Assembly: GCA_001871415.1 (NCBI GenBank)
Contig: MNWW01000058.1
Location: 1-50,227, forward strand
Source of the DNA: Candidatus Woesearchaeota archaeon CG1_02_57_44
GTDB lineage: Archaea; Nanobdellota; Nanobdellia; Woesearchaeales; CG1-02-57-44
Direction of reading: 5' to 3'
Length of the DNA stretch: 50,227 bases
In this document: positions 1-50,227 of the stretch, one piece after another
Numbering within the stretch: position 1 is the stretch's first letter
Layout of the letters: the number at the start of each line of letters is the position of its first letter
Notes under the pieces: generated by a model
Seen by the model: the letters and a program-made list of their open reading frames with translations, nothing else
Database searches by the model: none
Told to the model about the DNA's origin: nothing
Program-made: the position numbers and the translations under genes

Positions 1-323
1 CCATAGTCACCGAACCAGAAGACCCCCAAGGGCACATTGACAAAGAGGACCATGCGCAGCGGCAGCACGGTGGTCAGCCAGGACAGGACCACAAAGACAG
101 GAACCTGCCATCGCATGAACCGCCGGACCCTCCTGCCGATCCAGTACCCCATGCTCGCCGCGAACGCGCCGATAAAGATGCCGATGACCGCGGGGTGCAC
201 GCCAAGCGCGACAGCGCCGCCCGCGGCAGCGGCCGCTCCCAGAGTGCACAGGGGGCAATGCGCCGCGGCGCGTGGCAGGGCGAGCAGGGACAGCAGCGAC
301 GCGAGCATGCCTGTGCCGACCAT
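1..323 (-). CDS. CPLC-motif membrane protein, 3' end cut by window edge
   Basis: This is an open minus-strand frame from ATG at 323 to the window edge, so it is absent from the ORF track. A GGAGGT sits about 10 bases upstream of the ATG. The visible ~107 residues begin with a hydrophobic stretch, then a CPLC motif near residue 23-26, a small-residue (Ala/Gly) membrane helix, a basic turn (GRRVRR) and a third hydrophobic segment. It is the last visible gene of the thiol-redox cluster, 123 bp after the DUF411 gene. The CPLC next to a membrane helix suggests a thiol or metal role; this is inference, and I do not know a characterised homologue. Alternatives are a small metal transporter or a DsbB-like electron carrier. 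Confidence 0.7.
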   Translation of the reverse strand, partial: MVGTGMLASLLSLLALPRAAAHCPLCTLGAAAAAGGAVALGVHPAVIGIFIGAFAASMGYWIGRRVRRFMRWQVPVFVVLSWLTTVLPLRMVLFVNVPLGVFWFGDY

Positions 324-446
324 CGATGCGAGACCTCCGCGCGTCTTGCGCGCAGAGGTGGCGCGCGACGGCATCAGTGACGACGAGAGCTCGCGCGGTC
401 GCGCGCGGTCAGTGCATGTGTGCGGTGAGTGTCTGTCCATGCTGCA

Positions 447-899
447 TCATATCGTCATGAAGGTGCTCACGCGGCCATCCTTGCCCACGGCGCTTATTGC
501 CCATGGCCCGGTCTTGGGCCCTGGCATGCCGGGCGTGCCTGACGGCATGGCGGCAAGCCCGATGCCAGCTATATCGGGCTGCTCCTGCATCAGCTTGCTG
601 ATCGCTTCCACCGGGACGTGCCCTTCGACAAAATAATCGCCGACCCTGGTCGTATGGCAGCTATACAGCGTTGTGGGGACACCGTACTGCTGCTTATAGA
701 CATTCACGTCCGGCACATCGATGACATTCACTTTCCATCCCTTGCTCATCAGGTATGAACCATACGATCCACAGCATCCGCAGCTCGCGGACTTGTAGAT
801 GGTGAGCTCGCCAGCGGCAGCGACTGGCTCGGGCTTGAGCACGAGTGCCCCGACACTGGCGATGATCACGACAAGCAGTATCCAGACTATTGGTTTCAT
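447..899 (-). CDS. DUF411 family metal-binding protein
   Basis: 150 residues with an N-terminal hydrophobic anchor or signal (about 4-20), then a thioredoxin-fold-like DUF411 domain. The family hallmarks are visible: CGCC (C40, C42, C43), CHTT (C81-H82), EGHVP (H94) and a GxPGMPG run near 121-127. DUF411 proteins are commonly linked to copper or other thiophilic metals, usually in the bacterial periplasm; here it would sit outside the membrane. Its ATG overlaps the stop of the CcdA-like gene (ATGA), with GAGGTGAG just upstream, so the two are translationally coupled. That points to a shared job in handling extracytoplasmic thiols or metal. Confidence 0.88.
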   Translation of the reverse strand: MKPIVWILLVVIIASVGALVLKPEPVAAAGELTIYKSASCGCCGSYGSYLMSKGWKVNVIDVPDVNVYKQQYGVPTTLYSCHTTRVGDYFVEGHVPVEAISKLMQEQPDIAGIGLAAMPSGTPGMPGPKTGPWAISAVGKDGRVSTFMTI

Positions 900-1840
900 T
901 GTCTCACCTCTTGATTCTCGCGCCTCAGCGCGATGATGATGGATGCGACTAGGGCGACGAGCAGCAGCGCGCCTATCCCATGCAGAAACGTATCGTTCGC
1001 GAGCATCCAGCGTTGGATCCCGTAAAACTGGTCCTTGAGGCCGAACATGTTGAATCCGTTGGCCTTCCAGGTGCCTCCATAGAAGACGAAGACCAGCCCG
1101 ATCAGGATATAGATGGCGCCGGAGACCACGCTGAGCAGGGCGACGTCGCGGCCGCGCAGGCGCACTTGCCTTCGCACCCAGGATGCCCTGCTTACCCGTC
1201 CACGAAAGAGGATGGCCAGCAGGAACAGGGGGACGAATATCCCCATGCTATAGGACATCATCAGCAGCGCCGCCTTCCCGTAGTGGCCTATGACCGCCGC
1301 CATCAGCAGCACGCTGGAGAGCACCGGCCCGATGCACGCGGTCCAGCCGAGCGCGAACAGGGCGCCTGTCCCGAGCATGCCCCCTGCGCTCTGCCTTGCG
1401 CGGCCGGGGTCGCGGGAGGCAAAGGGGCTGGCAAAGCCGTGTCCTGACAAGGTCAATGAGCCAAGCGCGATGAACACGAGTCCTGCGAGCGGAACGAGCC
1501 ACCCTGCGCCGGAGAAGAGAGTCACCAGTGTGCGGCCAAGCGCGGCTGCTATCAATCCCATGCTGACAAATGTCCCTGCGAAGCCAAGGAAGAAGAAGAG
1601 TGTTGCCCGCACCAGGCGATGAGGGTCCTGAAACGTGCTGGCCAGATACGCGGGCAGGATTGGCAGGATGCAGGGCGAGAAGATGCTGGTCAGGCCTGCA
1701 AGGAACGCGATGAACAGGGACACGGTGGCGAGCGTCTGCACAGCCAGCTGCTGGTTGTAGTCCGTGATGGCCGCCAGCCCCGGGGGGAGCTCCGCCAGAG
1801 CCGGCAGCGCCAGCAGGAAGAACGCGCAGAGCATCGCCAT
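896..1840 (-). CDS. CcdA/DsbD-type transmembrane thiol-electron transporter
   Basis: 314 residues from ATG at 1840, chosen because MAMLCAFFLLALPALA is a signal-like start and the longer 386-residue ORF runs back through the preceding gene in a non-protein-like stretch. The two Cys of the CcdA core are present: FSPC (C57, followed by the P-rich ILPILPAYL) and GWTACIGP (C169). About six further membrane helices follow. CcdA/DsbD proteins pass electrons from cytosolic thioredoxin across the membrane to outer thiol proteins. The upstream neighbour with three CxxC thioredoxin-like modules is the natural electron acceptor. The downstream DUF411 gene overlaps it by four bases. No clear ribosome binding site precedes this start, so it may differ by a few codons. 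Confidence 0.86.
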   Translation of the reverse strand: MAMLCAFFLLALPALAELPPGLAAITDYNQQLAVQTLATVSLFIAFLAGLTSIFSPCILPILPAYLASTFQDPHRLVRATLFFFLGFAGTFVSMGLIAAALGRTLVTLFSGAGWLVPLAGLVFIALGSLTLSGHGFASPFASRDPGRARQSAGGMLGTGALFALGWTACIGPVLSSVLLMAAVIGHYGKAALLMMSYSMGIFVPLFLLAILFRGRVSRASWVRRQVRLRGRDVALLSVVSGAIYILIGLVFVFYGGTWKANGFNMFGLKDQFYGIQRWMLANDTFLHGIGALLLVALVASIIIALRRENQEVRQ

Positions 1841-1929
1841 GGCGCGAAGCGCTTGCGCACATCGTCGATACCCTGACGGGCATCGATCCGCCGCCCAGGA
1901 GCGCACTGCTGTGGCCTGTCGCTGGCGTC

Positions 1930-3009
1930 TCACGTCGCCGCCTCCGTGACGATGCTGCGCGTCCCGTTGGCAAGGTAGGTCGTGCCGACGCCCAGCCCGC
2001 TCATGTCCCGGAAGATGAACGATCCATCCGGCTCCTGCGTCCCGACCTGCTGCCAAACGGTAATCAGATTGGCATACATACCCATCTCGCTGCTCAAGAT
2101 CACCGTCGGCACATTGGTGATGCCATAGCGGGCGAGCATCGCCTTGCCTTCATCGCTCTGCGCGGAGAGCGACTGCTCCGTGCCGAAGCCAACGCCGAAA
2201 CGCGAGAGGATCCCCTTATGCACGCTCACATCGTAGCAGTCGGCGCAGGCAGGCGCGGTGATGAAGGTGATGTTGACGAGCCCTTGCACCTCGCCCGTCG
2301 TTGGATCCTCGAAGGGAGCGTCAGGCGTGAACAGGTACGATCCGTCCTGACGGGCCTGCGACGCAAGGTTCGGCGCGATGTCAGGATAGGCCGAAAGCGA
2401 TGCGTCGATGAGCAGCGCCGGCAACTTTGTCACATTCCATTGCCCTGCGGCAATGCCCGCGCGCGCGTCGGGGGCTGCGACATGCTGGATGTCAAGCGCC
2501 ACGCCGCTGCCGCGGAGCGCGTCCAGCGCGGATGAATAATTGAAGCATTGCACGCACGATGATTCCAGGACGACGGCGCGAACGACGCCCACGGTGGTGA
2601 GTGCATTCGCGTCCACAAAGGGTATCGCCTTAGTCTGCACCACAGGATCCTGGAGCTTGGCCTTCTCCAGTTCACCGACCATGACCATCGCCGGCAGGCG
2701 CGTGATGCCGTGCTGATCGATGAGCGCTCTGGCCTGCGCTATCGACTCCGCTGTCGATCCGGGACCGGACATCAGCAGCGTGGTTTCCTGGGTCACGTTC
2801 GCCTGCTGCTTGATGCGCGCGACATCTGGCAGAGTCGGGCAGTCCGCGCAGCCAGGGTCGATGAGTGTCAGCTGCAGCTGCGCGGGCCGGGAGCGCTCCT
2901 GTGTTGCGACGATAGCATCATCGACGGTGCGGGACATCGATATGCTGACCGTGGCATCATACACGATGAGCGCGAGCAGTAGCGCAGCCATCAGTGGCAA
3001 GATCCTCAT
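1930..3009 (-). CDS. Membrane-anchored protein with three thioredoxin-like CxxC modules
   Basis: 359 residues. Start is the ATG at 3009, placed nine bases after AAGGAGG; the ATG at 3018 touches the ribosome binding site and is unlikely. An N-terminal hydrophobic anchor (4-17) is followed by three repeats of the same plan: a CxxC (CADC 54-57, CVQC 152-155, CADC 255-258) and, about 45-50 residues later, a cis-Pro-like motif (RLPAM, KLPAL, NVPTV). This looks like three tandem minimal thioredoxin-like domains displayed outside the cell. It precedes the CcdA-like gene and probably receives electrons from it. CADC and CVQC are not the classical CGPC or CPHC active sites, so redox potential and direction are open; a metal-relay role is also possible. 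Confidence 0.82.
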   Translation of the reverse strand: MRILPLMAALLLALIVYDATVSISMSRTVDDAIVATQERSRPAQLQLTLIDPGCADCPTLPDVARIKQQANVTQETTLLMSGPGSTAESIAQARALIDQHGITRLPAMVMVGELEKAKLQDPVVQTKAIPFVDANALTTVGVVRAVVLESSCVQCFNYSSALDALRGSGVALDIQHVAAPDARAGIAAGQWNVTKLPALLIDASLSAYPDIAPNLASQARQDGSYLFTPDAPFEDPTTGEVQGLVNITFITAPACADCYDVSVHKGILSRFGVGFGTEQSLSAQSDEGKAMLARYGITNVPTVILSSEMGMYANLITVWQQVGTQEPDGSFIFRDMSGLGVGTTYLANGTRSIVTEAAT

Positions 3010-3100
3010 GTGATTCATCCTCCTTGTCGACCAGTACTATCTCCTGAACGGCACCATCGTTGAGCACCGGGTCTCTTCCTATGTCGTCACCCAGCTTCCC

Positions 3101-3478
3101 TCAGCAACCACCGACCATCTGCGGCAGGTTCTGGATGTTCTGCTGCAAGGTGCCGCCAGCAGCGCCGCCGGACGCGGCTCCGCCTGAGGGCGCCGACGAC
3201 CCCGAGAGCGGGTTCACTGATGCAGTTGCTCCATTGAGTGAGGCGCCCTGCAGCTTGGCTTTCACGCCAGCGAGCGTGAATGCCTGCACGGTCGCCATGA
3301 CCAGCAGCAGGCCCAGTATGACCCCGAGCACGATGCCGCGGGTGTTCCTTGGCGCTGGCGTCTGGGGCGGAAGGTGGTGGTATGCGGGTGGTGCAGGATG
3401 TGCTCCTGCTGCTTGCCCTGTCCCCCGCGTATGCGAGGCCGTATGCTCTTCGTGATGTGCGTCTTTGGTCTGTGCCAT
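3101..3478 (-). CDS. Small single-pass membrane protein with C-terminal MVGGC
   Basis: 125 residues from ATG at 3478, which has GAGGGA seven bases upstream; the ORF-track start at 3505 lacks this. The order is a His- and Pro-rich N-terminus (1-45), one membrane helix (about 49-70), a Gly/Ala/Ser-rich linker, and a short tail ending LPQMVGGC-COOH. The only Cys is the last residue. The next gene upstream ends LPGMVGGC, so the tail is shared by two otherwise unlike proteins. The terminal Cys could be a lipid or metal attachment point or a mobile thiol for the neighbouring redox proteins (inference). I do not recognise a characterised family. Confidence 0.75.
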   Translation of the reverse strand: MAQTKDAHHEEHTASHTRGTGQAAGAHPAPPAYHHLPPQTPAPRNTRGIVLGVILGLLLVMATVQAFTLAGVKAKLQGASLNGATASVNPLSGSSAPSGGAASGGAAGGTLQQNIQNLPQMVGGC

Positions 3479-3506
3479 GCTGTATCCCTCGTCCCGAACT
3501 CTCATT

Positions 3507-3630
3507 ATATCTCACTATGCTGTGCCTGTACGGTGCTGTTCCTGCACGCCGCGCGTGTCATACAGATACCCGCCCTGCCGCGTCGCAATATATCTCACTA
3601 TGGTGTGCCTGTATGGTGCTGTTCCTGCAC
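3507..3630. repeat. Imperfect 41-bp direct repeat, two copies 83 bp apart
   Basis: Copies at 3507-3547 and 3590-3630 match except at about two positions. A degraded third copy of the middle part follows near 3631-3665. The repeat fills the gap between the two MVGGC-tailed genes. Read on the minus strand, each copy ends with GTGAGATATA, a TATA-like box; the copy nearest 3507 is about 26 bp before the start region of the downstream gene. The repeat therefore looks like a duplicated promoter segment rather than a coding remnant. Confidence 0.75.
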
Positions 3631-3711
3631 GATGCTGTGCTTGTACGACCTTCACGCCGTACAGCGCAGGTATCATTGTCCATCTTCCTTTATCCTCTGT
3701 CTCCCTTTTCT

Positions 3712-4413
3712 CTAGCACCCTCCGACCATGCCGGGCAAGGCCTTGATACTGGAAGGATCTGTGCCAGCTACCTGCATGCCAAGCCCCACCATGTCGCGTG
3801 GGAAGAACAAGGTCTTCCAGCGCATGACCTCGCGCACCACCTGCGCGTCCGAGTAGTCGGTGTTGTGCAGCAGCGAGAGCGTCACCGCGAGCAGCGCGGG
3901 GTTGTGCTGGCAGCCGCAGAGGCTCTCGCCATTGCTCGCAGCGGCGATGGGGCCCACGCCGCAGCAGTACTCGCAGGAGAGCCCATGCGGCTTTGCCGCG
4001 AGCTCAAGGTAGCGGTTCCATGCGTCAGGGTCGGTGCGCTTGACCTCGTCCTTGATGGTGGGGAACCACTGGGAAAGATACGTGAGGCTGTTGATGGGAT
4101 CGTCAAAATTCGCCCCGCCGATGTACTGGGTGTATTCAGGCGTTCCTGTAGGGAACAGCACGGTCATGACAGCCTGCTCGTCTGTTGCGCCCTGTAATTC
4201 AGGGAAGACTGCCGCGAGGTTCTGCGCTGTTCCCTGCAGGCCATCGAGGTCGATGCCTCCGAGTTCCCTGGCAGTGCCGGAGAGCGAGGCCCTCGTCGAT
4301 GGTCTCGTCAACTGGTCCGCGGCCGCGGACAAGGCGTTGACCTGCACCTGATTGAACAGGACCAAGACCGCGACCAGCGCGATCGCGATGTACACAGCTG
4401 GATGTTCTTCCAT
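3712..4413 (-). CDS. Membrane-anchored CEYCC/CGC protein with C-terminal MVGGC
   Basis: 233 residues. One N-terminal membrane helix (about 6-21) is followed by an extracytoplasmic domain. Cysteines cluster as CEYCC (147-151) and CGC (166-168) followed by H170, then a helix rich in Leu and Tyr, the motif KTLFFPRDM, and the terminal LPGMVGGC. The Cys/His cluster resembles a metal or haem site, or an exchangeable disulfide pair (inference). It is the first gene of the minus-strand cluster, divergent from the BlaI-like repressor gene, so it is the most likely direct target of that regulator. I believe related small proteins with this tail occur in DPANN genomes, but I know of no assigned function. 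Confidence 0.78.
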   Translation of the reverse strand: MEEHPAVYIAIALVAVLVLFNQVQVNALSAAADQLTRPSTRASLSGTARELGGIDLDGLQGTAQNLAAVFPELQGATDEQAVMTVLFPTGTPEYTQYIGGANFDDPINSLTYLSQWFPTIKDEVKRTDPDAWNRYLELAAKPHGLSCEYCCGVGPIAAASNGESLCGCQHNPALLAVTLSLLHNTDYSDAQVVREVMRWKTLFFPRDMVGLGMQVAGTDPSSIKALPGMVGGC

Positions 4414-4590
4414 GGTATCACGTCGTTGTGTTGTCTGTCTATGGATGGTATGGATGGTGATGATGATGATCGCGGCCTTGGATACGCATCGCGATGGTCG
4501 GTGCCCTGCAGGCCCCCATCAGCCGATATGGGCCCGTTGCTGTCGGTCGCACCTGCTCATCTTCGCTGATCATTGCACGCTTTTCTAAGC

Positions 4591-4607
4591 TTTACATACC
4601 GTGTAAA
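4591..4607. promoter_or_regulatory. Dyad operator candidate TTTACA-N5-TGTAAA
   Basis: A perfect inverted repeat with 6-bp arms, TTTACA (4591-4596) and TGTAAA (4602-4607). It lies between the divergent redox cluster and the BlaI-like gene. BlaI, MecI and CopY operators contain TACA/TGTA half-sites, so this is the obvious binding site. It sits just upstream of the TATA-like TTAATAAA (about 4615-4623) of the repressor gene, where binding could block transcription factor B or TBP. Confidence 0.7.
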
Positions 4608-4645
4608 AGTAAAAGTTAATAAAGGTTTCTGTGCTTCTATGTCCC

Positions 4646-5053
4646 ATGCGCAGCATGTCCCTGTCCAGCAAGGTCAGCCAGCCCGTGCTCAGCGACGTTG
4701 AGGCGAGCATACTGGACGTGCTCTGGGACAAGGGCGAAGCCCGGGTACGCGAGATCCATGACATTGTGAGCAAGAAGCACCAGGTCGCCCATACAACTAT
4801 AGCAGTCCTGCTGGATAGGATGCATACGAAACAACTGGTCACAAGGAAAGTAGAATCCTGTAAGGGCGGCTTTCGCTACATCTACCGCCCTGTGGAATCA
4901 AAGGACGAGTTCAAGAGGAGTGCGATGCAGCACGCTGTGGACAAGCTCATAGACACCTTCGGTGCCAGCGCGACGAGCTACTTCAATGAGCGCTTCGGCA
5001 CATCAGCCAAGGCATCAAAGACACGCGACAGCGCGGCTGAGGGAGGCAGATAA
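4646..5053 (+). CDS. BlaI/MecI/CopY-family transcriptional repressor
   Basis: 135 residues from ATG at 4646, about 26 bp after a TATA-like TTAATAAA, giving a leaderless transcript; GTG at 4631 and ATG at 4655 are alternatives. The N-terminal winged helix is typical: LSDVEASILDVLW, then VREIHDIV, the recognition region HTTIAVLLDRM and the wing with YIYRPV. The C-terminal 60 residues form the dimerisation part. The family represses its targets by binding TACA/TGTA dyads and is inactivated by proteolysis (BlaI) or metal (CopY). One base separates it from the BlaR1-like protease gene, so a protease-coupled pair is likely. Probable targets are itself and the divergent redox cluster. Confidence 0.9.
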   Translation: MRSMSLSSKVSQPVLSDVEASILDVLWDKGEARVREIHDIVSKKHQVAHTTIAVLLDRMHTKQLVTRKVESCKGGFRYIYRPVESKDEFKRSAMQHAVDKLIDTFGASATSYFNERFGTSAKASKTRDSAAEGGR

Positions 5054-5054
5054 G

Positions 5055-5816
5055 ATGTGCCTCACATGCTTTCGCTCATTCATGGCGATCCCCTATAATT
5101 TCTGGCTCACCACCGGGAGCCTCACCGCCGCTGCCGTGATGATACTTCTCTTCTACACCTATCGGGACACGATGAGCAACAGGGTCAAGATAGCGCTCAT
5201 CTACGGGAGCATCGTGCTGACGGTGTTTCCCATATTCCACTATGTGTACGCCAAGACCTGCGGGTCGGTCATGATCTCCTGCGGCAAATGGCACGCGCTG
5301 CTCTACTCGCTGATGGGCAGTCTCGGCATCGCTCTGGTCGCGCTGCTATTGCTCACGCCCCTCCTGGTGAGATGGCGCAAGCAGCGCGTCCAGCCCGGGA
5401 CTGACCTTGACGCCCGCGTGCGTATGCTGGCCACCGCGGTCGGCGTGAAGGTGCCGAGGGTCTATGTCAAGGACAGCGCCCAGCCCGTAGCGTACACGGT
5501 CAGCCACATCTCGCCATTGATCATCATCAGCGTCGGCATGCTGGAGCTGCTCGACCAGGACGAGCTTGACGCCGTGCTGCTCCATGAGCTCGGTCACATA
5601 CGCCAACGCACCGGCCTCCTGAAGACCGCGCGAAGCATGCTGCGCCTGATGCTGCCAATCGCAGGGTTCAATGCGTTCGGCAAGGAGCTTGATGAGGAAG
5701 AATCGCGGGCGGATATGGTCGCGGCGCATGTGCAAGGAACCACCGAGCACCTGCTCTCGGCCAAGGAGCGCCTGTCCTTGTTCGCGGATGAGCAGGCGAT
5801 GCCATCTTCGCTATGA
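5055..5816 (+). CDS. BlaR1-like membrane metalloprotease (M56/M48 type)
   Basis: 253 residues from ATG at 5055, one base after the repressor stop; the ORF-track start at 4962 only extends into that gene. About three or four membrane helices occupy residues 10-105. Zinc protease motifs follow: HELGH (177-181) and a downstream EEESRAD (214-220) supplying the third ligand. Paired with a BlaI homologue, it should be the sensor that cleaves or triggers cleavage of the repressor. There is no penicillin-binding sensor domain. Instead C69 and C76 lie in the loop between helices 2 and 3, and C2 and C5 form a CxxC at the very N-terminus. These could sense thiol or metal state (inference). Confidence 0.85.
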   Translation: MCLTCFRSFMAIPYNFWLTTGSLTAAAVMILLFYTYRDTMSNRVKIALIYGSIVLTVFPIFHYVYAKTCGSVMISCGKWHALLYSLMGSLGIALVALLLLTPLLVRWRKQRVQPGTDLDARVRMLATAVGVKVPRVYVKDSAQPVAYTVSHISPLIIISVGMLELLDQDELDAVLLHELGHIRQRTGLLKTARSMLRLMLPIAGFNAFGKELDEEESRADMVAAHVQGTTEHLLSAKERLSLFADEQAMPSSL

Positions 5817-5881
5817 GGTGTTGATGCCATCCTCGCTATGAGGTGTTGATGCCATCCTCGCTATGAAGTGTCGATGCCATC
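5798..5881 (+). repeat. 25-bp tandem repeat, three copies plus a partial
   Basis: Units start at 5798, 5823 and 5848 with consensus GATGCCATCCTCGCTATGAG followed by GTGTT; a fragment begins at 5873. The first unit encodes the last residues and stop codon of the BlaR1-like gene, so the array arose by duplication of the gene's 3' end. The rest of 5817-6065 holds no gene I can support. Confidence 0.9.
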
Positions 5882-6065
5882 ACTGCTCTGACCTATCCCT
5901 GATGCGCTCGTGCAGATGTATGCATGTGCAGAGAGAGCGCCCGTCCCTTAGCAGCATCCATCACTACGCATCGCTGATTCTTGCGTGAGCCATCTGCGCA
6001 TGCAGACCAATGTGATTGGGTCTCTGTTGTAGGACCTAGGAAAAAGAAACACTGAAAAGAAAAAC

Positions 6066-6149
6066 TGCGGGAGACAGGGTTCGAACCTGCGTATGCGCTA
6101 AGCAAATAGGCCCTGAACCTATCCCGTTTGACCACTCCGGCACTCCCGC
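6066..6149 (-). tRNA. tRNA-Leu (anticodon CAG)
   Basis: 84 bases including discriminator A. Acceptor stem GCGGGAG pairs with CTCCCGC. The anticodon stem ATAGG/CCTAT encloses TTCAGGG, giving CAG. A long variable arm marks it as class II, and the T arm reads GGTTCGAACC. No intron. A T-rich stretch follows the 3' end on the minus strand and probably terminates transcription. Confidence 0.95.
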
Positions 6150-6246
6150 GCAAAGAAGCAAAAAAGCCCGTCAGAATATAAAGGTAACGGTGCTGTATCC
6201 CTCTGTGCTATCCCTCAACGCAGGGACATTCGCCACGTCCAGTCAC

Positions 6247-8166
6247 TTATGCCTTTTTCCCATGATCATGCCCGTCAAAGAATGCTTTTATCGCCCGGCC
6301 AGGATGCAGGCTGGCGTCCATGCGCCAATCTGTAGGAAAGCAGGATTTGTACGCGCTCCATGAATAGCGCTCATCCAGGAACACGACGACGCCCTTGTCA
6401 TGCTCACGTCGGATGCATCTGCCGGCAGACTGTATCACTTTTGTCAGCGCAGGAAATGTATACCCATAGTCGAATCCCCTGCCATAGCGCTTGTCATAGT
6501 ACGCGATGAGCTGCTGCGTCTCCAGGTCCGGCTTCTGCAAGGGCAAGCCGACGACGATGACACCAGAGAGCACGCCCGGCAGGTCCAGGCCCTCAGAGAA
6601 GCTACCGGCCGCGACGCCCAGCAGCACCCCGTGCTTGGACCCCACAAGCTTGGCCAACAACGCATCTTTGTCCTCTTTCTCCATGCCCGCCTGCTCGCGC
6701 AGCAACGGCCGATGCTGGAGATGCACCGCGACCGCGTCCCGCAATGCGTATGATGGGAAGAACACCGCACAGTTGCCCGGAAGCGCCGCGACAACAGCGT
6801 CTATCTCTTTTGCGATGTCGGCGTACTGCCCCACGGACCGCTTCGCGAACCGCGTCGTGGTCTTGGGCACTATCAGCAGCAATCGGTTCTCATGGGGGAA
6901 CGGGCTGGGGAACGCGAGGCATGGTGTATCCTTGGGCAGTCCCAGCAGGTCGCGGTACATCTCGGTCGGCGTCAGCGTGCCGCTCATGACAATGGCGCCC
7001 TTGCATCCCTGCAGCACCTCGCCAGAGAACAGCGATGGATCAAGGCACCGATACAGCAGCGACTGCTTGCCCTGCTCTGTGCGCGCGATGCGGATGAACC
7101 CTGTCTCCGCGCCGTCCTGACCAGGTACCACTCTGCTGCCGTCAGCACCGAGCCACTTGTCCAGGAACTCGACAATGCCGTGCACGCTGCTGCGCTGCTG
7201 ACGCAGCCTGATGTCCTCTGCTGCGATGATCAATTCCTCGACCGCGTCCTCATCCAGCCAGACCTCATCACGTTGCACCAGGCGCTCTCCATCGCGCGGC
7301 TGCAGCGCGAGGAACTGGCGCTCGAGCTCGCGCAGCGCCTTGGCCGCGTCCCTCTTCCTGTGCGTCCTGCACTCCTTGATGGCGCGGGAGAGCATATAGG
7401 CGGTCAGACGCGCCGACGCCATCTCGCGAAGGCGTGATGGAAGATTGTGCGCTTCATCAACAATCACCACCGCGTCCTTGAGCGCGATGTTGCTGCGGGC
7501 AAGGAAGCTCTCGCGTATGCGCGGCTGGAACAGGTAGTTGTAGTCCGCGACAATGACCCGCGCTTTCTTGGCCAGCTCCATGGCAGTCTCATACGGGCAG
7601 ACACCGTGCCGTGCTGAACTTGTGGTCACCTGCGCGAACGACGAGGGGACGACCGACAGCTCGCCGACAGCTACCGTGCCGTCATGCCCGCGGGACGCCT
7701 TGTAGTACTTGCATCTGCCGGATTCGCGCATATTCTTGCAGTATTCAGGGAACTCAGAAGGGGGCATATTCGCGGCAGCGTCCTGCAGGCAGAAATGGCG
7801 CTTGCCGATGATGTCCGCCGCTGGCAATACAACACCATGGCGCTCCTGGATGAGTTGCAAGGTCTTGATGGCGATGGCATGCTGCGTGTGCCTGCTCGTC
7901 AGGAAGATGACCTTACCGGTCACGGGTAATGAGGGGGCAAGAGACGCCGCGGTCTTTCCCAGGCCCGTAGGGGCATTCGCGACAATGCTCCGGCCAGAGG
8001 CCAGCGCTCCTGCTATGGCATTGATGAGCGACTGCTGCGGCTTGCGCGGCTGCGCGAAGGGAAAGAGCATGGTAGGCTTGTGCACCTGATTCGGCTTGCC
8101 GGTATCGCCGCGGGTTGCAGCCGTTTCAGCAGCACCTTTCATCGTGACAGTCCCCTCGCGTTTCAT
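6247..8166 (-). CDS. XPD/Rad3-like superfamily 2 DNA helicase with iron-sulfur cluster
   Basis: 639 residues. Start at ATG 8166 because CCTTTTATT (TATA, around 8195) lies 26 bp upstream, implying a leaderless mRNA; ATG 8142 with GAGGGGA, or ATG 8070 (MLFPF, the usual XPD N-terminus), are alternatives. Walker A is APTGLGKT (65-72) and Walker B is DEAH (237-240). Four Cys between them (C126, C143, C152, C190) match the XPD 4Fe-4S cluster. The C-terminal RecA domain ends with QSAGRCIRR, motif VI. XPD unwinds DNA 5'-3' and in archaea is linked to repair. Its cluster would be supplied by the SUF operon encoded nearby. Confidence 0.93.
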   Translation of the reverse strand: MKREGTVTMKGAAETAATRGDTGKPNQVHKPTMLFPFAQPRKPQQSLINAIAGALASGRSIVANAPTGLGKTAASLAPSLPVTGKVIFLTSRHTQHAIAIKTLQLIQERHGVVLPAADIIGKRHFCLQDAAANMPPSEFPEYCKNMRESGRCKYYKASRGHDGTVAVGELSVVPSSFAQVTTSSARHGVCPYETAMELAKKARVIVADYNYLFQPRIRESFLARSNIALKDAVVIVDEAHNLPSRLREMASARLTAYMLSRAIKECRTHRKRDAAKALRELERQFLALQPRDGERLVQRDEVWLDEDAVEELIIAAEDIRLRQQRSSVHGIVEFLDKWLGADGSRVVPGQDGAETGFIRIARTEQGKQSLLYRCLDPSLFSGEVLQGCKGAIVMSGTLTPTEMYRDLLGLPKDTPCLAFPSPFPHENRLLLIVPKTTTRFAKRSVGQYADIAKEIDAVVAALPGNCAVFFPSYALRDAVAVHLQHRPLLREQAGMEKEDKDALLAKLVGSKHGVLLGVAAGSFSEGLDLPGVLSGVIVVGLPLQKPDLETQQLIAYYDKRYGRGFDYGYTFPALTKVIQSAGRCIRREHDKGVVVFLDERYSWSAYKSCFPTDWRMDASLHPGRAIKAFFDGHDHGKKA

Positions 8167-8186
8167 GGTGCATGCGTTGCCAGCAG

Positions 8187-8200
8187 CTGCAATAAAAGGT
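8187..8200 (-). promoter_or_regulatory. TATA-box promoter for the XPD-like gene
   Basis: AATAAAAGG on the plus strand reads CCTTTTATT on the minus strand, centred near 8195, 26-29 bp before ATG 8166. Confidence 0.55.
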
Positions 8201-8299
8201 TTTGTGTCAGGAATCCGGAAAAGTCGCATACTTTGCGCTCAAGCCGCGTGGAAAGAACTCTGGCGCGAAATGCCAGCAGACATCTCGCTCGTATGGTCC

Positions 8300-9337
8300 T
8301 TATCCGAACAGCTTCTTCCAGCTGGACAGGTAGTCGATGATCACCTGTCTGCGCACTATCCACAGATGCAGTCCGATGAGCACCAGCGCGATGCCATAGG
8401 TGGCGGTCTGCAGGATGGCCATGCTGAGCGCGGGTTCAGCAGCTACGCCAAAGAGCGATAACCCTAGGACGGCCGCGGCCTCAAAAGCACCGGCGATGCC
8501 GACCACATGCCCGGCACTTGCGGCAAGCCCGCTGAGCAGGTCGACGAACAGGAACGGCAACAGTCCGATGTTGATGCCAAATGCCAGCCCGGAAACCCAT
8601 GCAGCAAGGATGGAGAACACGCGCATGAGCACAGAGAGCAGAAAGATCGCCAGGAACTGGCCCTTGCCAATCTTTTGACCCTCGAAGAAACCCTGCACGC
8701 CGTTCTTCAGCTTTTCCAGTGCGCTGGCGGGCATGACATAGGAGAGGGCCCGAAACACAATACGCTCCATGGTCTGCTGTCGGCTGCGCAGCAGGGAAAG
8801 CAAGAGTCCCAGCGCGAGCAGCACCACCGTCAGAACAATGATGCCGATAAGGTAGGGGCCCTGGCGCGCCTGCGGAAAGAGCCAGATGGCAATACCCATC
8901 AATAGGACAAGGAACACACCGTCAAGCACTTTTTCCAGCACGATGTTGCCATAGACGCTGCTGAGTGCGATGTCTGCTCGTTGTGAAAGATAATGCCCCC
9001 GGATGAACTCACCGATATTGATGGGCAAGAGCAGGTTCATCACATGCCCGATGACGGTCGCGTGATAGAGTTCGCTGTACGCGCAGGGTTTGATGCCCAT
9101 GAGCAGGTAGCGCCATCGCAGGGCCTTGACCGCGAGCATGAGCAAGATGAGCAGCACGATGACAGGGACCAGACGCCAGTCGGCATGAGTGAGTACGGTG
9201 GTGAATGACTGAAGCGATATCTGGCTAAACAAGTAGTAGACAATAAGGCCCGTACCAAAAAAGAATATGGGGATGCGGTACCGAAACAAAAGGTCGCGCA
9301 ACAGCGCGCCCGTCTCACGCAGCAGTCGCTTGGCCAT
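8300..9337 (-). CDS. Lysylphosphatidylglycerol synthase/flippase-like (UPF0104) membrane protein
   Basis: 345 residues, about eight membrane helices, with loops typical of the AglD/MprF-N-terminal/UPF0104 superfamily: a KALRWRYLL helix end, a conserved GEFIRGHYL loop after helix 3, VLEKVLDGVFL, and a late Gly-rich helix pair around LAASAGHVVGIAGAFEAA. Members without a synthase domain are thought to flip lipids or lipid-linked sugars. The 3' end lies about 133 bp before the XPD start. Substrate cannot be told from sequence. Confidence 0.85.
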   Translation of the reverse strand: MAKRLLRETGALLRDLLFRYRIPIFFFGTGLIVYYLFSQISLQSFTTVLTHADWRLVPVIVLLILLMLAVKALRWRYLLMGIKPCAYSELYHATVIGHVMNLLLPINIGEFIRGHYLSQRADIALSSVYGNIVLEKVLDGVFLVLLMGIAIWLFPQARQGPYLIGIIVLTVVLLALGLLLSLLRSRQQTMERIVFRALSYVMPASALEKLKNGVQGFFEGQKIGKGQFLAIFLLSVLMRVFSILAAWVSGLAFGINIGLLPFLFVDLLSGLAASAGHVVGIAGAFEAAAVLGLSLFGVAAEPALSMAILQTATYGIALVLIGLHLWIVRRQVIIDYLSSWKKLFG

Positions 9338-9453
9338 GTGATCTAGGGGGAAAACATTGTTTATAACACCTTCTGTCGTTCAGATCGCATCATCGCACCA
9401 ATCCAGCGCAGTGGCGAGCTTAGCAACAGGAAATGCTGAGCGGCGCGCGAAGA

Positions 9454-10227
9454 CTACGCAGAGCCCTTGGTCGTGTCAGCGTTGCCTCCCAGCCAATCAT
9501 AGCCTTCCTGCTCTATCTTGAGCGCCAGACTCGCGTCACCGCTCTTGACTATCCTTCCCTGCACCATGACATGCACCTTGTCAGGCTTGACATGGTCCAG
9601 GATGCGCTGGTAGTGCGTGATGAGCAAGAATCCCATACCCTTCTTGCGCTGCTCATTGATGACCGCGGCAACAGCCCTGACACCGTCGACATCAAGGCCG
9701 GAATCAGGCTCGTCCAGGATGGCGATGGTCGGCTGAAGCAAGGCGAGCTGCAGCATCTCCGAACGTTTCTTTTCGCCGCCCGAAAATCCCTGGTTGAGCT
9801 GACGCTCCGCCATGGCCGGGCTCATGCGAAGGGAGCCTAGCGCCGTATCAAGCTCATGGGAAAAAGCATTGCCTTCAACAGCACTTGCATCAGACGTCCC
9901 TTCCTTTCCAAGCGCATTCTTCGCCGCCTTCACGAACGAGATGATATTGACCCCCGGAATCGCGGGCGGATGCTGGAACAGCAGAAACAACCCCGTTCTG
10001 GCCCGTTCGTCAGCTTCGGTGTTCGTGATATCCTTGCCGTCCATAAGAACACTGCCTGAATCAATGGTGTACATCGGACTTCCCATCACCGCGCTGGCAA
10101 GTGTGCTCTTGCCGCTGCCATTAAGCCCCATGATGGCGACGACTTCGCCAGGCTTCACTGACAAGCTGACCCCTTTGACTATTTCCTTGTCTTTGATGCT
10201 GACGTGCAAATCTTTTATTTCAAGCAT
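9454..10227 (-). CDS. sufC: SufC, ABC-type ATPase of the SUF Fe-S assembly machinery
   Basis: 257 residues from ATG at 10227, preceded by GGAGGG; the upstream codons in the ORF track overlap sufU. Walker A is GLNGSGKST, the signature is NQGFSGGEKKRSEMLQ (the KKR form is characteristic of SufC), and Walker B is ILDEPDSGLDVD followed by the switch His (LLITHYQRIL). SufC powers conformational change in the SufBC2D scaffold. It overlaps the end of sufU by eight bases. It is the last gene of the operon. Confidence 0.97.
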   Translation of the reverse strand: MLEIKDLHVSIKDKEIVKGVSLSVKPGEVVAIMGLNGSGKSTLASAVMGSPMYTIDSGSVLMDGKDITNTEADERARTGLFLLFQHPPAIPGVNIISFVKAAKNALGKEGTSDASAVEGNAFSHELDTALGSLRMSPAMAERQLNQGFSGGEKKRSEMLQLALLQPTIAILDEPDSGLDVDGVRAVAAVINEQRKKGMGFLLITHYQRILDHVKPDKVHVMVQGRIVKSGDASLALKIEQEGYDWLGGNADTTKGSA

Positions 10228-10855
10228 GGTTGTTCCCTCCTGATGATGCGATGAGCGTGGATGCTGGAGATTTCTGCCCGGAATCACCGGCAGCAGCATT
10301 TGCCTCAATCGCCTCAAGATATTCCAGTTGTGCCTTCATCACCGCTTTCTTGTACGCCTGCAGCGCGAGCGTGGCGCACTTGAGGCGCATGGGCACGACA
10401 GGGATGCCGAGGATGCCGAGCATGCCCTCAGGCGTCAGGCCCATGAGCGCTGACAATGGTCTGCCTTTCATCGCTTCGCTGAGCTTTGACGCGGCGGCCA
10501 TGCTGATGCAGCACCCCCTGCCCTTGAAGCTGATGTCCTCGATGATTGCGTTGCCTATCTCATCAACAGCAGCGCGTGTCGGGCGAGTCCCGGAATCAGC
10601 AGCAGTTTCACTTCGTACCCTGATATAGACCGCTATCTCATCGCCGCAGTGAGGATTGTGGTCATGATAGCACCATGCTCCCGCCACCTCCCTGAAGTTG
10701 CAGGGATGCTTGCAATGATGCATGATGTCATCGCGATACATGGCATCGGCCGACGAGGAGCGTCCATCATCGCGACTAACAGGAGTGCCGCGTACTGATT
10801 CATCATGCGCCTCCCCCGCGCGCCCGCTACCCGTCAGGTCTGCGCTCTCATTCAT
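10220..10855 (-). CDS. sufU: SufU/IscU-like Fe-S scaffold or sulfur-transfer protein
   Basis: 211 residues from ATG at 10855, which overlaps the sufS stop and has GAGGTGG upstream. A poorly conserved, hydrophilic ~40-residue N-terminal extension precedes the IscU fold. Zn/Fe-S ligand positions are visible: PHCGDEI, GRGCCISMAAAS and MRLKCATLAL. The long insertion between the second strand and the GRGC motif is more SufU-like than IscU-like. In SUF systems SufU accepts persulfide sulfur from SufS. It lies between sufS and sufC, and its last eight bases overlap sufC. The C-terminus (EANAAAGDSGQKSPAS) is longer than usual. Confidence 0.92.
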   Translation of the reverse strand: MNESADLTGSGRAGEAHDESVRGTPVSRDDGRSSSADAMYRDDIMHHCKHPCNFREVAGAWCYHDHNPHCGDEIAVYIRVRSETAADSGTRPTRAAVDEIGNAIIEDISFKGRGCCISMAAASKLSEAMKGRPLSALMGLTPEGMLGILGIPVVPMRLKCATLALQAYKKAVMKAQLEYLEAIEANAAAGDSGQKSPASTLIASSGGNNHA

Positions 10856-12134
10856 GCTGCCACCTCGCGGCAATCCCTGCGACGGCATCGGTAAACAAGC
10901 GCACCTCAGCAATATCATTGTATACGTAAAAACTCGCGCGGGTCGTGCCATTGACGCCAAGCGCGGCCATCAGCGGCATGGCGCAGTGGTGCCCACCGCG
11001 CACAGCGATGCCCTGCGCGTCCAGCAAGGTACTCATGTCATGCGGATGCGCAGGTGCGGTGAAGCTTGCGATGCCCGATGCGTTGGCGTTGCGTCCATCA
11101 GCAGTGATACCAGCGTCGCCAAGAACCCGCACGCCATCAATCACCGACAGCGCCTCGCGTGCCTTCCTGCCGAGCAATCCGACGTGTTCATGCACCTGCT
11201 CCATGCCAAGCGAAGAAAGATAATCAACAGCCGCTCCCAAGCCGACAGCTTCGGCTATAGGCGGCGTCCCCGCTTCAAAGCGATGTGGCAATTCCGCGAA
11301 CTCGGTATCCTCCTTGCCCACCTTGCGTATCATATCGCCTCCCATGATAAAGGGTGATAGCTCTGACAACGCATCTTCAGTTCCCCACAACACGCCGATG
11401 CCGGTCGGCCCCAGCATCTTATGGCCGGAGAACGCGAGGAAATCCGCGCCTATCTTCCTGACATCCGTTGGTTGATGAGGGATGCATTGCGCGCCATCAG
11501 CAACCAGAAGCGCGCCAGCGTCATGCGCGATGTCCGCGAGCTCCCTGATATTCTGATTGGTGCCCAATGCGTTGCTGGTCTGCGTGACAGCCAGCACGCG
11601 AAGTTTAGGCGCCGTGGTAGTGCCGTTTGCTGGACCGCGCGTCGTCCTCCGCAGTCCAGCCACCAGCTCTTTGACCTGTTCAATATCAACCATGCCGTCC
11701 TGCTGGCGGGCGATGAGAAAGCGTGCGCCTGTGCGGATGCATTGCTGCTGCCAGGGAACGAAGTTCGCGTGGTGCTCGAGCTCGGTCACCATGACCGCGT
11801 CGTCGCGGCCAAGTCCCAGCCCATAGGCAGGGATGTTGAGCGCTTCGGTCGCGTTCTTCGTGAATATGATGTCCTGCGACCGCGCTCCTATGAATCGCGC
11901 GACCTTCTCCCGGGCACCCTCATACGCGTCGGTCGCCTCTCCGGCGAGGGTGTGCACACCCCGATGGATGTTCGCGTTATGCCGGACATAGTACTGTTCC
12001 ATCGCGTCAAGCACCTGTCGGGGCTTCTGCGTGGTCGCCGCGTTGTCTAGATACGCTAATGGCTCGCCATGAACACGGCGCGAGAGCAGGGGAAAATCAT
12101 CCCTGATACCCGCAATATTTTTTGACTCTGCCAT
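10848..12134 (-). CDS. sufS: SufS cysteine desulfurase
   Basis: 428 residues. The PLP lysine lies in FLAFSGHKMLGPTGIGVLWG, the N-terminus has the SufS signature YLDNAATTQKP and NIHRGVH, and the active-site Cys is in RGGHHCAMPLM near the C-terminus. The reaction converts cysteine to alanine, leaving a persulfide for SufU and SufBCD. The start lies seven bases after the sufD stop with GGTGAT upstream, and the stop overlaps the sufU start. Confidence 0.97.
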   Translation of the reverse strand: MAESKNIAGIRDDFPLLSRRVHGEPLAYLDNAATTQKPRQVLDAMEQYYVRHNANIHRGVHTLAGEATDAYEGAREKVARFIGARSQDIIFTKNATEALNIPAYGLGLGRDDAVMVTELEHHANFVPWQQQCIRTGARFLIARQQDGMVDIEQVKELVAGLRRTTRGPANGTTTAPKLRVLAVTQTSNALGTNQNIRELADIAHDAGALLVADGAQCIPHQPTDVRKIGADFLAFSGHKMLGPTGIGVLWGTEDALSELSPFIMGGDMIRKVGKEDTEFAELPHRFEAGTPPIAEAVGLGAAVDYLSSLGMEQVHEHVGLLGRKAREALSVIDGVRVLGDAGITADGRNANASGIASFTAPAHPHDMSTLLDAQGIAVRGGHHCAMPLMAALGVNGTTRASFYVYNDIAEVRLFTDAVAGIAARWQHE

Positions 12135-12141
12135 GATATAA

Positions 12142-13350
12142 TCACCGTGAGGGATCTATAGACCTTTGGTGGGATTCCACCAGGGTCGCGAGCATGCCAT
12201 GCAAGTGCGCGCTGGCGAGTGTGTGCTCCTGCTCAGTAAGTCCGTGCATCACCTGAGAAAAAAAACCATGTACCAGCAGCGAGCGCGCCTGCGCCGCGCT
12301 GATGCCTCGGCTTCGCACGTAAAACATCGTCTCTTCGTCAAGTCGCGATATGGTCGCGCCGTGCGCGCAGCTGACTTTATTGTTGTCCGTGACCAGGTTG
12401 GGAATAGCATTGGCCTGCGCGTCAGGTGAGAGCAGCAGGAAATCCGCCTTCTGTTGACCATCGGCGTCGCTGGCGTCGCGCGCTATTCTGACGAGTCCTT
12501 CGAAACGCGCAATGCCCTTGCCTGTGACCGCGCTTTTTGCCAGCAGATCGCTGCGGGTGTTACGGCCGACATGATGCGCGTCTGTCGCCAGTTCAGCAGT
12601 GCCGCCCGTAACGATGAACCCCTGCCTGACCTGCGCAGACACATTGTCTTCGAGCACGGTCTCAATGCGCGACCAGGTGGACTGCTGAGATCCGATGATA
12701 TCTGAGAGCTGCAGCATGCATCCGTCTTCGCACCTGACGCCCATGCTCAGGAGCCGCGGCTCTGATGTCGATGAGAGCAATAGCAACCTTGGCCTGCTGC
12801 CCTGCTTACAGACGACGTCGATGCGCGATAGGCGTACCCTGCCCTGTGCTCGAAGGACGACGGTCGCGCTGCTGCGCTCGCCGAACACGATGACGGTGCG
12901 GCTGATGCCCGCGGGCTCATTAATGATGCATGGTGTTGCCCAGTCGGCGCCATCAGGAACCGCAAGCACCGTGCCCGCGGACCACCAGGCCTGTATGGCC
13001 GAATTGGCCTCAAGCACCTGCCCGGCCTTTCGCGGCTCAAGCAGGGTGTTGTGCGTCGTGATATCCTGCTCAAGCACTGCGCGGATATCCTTCAGCAGAG
13101 ATGACCTTGCATTGTCCGTGGCGTTGTCTGCGACAACCGCTTCCTGCAGACTGAGCGCAGGAGCCGGAAGCGCTGGCGCCTGGGTGCCTTGCAGCAGAGT
13201 ATCAAAGTTATTGCCGAGACGTGAGCGCAGGAAGACTAATCGCCCACGGGCCGATAGCGATGCTACGGCTCGCTCACGCGTCGCCGCGAGCCACGATGGC
13301 TCATTTCGGCCAAGCTGCGCGGAGAGCCTCGGGTTCAAGGAGAGATTCAT
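12142..13350 (-). CDS. sufD: SufD, Fe-S scaffold subunit
   Basis: 402 residues. The C-terminal half has the SufB/SufD beta-helix signature, ending DNNKVSCAHGATISRLDEETMF and the YVRSRGISAAQARSLLVHGF motif. The N-terminal part is divergent, as is usual for SufD. With SufB and SufC it forms the SufBC2D cluster-building complex. The start overlaps the sufB stop by four bases (ATGA), so the two are made at matched levels. Confidence 0.95.
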   Translation of the reverse strand: MNLSLNPRLSAQLGRNEPSWLAATRERAVASLSARGRLVFLRSRLGNNFDTLLQGTQAPALPAPALSLQEAVVADNATDNARSSLLKDIRAVLEQDITTHNTLLEPRKAGQVLEANSAIQAWWSAGTVLAVPDGADWATPCIINEPAGISRTVIVFGERSSATVVLRAQGRVRLSRIDVVCKQGSRPRLLLLSSTSEPRLLSMGVRCEDGCMLQLSDIIGSQQSTWSRIETVLEDNVSAQVRQGFIVTGGTAELATDAHHVGRNTRSDLLAKSAVTGKGIARFEGLVRIARDASDADGQQKADFLLLSPDAQANAIPNLVTDNNKVSCAHGATISRLDEETMFYVRSRGISAAQARSLLVHGFFSQVMHGLTEQEHTLASAHLHGMLATLVESHQRSIDPSR

Positions 13351-14822
13351 CCGATGCTCCCCTCCATCTCCAGCTCGATGAGCCGGTTGAGCTCGACGGC
13401 GTATTCCATGGGCAGCGCCCGTAGGATAGGCTCCATAAATCCGGAGACGATCATGCGCACCGCCTCTTCCTGCGAGAGCCCCCGGGTCATGAGATAGAAG
13501 ACCTGCTCTTCGCTGATGCGACCGACCGTCGCCTCGTGTGCGATATCGGCCGTCTCCTCGGAGACCTGGATGACTGGAATGGTGCCGCTCCTGCTCTGCG
13601 GGTCCATCATGAGCGCGTCGCAGTTCGTGCTGTTCTTGGCGTTGCTCGCGCCTTTCGCGATGCGCAGCAGGCCGCGATACATGGTGATGCCACCGCCGGA
13701 GCTGATGCTCTTGGACGTGATGGTGCTGCTCGTGTCCTTGCCCAGATGGATGACCTTGCTACCGGTATCCTGGTTCTGGCCGGGTCCCGCGAACGCGACA
13801 CCCAGGAAATCCGCCCGGCTGCGGTCGCCCTTCAGGACGCTGCACGGATAGAGCATCGTGACATTGCTGCCAAGGTTGCCGTTGACCCATTCGACGACGC
13901 CGGCTTCCTCGACAATGGCGCGCTTGGTGTTGAGATTGAAGGTATTCTTGCTCCAGTTCTCGACGCTGCTGTAGCGCGCGGTCGCGTGCTCATACACGAA
14001 GATCTCCACGCATCCCGCGTGCAGGTTGTTGACGCTGTATTGCGGCGCGCTGCACCCTTCGATGTAATGCACTGACGCGCTTTTGTCAACGATGATGAGC
14101 GTGTGCTCGAACTGCCCCATGCCCGGGCTGTTCATGCGAAAGTACGCCTGCATGGGAACGAGCATCGATACTCCGGGCGGAACGTAGATGAAGGTCCCTC
14201 CGCTCCAGACCGCGGCGTGCAGCGCCGCGAACTTGTGGTCGGTGATGGGGACACATCGGGTCATGAAATGCTTTTTGACCAGCTCAGGATATTTGCGCAG
14301 CGCGACATCCATGTTCTCGAAGATGACACCCTTTCGTGACCATTCTTCCTTGAGATGGTGATACACGACTTCGCTCTCGTACTGCGCGCCCGCGCCAGCA
14401 AGCGCTTTCTGTTCCGCCTCAGGGATGCCCAATTTCTGGAAGGTGCGCTTGATGTCATCAGGGACATTGTCCCACTTGTGCTCATTGGTCTGCTCCACTG
14501 CGCGAAGGTAGTAGGTGATCTTGTCAAGGTCCAGTTGCAGGTGCGGCCCCCACTCAGGCAGGGGCATTGCCTTGAACGCCTTCAGACCGGCAAGCCGCTT
14601 CTGCAACATCCAGTCTGGCTCGTTCTTCTCCTTGGATATCATGCGCACGACGTCTTCCGTGATGCCAGGAGGCGCACGCTTGGTGAACAGGACAGGATTC
14701 TTATGGTCGAACATCTCGCGCGCGATGCTCAGCTGCATTGCATGCTGCGCTGAGGCCTGGCTGACCTTGGCGCCATGCGCGCCGCCAGGCGTCCCTTCCT
14801 GCTGTAGGATGGGCAGGCTCAT
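13347..14822 (-). CDS. sufB: SufB, Fe-S cluster assembly scaffold
   Basis: 491 residues, close to the usual length. Recognisable stretches include WDNVPDDIKRTFQKLGIPEAE, YHHLKEEWSRKGVIFENMD, YVPPGVSMLVPMQAYFR, HYIEGCSAP and the closing YLMTRGLSQEEAVRMIVSGF. SufB holds the nascent 4Fe-4S cluster. Both ends overlap neighbours by ATGA, with the regulator upstream and sufD downstream. Confidence 0.98.
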   Translation of the reverse strand: MSLPILQQEGTPGGAHGAKVSQASAQHAMQLSIAREMFDHKNPVLFTKRAPPGITEDVVRMISKEKNEPDWMLQKRLAGLKAFKAMPLPEWGPHLQLDLDKITYYLRAVEQTNEHKWDNVPDDIKRTFQKLGIPEAEQKALAGAGAQYESEVVYHHLKEEWSRKGVIFENMDVALRKYPELVKKHFMTRCVPITDHKFAALHAAVWSGGTFIYVPPGVSMLVPMQAYFRMNSPGMGQFEHTLIIVDKSASVHYIEGCSAPQYSVNNLHAGCVEIFVYEHATARYSSVENWSKNTFNLNTKRAIVEEAGVVEWVNGNLGSNVTMLYPCSVLKGDRSRADFLGVAFAGPGQNQDTGSKVIHLGKDTSSTITSKSISSGGGITMYRGLLRIAKGASNAKNSTNCDALMMDPQSRSGTIPVIQVSEETADIAHEATVGRISEEQVFYLMTRGLSQEEAVRMIVSGFMEPILRALPMEYAVELNRLIELEMEGSIG

Positions 14823-15382
14823 GGCGAACGCCTCCGCGACGACTTCGTGCTTGAGGAAGGCAGGTCGACCTGGCGCTTGCCTGCCGCAGCCTCCTGCAGC
14901 CTGCTGCAGACCGGGCAGTTGGAATGGATGTGCTCATCGAGCACATAAAAGAGGCCTGACGACGCGCCAGCGATGGTCGCGCTCTTGCCGCCGCCTCTCG
15001 CAAAGAGCGCATGGGCAGGCGCCGCGACCCAGCTGCGCTCATTGAGCGAATAGAGGATGCGCTTGCCTGCGCGCTCGGTCGTGACGATGCTGCACGCCCG
15101 CAGCTTGGCGAGCGCGTGGCTGACCTTGGTGCGCTCTGCGCTGACAGCGCGGGCGATCCCAGAGACACTTAGAGGACCATCGCGCAGCAGCTCGACTATC
15201 TGCAGGCGAAGGTCATTGCTGAGCGTCTCCATGCAGAGATGATACGGATGGGCGAAGCTGCAGCCATCGGGGAGGGTTTTGCCAGCAGCAGAGCTGGATG
15301 CGGCAGAGCCTGATGCAGCATCTCCTGCTGATCCTGCAGGATATGTCCCCGGGGCCGCAGCCTTTGGTGAAGTGCTTTTCAC
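14819..15382 (-). CDS. ArsR-like winged-helix regulator heading the SUF operon
   Basis: 187 residues with a GTG start at 15382, about 25 bp below TTTATATATAA, so the mRNA is leaderless. Residues 1-40 are low-complexity Ala/Ser. The winged helix spans about 50-115 (SNDLRLQIVELLRDGPLSVS, then TKVSHALAKLRACSIV and the wing KRILYSLN). The C-terminus carries HIHSNCPVC (H152, H154, C156, C159), and C41 and C50 flank the N-terminal side. These could bind an Fe-S cluster or metal, making it a SufR/IscR analogue (inference). It overlaps sufB by four bases and starts inside a 34-bp palindrome, which suggests autoregulation. Confidence 0.88.
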   Translation of the reverse strand: MKSTSPKAAAPGTYPAGSAGDAASGSAASSSAAGKTLPDGCSFAHPYHLCMETLSNDLRLQIVELLRDGPLSVSGIARAVSAERTKVSHALAKLRACSIVTTERAGKRILYSLNERSWVAAPAHALFARGGGKSATIAGASSGLFYVLDEHIHSNCPVCSRLQEAAAGKRQVDLPSSSTKSSRRRSP

Positions 15383-15399
15383 GTGAAAAATAATTCACC
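15366..15399. promoter_or_regulatory. 34-bp nested palindromic operator over the suf start
   Basis: An inner perfect 14-bp palindrome TTTTCACGTGAAAA (15376-15389) is flanked, four bases away on each side, by GGTGAA (15366-15371) and TTCACC (15394-15399). Both dyads have the same centre, 15382.5, at the GTG start codon and predicted transcription start. This geometry fits a dimeric or tetrameric repressor blocking its own transcription. Confidence 0.8.
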
Positions 15400-15400
15400 C

Positions 15401-15412
15401 GTTATATATAAA
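15401..15412 (-). promoter_or_regulatory. TATA box of the suf operon
   Basis: TTTATATATAAC on the minus strand, centred near 15407, about 25 bp before the GTG start at 15382. It lies immediately beside the palindromic operator. Confidence 0.8.
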
Positions 15413-15488
15413 TGTTTAGAATCCGAAGGCCTAGCGTCTTGTACTACATACAGGAGATTCCATCAGATCGCCACATCCAGCGACAATG

Positions 15489-15498
15489 CTTTTATACA
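15489..15498 (+). promoter_or_regulatory. TATA box of serS
   Basis: CTTTTATACA centred near 15493, 26 bp before ATG 15519. Confidence 0.7.
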
Positions 15499-15518
15499 CA
15501 ACACCCTTCCGCCTCACC

Positions 15519-16793
15519 ATGCTCGATATAGCGTATGTGCGCGAGAACCAGGATGCAGTACGAAAGAACCTGGAGCGCCGACAGGACCCGGAGAAGCTGC
15601 AGCTGCTGGACAACGCTCTTGCATTGGATGTCGAATGGCGCAAGATGAAGACAATACTCGACCTGCTGCGCCAAAAGCGCAACCAATCCAGCAAGAGCAT
15701 CAATGAAGCGAGAAAGAAAGGCGATGACATCGCGCCGTTGCTGGCTGAAGCAAAAACACTGCCTGATCAGATCCGCAAGGCCGAGGAAGACGAGCAGCAG
15801 CTGCAGGAGCGCCTGCGCACGCTCATGATGCGCATACCGAATCTTCTGCATGATTCCGTGCCGTATGGCGAGGACGAGTCAGGCAACGTGGTTGTCAAGA
15901 CCTGGGGCGAGCCGCGAAAGGACGCTCCGGCGCTGCCGCACGGCGAGCTGCTGGTGTCGCTTGGATTGGCTGATTTTGACAAGGCCGCAGAAGTAGCAGG
16001 CCAGGGTTTCAACTATCTCTTCGGCGACATGGCGCTGCTGAACTTGTCGCTGCAACGATTCGCGCTGGACAAGCTGCAGGCCAAGGGATTCTGCCCGGTC
16101 ATGCCGCCGTACATGCTCAGAAGAAAGCCCTACGAGGGCGTCACTGACCTCGCGGATTTCGAGACCATGATGTACAAGATAGACGGCGAGGACCTGCACC
16201 TCATCGCGACGAGCGAGCATCCCATCGCGGCGCTGCTCATGGGCGAGGTGCTCGAGGACAAAGCGCTGCCTGTCCTGTACGCAGGCGTGAGCCCGTGTTT
16301 TCGCAAGGAACTGGGAAGCCATGGCGTGGACGAGAAAGGCATCTTCCGCGTGCACATATTCCAGAAGATAGAGCAGTTCGTGTTCTGCAGGCCCGAAGAG
16401 TCCTGGGAGTGGCATGAGAAGATACTCGCCAATGCCGAGGAGCTCTTCCGGGAGCTGGAGCTGCCGTATCGCGTCGTCAATATCTGCACCGGCGATATAG
16501 GCATCGTGGCCGCCAAGAAGTATGATCTGGAGGTCTGGATGCCAAGGGAGCAGCAGTACAAGGAAGCGGTCTCCTGCAGCAACTGCACAGGGTATCAGGC
16601 AGTACGGCTCAATATCAAGTATCACGCGAAAGAGGAGCGAAAGCACGTGCACACGCTCAACAGCACAGCCATCGCGGTGCAGCGCGCCATGCGCGCCATC
16701 GTCGAGAACCACGCGCAGCCTGACGGGACCATCCGTGTGCCACAGGCGCTTGTTCCCTATATGGGAAAGGATGTCATCGGCAAGCGCTCGTGA
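15519..16793 (+). CDS. serS: Seryl-tRNA synthetase
   Basis: 424 residues from ATG at 15519; the ORF-track start at 15486 is upstream of the promoter. The N-terminal coiled coil (MLDIAYVRENQDAVRKNLER, then a long charged helical pair) binds the tRNA long arm. Class II motifs follow: motif 2 FRKELGSHGVDEKGIFRVHIF and motif 3 near the C-terminus around LNSTAIAVQRAMRAIVENH. It is the common (bacterial-like) SerRS, not the rare methanogen type. Transcribed divergently from the suf operon. Confidence 0.97.
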   Translation: MLDIAYVRENQDAVRKNLERRQDPEKLQLLDNALALDVEWRKMKTILDLLRQKRNQSSKSINEARKKGDDIAPLLAEAKTLPDQIRKAEEDEQQLQERLRTLMMRIPNLLHDSVPYGEDESGNVVVKTWGEPRKDAPALPHGELLVSLGLADFDKAAEVAGQGFNYLFGDMALLNLSLQRFALDKLQAKGFCPVMPPYMLRRKPYEGVTDLADFETMMYKIDGEDLHLIATSEHPIAALLMGEVLEDKALPVLYAGVSPCFRKELGSHGVDEKGIFRVHIFQKIEQFVFCRPEESWEWHEKILANAEELFRELELPYRVVNICTGDIGIVAAKKYDLEVWMPREQQYKEAVSCSNCTGYQAVRLNIKYHAKEERKHVHTLNSTAIAVQRAMRAIVENHAQPDGTIRVPQALVPYMGKDVIGKRS

Positions 16794-16853
16794 AAGCGAC
16801 AGGAGCTACTGAGAGCGTCCCTTCAGCTGAGTCTGCCCTACAGAACAACGGCC

Positions 16854-17243
16854 TTAGCTGCCATCCCTGCACGCGATCAGTATCCCTGCCAAGCCGGTCA
16901 GCAGGTCCTGTTCTTCTATCAGCGGCTCATCCTGCACCAAGAGCAGGTAGCTCATGCCATCAGCACCCGGTTCAAGGTAGTGCGCGTGGAGCAGATATCC
17001 GGGCGCGGTCATGATGACAGGCGGGATCTCCTCATCCCGCATGCCATGGCCGGCCTCCCATCGCTCTTCCACGTCGAGCCTGCCACCGCACTCTCCGAGC
17101 AGATAGCGCTCCATCGCATCCATGGTATCACTGAACAGATGATAGGGCAGCTCGCCCCGATAGGACAGGACGATCTCCTCAGGCAGGAGCAGGATGTGCT
17201 GATACGCGAGGATGCTCTCTCGTTCATGGGGCAGGACGCTCAT
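16854..17243 (-). CDS. Uncharacterised small acidic protein
   Basis: 129 residues, acidic, with hydrophobic strands alternating with charged stretches (HILLLPEEIVLSYRGELPY, MSYLLLVQDEPL). No membrane segment and no motif I recognise. The opposite-strand ORF (16980-17258) is shorter and less protein-like. Gene neighbours (serS, nuclease) do not suggest a function. Confidence 0.55.
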   Translation of the reverse strand: MSVLPHERESILAYQHILLLPEEIVLSYRGELPYHLFSDTMDAMERYLLGECGGRLDVEERWEAGHGMRDEEIPPVIMTAPGYLLHAHYLEPGADGMSYLLLVQDEPLIEEQDLLTGLAGILIACRDGS

Positions 17244-17397
17244 GACTCAGGGGATTAAGCAGAGATTCAAAAACCATTCCCCGCATGATGGCAAGATTTG
17301 CGGTAGATTCAGTGAATGCCTTCAGCGCACAGCCCCACTGGTCATCCTGCCGAATCACATATAAAGCCCCGCCTCCTCCGTCATTGCCGACAGCCGC

Positions 17398-18573
17398 ATG
17401 ACCAATTACTCACACTCGCGCATCAGCACCTTTGAGCAGTGCCGCTACAAGTATAAGCTCCAGTACATCGACCGCGTCAAGGTCGATATACCCAATACTG
17501 TAGAGGCATTCATGGGCGGCATTGTCCACGAGGCCCTGGCACGGCTCTATCAGGACCTGCTTGACGGCCATCTCATGGACAAGCGCGCGCTGCTCGTCTA
17601 CTACCAGGACCGATGGGCGAAGCAATGGAGCGACGACATCCTCATCGCGCGTGAGGAGATGACCGCAGGAGACTATATCCAGAAGGGCGCGCAGTTCCTG
17701 GCAGACTACTACGATGCCAATGCACCATTCAAGGGTCGAAGGGTGTTGGGCCTGGAGACGCAGGATTACCTGCGCCTCAGCGCGCGGGATGGTTATCACG
17801 TGCGCATCGACCGTCTGGAATGCGATGATGCGGGCAACTACTTTGTCTGCGACTACAAGACCTCAGGACGGTTGGCGACCAAGGATGACGTGGACCACGA
17901 CAGGCAATTGGCCATGTACAGCATCTGGGTGCGCGAGCAGTTCCCGGATTGCAAGGATGTCAAGCTGGTATGGCACTATCTTGCGTTCAGCAAGACGCTG
18001 ATGAGTACGCGCACCCCCGCGCAGCTGGCTGCCCTGAAAGCGCAGGTGCTGCGGACCATCAGCACGATAGAGTCATGCAAGGACCCCAAGGAGTTTCCCA
18101 CCAATCCATCGCGCCTGTGCGACTGGTGCGTCTACAAGTCTCTCTGCCCCGCGTTCGCGCACGAGCGCAAACTTGAGCAGCTGCCTGCGGAGGACATCAG
18201 GACAGAAGACGGCGTGCAACTGGTGGACCGCTACACCCTGCTGCAGGATGAGAAGCGCGGCATCGAGCAGGAGCTGGATGGCCTGCGGCAAAAGCTCATC
18301 GCCTATGCCGAGCACGAAGGCATCGATACGGTCTATGGGCGCAGCATGAAGGTGACGGTCAAAGGCCAGCAAACCTTGCGCTTCCCGCCAAAGGAAGAAC
18401 GCGGAGCATTGGTCGCGATGCTCAGGGAAGCAGGACTGTTCGAGCAGGTCGCGGATATCGACACGACCAAGCTCAGGAAGCTACTGCCTGACCTGCCGCC
18501 GAATGTGCGCGAGCAGCTTGGCGCCTTCTTGCAGAAAGTGCTGGAGTATCGCGTGACGAGCGCGAAACGATGA
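17398..18573 (+). CDS. PD-(D/E)XK nuclease, RecB/Cas4-like with Fe-S cluster cysteines
   Basis: 391 residues. The N-terminus YSHSRISTFEQCRYKYKL is the classic RecB/AddB/Cas4 start with the first cluster Cys. HEALARL gives the helix His, the active site continues with RIDRLECDD and VCDYKTS (the D-x-K motif), and the C-terminal cluster is CDWCVYKSLCP. Four such Cys coordinate 4Fe-4S in this family. The last 130 residues form an extra helical domain with a predicted coiled coil (EKRGIEQELDGLRQKLIAYA). No cas genes are near, so a repair or end-processing role is more likely than Cas4. ATATAAAG near 17358-17365 is the likely promoter. Confidence 0.9.
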   Translation: MTNYSHSRISTFEQCRYKYKLQYIDRVKVDIPNTVEAFMGGIVHEALARLYQDLLDGHLMDKRALLVYYQDRWAKQWSDDILIAREEMTAGDYIQKGAQFLADYYDANAPFKGRRVLGLETQDYLRLSARDGYHVRIDRLECDDAGNYFVCDYKTSGRLATKDDVDHDRQLAMYSIWVREQFPDCKDVKLVWHYLAFSKTLMSTRTPAQLAALKAQVLRTISTIESCKDPKEFPTNPSRLCDWCVYKSLCPAFAHERKLEQLPAEDIRTEDGVQLVDRYTLLQDEKRGIEQELDGLRQKLIAYAEHEGIDTVYGRSMKVTVKGQQTLRFPPKEERGALVAMLREAGLFEQVADIDTTKLRKLLPDLPPNVREQLGAFLQKVLEYRVTSAKR

Positions 18574-18648
18574 ATTCTTGCAGGTACTATTACGAAAGCT
18601 GCCCAACTGTCGGATGCCCCGCTGCCCCGGATGCCTCTTCGCCGGCAG

Positions 18649-18716
18649 GATGCCCCCTGAGGTCTGATGCCCCCTGAGGTCTGATGCCCGCTGAGGTCTG
18701 ATGCCCCCTGAGGTCT
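18649..18716 (+). repeat. 17-bp tandem repeat, four copies
   Basis: Unit GATGCCCCCTGAGGTCT at 18649, 18666, 18683 and 18700, with one substitution in copy three. It lies in the 216-bp gap between the nuclease and lipoprotein genes; related GGATGCC fragments precede it from 18612. It shares GATGCC and TGAGGT with the 25-bp array at 5798. The rest of the gap shows only the promoter side of the next gene (GCTTATAAAG near 18760). Confidence 0.9.
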
Positions 18717-18789
18717 GAAGCCCGCATCGCCGCGCAAATCCCTGCCACTACCATCAAAGCTTATAAAGTCAGGAACCCCACCACGTTGC

Positions 18790-19536
18790 ATGTCAGTGGG
18801 CACATGGCTTTTGCTGCCGCTTCTGACATTGCCCTTATTGGCGAGCTGCGCGGCGAGCACAACAGCGCAACCAGAGCATCCCTGCTTTCGCTATGAGGCA
18901 GTCCTGACGCGCATAGACCATTCTGCCCTTGATTTCTGGGATAGGGACCAGTTCAGGCAGGCTGCCAATGACGCTGCGAAGCTGTGCCTCAACCGAGCGG
19001 CCGCATTAGGTGATCCTGCTGACTGCGAGACCTTCCCGACCCTGGAATGGAGCTGCCGTGATGCCAAGGGCGTGGAAGAGAAGTACACGCATCCAGAGCA
19101 GGCGGGCAAGGACATCGTTGCAAAAGCGGCGTTGCTCCACCAGCAGGAGCTCTGCAAAGACGATTATGATCCTCCTCAATGCCGCATCGTCGTGGGGATG
19201 TACAATACGGACGCGAGTGTCTGCATACACTATGACGATGAGGTGGTGCGTGCATCATGCACCGGCATCATCGATCCTGACGCCCCGGGGGCGAAGCTGT
19301 CCACAGACACGATGCTGCGCAGCCGCATGGAGGAGTGCCAGCATGATGTGCTCTCGTATCAGCAGTGCATGACCGCGCACGCGCTCGAAGAGCGCGATCC
19401 CCTGTACTGCGGCAAGATTCCTGGTGACACACAGGTGCATTGCTTCGCCAAGCTCGCTTCACTCCTTGATGATGCCGGCATCTGCGACCAATCGATGGAC
19501 AGCGCCGCGTGCAGGGGTGCCATGGATGCGTCCTGA
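18790..19536 (+). CDS. Cysteine-rich predicted lipoprotein
   Basis: 248 residues. The N-terminal hydrophobic stretch ends in LLASC (C20), a lipobox-like cleavage site. The mature part contains 14 further Cys, an even number, spaced about every 10-20 residues, often as DC, EC, QC or SC within helical, Asp/Glu/Ala-rich sequence. Several internal repeats of the form C-x(2)-D/E with Y or M nearby suggest a repeated disulfide-bonded helical hairpin. It would be exported and needs oxidative folding, which fits the VKOR gene 1.2 kb downstream. A TATA-like TTATAAAG lies near 18761-18768. Confidence 0.75.
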   Translation: MSVGTWLLLPLLTLPLLASCAASTTAQPEHPCFRYEAVLTRIDHSALDFWDRDQFRQAANDAAKLCLNRAAALGDPADCETFPTLEWSCRDAKGVEEKYTHPEQAGKDIVAKAALLHQQELCKDDYDPPQCRIVVGMYNTDASVCIHYDDEVVRASCTGIIDPDAPGAKLSTDTMLRSRMEECQHDVLSYQQCMTAHALEERDPLYCGKIPGDTQVHCFAKLASLLDDAGICDQSMDSAACRGAMDAS

Positions 19537-20677
19537 TTACTCGCGTTCCATCGTGAACATCATGGCGTCCATCTCCCGCGCCTTGGGCAGGAAGCATCCG
19601 TATGCGTCCTTGCCTGAGCTGGAGCAGGCGCTGCGTCGAGGACGTCCGTGGAAGACCAAGGGGCCCCGGGCACAGGGTCAGAGGCGCAAACGCAACATCG
19701 TGCTCGTGGTACTGGATGGGATGGGCTACGAGTTCCTCTGCCAGCACAGGAACAGCTACCTCTATCAGCATTGCATCGGCAAGGTCACCTCCGTGTTTCC
19801 CTCGACGACAGGCGCGTGCATACCGACCTTCGCGACCGGGCTGCCTCCCCAGCAGCACGGCCTGACCGGATGGTTCATGCATGAGAAGACGATGGGAGGC
19901 GTCATCACGACACTGCCCTTCACCTACCGCAGCGGCGAGCCATTGCCGTTCATCATCAACGATGCTTATGGCCTCAGGGCATTTGCCAAGGGACTGCGTG
20001 CTGAAGCGGTCCAGCCCGCGTCCATCGCTCATACAGCGTTTAGCATGGCATGCTATCCCCATCGTCGGGCCTACACGACGCTGGAGGGATTCGTGCGGCA
20101 GACCGCGGCTGCTTCGCGCCGCGCGCGATACACCTACGCGTACTGGCCGTATCTGGATACAATAGGGCACGCGAGAGGTATCGGCAGCAGGGATGCGCTG
20201 ACACACTTCAGCATGCTTGACGCGGCCATGCAGGAGCTGGCCCGCAGGACGCAGGCAACCATCATCATCACGGCAGACCACGGGATGCTCGACACCCCTC
20301 CCGGGCACCGTATCGCGCTCAAGGATCACCCCTCGCTGGAATCCTGCCTCACCTTGCCCCTGTGCGCGGAAGCGCGCGCGGCCTTCTGCTATGTCCGGCC
20401 CGCGAAGGTCGCGGCGTTCAAGGCGTATGTGCGAAAACGGCTGGCGCATGCGTGCACCATGCGCAGCGGCGAGTCCCTGATTGCGCAGGGATATTTCGGC
20501 CGCGGCAGGCCCCATCCGAGACTGCGGGACCATGTGGGGGATTTTGTGCTGCTGATGAAGGAGGATTATATCCTGCGCGACGCGCTCCTCGGGCAGGAAC
20601 CCGCGGTGCTCATCGGCAATCATGGCGGTGTGAGCCCTGCTGAGATGCTGGTGCCAGTGATCGTGGCCAATGGGTGA
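19526..20677 (+). CDS. Alkaline phosphatase-superfamily phosphodiesterase/pyrophosphatase
   Basis: 383 residues from ATG at 19526, which overlaps the lipoprotein stop and has AGGGGTG upstream; ATG 19562 is an alternative. Metal-binding and nucleophile motifs of the nucleotide pyrophosphatase/phosphodiesterase branch are present: IVLVVLDGMGYEF (first Asp), FPSTTGACIPTFATG (Thr nucleophile), YLDTIGHARG (Asp/His pair), TADHGMLDTP and GNHGGVSPAEM. There is no signal peptide, so it appears cytosolic. It is probably co-transcribed with the lipoprotein gene. Substrate is unknown; phosphoglycerate mutase-like activity is less likely. Confidence 0.87.
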   Translation: MRPDYSRSIVNIMASISRALGRKHPYASLPELEQALRRGRPWKTKGPRAQGQRRKRNIVLVVLDGMGYEFLCQHRNSYLYQHCIGKVTSVFPSTTGACIPTFATGLPPQQHGLTGWFMHEKTMGGVITTLPFTYRSGEPLPFIINDAYGLRAFAKGLRAEAVQPASIAHTAFSMACYPHRRAYTTLEGFVRQTAAASRRARYTYAYWPYLDTIGHARGIGSRDALTHFSMLDAAMQELARRTQATIIITADHGMLDTPPGHRIALKDHPSLESCLTLPLCAEARAAFCYVRPAKVAAFKAYVRKRLAHACTMRSGESLIAQGYFGRGRPHPRLRDHVGDFVLLMKEDYILRDALLGQEPAVLIGNHGGVSPAEMLVPVIVANG

Positions 20678-20776
20678 GCGATTCCCCTGCTGGCAAGGTC
20701 GTGCAGGTTGTCGACGGTCGTGACACCTTCAGGGCTGCGGTATTCGGCGGCAGTCATCGTGACGTGCACGCGTGCC

Positions 20777-21208
20777 TCAGGACAGTCCCCGGAGCAGGAG
20801 GGCTGCTATCGCGACATTGATAATGTAGATTGCGCCGCACACCAGGCAGAAGTTCTTCAACCTGAAGGATGAGATATAGGCAAGATACAGTGTAGGTATC
20901 AGTCCCACGCCTGCCAGGGCGAGCAGCGGCGTACCCAGACCCAGATGCGCAAGCCCCAAGACCGCGAGGTAGTATGCCACGCCCACAGCGCAGTTCGGGA
21001 TCCCGAAGATGCTGGCATGAGGGCTTGTAAACGCTCGACTGCAACTGACGTTTGCGGCGAGGTCGCAGGATGGACGGTACGCCTTGCCCATGGATGCGGC
21101 GAAAGCCATGCGCCGGGTGACCAGGCAGGCATAGCCGCTGAGCGATACTCCTGACAGCGCCAGCAGCTCCAGGTAGGGGGCCATGGTCATGGGGCGTATG
21201 CTGCTCAT
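20777..21208 (-). CDS. Vitamin K epoxide reductase (VKOR) family disulfide-forming protein
   Basis: 143 residues from ATG at 21208; the longer ORF runs into the thrC promoter. All four catalytic VKOR cysteines and the Ser are present: C48 and C56 in the loop (SCDLAANVSC), S62 six residues later, and the FCLVC pair C121-C124 in the fourth helix. Four membrane helices fit the fold. VKOR re-oxidises extracytoplasmic thiol oxidases using quinone. It is the oxidative counterpart to the CcdA-like reductive branch at the start of the window, and the Cys-rich lipoprotein nearby is a possible client. Confidence 0.92.
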   Translation of the reverse strand: MSSIRPMTMAPYLELLALSGVSLSGYACLVTRRMAFAASMGKAYRPSCDLAANVSCSRAFTSPHASIFGIPNCAVGVAYYLAVLGLAHLGLGTPLLALAGVGLIPTLYLAYISSFRLKNFCLVCGAIYIINVAIAALLLRGLS

Positions 21209-21299
21209 AAGAACCTGTCGCTTTGGGCCAAGGCCATGAGGCTGCCACAGCAGCGAATCATTGGATGGTCCGGAATATCTCCGGGATTCCAGGAACACA

Positions 21300-21308
21300 T
21301 TTTATTAA
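21300..21308 (+). promoter_or_regulatory. TATA box of thrC-thrB
   Basis: TTTTATTAA centred at 21304, 26 bp before ATG 21330. The same AT-rich patch may serve VKOR on the other strand. Confidence 0.6.
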
Positions 21309-21329
21309 GGTGGGCATGGTCACTTCTCC

Positions 21330-22787
21330 ATGGCCGTTGGCGCTCCCTCTCTTTCTGCTGCACGCATGGGGCTGCGCTTTCTCAGCACCAACAAGGACCT
21401 GCCAGGAGGATATACGGACGCGGTCAGCTTCCGGCAGGCGTTGTCCATGGGTCTGGCGCCTGATGCAGGATTGTTCATGCCTGAGCGCATCCCGGTCTTC
21501 ACGACCAGCCAACTGGAGGGGCTGCGGCAGGCGCCTTATGCCACGGTCGCAGCGGCTGTGCTGGACCTGTTCCTCGGTGATGAGCTTGGACCTTCGGTCA
21601 TCAGCAGCATCTGCCAGGATGCCTACAACTTCCCTGTGCCGCTGGAGCCATGCACCCCGGATGCTCCTCTCACCGGGCAGGCATCACGCGCACAGCCGGG
21701 CGCAGGCAACAGCACGTTCATCCTGCGCCTTGACCAGGGGCCCACTGCCTCCTTCAAGGACTTCGCGGCCCGGTTCATGGCGAGGGCCATGGAACGTCTA
21801 TGCGAGAGGGACCTTACGGTCCTCGTCGCCACCAGCGGTGATACGGGCAGCGCGGTGGGCGCGGCATTCGCCGGAATGAAAGGCGCGCGTGTCTATATCC
21901 TGTATCCTGCGCATGGTGTCAGCGACGTGCAGCGCCAGCAGCTGGACCGCTGCGGGGACAATGTGACAGCGCTAGCCATCGACGGGACCTTCGATGATTG
22001 CCAGGCGCTGGCAAAGCAGGCGTTCGCGCTTTCCCATGACGATACCTTATCGCCATTGGCCCGCATCGGCCTGACGAGCGCGAATTCCATCAATATCGGC
22101 AGGGTCCTGCCGCAGGTGGCCTACCATGTCTACGCGTGGCTCCAGACAGGCGCCCCGGTCATGCTCATTCCCTCGGGCAATTTCGGCAATGCCCTCGGCG
22201 CGGAGATAGCGCGGCGCATGGGCCTCCCGTTCCAGCGCATCATCGTGGCCGTCAACAGCAATGATGCGTTCCCTGCCTACCTGCAATCCGGCATCTACCG
22301 GAAGGTGTCCCCGTCAAAGGAGTGCATCTCGAATGCCATGAATGTCGGACATCCGAGCAACCTCGCACGGTTCATCCATCTCTATGGCGGCATCATGGAC
22401 AAGGAAGGCCTCATCCATCAGATGCCAGACCTTGCAGGCATGCGCCGCGACCTCTGGTCCGTATCCATCAGCGACGAAGAGACCATCGCGGCCATGCGCC
22501 GGGCGTGGCAGGGTACGATGCCGGGGCTCCCGAAAGGGACGCTGCTCGAGCCGCATGGCGCAGTAGGCATCGCTGCCCTGGAACAGTATCGCGAGCTCTA
22601 TGGACCCTGCAACGCAGTGGTGCTGGAGACGGCTCATCCAGCCAAATTCCCTGAAGCCATGGAGAAGGCGCTCGGTCATGCTCCACGGCCGCCCGAAGCA
22701 TTGGAACGGATGATGCGCAGGCCAGCAAGGGTGAGACGCATGGCGAATGATATTGAAAGCCTCATCGCGGAGTTGACGCGCCCATGA
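21330..22787 (+). CDS. thrC: Threonine synthase
   Basis: 485 residues from ATG at 21330 (leaderless); ATG 21366 is the more conserved N-terminus (MGLRFLSTNKD) and also possible. The PLP lysine is in GPTASFKDFAARFM, the phosphate-binding loop is TSGDTGSAVG, and NSINIGRVLPQ and IPSGNFGNALG are the usual conserved blocks. It converts O-phosphohomoserine to threonine. Its stop overlaps the thrB start (ATGA), giving a two-gene threonine operon. Confidence 0.97.
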   Translation: MAVGAPSLSAARMGLRFLSTNKDLPGGYTDAVSFRQALSMGLAPDAGLFMPERIPVFTTSQLEGLRQAPYATVAAAVLDLFLGDELGPSVISSICQDAYNFPVPLEPCTPDAPLTGQASRAQPGAGNSTFILRLDQGPTASFKDFAARFMARAMERLCERDLTVLVATSGDTGSAVGAAFAGMKGARVYILYPAHGVSDVQRQQLDRCGDNVTALAIDGTFDDCQALAKQAFALSHDDTLSPLARIGLTSANSINIGRVLPQVAYHVYAWLQTGAPVMLIPSGNFGNALGAEIARRMGLPFQRIIVAVNSNDAFPAYLQSGIYRKVSPSKECISNAMNVGHPSNLARFIHLYGGIMDKEGLIHQMPDLAGMRRDLWSVSISDEETIAAMRRAWQGTMPGLPKGTLLEPHGAVGIAALEQYRELYGPCNAVVLETAHPAKFPEAMEKALGHAPRPPEALERMMRRPARVRRMANDIESLIAELTRP

Positions 22788-23866
22788 GCGACCGGAGCCG
22801 GCATCATGGATCGGGGACTGTCGCGGTTGCTGCAATCGCGGAGCACCACGCTGCGAAGTACCACACTACGGAGCACCATGCTGCGGACCACCATGCTGCG
22901 GAGCACGACACCGCGGAGCCAGCGGCCTGCGCAGGCAGCAGCATCCGCGTCTACTCGCCAGCTACCATCGGCAACATCGGACCCGGATTCGACGTGCTGG
23001 GCCTCGCGGTGACAGGGCTTGGCGACATCGTGGAAGCGCGGCGCATACCCCACGGGGTCATCATAGAGTCCTTGGAGTCACCTATGCCCCTGCCGCAGGA
23101 TGCTGACAAGAACACGGCAGGCATCGCCGCCAGGGAGGTGCTCTCCCTGCTCGGTGATCCGGGGGGCATCGCGCTCACGCTGAAAAAAGGCCTGCCCTCC
23201 GGCTCGGGCCTGGGCTCAAGCGCAGCGTCGGCGGCAGCAGGCGCTTTTGCTGCCAATGCGCTCTATGGGAAACTGTCCAAGGAAGAGCTTATCCTCCCCG
23301 CAACAAAGGCGGAATCCGTGGTCTCCGGAGGATTCTTCGCCGACAACACCGCGCCGTCATTGCTCGGCGGCGCGACCCTGACCCGCTCGACCCTGCCGCT
23401 GGATGTCACGCGCATCGGCAGCATCGCGGACCTGCGCGTCATCCTCGTCACGCCCGACATCATCGTGCTCACCAAGGAGGCGAGAGCGATACTGCCAAAG
23501 CATGTGTCGCTGCATAACTTCGTGCGCAACATGGCCAACACCGCGCTCATAACCGCTGCGTTCGCCAAGGATGACTATGCCCTGTTCGCGCGCTCGCTGC
23601 ACGACTATGTGATAGAGCCAGTGCGGGCCACGCTGATACGCGGCTATGATGACGTGCGCAAGGCAGCTCTCGCCGCAGGAGCTGACGGCATGGCCATCTC
23701 CGGCTCAGGGCCGACGGTCTTTGCCATCACTGATTGCGAGAAGAAGGCGACGACGATTGCCGGAGCCATGGTTGCCGCGTTCGCGAGCAATGGTGTCAGG
23801 AGTACATCGCATATAGCGACCGTGGACAGTGAAGGCACGCGCCTGCTGCGGTCCGGGTCTGCATGA
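22784..23866 (+). CDS. thrB: Homoserine kinase with His-rich repeat extension
   Basis: 360 residues. The GHMP kinase fold starts near residue 52 (IRVYSPATIGNIGPGFDVLG), has the ATP loop LPSGSGLGSSAASAAAGAF and ends with ISGSGPTVFAI. It phosphorylates homoserine for ThrC. The first ~50 residues are an unusual extension that includes EHHAA, KYHTT, EHHAA, DHHAA and EHDTA, encoded by a 15-bp repeat. An internal start after the repeat would also give a full-length enzyme, but no ATG or ribosome site is obvious there. Confidence 0.95.
   Translation: MSDRSRHHGSGTVAVAAIAEHHAAKYHTTEHHAADHHAAEHDTAEPAACAGSSIRVYSPATIGNIGPGFDVLGLAVTGLGDIVEARRIPHGVIIESLESPMPLPQDADKNTAGIAAREVLSLLGDPGGIALTLKKGLPSGSGLGSSAASAAAGAFAANALYGKLSKEELILPATKAESVVSGGFFADNTAPSLLGGATLTRSTLPLDVTRIGSIADLRVILVTPDIIVLTKEARAILPKHVSLHNFVRNMANTALITAAFAKDDYALFARSLHDYVIEPVRATLIRGYDDVRKAALAAGADGMAISGSGPTVFAITDCEKKATTIAGAMVAAFASNGVRSTSHIATVDSEGTRLLRSGSA
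22841..22915 (+). repeat. 15-bp coding tandem repeat, five copies
   Basis: Units of the form GAGCACCAYGCTGCG in frame within the 5' part of thrB. Each encodes five residues, mostly [E/D]HHAA. The sequences vary at the first, third and fourth codons, so the array is not brand-new. Confidence 0.85.
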
Positions 23867-23956
23867 TTGGTCCGTGGGATGAATCAGCATGAGTAAGGCC
23901 ATTGCTGCCTGTCCATCAATCTACAGGCACACAGCTACGTCATCGGGGACCATTAG

Positions 23957-24478
23957 CTAATGCATCATCGTGCGTTCTGGGATGCATGCCGCCTCGGCTG
24001 CCAGCACATCGTAGGCTTCCTTGACCGCGTGCATGAGCTCACCGACCGTGACCGGGTCATAGGGTTGGCCCGTCCCTGAGAGATCGACACGCAGGAGCGG
24101 CACATGGTTGACTTGCATGCTCTGCAGGCCCTGCTCGCGCAAATACGGTATGATGGCGACGGCATGCTCGAGACCAAGCGCAGCTGATACAGGTGACGAA
24201 TCGCCCCGCTGCTCCTCCGGGACCCAGACCCCTGAGTCCAACTGATAAGAAACGCGGGCAACATATCTCTCAGGAGCGGTCTGGTTGAGGGCATACTGGA
24301 CACGGGTGAGCGGGTGCATACGATGTTCGATGTGTGTATCGCCTGCATACTGGAACGCGTCCTCAATAGTGTGCGAAGGATCAACAGCCTGCGAAAACCA
24401 CTCCTGGACCTTAGCGACAAAGAGAGGAAAGCCGGGTACAGGGATCTTGACGTCAGAGGATGCTTGCGGTGGTGTCAT
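23957..24478 (-). CDS. Uncharacterised 173-residue protein
   Basis: 173 residues from ATG at 24478, 25-30 bp below TTTTTATAC (about 24502-24510), so leaderless; the 328-residue ORF in the track starts too far upstream and overlaps ygfZ. It is soluble, mixed alpha/beta, with an aromatic-rich N-terminus (PGFPLFVAKVQEWF) and an acidic C-terminus. No cysteine cluster or catalytic motif is recognised. It is divergent from the YgfZ-like gene. Confidence 0.65.
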   Translation of the reverse strand: MTPPQASSDVKIPVPGFPLFVAKVQEWFSQAVDPSHTIEDAFQYAGDTHIEHRMHPLTRVQYALNQTAPERYVARVSYQLDSGVWVPEEQRGDSSPVSAALGLEHAVAIIPYLREQGLQSMQVNHVPLLRVDLSGTGQPYDPVTVGELMHAVKEAYDVLAAEAACIPERTMMH

Positions 24479-24583
24479 TTTACGAGCACTATTTGAGAGT
24501 AGTATAAAAATATTCCGCGCGATCCCCTGCTCGCAGGCATCAACCGCAAGCGCCATATACCCCTGCATGCTTCCATCCCTGCA

Positions 24584-25351
24584 ATGGCAAAGGACTACAC
24601 GCGAGGAGCGCCTCCTCGACGGCTCTACAGGACCAGCAAGCTCGTGCTCGCTGTGCAGCCAGAGGCAGAGGCGTTCCTCTTGCGCATGACGAGCAACAAC
24701 GCGGGCGCGCCACGTACGGCGTTCCTTGACCGCTTCGGAAGGATAGTGGCCACCGCCGACCATACGCTCGTCCCCGCAGCCGGCCGCAGGGGCAATGAAG
24801 CCGACGCTGCCTACCTTGTCATCGAGCGCACGGCCTTCCAGCCATTGATGCTGCATCTCAGGCCATACCTGAAGCTGTGCAGGACGCGCATCTTGCCGAC
24901 GGGCCTGCGATGCTATTGGATGCTGGGCGAGAAAGCAGCGCAAGGTGACGCGGCAACACAGGAGACGGGCGCCAGAACGAGCATCTCATCTGGCGATATC
25001 ACCATCCCGCAGCGCGAGGGCGCGTTGCTCATCACACAGCGCGACCTCGACCAGCGGGCGATAGTCACTGACGAGGAATTCTTGCGCTTTCGGCTGGACA
25101 ACAGCATACCGCTGCATCTTATCGACTACACCGACGAGATGCTCCTGAATATCACAGACGACCCGGAAGAATTCTACGACGCGAAGAAAGGATGCTTCCC
25201 CGGCCAGGAGATCCTCGCGAGGGTCACCAATCTCGCCAAGCCCCCGAGACGCCTTCAGGTCGCAGTGCTCGCAGGTTTGCCGGCAGGATCGCAGGCGAAG
25301 GCAACATCCACGCTCGACGGCAGAGGATTCGTGCTCCTGCCGAATGCGTGA
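24584..25351 (+). CDS. ygfZ: YgfZ/GcvT-like folate-binding protein (Fe-S maintenance)
   Basis: 255 residues. The decisive motif is KKGCFPGQEILARV (about 204-217), the K-G-C-[FY]-x-G-Q-E signature of YgfZ/IBA57. The N-terminal part has AFLDRFGRIVA, equivalent to the usual L(D)xxGR strand. In bacteria and mitochondria this protein supports maturation or repair of certain 4Fe-4S enzymes in a folate-dependent way. It lies next to the IscA fusion gene, which fits an A-type carrier/IBA57 partnership. A TATA-like CATATACC lies near 24554. Confidence 0.85.
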   Translation: MAKDYTRGAPPRRLYRTSKLVLAVQPEAEAFLLRMTSNNAGAPRTAFLDRFGRIVATADHTLVPAAGRRGNEADAAYLVIERTAFQPLMLHLRPYLKLCRTRILPTGLRCYWMLGEKAAQGDAATQETGARTSISSGDITIPQREGALLITQRDLDQRAIVTDEEFLRFRLDNSIPLHLIDYTDEMLLNITDDPEEFYDAKKGCFPGQEILARVTNLAKPPRRLQVAVLAGLPAGSQAKATSTLDGRGFVLLPNA

Positions 25352-25458
25352 GCAGCAGGCAAAGCGGGTCCATGACCTCCTGCAAGGATGACAGAGGATT
25401 TGTGTTCCTACCTAATAGGTGAGCGGCGAGCAGCGGACCATACGCCCAGCGCCGCTAT

Positions 25459-26142
25459 TCAGCCGAAGCTGTTGCCGCACCCGCAGCTCTTGTTGGCGTT
25501 GGGGTTGGTTATCTTGAATCCGGCCCCATTGAGCGTATTCAGGAAGTCTATCTTCGCTCCTTCCAGCATGCTCATGCTCGCCTTGTTGACCACGAACCTG
25601 ACACCGTCCTGCTCGAATTCCAGGTCATCCTCTTCACGAGTGTCCGTGAACTCGAGCGCGTACTGGAACCCTGCGCAGCCGCCCGGCAAGACCTCGACAC
25701 GAAGCCCGTAGGGCGTGCTGTCCTGCTGCGATGCGAACTCCTTGACCTTGGCCGCTGCCGCGCTCGTGATGGTCAGTCCTGTCCGAGGATGACCCTCGTC
25801 AGCGTCGCCGGACGCTATGGCCGCCGCATTGAGTTTAGCCACTGCCGTGTCTATCTCCTCAGGCGTCTTGCCATGCACGGCAAGCCCCTGCTCGAGCGTC
25901 TCCCATGCGCTGGCCCCGCACCCGATGCAATGCACGCCTTCGGCGAGCAATGTCTCGATGACCTCCGGATGCTCGGCGACAATGTCGCCGATGAGCATGT
26001 CCTTGGTGATGGCAGGTGTTTCCCTGCCGGTAGATGCATCCGCAGATGCATCAGGCGCTGTATCCATTGCTGCATCATCGGATGGCAGGTTACTTTGCAT
26101 CGTGGTCGGCTCCGCGCCCTGCTCAGGTGCGGCCTTATCCAC
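25459..26142 (-). CDS. DUF1858-IscA (A-type Fe-S carrier) fusion protein
   Basis: 227 residues from GTG at 26142, six to twelve bases after GAGGGGG and overlapping the ferritin stop; ATG 26100 is an alternative. After a low-complexity N-terminus comes a DUF1858 domain (about 44-104, ITKDMLIGDIVAEHPEVIE then GVHCIGC). An IscA/ErpA domain follows (about 120-227) with the three cluster Cys in GGCAGFQY and SCGCG. A-type carriers pass clusters to target enzymes; DUF1858 occurs alone or in ScdA-like iron-sulfur repair proteins. The fusion suggests cluster handover or repair controlled by the CIGC pair (inference). Confidence 0.9.
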   Translation of the reverse strand: MDKAAPEQGAEPTTMQSNLPSDDAAMDTAPDASADASTGRETPAITKDMLIGDIVAEHPEVIETLLAEGVHCIGCGASAWETLEQGLAVHGKTPEEIDTAVAKLNAAAIASGDADEGHPRTGLTITSAAAAKVKEFASQQDSTPYGLRVEVLPGGCAGFQYALEFTDTREEDDLEFEQDGVRFVVNKASMSMLEGAKIDFLNTLNGAGFKITNPNANKSCGCGNSFG

Positions 26143-26641
26143 TCTTGCCACCCCCTCGCGCGCCAAGCTCCTTGTCGAGCAGGTAGAGCGCGGTGCCCTT
26201 GTCGCCGACAAGCTCTATCTTCTCGATGATGGCCTGCGCCGTGGATTCTTCTTCGACCTGTTCATTGACGTACCATTGCAGGAACGACTCCGTCGCCAGG
26301 TCCTTTTCCTCGCGGGCCAGCGCGACCAGACGATGGATCATGCCGGTCACCTTCTTCTCGTGCTCGAGCGCTGCCTTGAACGCTCCTATGGGGCCGCCAA
26401 AATCCGCAGGGGGGGCATCAAGGGACTTGAGCGTCACCTTGCTGTCTCGGGTATTGATATAGTCATAGATGCGCATGGCATGGGCTAGCTCCTCCTGCGC
26501 CTGCGTCTTCATCCAGGCAGCCATACCCGTGAGGTTCTGCGCTTCAAAATCAGCGGCCATGGCCAGGTACAGATGAGCTGCGTGCAATTCCGCAGTGACC
26601 TGGTCATTGAGCGCGCCGTGCATTCGTTCTGTCAGTTCCAT
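26135..26641 (-). CDS. Ferritin (FtnA-type)
   Basis: 168 residues from ATG at 26641, six bases after AAGGTGA. Four-helix ferritin fold with the ferroxidase ligands in ELHAAHLYLAMAADFE, QAQEELAHAMRIYDYI and the fourth-helix YVNEQVEEE. It oxidises and stores iron, limiting Fenton chemistry. It overlaps the IscA-fusion start, so storage and cluster delivery are coupled. A TATA-like GGTTTAAAACC lies near 26743-26753, giving a leader of about 85 bases. Confidence 0.95.
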   Translation of the reverse strand: MELTERMHGALNDQVTAELHAAHLYLAMAADFEAQNLTGMAAWMKTQAQEELAHAMRIYDYINTRDSKVTLKSLDAPPADFGGPIGAFKAALEHEKKVTGMIHRLVALAREEKDLATESFLQWYVNEQVEEESTAQAIIEKIELVGDKGTALYLLDKELGARGGGKSG

Positions 26642-26734
26642 GATGTTCACCTTTTTTGCTCGCTAATCCTTTCCTGTGACTGTGTCATCCATGGCAGCCC
26701 CATGGCCTGCCTGTACCTGTTGGATCCTAAGGAA

Positions 26735-26756
26735 TCCCTGAGGGTTTTAAACCTTC
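26735..26756 (-). promoter_or_regulatory. Promoter and possible operator of the ferritin-IscA unit
   Basis: GGTTTAAAACC on the minus strand is a TATA candidate. The adjoining bases hold two similar elements, ATCCTAAGGA and ATCCCTGAGGG (plus strand, about 26724-26744), each a short imperfect palindrome. They may bind an iron or peroxide regulator. Confidence 0.4.
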
Positions 26757-26811
26757 TCATACGACGGGGTCGATGCCGAGGACGATGCTCTGCTCCTGCC
26801 TCGGACGCTCA

Positions 26812-27408
26812 TCAACCAAGGTTCCTGCTCGCCTGCTCCCAGTCGATGATGGAGAAGAACGCGTCGATGTAGTCGTTTCGCTTATTCTGGTACTTGAGAT
26901 AGTACGCGTGCTCCCAGACGTCCAGCCCGATGATGGGCGCGAGCCCTTGGCTGAGCGGCGAGTCCTGGTTGGCGGTGCTCATGACGACCAGCTTGCCTTG
27001 CTTGTCCTTGACCAGCCACGCCCAGCCGCTGCCAAAGCGCGTCATGGCGGCTGCCGCGAACTGCTTCCTGAACTCCTCGACACTGCCGAAGGAGGCCTTG
27101 ATGGCATCAGCTATCCTGCCCGTTGGCATGCCGCCATCCTTCTTCAGCAATGACCAGAAGAAGCTGTGGTTCGCGTGCCCGCCGCCATTGTTGCGCACCG
27201 CGGTGCGGATGGCCTCAGGCACCTGGTCGAGCACCTGGAGCAGGTCGTGGACACTTTTCTTCTGCAGGTCAGCATGCCCTTCCAGCGCTGCGTTCAGCTT
27301 GTCCACATAGCCCTGATGATGCTTCGTATGGTGTATCCTCATCGTGGTCTCGTCGATGAAAGGCTCCAGCGCGTTGTAGCTGTATCCCAGTTCAGGCAAT
27401 GTATGCAT
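26812..27408 (-). CDS. sod: Superoxide dismutase (Fe/Mn type)
   Basis: 198 residues from ATG at 27408, five bases after GAGGTGA. Metal ligands are visible: [13 protein letters not shown] (first His), NHSFFWSLL (second His) and [21 protein letters not shown] (Asp and His). The GSGWAWLV motif is also standard. Metal preference cannot be set confidently by eye. It is part of the oxidative-stress island between ferritin and peroxiredoxin. Confidence 0.97.
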
Positions 27409-27442
27409 CTCGTTCACCTCGTGTTGATTATCTGATGGTATC

Positions 27443-28015
27443 CTATATCTTCCCTACCAGGTCGATGCCGGGCGTGAGCGTCTTTCCCCCTGGCTTCCAG
27501 CTGGCAGGGCAGACCTGCCCTTTGTGCTCAGCGACGAACTTCGCCGCCTGCACCTTTCGCACCAGCTCTGTCGCGCTGCGTCCGATGTTGTTGCTATTGA
27601 CCTCCATGGCCTGCAGGACACCGTCAGGGTCGATGATGAAGGTGCCTCGCAGCGCCAGCCCCTCCTCCGCAATGTACACATTGTAGCTCTTGGCCACCTC
27701 ACGTTTCGGGTCAGCGAGCATGGGGAATTGTATCTTCTTGATGGCAGGACTGTGGTCATGCCACGCTTTGTGCACGAACTCCGTGTCCGTGCTGATGCTC
27801 AGCACTTCTGCGCCGAGCTTCTGCAATTCCGCGTAGTTGTCCGCGAGCTCAGAGAGCTCTGTCGGGCACACGAACGTGAAGTCGGCTGGATAGAAGAACA
27901 GGATGACCCACTTGCCCCGGTAATCATCAAGACTCACGTCCATGAACTTGTCGTCGTGGTATGCCTTCACGGCGAAGACTGGCGCTGGTTTTCCGATTGT
28001 TGCTGTTTCACACAT
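27443..28015 (-). CDS. 2-Cys peroxiredoxin (AhpC/Prx1 type)
   Basis: 190 residues. The peroxidatic Cys is in [13 protein letters not shown], the resolving Cys in GQVCPASW near the C-terminus, and the supporting Arg in [12 protein letters not shown]. It reduces H2O2 and organic peroxides. AAGGTGAT precedes the ATG. No AhpF gene is visible, so its reductant is probably a thioredoxin system elsewhere. Confidence 0.96.
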
Positions 28016-28128
28016 TTGATATCACCTTTTTGCTAATTGCTACTTGCTCAACGCTACTCTTGATGGTAAAGCGGATGCGATGCTGATAGTGTCCCCTCTC
28101 TTCGATGCCAGGCGGTTATGTGCGCCGT

Positions 28129-28785
28129 TCATGGCCACGTCGCCTCCAACGCGTCGCTGAATGCGCCCGCCTGTGCGATGATAGAAATTGGCCTGCGCTG
28201 GCTAGGTTTCTCGAACTCCTGCAGCGGTGCTGGCAGCGATGCGGTATCGCCAGGCAGCCCGATAGCAATCATGCAATGCACATCATGGCCATCGGGAACC
28301 TGCAGGTTCTTGCGGGCCAATGCAGCGTCAAAGCCACCCATGGCGTGTGTGATCAGGCCCATGGCAGTCGCCTGCAGCATAAGGTTCTGTCTCGCCGCGC
28401 CCGTGTCATAGGCATGACCAGGAAAATCTTTTTCATTGTGCGTGTAGACCTTCCTGCTCAGCACGCAGATGAGCGCGCCGGCATTGGCGACCCATGACTT
28501 GTTGGCATCCATGAGCGTGTCAAAGAACAATGGCCAGTCTGAAGTTTCCGCACGCGCATACAAGAATCTCCAGGGCTGCGCGTTGAAACTGCTTGGCGCC
28601 CAGCGTGCGGCCTCGAAGAGCGTATGCAACTGCTCTACGTTGACGCCTGGCTTCATCGCTCGCGGCGACCAGCGTTGCGCGAACAGAGGAAGCACTCCAG
28701 AGGATAGCGGACGCACGCTGAGCGTTGCGTCAGCAGACGCCGGGATAGCCTTATTGCCGGGTTCACCAATGGGAGCAGCGCTCAT
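28129..28785 (-). CDS. Nitroreductase-family FMN oxidoreductase
   Basis: 218 residues. Family motifs are RWSPRAM at the N-terminus (the usual R-R/S-x-R/P FMN contact), FEAARWAPSSFNAQPWRF and the AMGL-x(2)-HAMGGFD stretch before the C-terminal strand. These enzymes use NAD(P)H to reduce quinones or nitro compounds. Its ATG overlaps the stop of the PrxQ gene upstream, tying it to peroxide defence. Confidence 0.92.
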   Translation of the reverse strand: MSAAPIGEPGNKAIPASADATLSVRPLSSGVLPLFAQRWSPRAMKPGVNVEQLHTLFEAARWAPSSFNAQPWRFLYARAETSDWPLFFDTLMDANKSWVANAGALICVLSRKVYTHNEKDFPGHAYDTGAARQNLMLQATAMGLITHAMGGFDAALARKNLQVPDGHDVHCMIAIGLPGDTASLPAPLQEFEKPSQRRPISIIAQAGAFSDALEATWP

Positions 28786-29285
28786 GCGCTCACCTCCCCA
28801 AGATAGGAAAGCACATCCTGTGCATGCCCCTGCGCCTTGACATCATCATAGCGCTTGAGCAGGCGCTTGTCCTTGTCCAGCAGGAACGTGGTGCGATGGA
28901 TACCATCGAACGTGCGGCCCATGAATTGTTTGGGACCGTATACACCCCATCGCCTGCAGACGCTGAACCCCGGATCGCTGAGCAGCGGGAACGTGAGCCC
29001 GTGCTTCTCGCAGAAGCTCGCCTTGCTCTTCTCATCGCCGCCCCCGATGCCAATGATACTCGCCCCAAGCTGCGTGAGCGCGGGCAACGTCCTCTGGAAC
29101 TCCTGCGCCTCGATGGTGCAGCCGGGGGTGTTATCCTTTGGATAGAAATAGACGATCGCATAGGGGGTCGTGATGGCGCTCAGCGCATACAGCCTGCCGT
29201 CCCTGTCGGGCAGGGAGAAATCCGGAGCCACGCCTCCTTTGTCCAGTCTCGTCGAGCGTGTTGTGTGATTATTCGTGTGTCCCAT
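28782..29285 (-). CDS. Peroxiredoxin, PrxQ/Bcp type
   Basis: 167 residues. The peroxidatic Cys lies in YFYPKDNTPGCTIEAQEF. The usual Bcp resolving Cys five residues later is absent (IEAQE instead of CExxx), so it may act as a 1-Cys enzyme or use C87 or C104 downstream. The thioredoxin fold continues with GIGGGDEKSKASFCEKHGL and TTFLLDKDKRL. It overlaps the nitroreductase start by four bases. Confidence 0.93.
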   Translation of the reverse strand: MGHTNNHTTRSTRLDKGGVAPDFSLPDRDGRLYALSAITTPYAIVYFYPKDNTPGCTIEAQEFQRTLPALTQLGASIIGIGGGDEKSKASFCEKHGLTFPLLSDPGFSVCRRWGVYGPKQFMGRTFDGIHRTTFLLDKDKRLLKRYDDVKAQGHAQDVLSYLGEVSA

Positions 29286-29375
29286 GTCTCTTCACTTCTT
29301 CATCCATCAACCTGAATCAACCCTTGACCAATGTCTGCGCAATGCCCGGTCGCACTACGTCTGCGCAATGCACGA

Positions 29376-29624
29376 TCACAGCCTGATGCTCACCGTACCT
29401 TCCTGCAGGATGCATTGGCAGCAGAGCCGTTCGTCGTCAGCAAGTCCCATCTGCAGCTCCATCTCGTTCTTGGGGCCGAGATGCTGCATGCCTGACTCTA
29501 CCGTCACTCTGCAGGTCCCGCACATACCGCTGCGACAGCCGAAGGGGATCCCCAGCTCTTCGCACGCGTCCTTGATGGGGCCGTCGACAGCCATGCTGAT
29601 GCCATTCACCTGCAATGTAGCCAT
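29376..29624 (-). CDS. 2Fe-2S ferredoxin (plant/adrenodoxin-like fold)
   Basis: 82 residues. Cluster ligands are C-x4-C-x2-C in GCRSGMCGTCRV and the fourth Cys in LCCQCILQEG. Low-molecular-weight electron carrier. Located four bases downstream of the PerR/Fur gene, so co-transcribed with it. The partner could be the nitroreductase or a distant reductase (inference). Confidence 0.94.
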   Translation of the reverse strand: MATLQVNGISMAVDGPIKDACEELGIPFGCRSGMCGTCRVTVESGMQHLGPKNEMELQMGLADDERLCCQCILQEGTVSIRL

Positions 29625-29628
29625 GCGA

Positions 29629-30072
29629 TCACGCCTTGACCTGCTTGCCGCAGTCCTTGCACGTGCCTTCTATGGTGACCGACACGCGCTTTGCGGAAAA
29701 TCCACAGGGCAACTTGCGAAGCGCACGATCACGGACAGCGCCGTGAACCTGAGTTTGCTGAGCGTCCAGTATCTTCCCACAGCGTGTGCAGAGCAGATGC
29801 CCATGCTCCCCCACCTGCCCATCAAACCGATATTCGCCATGTAGTGAGATCCTGCGTATCTGGCCTGATTCGGCCATGCGATTGAGATTGCGATAGATGG
29901 TGGCGAGCGATACTTGCGGAAGTGTCTTGCTCACCTCACGATAGACTTCTTCTGCCGTAGGATGTGACTGCACGCTCATCAGGTAGTCCATGATCTTTTG
30001 GCGCTGGACCGTATTGCGGCAGCCGGCGTCAGGTGCGCAATCAGGAAGCTCTGCGCTCTTATTGATAACCAT
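29629..30072 (-). CDS. Fur/PerR-family regulator
   Basis: 147 residues from ATG at 30072, 26 bp below TTTTATATAATAGG (leaderless); the longer ORF in the track overlaps that promoter. The winged helix includes HPTAEEVYREVSKTLPQVS and ATIYRNLNRMAESGQIRRI. Regulatory-metal residues are in HGEYRFDGQVGEHGHLLC, and structural zinc is held by CTRC and CKDC. Lacking a clear extra ferrous-sensing pattern, PerR is preferred over Fur because the downstream genes are peroxide and superoxide defence. Probable regulator of the whole 25459-30072 island. Confidence 0.93.
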   Translation of the reverse strand: MVINKSAELPDCAPDAGCRNTVQRQKIMDYLMSVQSHPTAEEVYREVSKTLPQVSLATIYRNLNRMAESGQIRRISLHGEYRFDGQVGEHGHLLCTRCGKILDAQQTQVHGAVRDRALRKLPCGFSAKRVSVTIEGTCKDCGKQVKA

Positions 30073-30090
30073 TATTATTTGGGAATGTCT

Positions 30091-30104
30091 CCTATTATAT
30101 AAAA
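30091..30104 (-). promoter_or_regulatory. TATA box of the PerR/Fur gene
   Basis: TTTTATATAATAGG on the minus strand, centred at 30098, 26 bp before ATG 30072. The start region (CATTATTATT and TTATTGATAAC) is AT-rich and could hold the regulator's own site. Confidence 0.7.
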
Positions 30105-30205
30105 CTTGTGAAGGACGGTAGCGCACGCAAGGATGGAGGCAGGACCCAAACAGGAAGCCTTTGCATCCACAAAGCATATTAATACCCAAAGTGAAGCGAG
30201 ACTCC

Positions 30206-30787
30206 ATGGCAAGACTCAAAGGCGCCCCTTTAGCGATATCCGGCGCCATTATCGCGGCATTTGGCTACTTTGTCCAGCTCAAGACCGGCACCATGAAACT
30301 GATAATCTTTGAATTGATAGGCGTAGTCATGCTGCTCGTCGGACTGTTTCGCCTGCGCGGCGAGCGCGCGGCGGCAAGCCAGCAGAAGCAGGCGCGTGAG
30401 CATGCGCGTGCGCAGCAATTGCAGGCAGAGAGAGCAAGGCATCAGGCGCAGCAGCATCCGCTTGTGTCATCCCACCCACAGCAGGCGCCACAGCAGGCGA
30501 GACAGGCACCTGCGCAGCAGCACAACACGCAACAGACGCCTGCCACAGCGCAAGCGCATCTATCGCAAAGCGTCCATCAGGCGACCCAACACCCTCTTCC
30601 AGTCCATCAGTCGGCGCAGCGCCCAGCGCAGAGAAATGCGGCGCAACCTGATCAAAGACAACCTGCACCAGGCCATGCCCGCGTGCGCACCGGTCATTGT
30701 CCCATCTGCCATGGTATCCTGTATCCAGGCGCGACCAGGTGCGGCTCCTGCGGTGTCACGTTCCATCAGCCCTATAAGGGGATATGA
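30206..30787 (+). CDS. Membrane protein with Gln/His-rich linker and C-terminal zinc ribbon
   Basis: 193 residues from ATG at 30206, 26 bp below CATATTAATAC (leaderless). Two membrane helices (about 8-22 and 30-47) are followed by a long basic then Gln/His/Ala/Pro-rich linker (about 55-160) and a zinc ribbon with CPICHG and CGSCG near the end. The linker composition resembles a flexible or helical tether. The topology suggests a cytoplasmic zinc ribbon held at the membrane. I do not recognise the family. Confidence 0.75.
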   Translation: MARLKGAPLAISGAIIAAFGYFVQLKTGTMKLIIFELIGVVMLLVGLFRLRGERAAASQQKQAREHARAQQLQAERARHQAQQHPLVSSHPQQAPQQARQAPAQQHNTQQTPATAQAHLSQSVHQATQHPLPVHQSAQRPAQRNAAQPDQRQPAPGHARVRTGHCPICHGILYPGATRCGSCGVTFHQPYKGI

Positions 30788-30851
30788 ACACAGCAGAAAT
30801 GACTGGGCGTACCGCACAAATTATTTAATCATTGACTGGTTCTTTGGACGG

Positions 30852-31136
30852 ATGCAAAGCACACAGCAAGCATCGCAGTTGGAACACTATGATGCGCTGG
30901 CAGAACACATAGTACTCCAAGGCATGGACGCCAGTCAGCTTGAGCAGGTCGCTTCCTACAGGCCGGGTATGACCTTCCAGGATGTGGCAGGTGCTGTGCA
31001 GGCAGCTGGGCCTGCTGCTGCTGCAAGAGGGTTTGAAGCAGCAATCGCCGCGATGGCGACGAACCTGGCCCAAGTCGTTGAGATAGATGCCACGGTATCT
31101 CTGCCAGAGTATGTCATTCTACTCAGAGAGCTATAG
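30852..31136 (+). CDS. Small uncharacterised Ala/Gln-rich protein
   Basis: 94 residues from ATG at 30852, about 26 bp below AATTATTTAATC. It corresponds to the 3' part of the 246-residue ORF in the track, whose front is a shadow of the preceding gene. Mostly helical, with an Ala-rich helix (GAVQAAGPAAAARGFEAA) and a strand-like end. No motif recognised. Confidence 0.5.
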   Translation: MQSTQQASQLEHYDALAEHIVLQGMDASQLEQVASYRPGMTFQDVAGAVQAAGPAAAARGFEAAIAAMATNLAQVVEIDATVSLPEYVILLREL

Positions 31137-31206
31137 CGATTTCTGACAAGGGAGCGCGCCGCGAGAGATAGCAAACGAGCGGCAGGTATCGATGACCACA
31201 GCAGCG

Positions 31207-32289
31207 CTACGGCTTTCTTGACAGCTGCCGCTTGAGATTCTTCAGGGCTTCCTTGACAGAGGCATACGGGCCCCATCCCTTGGCATCGGCCTGGACTTTG
31301 CCCTTCTTGCCGGTGAGCGTCGCTTGGGTGCGCGTCAGACGCTTCTCCTTGACATGCTCCTTGAAGAAACTGAGCTTCACGCGCAGCCTGCCTTCACCTT
31401 CCCTGCGGCCCATGTCATCGGAGAAGCTGGCGAGCTCGCCCTGCACACGGGAGCGCTCGAACGGATCAAGATCCTGCAATCCTTGCGCTTCCACTTCCAG
31501 GCCGCTTGTCGTATCCTTTGCCTCAGCAAGGGGCCTGAGCAAATCGTGCTTCGTGATGATGCCTGCGAGCAGGTCACCGTCAACAACAGGAATGGCTGTG
31601 ATGCTCTTATCCACCATGATGCCGATGACTTTTTGCACTGTATCATCAGGCGTGCAGGTGATGGGCTGCCTGGTCATGATGTCCTTGACCCTGACCTTGG
31701 CCATCTTGACTTTTTCGCCAGCGAGATCGCCCTTGCGCATCTTATGCTGCGGTCCGTACTTGGTGACCATATCGTGCAGCGTGATGATGCCCTCAAGCTT
31801 CTTGTCCAAGACGACAGGCGCGCGCGAGATGTTCTTGTGTCTAAAGAGCGCGAGCACGGATCCAATGCTCTGATCAGGAGTGACGATGGCGGGCTTGGCG
31901 GTCATGAAGTGCTTGACCTTGCGCTTGCCAAAGTCTTCCTTTGCCATGCAGGAGAGCACATGATCGTCAGTGACGACACCAAGCGGCTTGTTGCGGTCAG
32001 CGATGGCAACAGATTTCTTCTGGCTGCCAAGAAAAACAGCCGCCGCGTCAGCGACCGTGGCTTTGGGCGAGAGCACCGGTGTATGTGTGAGGATATCGCT
32101 GGCCGTGCCCTGTTCCAGACGGCTCCTGACGATATCGCGCTCCGTGAGCGTGCCAGTAGGCTTGCCATCCTCAATGACAATGAGCGCGGGCTGCTGCTTG
32201 ACTTTTTCCAGCGCGACAGCAATGGGCGTTGATCCAGGAATCGCTTCAGCAGCCAGTAGCCCGCAGTCAGCCAGGGAGATATCGTTCAT
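31207..32289 (-). CDS. Multi-CBS-domain protein with basic C-terminal domain
   Basis: 360 residues from ATG at 32289, 26 bp below TTATTAAT (leaderless). Four CBS motifs are seen as repeating units: KPTGTLTERDIVRSRL, KPLGVVTDDHVLSCM, KLEGIITLHDMV and LLAGIITKHDLL, so residues 1-275 form two Bateman modules that would bind adenosine ligands. The last ~85 residues (from FERSRVQGELASF) form a basic alpha/beta domain with VKLSFFKEHVK and SVKEALKNLKRQL, reminiscent of hibernation-promoting-factor-like domains. An adenylate-sensing ribosome or RNA-binding role is therefore plausible but unproven. Confidence 0.85.
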   Translation of the reverse strand: MNDISLADCGLLAAEAIPGSTPIAVALEKVKQQPALIVIEDGKPTGTLTERDIVRSRLEQGTASDILTHTPVLSPKATVADAAAVFLGSQKKSVAIADRNKPLGVVTDDHVLSCMAKEDFGKRKVKHFMTAKPAIVTPDQSIGSVLALFRHKNISRAPVVLDKKLEGIITLHDMVTKYGPQHKMRKGDLAGEKVKMAKVRVKDIMTRQPITCTPDDTVQKVIGIMVDKSITAIPVVDGDLLAGIITKHDLLRPLAEAKDTTSGLEVEAQGLQDLDPFERSRVQGELASFSDDMGRREGEGRLRVKLSFFKEHVKEKRLTRTQATLTGKKGKVQADAKGWGPYASVKEALKNLKRQLSRKP

Positions 32290-32415
32290 AGAAAGACGCA
32301 AGTGACAGTGATTAATAACATTTGTTGTTGGCATTGCTCGGATTCGGATAGCCGCCAATGACCAACAAGGTACAATAAGCCGTGCGTATGATGAGCAGTG
32401 GCAGCTCAGCGCGTT

Positions 32416-32982
32416 TCAGCACTGTTTCCTATCCAGGACTGCTGCGGCATCCTTGAGCAGCTGCTGCGTCTCAGGAAACACTACCAGCGCAAGCGCATCC
32501 TGCAGACCGACCCACCTGAAAGCAGTATGTTCGGGAGATAGGCAGACGTCGCAGTCCGCTTTCGCGAGAAAGTAAGCCACGGTCTTTGGATGCCTTCCTG
32601 CAGCGTCTTCATAGGTATACGTTATCTCTGTGTAGAAATCCTCAAGACCTGATGCCATTGCGGTCTCGCCGATGCCCGTCTCTTCCTGTAATTCACGAAG
32701 CGCTGCTATCCTGTCTAGCTGACTGTCAACATGCCCCTTTGGAAGGTCCCAATGCCCTTTGGCGCTCTTGATGAGCAAGAATTCGGGCGCGCACTGCGCC
32801 TGTGCATCAGGTCTATGCCCGCCAGAAGCATTATGGCAGTGCCGGTAGATAATCACTCCAGCAGAGCGCTCATGGTCTATGCGTGCAGAATTTGCAGGAT
32901 GTGGTGCTTGAGCGCCTGCGCACTCGGGACCATGCCCCTCACTGGCGTGCGAATCAGCGCATCCTTTTTTAGGCATAACCAT
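32416..32982 (-). CDS. Nudix hydrolase
   Basis: 188 residues. The Nudix box is LPKGHVDSQLDRIAALRELQEETGI. The catalytic REL-x-EE core is intact, but compared with the consensus G-x5-E-x7-REUxEExGU the segment between Gly and Arg is one residue short and lacks the first Glu. The core beta strands (AGVIIYR, EFLLIKSAKGHWDLPKGH) fit a diadenosine-polyphosphatase-like member. The N-terminal 40 residues are a divergent extension. CTATTTAAAC near 33008-33017 is the likely promoter. Confidence 0.87.
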   Translation of the reverse strand: MVMPKKGCADSHASEGHGPECAGAQAPHPANSARIDHERSAGVIIYRHCHNASGGHRPDAQAQCAPEFLLIKSAKGHWDLPKGHVDSQLDRIAALRELQEETGIGETAMASGLEDFYTEITYTYEDAAGRHPKTVAYFLAKADCDVCLSPEHTAFRWVGLQDALALVVFPETQQLLKDAAAVLDRKQC

Positions 32983-33030
32983 GCTCTTTAAAAGGATGCA
33001 GAACTGGTTTAAATAGCCATTGCGAAATTA

Positions 33031-33037
33031 TTAAATA
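33031..33037 (+). promoter_or_regulatory. TATA box of the TFE gene
   Basis: TTAAATA preceded by CGAAAT, which looks like a B-recognition element. The stretch CGAAATxxTTAAATAG is also found before ftsZ at 46452. Predicted transcription start is about 33058. Confidence 0.65.
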
Positions 33038-33057
33038 GGGGTGTGCCCAAAATGAGA

Positions 33058-33084
33058 ATGGGGGGTTTCAGAAAGCACCGTTAA
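33058..33084 (+). CDS. Possible leader peptide in the TFE 5' leader
   Basis: Eight codons, MGGFRKHR and stop, with the ATG at the predicted transcription start. The sequence ATGGGGGGTNTTTC recurs 54 bases downstream just before the TFE start. Whether it is translated is unknown; it could also be chance. Confidence 0.25.
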   Translation: MGGFRKHR

Positions 33085-33127
33085 GACAAACTTCATCATC
33101 ATAGCTTTTGCTATGGGGGGTGTTTCG

Positions 33128-33640
33128 ATGAAGCAACAGACGGTGCGGCTCACAAAGAGCCGCGTTGTTAAGACTGTGTCAGAGGCAGTTGGACCTGATG
33201 TAGTTCCTGTAGTCGAGTCCCTGTGGGGAAAACAGGATCTCTCAGAGTTCATCATAGCGCAGAAACTGAAGATGGAGATACATCAAGTACGTAACCTCCT
33301 CTACAGGCTCTACGCACAGCATCTGGCGACATACTTTAAGAAAAAGGACCGCGAGAAGGGATGGTATGTTGGCTATTGGACCTTCAACAAGCCAAGAGTG
33401 CACGAGATAGTCGAGTCGCTCAAGGCGCAGAAGCTTGACAAGCTCAAGACCAGATTACGCCGCGAGGTGGCTCAGCGGGATAATTTTTATCTCTGCCCGC
33501 ATGGTTGTGTCAGAGCCACATTTGACAATGCAGCTGATCTGCAGTTCAAATGCCCGGAGTGCAGCAGCATCCTGTCCGTGCAGGAGAATGGCAGGACCAT
33601 CGAGAACCTCAAGGCCCAGATACAGCAGCTTGAGGCATGA
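33128..33640 (+). CDS. tfe: Transcription initiation factor TFE alpha
   Basis: 170 residues from ATG at 33128, placed seven bases after GGGGGGTG; ATG 33113 in the track is inside that ribosome site. An N-terminal extended winged helix (about 5-100, ending in the YVGYWTFN motif) is followed by a zinc ribbon with CPHGC and CPEC. TFE stabilises the open complex with archaeal RNA polymerase, TBP and TFB. Presence of this gene is strong evidence that the window is archaeal. The leader is about 70 bases, in contrast to the leaderless neighbours. Confidence 0.97.
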   Translation: MKQQTVRLTKSRVVKTVSEAVGPDVVPVVESLWGKQDLSEFIIAQKLKMEIHQVRNLLYRLYAQHLATYFKKKDREKGWYVGYWTFNKPRVHEIVESLKAQKLDKLKTRLRREVAQRDNFYLCPHGCVRATFDNAADLQFKCPECSSILSVQENGRTIENLKAQIQQLEA

Positions 33641-33657
33641 GGTAAGACCATATGCGC

Positions 33658-33689
33658 GGGAAGCAGTTCCCGGCGATTTTTTCTTTTTT
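33658..33689 (+). terminator. Terminator after TFE
   Basis: A short hairpin GGGAA-GCAG-TTCCC is followed by TTTTTTCTTTTTT. T-runs terminate archaeal RNA polymerase; the hairpin may help. Confidence 0.6.
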
Positions 33690-33758
33690 GGTTCCAATGC
33701 TTTCTTGAGTAGAAACGATTCTATGACCGATAGCCATCGCCTTTATCGATCCTGTCAA

Positions 33759-33770
33759 AAAATATATATA
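33759..33770 (+). promoter_or_regulatory. TATA box of the orc1/cdc6-like gene
   Basis: AAAATATATATA centred at 33766, 27 bp before ATG 33793. Confidence 0.75.
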
Positions 33771-33792
33771 GCAACCGCGGCTCGTTGCCGCT

Positions 33793-34863
33793 ATGGGTCA
33801 TTTTGACAGTATGCTCGGCGCAGATGAATCCCTGTTTCGCATGGCCGCCGCGCTGGACTATGACCACCAGCCAAAGATGGTGCCGTATCGCGAGAACGAG
33901 CAGCAGCAGATAGCGCTGTGCATCAAACCACTGCTCGCCGGGAGAAACGGACGCAACGCCATCCTCTACGGCAGGCCAGGCGTAGGCAAGACCGTCGCCA
34001 TCAAGCACATTCTCGCAGAGCTGGAAGAAGAGACAGATGATGTCAGCGCAATCTACATCAACTGCTGGCAGAAGACTTCCAGCTATAAGGCAATGCTGGA
34101 CATCTGCGAGGCCATCGGCTTTAAGTTCACGCAGAACAAGCGCACTGACGAGCTCTTCCAGATTGTAGCGAAGATTGTCAACAAGGGCGCGGGCGTCTTT
34201 GTCCTGGACGAGGTGGACAAGCTCGAGGACCTTGACCTGCTCTACTGGATCCTGGAAGGCGTGTACAAGAAGAGCATCATCCTGATAACGAATTTCGAGA
34301 ATTGGGTAGCGAATCTTGACTCGCGCATCAAGAGCCGCCTCGTGCCTGAATCGATACAGTTCAAGCCCTACAACGCTGTCGAGACCAAAGGCATCCTGGA
34401 GCAGCGAAAGGATATCGCGTTCGTGCCAGGCGTCTGGAAGCCTGACGCCTTCGACCTGGTCGTTGCGAAAGCCCACACCTTGCAGGACATCAGGACCGGG
34501 CTCTATCTGATGCGCGAATCAGGACAGACCGCCGAGGACGCCTCATCAAAGACCATCACGGATACCCATGTCAACACGGCCATCGCGAAGCTGCCGGATT
34601 TCACGAGCAAAGACCCGGAAGGTCTCAACGATGACAATCAGTTCATCCTGCAGCTGGTTAGCGAGCTGGGCGAAGTCAAGATAGGCGATCTTTTCCGCGA
34701 GTACGAGAAGCGTGGTGGCAAGAGCGCATACAAGACCTTCCAGCGCCGCGTCGCGACCCTGGAGAAGGGATCTTTTGTCGCGACCAAGAAGCTGACCGGC
34801 GGCGCTGAAGGAACGACTACGCTTGTGCGTAAGGCCAACAAGGGTCTTGATGAGTTCGCGTAG
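33793..34863 (+). CDS. Orc1/Cdc6-type AAA+ ATPase
   Basis: 356 residues, leaderless. Walker A is LYGRPGVGKTVAIKHI, Walker B VFVLDEVDKLED, sensor 1 in ILITNFENW and the arginine region LDSRIKSRLVPESIQF, which is typical of Orc1/Cdc6. The helical lid follows, then a C-terminal winged helix (about 290-350). It should bind replication origins and load the MCM helicase. The 150 bp upstream show no repeated origin-recognition boxes, so I cannot place an origin here. A plain AAA regulator is an alternative but less likely. Confidence 0.9.
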   Translation: MGHFDSMLGADESLFRMAAALDYDHQPKMVPYRENEQQQIALCIKPLLAGRNGRNAILYGRPGVGKTVAIKHILAELEEETDDVSAIYINCWQKTSSYKAMLDICEAIGFKFTQNKRTDELFQIVAKIVNKGAGVFVLDEVDKLEDLDLLYWILEGVYKKSIILITNFENWVANLDSRIKSRLVPESIQFKPYNAVETKGILEQRKDIAFVPGVWKPDAFDLVVAKAHTLQDIRTGLYLMRESGQTAEDASSKTITDTHVNTAIAKLPDFTSKDPEGLNDDNQFILQLVSELGEVKIGDLFREYEKRGGKSAYKTFQRRVATLEKGSFVATKKLTGGAEGTTTLVRKANKGLDEFA

Positions 34864-34945
34864 TGGCAGATAGCGAAAGCAAGTCCGTCACCACCGCAAC
34901 ATTCTCAGGCAAGCGTCGCTTCGTGTCCGAATGTCCAGGACACGA

Positions 34946-35842
34946 CTATCGCCCTTGAACTTCAGGGCAGTACGCAGTGACGCCACAGATGCCTGGTGTG
35001 CGGTGCGCATGAATCGGCAACTCAGGGATGAACAACACACCATTCCCGAACGCGGAATTCAGCGTCGAAAACAGATCAGATTGAGCCTGTGTCTTGAACG
35101 CCAACTCCATAGCATGATACCTGCTGGAGGTGAACGACTGACCCTCGGGATCCAATCCCTCACGCAGGCTCTCGAGCAATGGAAACCCTCTGCCCACGCT
35201 ATACGCGAACTGCCCGCAATCAGGATGCGAATGCACGTAGACCCGAAGGTGCTTGGCTTCAGAGGCTCGCTGGACGATGGCGTAGAGGACCGTATTGGCG
35301 AGAGACGCAGGAGCCGCGGTCGGGTCGCCGAAAGCGAAGCCACCGCCTTGCAGGTATTGCGTCCCGAGGAAGTCCGCATGCTCAGGGAAGCTATGCGCGA
35401 GCCGACGTGCCGGATCAGCGCGCTTGGGTTTAAGGAACGCATAGCTATCGCCAGGGATGCCCATGACGAGCGCGGGCTGGTTATTCCCGTCTGTACCTGC
35501 GGCGAGCTGCAACACACCGTCCGAAAGAGCATCATGCACATCCCCTGCCCTTATGCGCTCGAAGAGCCCGTCGCCCGCATGGCGCACCAGCAGCTGCTGC
35601 CAGCCGGAGGGAGCCACCTGGACATGCTCGGGTGTGTAGCTGACGTCGACATCGACTGTCTTGTATCTGCCACGGATATGATCGAGCTCAAGCGTCGGGA
35701 AAGAGACCTGCGCAGGATAGCAAGGATCGACACAGCTGATGTGTAGCTGATCAAATACCAATGGGAGACCTGCCTCATCGAGCAGATGGATGATGGAATC
35801 ACCAGCCCTGGCGAGGGATTGTTCGGTCAGTGGTTCATGCAT
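34946..35842 (-). CDS. Uncharacterised 298-residue protein
   Basis: 298 residues starting after AGGT. The composition is that of a folded soluble protein, and the opposite-strand 271-residue ORF is basic and unstructured, so this strand is preferred. Notable stretches are ISCVDPCYPAQVSF, VDVDVSYTPEHVQV, YVHSHPDCGQF and IPELPIHAHRTPGICGV. The HSHPDCG could be a metal site resembling JAB-type motifs, but the remaining JAMM residues are not evident. Function unknown. Confidence 0.65.
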   Translation of the reverse strand: MHEPLTEQSLARAGDSIIHLLDEAGLPLVFDQLHISCVDPCYPAQVSFPTLELDHIRGRYKTVDVDVSYTPEHVQVAPSGWQQLLVRHAGDGLFERIRAGDVHDALSDGVLQLAAGTDGNNQPALVMGIPGDSYAFLKPKRADPARRLAHSFPEHADFLGTQYLQGGGFAFGDPTAAPASLANTVLYAIVQRASEAKHLRVYVHSHPDCGQFAYSVGRGFPLLESLREGLDPEGQSFTSSRYHAMELAFKTQAQSDLFSTLNSAFGNGVLFIPELPIHAHRTPGICGVTAYCPEVQGR

Positions 35843-36063
35843 GATATTTACCTGTCAATCTCGGCAGCCCTACGCGACGCATAACAGCGTTTCTGCGACG
35901 CGAAATCGTGTGCCGATAGGCTCCGCAATCCCCATCCCGTTTATAAACATTACCCGAACCCGCCACAAGATACACTACCCAGACACGACACTATGCGTCT
36001 ACATACCAGTAGCGTCGACAACCAACAAACTTTTTATAGACAACACAGTTTGCGGCTTTCGGA

Positions 36064-36636
36064 ATGATTACGCTGAACCCGGATGAATTTCGAGACCGTC
36101 AACATCTACTTATTGAGGAAATACGCAAAGGCGCTGTGTTTATCCATCCTACCGATACTATCTATGGCATCGGCGCGAACGCGCAGGACAAGTACGCGGT
36201 GCAGAAGGTACGCGACATCAAGCAGCGGCCCGAACAGCCGTTCTCTGTCATGGCGCCCAGCATCGACTGGATACGCGAGAACTGCCGCATCCCGAAAGAG
36301 GCCGAGGAGTGGCTCCAGAAGCTGCCAGGACCTTACACCTTCGTCTTCAAGCTCAAGAACAAAAAAGCCATAGCACCGGAGACCAACAATGGTGTGGATA
36401 CCATCGGCGTGCGCATCCCGGACCATTGGTTCGCCAAAGTGGTTGCGGAGGCGGGCGTGCCCTTTGTCACCACGTCAGCGAATATCAGCGGCATGGATTT
36501 CATGACCAGCATGGAGACCCTGCACGACGATCTCAACAAAAAGTCAGACTTCATCGTCTACGAGGGCGAGAAAGACGGTCATCCGTCGACCATCGTAAAT
36601 TTTGCTGAGAAGGAGCCGATTGTCGTCGAACGCTGA
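36064..36636 (+). CDS. Threonylcarbamoyl-AMP synthase (Sua5/YrdC family)
   Basis: 190 residues, YrdC domain only, with no C-terminal Sua5 extension. Motifs: FIHPTDTIYGIGANA, KVRDIKQRPEQPFSVMA, VGVRIPDH-like GVRIPDHWF and TTSANISG. It makes threonylcarbamoyl-AMP for the t6A37 modification of ANN-decoding tRNAs. TTTTTATAG (about 36030-36038) lies 26-30 bp upstream. The 220 bp before it (35843-36063) hold only this promoter. Confidence 0.95.
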   Translation: MITLNPDEFRDRQHLLIEEIRKGAVFIHPTDTIYGIGANAQDKYAVQKVRDIKQRPEQPFSVMAPSIDWIRENCRIPKEAEEWLQKLPGPYTFVFKLKNKKAIAPETNNGVDTIGVRIPDHWFAKVVAEAGVPFVTTSANISGMDFMTSMETLHDDLNKKSDFIVYEGEKDGHPSTIVNFAEKEPIVVER

Positions 36637-36714
36637 TACAGCAATTGACGCATACCATTTTTGCAGTCGAGCCATGCTCTTGTAATCAATTCTTTCTGTT
36701 AGGGGCAATAAGAC

Positions 36715-37383
36715 CTATTTCCTTCCAAATACCACGCTTTCCAACGCCGCGATGCTCTCCACAATGCAATCAGGCTTGCAAAGCGACAGCTCTGCCTTGC
36801 TATGATGCCCGGTGGCGATGGCGATTGCCATGACGCCAGCGTCCCTGGCGGCGGCGATATCCTTTGGATGATCACCGACGAACGCCATCTGCTCGGGCAG
36901 CAGCCCATACAGGCCAAGCGCTTCCAGCAGTGAAAAGCCCTTGCCTGTTCCAGGTGGCCTGTCTTCATAGCCTCGGATAAAAGGGATGGTGATCCCTGAA
37001 GCCTTCACCGCAGGCAGAACTGCCTTGCGTGTATTGCTGGTGATGATGCCAAGCATGATGCCCGCAGCTGCTAGACGCGCCAGTGCCTGGCGTTCGCGAA
37101 GCTGGCATGGCTGGTAGTGGCGCATCAGCGAATCATCGACCTCTTGCTGCAGCGTATACCTGCCGAGTTCAGGCTGCTGACGCAGGAACTCATCGACAAT
37201 CTCCTTTGGCGTCATGCCCCAGGCCTCCTGAGCACCTAGGTGCTGAAGGGTCACCCCGTGCAGCGCCTCCAGTTCCGCGATAGCCGCGTTGCCAAGGTGC
37301 AGACTGTCCGCCAGAGTCAGATCAAAATCAAAGAGTATTGCCTTAAGCACCGTGTTTGTCACCCCATCTGTGAGAACGGTCAT
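36715..37383 (-). CDS. HAD-superfamily hydrolase, phosphoglycolate-phosphatase-like
   Basis: 222 residues from ATG at 37383, 26 bp below GCATAAATAGG (leaderless); the 261-residue ORF overlaps gatE. HAD motifs: FDFDLTLADS (nucleophile Asp), ITSNTRK (motif II), a Lys in GTGKGFSLL and FVGDHPKDIAAARDAGV (motif IV). The helical cap between motifs I and II fits subfamily IA, such as phosphoglycolate phosphatase or a nucleotidase. Confidence 0.92.
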   Translation of the reverse strand: MTVLTDGVTNTVLKAILFDFDLTLADSLHLGNAAIAELEALHGVTLQHLGAQEAWGMTPKEIVDEFLRQQPELGRYTLQQEVDDSLMRHYQPCQLRERQALARLAAAGIMLGIITSNTRKAVLPAVKASGITIPFIRGYEDRPPGTGKGFSLLEALGLYGLLPEQMAFVGDHPKDIAAARDAGVMAIAIATGHHSKAELSLCKPDCIVESIAALESVVFGRK

Positions 37384-37405
37384 AGCACACGTCCAGCAGT
37401 GCCTC

Positions 37406-39451
37406 CTATTTATGCGCTTTGCTTTTCTTGACAGAATGGGACGGAGCAGGAGGATCAGCAGGGTCAATATGCTGTAAGACTGCACCCGAAGCAGTAGCAT
37501 CTGCTACAGGCACAGTCAATTCCTTGACTATCTTCGCGATGAGCTTTCCGTCCGCCTTGCCTCGCAGCTCCTTCATGACCATGCCCATGAGCGCGTTGGG
37601 AGGAGCGTCTCCTGCCTCAGCAGCGATGGCAGCGACTCGCTTTCGCACCTCACCTTCAGCGAGCTGCCCATAGGAAGCGATAGCATCCGCCGCGCCAGTG
37701 CCCTGGATGATGGCGCAGAAAACTTCGGCAGCGGCTTCTTTCGCGATGCTGCCAGCATCAAGCGCAGCGACCACAGCGTCAAAATCCTTCTGCTTGACCT
37801 TTTCCGGGTCAAGCCCCAGACGCTTCTTGATGTCCTTGGGTATAGTCAACAGCAACTGCGCGATGAATCCTGGTTCCAGCGATGTGCTCTTGCAATAATG
37901 GTCAAAGAGCTCATGCTTGTCTTTCGCGAGTGTGCGCGCCAGGTCAGCAGGAACGCCAGCAGAGACATAGCGCGCTTCACGCTCTTCAATGAGTTCAGGG
38001 ATCTCGACAGCTGACAGGTCAGGAACCACTGGCCCTAAATCAGTCTCAGGGTACATGCGTGCGCTGCCAGGCATCCAGCGCATGAAGCTCGTGGTGCCGT
38101 CAGCATTCGCGCGTCTGACTTCCTCGACATTGCCAACAACAGCAAGCTGCGCCCGGCACAGCGCCGCTGCCAGTGCCCGCTTTGCCTGCGCCTCAGGGGC
38201 AGCGACTATGATGAACGCGTCAGCGGCGTGGTTGCATGACGCATCGTCCTTATGATTGTGCGCCGCGATGCCAAGCGCCTTGCGCACGGCAGCAACCTCG
38301 CTATCGCTCACACCGTAATTGGGAAGCTCATCAGAATGAAACAGCCCTTTGACACCAGCAGCGACTTTCGCGTGATCCGAAAGCTCGCTGCCCAGGCGAC
38401 GGCCACCAGTACCAGGGATCAACTCGCGGCCGAGTAGCCCCACAAACCTCGGCAATCGGACTGCCCACGCAGAACCGGACGCATGTATGACCTTGCACTC
38501 GGTTCCCGCAAAGCAGGAGGTGACCTCCATCAGCGTCGGGAGCTCCCCCTGCATTCCAGCTTTCTTCTCATCCTTCTTTGTATCTCTCTGTTCTTCCCCG
38601 TTCACTCCGGTCGCATCAACGCCGAGCGCGCCGCGCTTAGCCAGCTCCTTCGCAATTATGGAGAGCGAATGCTGCCGCGCCATCTCGTTGGTAATCAGCG
38701 TCGGTATGGCCTTGAGCTCTTGCGCGCCCTTTATCTCGACGCGCTTGCCGTCAGGGATGCTGACATTGACATCCTGCCTTATGCTGCCGATGCCGCGTTT
38801 GGCCTTGCCGGTGCTGCGGATGAGCAAACCAAGCTTCTCTGCGACCTCGCGCGCGTGCTCCGGGCTCTTGATATCTGGCGCAGTGCCTATCTCTATCAAA
38901 GGCGTACCCAGCCGGTCCAGCCCATAGCGCACCACATCGCTCTTCTGCTCGATGATCCTCGCGGCTTCTTCCTCAAGGCAGATACTGTCGATGCGCACCG
39001 CGCCCTCGCTGGTCTCCAGCACGCCACCCATAGCGACGAGCGCCGTGCGTTGGAATCCAGACGTATTACTTCCGTCCACCACGGTCTTGCGCATGACAAA
39101 AATCTCGTCCACGACCCTTGCCTTGAGCATGGCCGCGACCTGCAGGACAACCTGCAAAGCAGCTGCATTCATCGGCGCCGGCGGCTCCTCGTCAAGCTCT
39201 ATCTCGCAGCACGTGGCAGGTGTCCCTTCATACTGGAAGGTCCTGTCCCTGCCTGTCTCCATGGCAGCAGCTGTATCGACTTTGCCGGTCTCGCCCGCCA
39301 CACCGCGAAGCTTGCGCCGCACGATGATGCTCGCCGTATCGAAGCTCTCGCCTGAGCAGCGGCAGAAAAGCTTGCCCGTATCCAGTTGCTGGTGTATCTC
39401 CAGGCCGCACTTGAGAGTGACTGGTGCAGGAGAATCCTTCTTAGCTACCAT
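37406..39451 (-). CDS. gatE: Glu-tRNA(Gln) amidotransferase subunit E
   Basis: 681 residues. The N-terminus LKCGLEIHQQLDTGKLFCRC is the GatE/GatB signature, and GatE-specific features follow: the zinc Cys-Cys (PATCCEIELDEEPP), the IRQDVNVSIPDG block, an AspRS-like insertion and the C-terminal YqeY-like tail. With GatD it converts Glu-tRNA(Gln) to Gln-tRNA(Gln). This enzyme is restricted to archaea. gatD is not in the window. It ends 23 bases before the HAD gene start. Confidence 0.97.
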   Translation of the reverse strand: MVAKKDSPAPVTLKCGLEIHQQLDTGKLFCRCSGESFDTASIIVRRKLRGVAGETGKVDTAAAMETGRDRTFQYEGTPATCCEIELDEEPPAPMNAAALQVVLQVAAMLKARVVDEIFVMRKTVVDGSNTSGFQRTALVAMGGVLETSEGAVRIDSICLEEEAARIIEQKSDVVRYGLDRLGTPLIEIGTAPDIKSPEHAREVAEKLGLLIRSTGKAKRGIGSIRQDVNVSIPDGKRVEIKGAQELKAIPTLITNEMARQHSLSIIAKELAKRGALGVDATGVNGEEQRDTKKDEKKAGMQGELPTLMEVTSCFAGTECKVIHASGSAWAVRLPRFVGLLGRELIPGTGGRRLGSELSDHAKVAAGVKGLFHSDELPNYGVSDSEVAAVRKALGIAAHNHKDDASCNHAADAFIIVAAPEAQAKRALAAALCRAQLAVVGNVEEVRRANADGTTSFMRWMPGSARMYPETDLGPVVPDLSAVEIPELIEEREARYVSAGVPADLARTLAKDKHELFDHYCKSTSLEPGFIAQLLLTIPKDIKKRLGLDPEKVKQKDFDAVVAALDAGSIAKEAAAEVFCAIIQGTGAADAIASYGQLAEGEVRKRVAAIAAEAGDAPPNALMGMVMKELRGKADGKLIAKIVKELTVPVADATASGAVLQHIDPADPPAPSHSVKKSKAHK

Positions 39452-39574
39452 GATACCTCAGCAAGAGACTGCCGGTCATTATAAGGTTTGCGGGAAGCAG
39501 AACGTTCGCAAGGACGTTGGCATCGTAATGAATGTCATTTCCCCTCTACTGACTCTCCCCTGTTGACTCCTACC

Positions 39575-40456
39575 CTACTGGTGCACTAGAAAGCTGACCA
39601 CACCATGGAACATGGTCGCGTTGCGCCACAGCGCATCCCCGCTCTGTCCCGAGAACAACGCATTCAGTGGCCGGGTCGTTATGGTCACCGGGCATTTGCC
39701 GCTGCCGCTGCGATGGCTACCAATGGATGCGATGTAGCTTGCTACATCATCACAGAATCCGCCGTCGTGGTCAAGCACCAGGGTGACGCCCTTGTACAGC
39801 TGCACATATGTCGCATCGCCATAGCTCATCTCGCGCGATCCCCCTTGACCATAAGCCACGTTACCACCATCTCCATTGCCATCAGCCATCGTATCAGTAT
39901 CACTGTTGCATACAACTTCCTTGGAATCCGCCCTCGTACGGTCGGCTAATGTTTTCAACAGCTTCCGCAGCGCGTCGACAGTTGCGGTGAACTGCTCTGG
40001 CTCAACGAACAGCAAATACCCTGCGGGGTTCGCCAGCGACGGCCCTTGCGCGAATTCCAGCGTAAGATACTCAAGTATCTCCTGCAGAGTCGCGTACCTC
40101 ACTGCCGAGCGCGCGAGCTCAGCGTAGGCAATGTCTTCTGCGTCCATGCGCTCGCGCCATACCTCGCAAAAGAAGCTGCGACAGATGAGCGGCCGATGTT
40201 CCGGCACCAGGCAACGACCTCCACGCCTGGTCCATGCTCTGCGATAGAAAAAAGGCTCGTCAGTATCCTTGTGATTCTTGAACGCGCCATGTCGCGTGAG
40301 CAACCCCTCGCGGTCGAGGCGTTCACGCAGTACCTCATCCTGCGCCATGCCGCGCTTCACGAGACCAGGATCGCAGGCGCCAGGTGTGCAGCACGTGCCG
40401 GTGCGTAGCCGCTCGCCGAGCGCCGCGGCTGGATTGCCAGGATAGGTATTGGTCAT
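39575..40456 (-). CDS. Cys-rich YkgJ-like predicted iron/zinc-chelating protein
   Basis: 293 residues. N-terminal Cys cluster TCCTPGACDPG, then RCLVPEHRPLICRSFFCEVW, which matches the RP-x-x-C-R pattern of YkgJ-type cysteine cluster proteins, though spacing differs. A Gly/Asp-rich insertion (MADGNGDGGNVAYGQGGS) separates it from a C-terminal strand-rich segment. YkgJ proteins bind a metal and have no firmly known role. Divergent neighbours give no clue. Confidence 0.7.
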   Translation of the reverse strand: MTNTYPGNPAAALGERLRTGTCCTPGACDPGLVKRGMAQDEVLRERLDREGLLTRHGAFKNHKDTDEPFFYRRAWTRRGGRCLVPEHRPLICRSFFCEVWRERMDAEDIAYAELARSAVRYATLQEILEYLTLEFAQGPSLANPAGYLLFVEPEQFTATVDALRKLLKTLADRTRADSKEVVCNSDTDTMADGNGDGGNVAYGQGGSREMSYGDATYVQLYKGVTLVLDHDGGFCDDVASYIASIGSHRSGSGKCPVTITTRPLNALFSGQSGDALWRNATMFHGVVSFLVHQ

Positions 40457-40627
40457 GGGATCCTCAGGGCATCAGTGGACACGCACTAAATCTACTTCGC
40501 ACGTCCCATGATTAAGTAGTTTGTGGTACTGGAACTGAAGCGCAGATATTGAATAATGCCCTTATCAGACGTCAGGAGTTAGTGGTGCTCCTTCACGGTC
40601 TCTTGGAGCAGGGGTGGCAAGGTTCTG

Positions 40628-42079
40628 CTATTGCCTCTGGTAGTTGGGCGACTCCTTGGTTATCGTGACGCTGTGAGGGTGCGACTCTGCCATGCTGCCC
40701 GGGCTAATTTGGATGAGCGTGCTTCGGGTCTTCATATCTTCAATTGTCCTGCAGCCGGAATCACACATGCCCTTCTGCAGTCCACCGACGAGCTGATGCA
40801 GGTAGTGCCCTAGTGGTCCCTTGTATGGCACAATGCCTTCGATGCCTTCGGGCACCAGGTCATTGTCGTGTACGCCTGCTTGCAGATAGCGATCCTTGCT
40901 GCCTTTTTTCATGGCTTCGATGCTGCCCATGCCGCGGTATTCCTTGTAGGATCTGCCATTGATGATGACTGTCTCGCCTGGCGATTCGTCGGTTCCGGCA
41001 AAGAGATTGCCGATCATGACGCAGTCCGCACCGGCCGCGATGGCTTTCGGGATGTCGCCCGCGTATTTGATGCCGCCATCCGCTATCACCGGCACGTCGC
41101 GTATTCCTGCGGTGACATCCATGATGGCTGATATCTGTGGAACGCCGATGCCGGTGACCACCCTGGTCGTGCAGATGCTGCCGGGGCCGATGCCCACCTT
41201 GATGCCATCAGCACCTGCCTCGATGAGATGACGCGCCGTGTCAGCGGTGGCTACATTGCCTGCGACAATGTCGACATCATAAGCGGATTTGAGCTTGGCG
41301 AGCGCGTCGATGACAAACTGGCTGTTGCCATGGGCGGTATCAAGGACAATGACATCGACGCCTGCCTCGACCAGCGCTCCTGCGCGCTCGAGCATCTCGC
41401 CGCTAGGGCCCACCGCTGCTCCCACTATCAGGCGTCCTTCAGGATCAGTCACGGTCCGGGGGAAGGTCATGTCCCGGCGCACGTCCTTGATGGTGAAGAG
41501 CCCTGCCACCTTGCCGAAATCATCGACCAAGGGCAGCTTCTCGATGCGATGCTTGTAGAGTATCTCCTTTGCCTCATCAAGCGTGGTCCCCGGCCTTGCG
41601 GTGATGACCTTCTCGGTCATTATCTCGCGCAGCTTCTTTCCCGGGTCATTCTGGAACCAGAGGTCCCTGCTGGTGACGATGCCTGCCAGCTTGTCGTCCT
41701 CGACCAGCAGGATGCCTGACATGCCATTCTCCTGCTCCATCCTGCGGGCGTCAGCGACGGTGTGGTTCGGCGTGAGCGTGTAGGGCTGCGGTATCAGGCC
41801 ACCACGGAAGCGCTTGACTTTCCTGACCTCCTCTGCCTGCTGCTCGATGGTGAGATTGCGATGGATGATGCCGATGCCGCCCTGCAGGGCCATGGCGATA
41901 GCGAGCCGATGTTCGGTCACGGTGTCCATGGCGGCGCTCGCAAGGGGGATGTTCAGGCGGATATTGCGGCTGAATCGGGTCGCAAGCTCGGTCTCTTCTG
42001 GAAGAAAATCGCTGTGCTTTGGTTTGAGCAGAACGTCGTCAAAAGTCAGATAGGGAGTCTCTTCGATGTGGCGTGCCAT
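40628..42079 (-). CDS. guaB: IMP dehydrogenase
   Basis: 483 residues, full length. Catalytic Cys in [20 protein letters not shown], the NAD/IMP loops [19 protein letters not shown] and [16 protein letters not shown], and the flap [13 protein letters not shown]. Two CBS domains (about 95-205) are inserted, with [13 protein letters not shown] and [11 protein letters not shown]. It makes XMP from IMP in guanine nucleotide synthesis. TTTTATAAAC at 42101-42110 lies 26 bp before the ATG. Confidence 0.98.
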
Positions 42080-42100
42080 TGGAGGGGTATGTTCGTGGGA

Positions 42101-42110
42101 GTTTATAAAA
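42101..42110 (-). promoter_or_regulatory. TATA box of guaB
   Basis: TTTTATAAAC on the minus strand, centred 26 bp from ATG 42079; leaderless. Confidence 0.75.
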
Positions 42111-42190
42111 GTTATCGGAAGTGTTATTATGTTGGTCTCATACCTCGTCTCTTATGCGTCTGTTGCATCGCTGGTGCAGGGTGATTCTCC

Positions 42191-42712
42191 ATGGCACTGA
42201 AGCTTGACGTGGGATCTGCAATGACTCTGATTGAGCGTAGTCTATTTCATTATCCGCGCGCTCCCCTACAGGGTCTTCTGGACCTGCTTGAGCAATCGCC
42301 CGTGGTCTGCGCCACAACGCATCTTAATGGGCCCTTGCGGATCGGAGACCGAGAATACAACGGAGGCATTGCTGTCTATCCTTTCAGCATGGGACACTTC
42401 CCGATGGAGGCGGTCTCATCTCAGGTCGATCCCCTCTTCATGACCGTGGTCAGGACAGAAGGGGACACTGCTTATCATGAGCTGTTGTATCCGGCGCCGA
42501 TCGCTCGGCCACGTCTGGCCGACCCGGAAGGGCAGATAGTCGCGTTGCATCGGTCGGTCGCGCAGTATCTCTCTGAGCATGGGGCAGAGCTCACCTCTCC
42601 GAGGACTGAACAGGGAGGGACTCATTTCGGCCCTGTCCGCTACAAGCAGTACGATGTCGTGTCGTGCCGATCACCGCTCGATGTCGCCTTCCTGCGCGAT
42701 AGACCTGCTTGA
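42191..42712 (+). CDS. Uncharacterised 173-residue protein
   Basis: 173 residues, with GGGTGAT five bases before the ATG. Soluble, mixed alpha/beta. Segments such as LLDLLEQSPVVCATTHLNGPL and PMEAVSSQVDPLFMTVVRTEG look like a folded domain. I do not recognise a family. It is convergent with the helicase fragment and divergent from guaB. Confidence 0.65.
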   Translation: MALKLDVGSAMTLIERSLFHYPRAPLQGLLDLLEQSPVVCATTHLNGPLRIGDREYNGGIAVYPFSMGHFPMEAVSSQVDPLFMTVVRTEGDTAYHELLYPAPIARPRLADPEGQIVALHRSVAQYLSEHGAELTSPRTEQGGTHFGPVRYKQYDVVSCRSPLDVAFLRDRPA

Positions 42713-42741
42713 GAATCGCTGTCATCGGGCGGGTGTTGGCT

Positions 42742-44259
42742 TTATTGTATCGGCTGCTGCCCCTTCTCGCCGACCTGCTCCTTGAGCGACCTTGCCACTG
42801 CTGGATTGAGCAGGGCCGCGAGCTGCCCGAGCGACGCGCGCCGGACATCCCCGACAGAGCGGATGTTCGCGTTCCAGAGCATCCTGGCTCGCACGCGACC
42901 GATATCACGGAACTTCAGGAGCGCCAGGAGCTCTTCTCTCGCTCCATGCTTCATGCGGACGCGAAGCATCGCGGAGTAGGTCGCTGCCTTGGCCTGACCG
43001 GTGATGCGGCAGAGCTCATTGGCGCAGTACAGCAGCCAGTCAGCCTGCAGCCGATGGCTATAGATCTCGCCTGGCCTAATGCTGTATTTGTCCAGGATAC
43101 TCTCTTCGTCCTGCTCGTCTATCCAGTCCAGGAACATGGCTGCCAGCTTCGCCGCTCCCATGAATGCCGTGTAATCAGGGCTGTACAGGGGGGGTTCAAG
43201 CGCCAACAGGTCTGATCCCAGGATGAGGGCATCAAGCATCTCCATCTCCTTGGCGCGAGGCCTTGGCTGGAAGAATTCACTCGATGAGGTCAGGAGGTGG
43301 AGCACACCGAATGGCGAGAGGATGGTCGCGCGGGCAAAGCCGTCCAGGATGTGTCGGGCTGCCAGGGGATCCAAGTAGAGCTCTGCGACGCGGCGGCCAA
43401 GCGGTGTGGGTCTGATGCGGGCAGTATCGGGTTTGTCCAGATCAGCTGCGCTGATGAAGCCAATGTCTTTGGCTCTGGATGATGATGTATTTGAGGATTC
43501 CTCGGACTGCACAAAGCCCCATTCCTCCAGCTGTTCGGTCGCTGCCGCGACGCGTTGCCCGATGCGGCCTAAATCCTTGAACTGGCTCGCGTAGAAAGTC
43601 TTGCTGAAGATGTCCATGAGTGATGCATGGCTATTGGCGAAGCCTGTCGCGATGAGGGAGAGCACATAGGTCCGCAGGGTCTTCTCATTAGCCAGCTTGC
43701 TGATTATCTCTTCAGGCAGGCCGTTGAAGTAGGTATCTATGATGTCCTGCTTCTCTGCTTCGGATCCCGCTATGCAGATGGCTTCGCCATAGTCTTCTTT
43801 GCCAGGCCTTCCTGCGCGCCCGAACATCTGCTGCACCTCCAGCACGGGCAGGGGCACCATGCCTCCCTGTCCGAAGCGGCGCAAATCGCGGACAATGCAG
43901 CGGAAGGCTGGCAAGTCCATACCGAACGCCAAGGTGGGGGTGGCGCTGATGATGCGTATGGTCCCGGCGCGAAAGGCGTCCTCGATGAGTTCGCGCTGCT
44001 TATGCACTAACCCTGCATGGTGGTACGCGACGCCCTTTCGCAGACAGAGCGCCAGCCTGGCGCATTGCTTGGTCGGGCGGCTGAGGGCTTTGAGCGCTTG
44101 GGCCGCGAGCAGCTCCCATTCGGGTTGCGTGTCTTTTATCTGCTTCGCGATGTCTTCAGCCACTTTTTCCGCGCTGCGCTTCGAATTGACAAAAATGAGC
44201 GCTTGCTTGCGCATGTTGATAGTGTCAAGGGCTATTTCGACTGCAGGAGGGATTGGCAT
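42742..44259 (-). CDS. N-terminally truncated Hel308/Ski2-like helicase
   Basis: 505 residues representing only the C-terminal two-thirds of a Hel308 helicase. It begins at RecA domain 2 (QALIFVNSKRSAEKVAEDI), has AYHHAGL, SATPTLAFGMDLPA (motif V) and QQMFGRAGRPG (motif VI), then the winged helix, ratchet domain and the C-terminal FRDIGRVRARMLWNANI helix-hairpin-helix. RecA domain 1, with Walker A and the DExH box, is missing. An in-frame TAA lies about 30 bases upstream of the ATG. As it stands it cannot hydrolyse ATP on its own. It may be a decayed gene, an assembly break or a DNA-binding remnant. Confidence 0.85.
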   Translation of the reverse strand: MPIPPAVEIALDTINMRKQALIFVNSKRSAEKVAEDIAKQIKDTQPEWELLAAQALKALSRPTKQCARLALCLRKGVAYHHAGLVHKQRELIEDAFRAGTIRIISATPTLAFGMDLPAFRCIVRDLRRFGQGGMVPLPVLEVQQMFGRAGRPGKEDYGEAICIAGSEAEKQDIIDTYFNGLPEEIISKLANEKTLRTYVLSLIATGFANSHASLMDIFSKTFYASQFKDLGRIGQRVAAATEQLEEWGFVQSEESSNTSSSRAKDIGFISAADLDKPDTARIRPTPLGRRVAELYLDPLAARHILDGFARATILSPFGVLHLLTSSSEFFQPRPRAKEMEMLDALILGSDLLALEPPLYSPDYTAFMGAAKLAAMFLDWIDEQDEESILDKYSIRPGEIYSHRLQADWLLYCANELCRITGQAKAATYSAMLRVRMKHGAREELLALLKFRDIGRVRARMLWNANIRSVGDVRRASLGQLAALLNPAVARSLKEQVGEKGQQPIQ

Positions 44260-44300
44260 TACCTGATGGCGAAGGTGTGGGGTGCTTTATGGTTTGCGGA

Positions 44301-44786
44301 TTACTCCTGCAGAAATGTTCTGAAATAAACTCCCTGATTGTTCTGGTACTCCAGGGCTTGCAGCCATTTTTCCGTATCTGGCTGCTTGCGTGGAACAAAA
44401 TAGATGCTTGCTGGCATGGACAAGGTATGGCTCAAAAGGATTGCTGCCTCATGCACCATGCTCATCGCTTTGGTTCCGTACCCCTGCCTTTGTACTGATG
44501 CCTTGCGGTGCGCGTTTCTCAGGACAAGGCCCTCAAGCCAGTCATGATTTGGTTCGTAATGGAACGCAAGTTGCACATTGGGCTGATTGTCATGGTCTGC
44601 CCAGGAGAACTGGATGAACGCACACCTGATGCCGTAGACTACGCGTCCCAATGCCCAGGGTTGTTCACGGGTTTGTGCTTCTGGTGATGTGCAGACTGTC
44701 TGCAGGATTTCCGAAAGCTCTGCGATTTCTTGTGCCATGCGCTCCTGCGGAAAATTGTACTGATTCAAGTTATTAATTATTTTCAA
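44301..44786 (-). CDS. Uncharacterised protein with weak GNAT-like segment
   Basis: 161 residues from a TTG at 44786, 26-28 bp below AAATAAATC, so a leaderless TTG start is plausible; ATG 44738 with GGAG upstream is the alternative. The middle contains RNAHRKASVQRQGYGTKAM, which resembles the acetyl-CoA loop (Q/R-x-x-G-x-G/A) of GNAT enzymes, then a helix and a strand. The resemblance is short, so the assignment is tentative. Confidence 0.55.
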   Translation of the reverse strand: MKIINNLNQYNFPQERMAQEIAELSEILQTVCTSPEAQTREQPWALGRVVYGIRCAFIQFSWADHDNQPNVQLAFHYEPNHDWLEGLVLRNAHRKASVQRQGYGTKAMSMVHEAAILLSHTLSMPASIYFVPRKQPDTEKWLQALEYQNNQGVYFRTFLQE

Positions 44787-44842
44787 TAATGAAACTAATT
44801 GTGGGGGATTGATTTATTTACCTGGGGCTATTCTACTGGTGC

Positions 44843-45418
44843 ATGCGCTTAAAGAATGCCTGGTCGCTTTGTGGTCTGCTGCTGTGCTTGGTGACGTTTG
44901 GTGTATCGCTAGCGTCAGTCGGTGGCAGCAGTGCTTTCTACCTTTCTCATGGCGGACAGAATGTTAGTGTGTATAAAGGCTTCGTTCTATATAATATAGG
45001 GATTGCTGACGCATTGCCTGTGGAGCTGCCTTCGGATGAGGCAGAGCATATGGTTGATGTGCGCCGTGTAGTGGAGCGCATTGGTATGCTGGCTCTCTTA
45101 TCGCTGCTTGGGGTCGTGCTCTTGTGGAAAGGGTTGGATGAATGGGGCCGTAAGCTGTCCTTGATCGTTGCGGGGGTCCTTGGCCTTGCCACTTCAGTAT
45201 TCTTGCTGCTCGCGGCGTATATGAGTTTCAACGTGTTTTTTACTGTCTTCCATGAGCTCTTTTTCTCAGCTGGCAGCTGGCAGTTCGGCCCTGACAGCGT
45301 GCTGCTTGCCTTGTATCCTCAGCAGTATTGGATAGCGTTCTTTCTCGGGATTCTTGGGCGGTGGGTTGTTCTGTCGATTCTTATGCTGCTTATTGGGTCT
45401 ACTGGGAGAGATCCTTGA
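44843..45418 (+). CDS. DUF1461-family integral membrane protein
   Basis: 191 residues with four membrane helices. The family motif is FTVFHELFFSAGSWQFGPDS followed by LYPQQYW before the last helix, as in DUF1461. ATTTATTTACC lies about 27 bp upstream of the ATG (leaderless). The helix-1/2 loop is long and extracytoplasmic. Function of the family is unknown. Confidence 0.82.
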   Translation: MRLKNAWSLCGLLLCLVTFGVSLASVGGSSAFYLSHGGQNVSVYKGFVLYNIGIADALPVELPSDEAEHMVDVRRVVERIGMLALLSLLGVVLLWKGLDEWGRKLSLIVAGVLGLATSVFLLLAAYMSFNVFFTVFHELFFSAGSWQFGPDSVLLALYPQQYWIAFFLGILGRWVVLSILMLLIGSTGRDP

Positions 45419-45452
45419 CTCACTGACGCTGCTTGGTAGAGAAAGAACCACA

Positions 45453-45526
45453 CGCCCTCGCGAGGATTTGAACCCCGGTTTCAGGGTCCGGAACCCTGCG
45501 TCCTATCCAGGCTAGACTACGAGGGC
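45453..45526 (-). tRNA. tRNA-Arg (anticodon CCG)
   Basis: 74 bases with discriminator G. Acceptor GCCCTCG/CGAGGGC; anticodon stem CAGGG/CCCTG around TTCCGGA gives CCG. T arm GGGGTTCAAATCCTC. No intron. Its body is nearly identical to the tRNA-Arg 88 bases away. Confidence 0.95.
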
Positions 45527-45614
45527 ATCGCACAGGAAGTGAAGGTCGCTGTGTTGCTTTGGCAGTCTCTTGCTGCCATTTGGTCATTTGCTACTATTTC
45601 TTGCTGTCATTATA

Positions 45615-45688
45615 TGCCCACGCGAGGATTTGAACCCCGGTTTCAAGGTCCGCAACCTTGCGTCCTATCCAGGCTAGACTACGCGGGC
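45615..45688 (-). tRNA. tRNA-Arg (anticodon GCG)
   Basis: 74 bases with discriminator A. Acceptor GCCCGCG/CGTGGGC with one G-U pair; anticodon stem CAAGG/CCTTG around TTGCGGA gives GCG. D arm, variable loop and T arm match the neighbouring tRNA-Arg(CCG), so the pair is a tandem duplication. GTTAATAATGG upstream (about 45712-45722) may be its TATA box. Confidence 0.95.
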
Positions 45689-45716
45689 GTACTTCCCAGC
45701 ATTTACGAGGCCATTA

Positions 45717-46277
45717 TTAACCCTTTTCCTTCTGCCAGATTATCTTGTTGTCTCCAAGCATGCCCATGTCGAGCATATTCCTGAAATTTTCCTTAGTCAT
45801 TGGTGTTGGAACAATGGTAAATCCTTGCTCGTGGCGTATCTCAGCAATAATTCGCTTGACTTGTTCAATTTCCAGGGTTCCAACAATATTTCCCACAATG
45901 ATGATGAATGCCCTAGTCTTGGTTGGTTCTCCCTGTAGCACTACTTGTTCAACCTGGCGCAGGGAGCTTATCTGTTTGAGGAAGATGCCCAGGGGATCTA
46001 CTTCTTCCTTGAATATCCCTCCTAAAATCTTTGCTTCCTTGCCCGTACCCATTCTATACAGTCTGGTTCTTCCTGCTTTGCTTTCATCTAAGACTTTCTT
46101 ATCGGCAAATCCGAGCAGTATCCGGTGCGCTGAAGCCATAGGGATCTCCAGCTGGTCTGCTGCTTCTTTGAGATACCATAGCTTTTCAGGATTCGCTGCG
46201 AACATCTTGAGCAGTTCTACTGTTCTTTGCTCCATTATCAGGGATAAGGCACGCACCAAATCCCGCTGCTCATCCAT
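45717..46277 (-). CDS. Winged-helix regulator with C-terminal alpha/beta domain
   Basis: 186 residues from ATG at 46277, 27 bp below ACTATATATTGG (leaderless). The winged helix (about 15-78) includes MEQRTVELLKMFAANPEKLW, PMASAHRILLGFADKKVLD and a wing with RTRLYRMG. The second half (about 85-186) is alpha/beta with RAFIIIVGNIVG and may be a nucleotidyltransferase-like or ligand-sensing domain. It is transcribed away from ftsZ across a 299-bp gap, so ftsZ is a candidate target. Confidence 0.78.
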   Translation of the reverse strand: MDEQRDLVRALSLIMEQRTVELLKMFAANPEKLWYLKEAADQLEIPMASAHRILLGFADKKVLDESKAGRTRLYRMGTGKEAKILGGIFKEEVDPLGIFLKQISSLRQVEQVVLQGEPTKTRAFIIIVGNIVGTLEIEQVKRIIAEIRHEQGFTIVPTPMTKENFRNMLDMGMLGDNKIIWQKEKG

Positions 46278-46298
46278 GTCAAATGTCCTGGCAGTTCT

Positions 46299-46310
46299 CC
46301 AATATATAGT
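46299..46310 (-). promoter_or_regulatory. TATA box of the winged-helix regulator
   Basis: ACTATATATTGG on the minus strand, centred about 27 bp before ATG 46277. Confidence 0.7.
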
Positions 46311-46458
46311 TTTCTATTATGAAATTGTATTCCAAAATATGAATCCAATACCATTTCTTGTTTAAACTCTATTATTACCATTTTCGCTTGGTTTGTGTAA
46401 TGGTTGTTTTATAATATGTTGTTTTTAGTATATAAATAAAGGGCAAAAAAACGAAATG

Positions 46459-46466
46459 TTTAAATA
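46459..46466 (+). promoter_or_regulatory. TATA box of ftsZ
   Basis: TTTAAATA preceded by CGAAATG; transcription should start near 46488, giving an ~88-base leader. The rest of 46278-46576 is AT-rich and holds no gene. Confidence 0.65.
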
Positions 46467-46523
46467 GTAGTATTGCCAGAATGAAAACCCTGGTTAGGGA
46501 GTGCGTAGAAGGGGTTTAGGGGC

Positions 46524-46538
46524 ATTGGCCTAGCCAAT
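46524..46538 (+). promoter_or_regulatory. Hairpin in the ftsZ leader
   Basis: ATTGGC-CTA-GCCAAT is a perfect 6-bp stem with a 3-base loop, about 40 bases before the ftsZ start and upstream of its GGGGGAG ribosome site. It could be an operator or an RNA control element. Confidence 0.45.
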
Positions 46539-46576
46539 AGAGGTCAAAAAAACAAAAGACAAGGGGGAGCGAGAGC

Positions 46577-47647
46577 ATGGATTTCATCATACAGAACGCC
46601 CTAAAGGACACCGAAAATAAGTTCGAAGGAGTGAACATAGGCCAGGCCAATATCAAGGTTATTGGCTGTGGCGGCGCTGGAAATAACATGGTCGATTGGC
46701 TCTATAAGAAAGGAGTCAAGGGAGCAGAAATTCTCGCGTGCAACACTGATCAACAGCATCTCATGATGACTGAAGCGGACAAGAAATTTCTTATGGGCCG
46801 CGAACTCACCAAAGGCCTTGGTTGCGGAGGCTTTCCGGAGCGCGGCGCTGAAGCCGCAAAGGAGAGCATCCAGGAGATTAAGGATACACTCAAGTCCTCA
46901 GACATGGTCTTTGTCTGCGGTGGCATGGGCGGCGGAACCGGAACCGGCAGTTGTCCTGTCGTAGCGCAGGTCGCAAAGGACGCAGGCGCCATCGTCATCG
47001 GTACGGTCACCATGCCGTTCAAGATTGAGCGTGCTCGCGTTGATAAGGCTGAATTCGGCCTGCAGCAATTGCGCAAGGTCTCTGACACCGTCATTGTCAT
47101 CGACAACAACAGGCTTGTGCAGATAGCGGGCAACCTGCCCATCAAGCAGGCGTTCGCGGTCGCAAACGAGCTCGTCGCCACCATGATCAAAGGCATTGTC
47201 GAGACTATCGCGATTCCGTCCCTGGTCAACCTGGACTTCGCAGACGTGAAGGCCATCATGACTGACGGCGGCGTAGCGGCTATCGGCGTTGGCGCATCAG
47301 ATACCAACAACAGGGTCGAAGAGGCGGTGAAAGGCGCACTCACCAATCCGCTGCTTGATATCAGCTATCAGGGCGCAACCGGAGCTATCCTGCATGTGCA
47401 CGGTGGCCCGGACATGACCCTTGATGACATCAACCGGATAGGCGACCTTGTAACTGAAGCCATGGATGATGACGCAAACGTCATCTGGGGAGCCCGCGTC
47501 ACTGATGACATGAAAGGTAAGGTGACGGTGATGACCATCATTACTGGCGTCAAGAGCCCCTGGATCCTGGGCAAGCCCAACTACAGGCAACCGACGCCGC
47601 AGCAGGCACACCTGAGCGATGAGCTCGGGATAGAGATCCTGCGCTGA
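46577..47647 (+). CDS. ftsZ: Cell division GTPase FtsZ
   Basis: 356 residues, with GGGGGAG seven bases before the ATG. GTP-binding features: IKVIGCGGAGNNMVDWL, the tubulin signature GGMGGGTGTGSCPVVAQ, and the T7 catalytic loop near VNLDFADVKAIM. The C-terminal domain ends with MTIITGVKSPWILG and a short tail ending DELGIEILR, which may act as the conserved tail peptide. It forms the division ring. The S in GGGTGTGS replaces the more common A. Confidence 0.97.
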   Translation: MDFIIQNALKDTENKFEGVNIGQANIKVIGCGGAGNNMVDWLYKKGVKGAEILACNTDQQHLMMTEADKKFLMGRELTKGLGCGGFPERGAEAAKESIQEIKDTLKSSDMVFVCGGMGGGTGTGSCPVVAQVAKDAGAIVIGTVTMPFKIERARVDKAEFGLQQLRKVSDTVIVIDNNRLVQIAGNLPIKQAFAVANELVATMIKGIVETIAIPSLVNLDFADVKAIMTDGGVAAIGVGASDTNNRVEEAVKGALTNPLLDISYQGATGAILHVHGGPDMTLDDINRIGDLVTEAMDDDANVIWGARVTDDMKGKVTVMTIITGVKSPWILGKPNYRQPTPQQAHLSDELGIEILR

Positions 47648-47670
47648 CGATAAAAACCCCTTTAGTCAGT

Positions 47671-47749
47671 GCGGCCTTCCTGCCTTCATCTCACCCCCCG
47701 AGATGCTGGCAACGCCAACCTCTTTCTTTGAAGGCCGCCATTTTTTTTT
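47671..47749 (+). ncRNA. Structured intergenic element after ftsZ (terminator or small RNA)
   Basis: A perfect 9-bp stem GCGGCCTTC (47671-47679) / GAAGGCCGC (47730-47738) closes two inner hairpins: CATCTC-ACCCCCC-GAGATG (47687-47705) and TGGC-AAC-GCCA (47707-47717). A run of nine T follows at 47741-47749. The layout is a three-way junction followed by a terminator-like tail. It could simply be the ftsZ terminator, or a small RNA; the strand is inferred from the T-run. Confidence 0.5.
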
Positions 47750-47786
47750 CACAAACAACAAATAGCGGGTGCTATTTTCCTGCCTT

Positions 47787-48488
47787 ATGGTCTCAACTCC
47801 TTGGATTGTTGTTGCTGACGGCTCGCGATGGAACTACGGGCAGCTAGGCTTTGCAGGCGCCTGGGAACATCTGCAGGAAGTGCATGAGGCACTTCAGGGC
47901 GTATTGGATACGGTCCTGTCTGACAAGGAGCTTCCCGAGCAGGTCATATGCCGGGCGCTGTGGGATACAATTGAAAACAATGCTGCTGATGGTCAGGATC
48001 CCTCCTTCAGGGGAACCAATTTCCATGGCATCACGTATCTATTGCAGTCCCTTCGGGAGCGCGGAAACTGGTACCAGAGCGATGGGGATGAGCGCTGGAC
48101 AGCTGACTCGTACGCGCCAGAGGGATATCGCTGGCAGGATATCACGCTTGGTCAGCTCTGCATGGTCCCGGCTGTCACTCCTGTGAACTGGATGGAACCA
48201 TGGCTTGGCAGGAACGTGGGGGTTGTACTGCTTGATGCCGCATCCTATGAGCACCTCTCGTGCGGTCCTGGCATCACAGATCCTTTTGAGTTCGGCCAGC
48301 GCGATCCAGAGGTGCGACGCAGGGCATTGATAGGCGGGGTACTCTTTGACATGCAAGCAGCGCAGAAGCAACGCCCGACACTTGAGCTATGCCTGCATGA
48401 CCCACGGGCTGGCTGCATCATCAGTGGGGAAGGATATCTTCAAGGTCGATATACGCTGCACTATGGGTCCTGTTCAATCAGATCCTGA
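47787..48488 (+). CDS. Uncharacterised 233-residue protein
   Basis: 233 residues from ATG at 47787, about 25 bp below CAAATAGC (leaderless); the ORF-track start at 47769 lies between. Trp- and Tyr-rich, soluble, with WIVVADGSRWNYGQ at the N-terminus and repeated WYQSDGDERW, GYRWQDI and WMEPWLGRN segments. No family recognised. Confidence 0.65.
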   Translation: MVSTPWIVVADGSRWNYGQLGFAGAWEHLQEVHEALQGVLDTVLSDKELPEQVICRALWDTIENNAADGQDPSFRGTNFHGITYLLQSLRERGNWYQSDGDERWTADSYAPEGYRWQDITLGQLCMVPAVTPVNWMEPWLGRNVGVVLLDAASYEHLSCGPGITDPFEFGQRDPEVRRRALIGGVLFDMQAAQKQRPTLELCLHDPRAGCIISGEGYLQGRYTLHYGSCSIRS

Positions 48489-48499
48489 CTGGCCGGACA

Positions 48500-49165
48500 T
48501 TACTCCTTCTCCTCTTCTTTCTTCATCTTATCTATCTTGTGTCGGATGTTGCCGGCGGTCCTGCTCAGGGACTTCTGCAGCCAGTTGCCGAAATAACCCT
48601 GCACAATATCAAGATCCCGGATGCGGTTGCCGAACACTTCCATGGAGCTCACATGCTCTATGGTGAATTGCGTCGGCTTTGGCGGCTTCTCGTCAGCGTA
48701 GCCCAGGGTCACAACGCCCATAGGTGTCGCGTAATCCGGGATGGAGAGCACTCTGCGCAGTTGGGTATCGTCAAACGCGCTCACCCAGCAGGAACCGATG
48801 CCCAGCGACGTCGCCGCGATGAGCATGTTCTCCATGGCAGCTGAGGCGTTCTGGATGCTATACAGGCGCTCTCCTCTGATGCCATAGTACTGCTGCGCGC
48901 GTTTCCAGATGACGGTGGTGCAGATGTGCACAGGCGCGGTCGCCATCCAGTACTGCTGGGCGCATGCCTCGGCAATGTCCTTTCGCAGCTCAGCGTCTGT
49001 CACCAATATGAACTTCCAGTTCTGCAGGTTGCCGCTGCTTGGCGCGGTCTTGGCCGCCTCCACAATCTTCGCTACCATGTCCCACTCCAGCATGATGTCC
49101 TTATAGGCACGGATGCTTCGCCTCTGGGCTATCGCATCAAGGGCATTGAGCGGTGGCTTGTCCAT
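48500..49165 (-). CDS. Nitroreductase-family FMN oxidoreductase
   Basis: 221 residues. Family motifs are AIAQRRSIRAYKD (FMN-binding Arg residues), AAKTAPSSGNLQNWKFILV, NASAAMENMLIAATSLGIGSCWV and MGVVTLGYADEKP. It differs from the one in the oxidative-stress island and has a Lys/Glu-rich C-terminal tail (KIDKMKKEEEKE). The substrate is unknown. Confidence 0.94.
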   Translation of the reverse strand: MDKPPLNALDAIAQRRSIRAYKDIMLEWDMVAKIVEAAKTAPSSGNLQNWKFILVTDAELRKDIAEACAQQYWMATAPVHICTTVIWKRAQQYYGIRGERLYSIQNASAAMENMLIAATSLGIGSCWVSAFDDTQLRRVLSIPDYATPMGVVTLGYADEKPPKPTQFTIEHVSSMEVFGNRIRDLDIVQGYFGNWLQKSLSRTAGNIRHKIDKMKKEEEKE

Positions 49166-49244
49166 TGCATGATTTCTGGGGGTGGATGTATTTAAAGGTT
49201 GTCTGGGATGGCTATGTCACTTCCATGTAGTATCCTTGGGTATG

Positions 49245-49253
49245 TTTTTATAT
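49245..49253 (+). promoter_or_regulatory. TATA box of the UPF0489 gene
   Basis: TTTTTATAT centred near 49250, 25 bp before ATG 49275. Confidence 0.65.
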
Positions 49254-49274
49254 GTTGGCGGTTTCCCTGCCACT

Positions 49275-50051
49275 ATGTCTGATACTTCCAGCCATGTCCC
49301 CGGGGAAGCGGTCTCGCTTCCTGACGCGGTCTATGTGCAGCTTGGCGGTGTACCAACTGTTGTCGTTGACCAGCATCATCATGCATATCCCCACCTGCAT
49401 TTCCTTGAGCGAAAACCTGCACTCCTCCTGCACATCGACCACCATGATGATATGACCGCACCGCTCACACCGACCATCGAGCAGCTGGCGTCAGAGGCGC
49501 ATCCACATGATCTGATGACGTATACCGCCACCTCACTAGGCATGGGGAGCTTTCTTTGCCCGGCATTCCATTACGGCCTGGTCGGCGGTCTCTATCACTG
49601 GGATCCTCGTGAAGAATCTGTCACGTGCTATGGCAGGCCAGCTGCGGCGCTATTTGTCGGCGCGCCGCAGACGACTGATCAGGGAGGTCGTCTGCGCTGG
49701 CAGGGTGATGATGGCACTCCGGGCTACCGCCCGCCATCAGTCGAAACCGGCCTGGTCGCTACGGTGGCAGAGCTTGCTGCCTACCGCGGCCCGCTGGTCG
49801 TGGATATTGACCTGGACGCTTTCGTTGATGCCACGGATCCTGACTATGATCCGAGTTTCCCAGGCGTGCCTGACGCGGCAACCTATCGCCTGCAAGTATG
49901 CACCGAGCTATTGCAGCATGCACCAAGACCAGACCTGATCACCATCGCCGAGAGCAGCGTGCATGAGGGAGTGCTTACGCCACCTCAGCTGGTCAAACCC
50001 CTCCTGAACGAGCTTCTTGTGAAATTAGATGGTGTCTACGCAAACCATTAA
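49275..50051 (+). CDS. UPF0489-family protein (arginase-fold-like)
   Basis: 258 residues from ATG at 49275 (leaderless); the longer ORF begins upstream of the promoter. Metal-binding-type motifs are VVDQHHHAYPHL, LHIDHHDDM and VVDIDLDAFVD, as in UPF0489/C5orf22-like proteins, which resemble arginase/deacetylase folds with Asp/His metal sites. Likely a metal-dependent hydrolase; the substrate is unknown. Confidence 0.82.
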   Translation: MSDTSSHVPGEAVSLPDAVYVQLGGVPTVVVDQHHHAYPHLHFLERKPALLLHIDHHDDMTAPLTPTIEQLASEAHPHDLMTYTATSLGMGSFLCPAFHYGLVGGLYHWDPREESVTCYGRPAAALFVGAPQTTDQGGRLRWQGDDGTPGYRPPSVETGLVATVAELAAYRGPLVVDIDLDAFVDATDPDYDPSFPGVPDAATYRLQVCTELLQHAPRPDLITIAESSVHEGVLTPPQLVKPLLNELLVKLDGVYANH

Positions 50052-50079
50052 GTATCAGCCGCGTCTCATGTCCTCCTGC

Positions 50080-50165
50080 GCGAGGGTGGCAGAGCCTGGT
50101 CAAATGCGCAGGACTTAAGATCCTGTCCCCCAGCGGGTCCGTGGGTTCGAATCCCTCCCCTCGCA
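50080..50165 (+). tRNA. tRNA-Leu (anticodon TAA)
   Basis: 86 bases with discriminator A. Acceptor GCGAGGG/CCCTCGC; anticodon stem CAGGA/TCCTG around CTTAAGA gives TAA. Long class II variable arm and GGGTTCGAATCCC T arm. No intron. TTTTTTTC immediately follows as a terminator. Confidence 0.95.
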
Positions 50166-50172
50166 GTTTTTT
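50166..50172 (+). terminator. T-run after tRNA-Leu(TAA)
   Basis: Seven T directly after the discriminator base, a typical archaeal stop for a single tRNA transcript. Confidence 0.55.
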
Positions 50173-50227
50173 TCTATTCCTTTTTCATATCGGGCAACCG
50201 AGCGAAGTGAGTGTTGACCTTGTTTTG

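Follow-up and report, generated by a model that had tools for sequence, protein, structure and literature searches.

Two adjacent genes of a woesearchaeal genome encode proteins ending in the same pentapeptide, MVGGC, and this C-terminal tail is a real shared functional module linked to an undescribed membrane-anchored Cys-rich family of tiny, mostly uncultured archaea and bacteria, here called BIG. The two genes are on the minus strand, with 206 bp between them, in the stretch of 50,227 nucleotides (the window) taken from Candidatus Woesearchaeota archaeon CG1_02_57_44. BIG (233 aa; 3712..4413) consists of an N-terminal membrane helix, an all-helical, presumably extracytoplasmic domain and the tail LPGMVGGC (residues 226-233; 3715..3738), so that the protein ends in SSIKALPGMVGGC (ALPGMVGGC-stop). 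The small protein (134 aa; 3101..3505) has no Pfam match and is composed of one membrane helix, read from the sequence at about residues 57-76 (3278..3337), a Ser/Ala/Gly-rich linker and the tail LPQMVGGC (3104..3127), ending in QNIQNLPQMVGGC (NLPQMVGGC-stop). The earlier note on this DNA had thus correctly described both proteins as ending in LPxMVGGC and the final Cys of the smaller one as its only Cys. BIG has six Cys residues, located in CEYCC, CGC and at the C-terminus. The tail codons differ between the two genes, which indicates selection at the protein level. In the same genome, P..MVGGC followed by a stop codon occurs only at BIG and the small protein, and the reversed-pattern control gave no match.

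To see how far the tail extends, GTDB species genomes were scanned for P..MVGGC-stop, which returned at least 116 stretches. About 77 plausible real loci were found among the matches listed, most of them with the pair of BIG and small genes, in Woesearchaeota, Pacearchaeota, Diapherotrites, Aenigmatarchaeota, Micrarchaeota, Patescibacteria (Magasanik-, Uhr- and Paceibacteria) and one member of the Desulfobacterales. MVGGC-ended proteins elsewhere therefore share their context, the point on which the earlier note had proposed to check its observation. In the phylum of the window, ATGGTNGGNGGNTGYTRR is present in 99 of 371 genomes, mostly two to three times inside ~1 kb, compared with three sites in total for the reversed-pattern control; chance, already considered improbable in the earlier note, is ruled out as the origin of the tail. 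BIG is encoded in 104 of these 371 genomes, including all 99 with the tail (Fisher p ~1e-84, relatedness ignored), and the five BIG genomes without the exact tail have variants or remote relatives. The association of the tail with BIG is obligate in this sample, and one or more tails are encoded in each of the 17 BIG genomes tested outside the phylum. BIG matches were obtained in 13 of 192 genomes of Patescibacteria (eight of them strong) and in 1 of 96 genomes of the order of the desulfobacterial representative, which suggests that the latter copy (L062) was probably acquired horizontally. Genes were called by simple ORF picking, and the genomes are incomplete MAGs.

Not all matches represent genes. 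The MVGGC series in the alphaproteobacterium RGIG4812 (L015, L032, L055, L113, L118) proved to stem from in-frame translation of a GC-rich inverted repeat between genes; this repeated element of a rumen organism, translated as KKPPxMVGGC, is an artefact to be kept in mind in tail searches. Isolated matches in Proteobacteria, Paenibacillus and others fall in very short or odd ORFs and were taken as chance. In the collection of papers searched, none describes an MVGGC tail, the six text matches being in unrelated papers, and none unites DPANN with CcdA and thioredoxin.

In an alignment of 64 BIG sequences the invariant residues are G90, P92, C147, C150, C151, C166, C168, H170, W199 and P205, among which C147-x2-C150-C151 ... 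C166-x-C168-x-H170 (3904..3975, minus strand) make up the Cys/His core. Sequence and fold searches gave no Pfam, NCBIfam or PDB match. The AlphaFold2 model of the window BIG has a pLDDT of 92, and its Foldseek comparison with the PDB returned nothing at E<=0.001 (best E 3.2, TM 0.16), so that, judging by the model, BIG apparently represents a new helical fold. The tail stays fixed even though the linker that separates it from a conserved FP varies between 21 and 60 residues. In the window model, block 221-230 has a mean pLDDT of 94 and residues 231-233 a mean of 79, while in a Micrarchaeota homologue (L107) a linker with pLDDT of 53-57 is followed by a tail with 84/75. AlphaFold2 thus predicts a confidently placed tail behind a disordered linker, although a high pLDDT of the tail is not proof of docking. 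The desulfobacterial protein (L062:5694-7109, minus strand, beside a DUF1573 fragment) combines an apparent signal peptide, an FKBP domain, the BIG domain and the MVGGC tail, and this domain order supports the placement of BIG and its tail outside the cell.

For a census of tails, we started from BIG matches and not from the tail itself. Among the 118 BIG loci, BIG ends in MVGGC in 94, in QVGGC in two and in MVGAC, MAGGC, IVGEC and QVGGCF in one each; the remaining 18 have no tail. A tail is therefore present in cis at 100 loci, 97 of which also have one in trans and three of which (two near contig ends) do not, and in trans only at 18, since every one of the 18 tail-less BIGs adjoins a tailed small protein. 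Orthologues thus retain the tail, the absence of which from them would, by the earlier note, have refuted the observation. There is no BIG locus without any tail, a zero that is not significant alone, ~1 being expected. The LP of the window tails is another matter: only MVGGC is generally conserved, and LP is limited to one operon type, the other having Ser/Gly or AP in its place.

The strongest evidence that one partner probably reads both tails comes from concerted variants. The same variant is found on BIG and on the small protein in four genomes from four families, namely, LPGQVGGC/LPKQVGGC in G011, LPGQVGGC/LPSQVGGC in G317, GMAGGC/GMAGGC in G287 and PDQVGGCF/PDQVGGCF in G340, and one pair is discordant (MVGAC/MVGGC in G227). 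For four co-occurring deviations among 95 pairs the hypergeometric p is 8e-6, independence being assumed. The variant-bearing BIG and small genes differ by synonymous codons, which rules out recent gene conversion as the source of their identical tails and suggests that a single receptor probably recognizes both.

Operons encoding BIG are of two types, and the window locus is a hybrid carrying both sets of neighbours. All on the minus strand, a membrane-anchored thioredoxin-like protein with several domains and C-x2-C repeats (1930..3018; Thioredoxin_3 E=3.4e-4, under the curated cut-off, with E=3.6e-6 for the relative L027_9), a CcdA/DsbD-type membrane electron carrier (896..1840; PF02683 E=3e-12), a DUF411 protein with CGCC and GMPSGTPGM (447..899; PF04214 E=4e-21) and a multi-pass membrane protein with an HCPLC motif (3..440, its 3' end beyond the window; cluster 5), which matches no Pfam or NCBIfam family, are encoded beside the pair. 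Divergent from these are genes for a BlaI/penicillinase-repressor-type regulator (4631..5053, plus strand; PF03965 E=1e-18), found at 10 of 53 LP loci, and for its partner, an M48/M56-type membrane metallopeptidase (5055..5816, plus strand; PF01435 E=3e-11), found at nine of 53; tRNA-Leu (cag) lies beside the cluster (6066-6149, minus strand). In LP-type loci (n=53) the thioredoxin-like protein occurs in 49, CcdA in 41 and DUF411 in five. The corresponding numbers for non-LP loci (n=46) are six, four and 29, and these loci also encode the HCPLC/CPLC membrane protein (35) and a MarR-type membrane regulator (42); the "CcdA" label given to non-LP operons by single linkage covered mostly DUF411 proteins, and the counts were repeated with clean models. 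A soluble-looking helical family of ~150 aa with conserved W-C-x-S-K-H (cluster 8; L046:6968-7465 and L043:7042-7476, both on the plus strand, and others), which has no Pfam match, often adjoins the HCPLC protein. BIG and the small protein are the sole members shared by the two operon types, which makes BIG the likeliest and simplest receptor of the tail.

BIG is linked to copper proteins by its genomic context. Cupredoxin_1 is present in 92 of 104 BIG-positive and 138 of 267 BIG-negative genomes (phylogeny ignored), and of the 81 strong cupredoxin matches in BIG genomes, 24 are found no more than 8 kb from BIG, where ~1-2 would be expected from genome size. BIG neighbours also include CopA, DUF411 and PCYCGC proteins, a CuA/COX2-like protein (L031) and a protein in which a multicopper-oxidase-like HPMHLHG motif was recognized by eye (L345). 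The window genome, which is 82% complete, has no Cupredoxin_1 match. In Pseudomonas, a DUF411 protein is reported to respond to copper (PMC6444534), and DPANN archaea with CuA-bearing NosZ-like proteins have been described (PMC10936187). The association with DUF411, cupredoxins and CopA, together with the MxxxMH motif of some tailed small proteins, suggests extracytoplasmic handling of copper or thiols. A metal or thiol site is plausible, a metal site being one of the roles suggested for the tail in the earlier note. Met is not essential: the occurrence of QVGGC argues that Met does not bind copper and makes it unlikely to be an obligatory metal ligand.

A single Cys is present in 102 of 127 small proteins. 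The second class of small proteins, which accounts for loci with three tailed proteins, has DTTGWTENExMNYEMHGxIPAR or YEEMMARMHPDQ ahead of the tail and carries the MxxxMH/MxYExH motif. After trimming of the tail, the N-terminal membrane segments of small proteins score against those of BIG with a median of 8.9 bits, compared with 3.25 for a TM-matched background that has outliers. This similarity in sequence suggests that the small protein may be a BIG that lost its domain, in which case the tail would be shared by descent. The two proteins, regarded in the earlier note as unlike, do differ in domains but may thus be related, and their common tail, although not due to chance, may not be a case of convergence. 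A remote sister family in Patescibacteria has a CC...CxH or CC...DCNHG core and Gly-rich Cys tails (GGCGV, GGGGCGV), one of its members (L345) having two tail copies in tandem; remote relatives of the BIG core with PCC...DCNHG or PCCG...CECGHH (L342-L346, L249, L252, L258) end in GGGCGA, GGGGCGV or TGGC. A domain followed by a C-terminal Cys tail looks like a trait of the superfamily. BIG is fused to a GCPxCGA membrane domain in L020:210-1601 (plus strand) and L035, and the sister family to seemingly the same domain in L345:1285-2790 (minus strand). This domain may be a membrane partner of the BIG system; standalone copies, which have no Pfam match, are encoded nearby in L005, L009, L018 and L067.

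Taken together, these observations point to BIG and its tail as a new thiol- or copper-handling device outside the cell. We tentatively favour, at somewhat less than even confidence, a reading in which MVGGC is a tethered docking peptide with a reactive terminal thiol that is read by the BIG domain. BIG, anchored by its single N-terminal helix, would expose the extracytoplasmic Cys/His cluster CxxCC...CxCxH, and its own tail, tethered by a linker whose length varies, would fold back and present the terminal Cys to this cluster. Small proteins, whose long flexible linkers end in the same tail, would dock on BIG in trans, either to provide the tail where BIG has none or to act as shuttles. What they carry would most likely be Cu(I), possibly together with thiol/disulfide exchange, on a putative route, with a presumed direction of transfer, including BIG, DUF411, copper exporters and cupredoxins; in LP-type operons CcdA and the thioredoxin-like protein would keep the thiols reduced. 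A broader formulation is slightly more speculative still: BIG may define a new superfamily, in which one universal C-terminal thiol peptide, exchangeable and supplied in cis or in trans, serves the folded Cys/His domain. It would be a plug-in ligand that several membrane-tethered proteins share and with which DPANN archaea and Patescibacteria handle copper (or thiols) outside the cell.

Other explanations account for part of the data. In a pure thiol-redox relay, the thioredoxin-like protein and CcdA would use the tail Cys both as substrate and as docking tag, and the tail Cys would pass electrons to the BIG Cys cluster without any metal being moved. Such a relay fits the frequency of both proteins in LP-type loci, the enrichment of the CcdA/DsbD_TM family in BIG-positive genomes (77/104 versus 113/267 in BIG-negative ones) and the invariant CxxCC. 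However, non-LP loci have the same tail with few thioredoxin-like or CcdA genes (6/46 and 4/46), copper context is found in both operon types and a single-Cys protein cannot close a disulfide of its own. We therefore consider the relay rather unlikely; by the same counts, the docking tag for CcdA/thioredoxin proposed in the earlier note has partial support, agreeing strongly with the LP type (49/53 and 41/53) and weakly with the other. Even less probable is that the tail is a signal for an enzyme which modifies or sorts both proteins, e.g. by attaching a lipid or some other group to the terminal Cys. A short, position-fixed and portable motif behind variable linkers, repeated on two to three protein types in tandem and changing in concert, would suit such an enzyme. 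Nevertheless, informal inspection of the clusters examined showed no candidate, so that the lipidation or sorting signal of the earlier note is less well supported; besides, the motif is absent from other proteins of its own genome and never occurs without BIG in the sampled phylum, BIG and the small protein are already membrane-anchored, and QVGGCF shifts Cys off the end.

Concerted changes and the predominance of single-Cys small proteins (102/127) could also reflect pairing of the two tails with each other, by an inter-protein disulfide or strand pairing, into a hetero-complex. We regard this as improbable, because BIG or the small protein often bears the only tail of the genome (G371, G374, G491, G500; G376-G379, G526, G563). 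Finally, the resemblance of the N-terminal helices would agree with plain shared descent, the small protein being a BIG stripped of its domain, with the tail as a relic that has no specific reader. The tail, however, is near-invariant across DPANN and Patescibacteria despite a diverging linker, and it is replaced in concert; both require continuing selection by a common reader, and we find a readerless relic very hard to believe. Near-fixed over two domains of life, changing in concert on two different proteins and, in the sampled phylum, never found without one undescribed family, the tail cleanly exemplifies a peptide code held in common. Through it, "hypothetical" genes of uncultured DPANN and CPR become a machine that can be tested by way of a small peptide, and it provides an entry to extracytoplasmic copper and thiol handling by reduced cells.

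Several known systems resemble BIG and its tail in part. LPxTG/sortase and PGF-CTERM systems rely on C-terminal sorting signals, and the MVGGC tail shares with them a short C-terminal motif with LP; yet it stands at the extreme end, with neither a C-terminal membrane helix nor a basic tail, its LP is not conserved, and it does not qualify as an LPxTG-type sortase substrate. CcmH and PCYCGC proteins (PF13798), the latter encoded in some BIG clusters (L029, L043, L063), likewise have a short Cys motif followed by helices. They were not among the 25 listed of 32 Pfam families matched by 64 BIG members at E<=1, and the BIG model has no Foldseek match to any solved structure. Mobile thiol tails entering a redox or metal site are known from mercuric reductase (C-terminal Cys pair) and thioredoxin reductase (GCUG tail), but these are flavoenzymes whose tails act within the same dimer, whereas BIG is a new helical family with a portable single-Cys tail. 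Similar in concept is the copper chaperone for SOD1 (CCS), whose domain 3 has a flexible C-terminal CxC tail proposed to donate copper and a disulfide to a folded partner. Compared by description, the MVGGC tail is also C-terminal, Cys-bearing and flexible, but it is a near-invariant pentapeptide with a single terminal Cys, occurs in cis and in trans, is membrane-anchored and belongs to prokaryotes.
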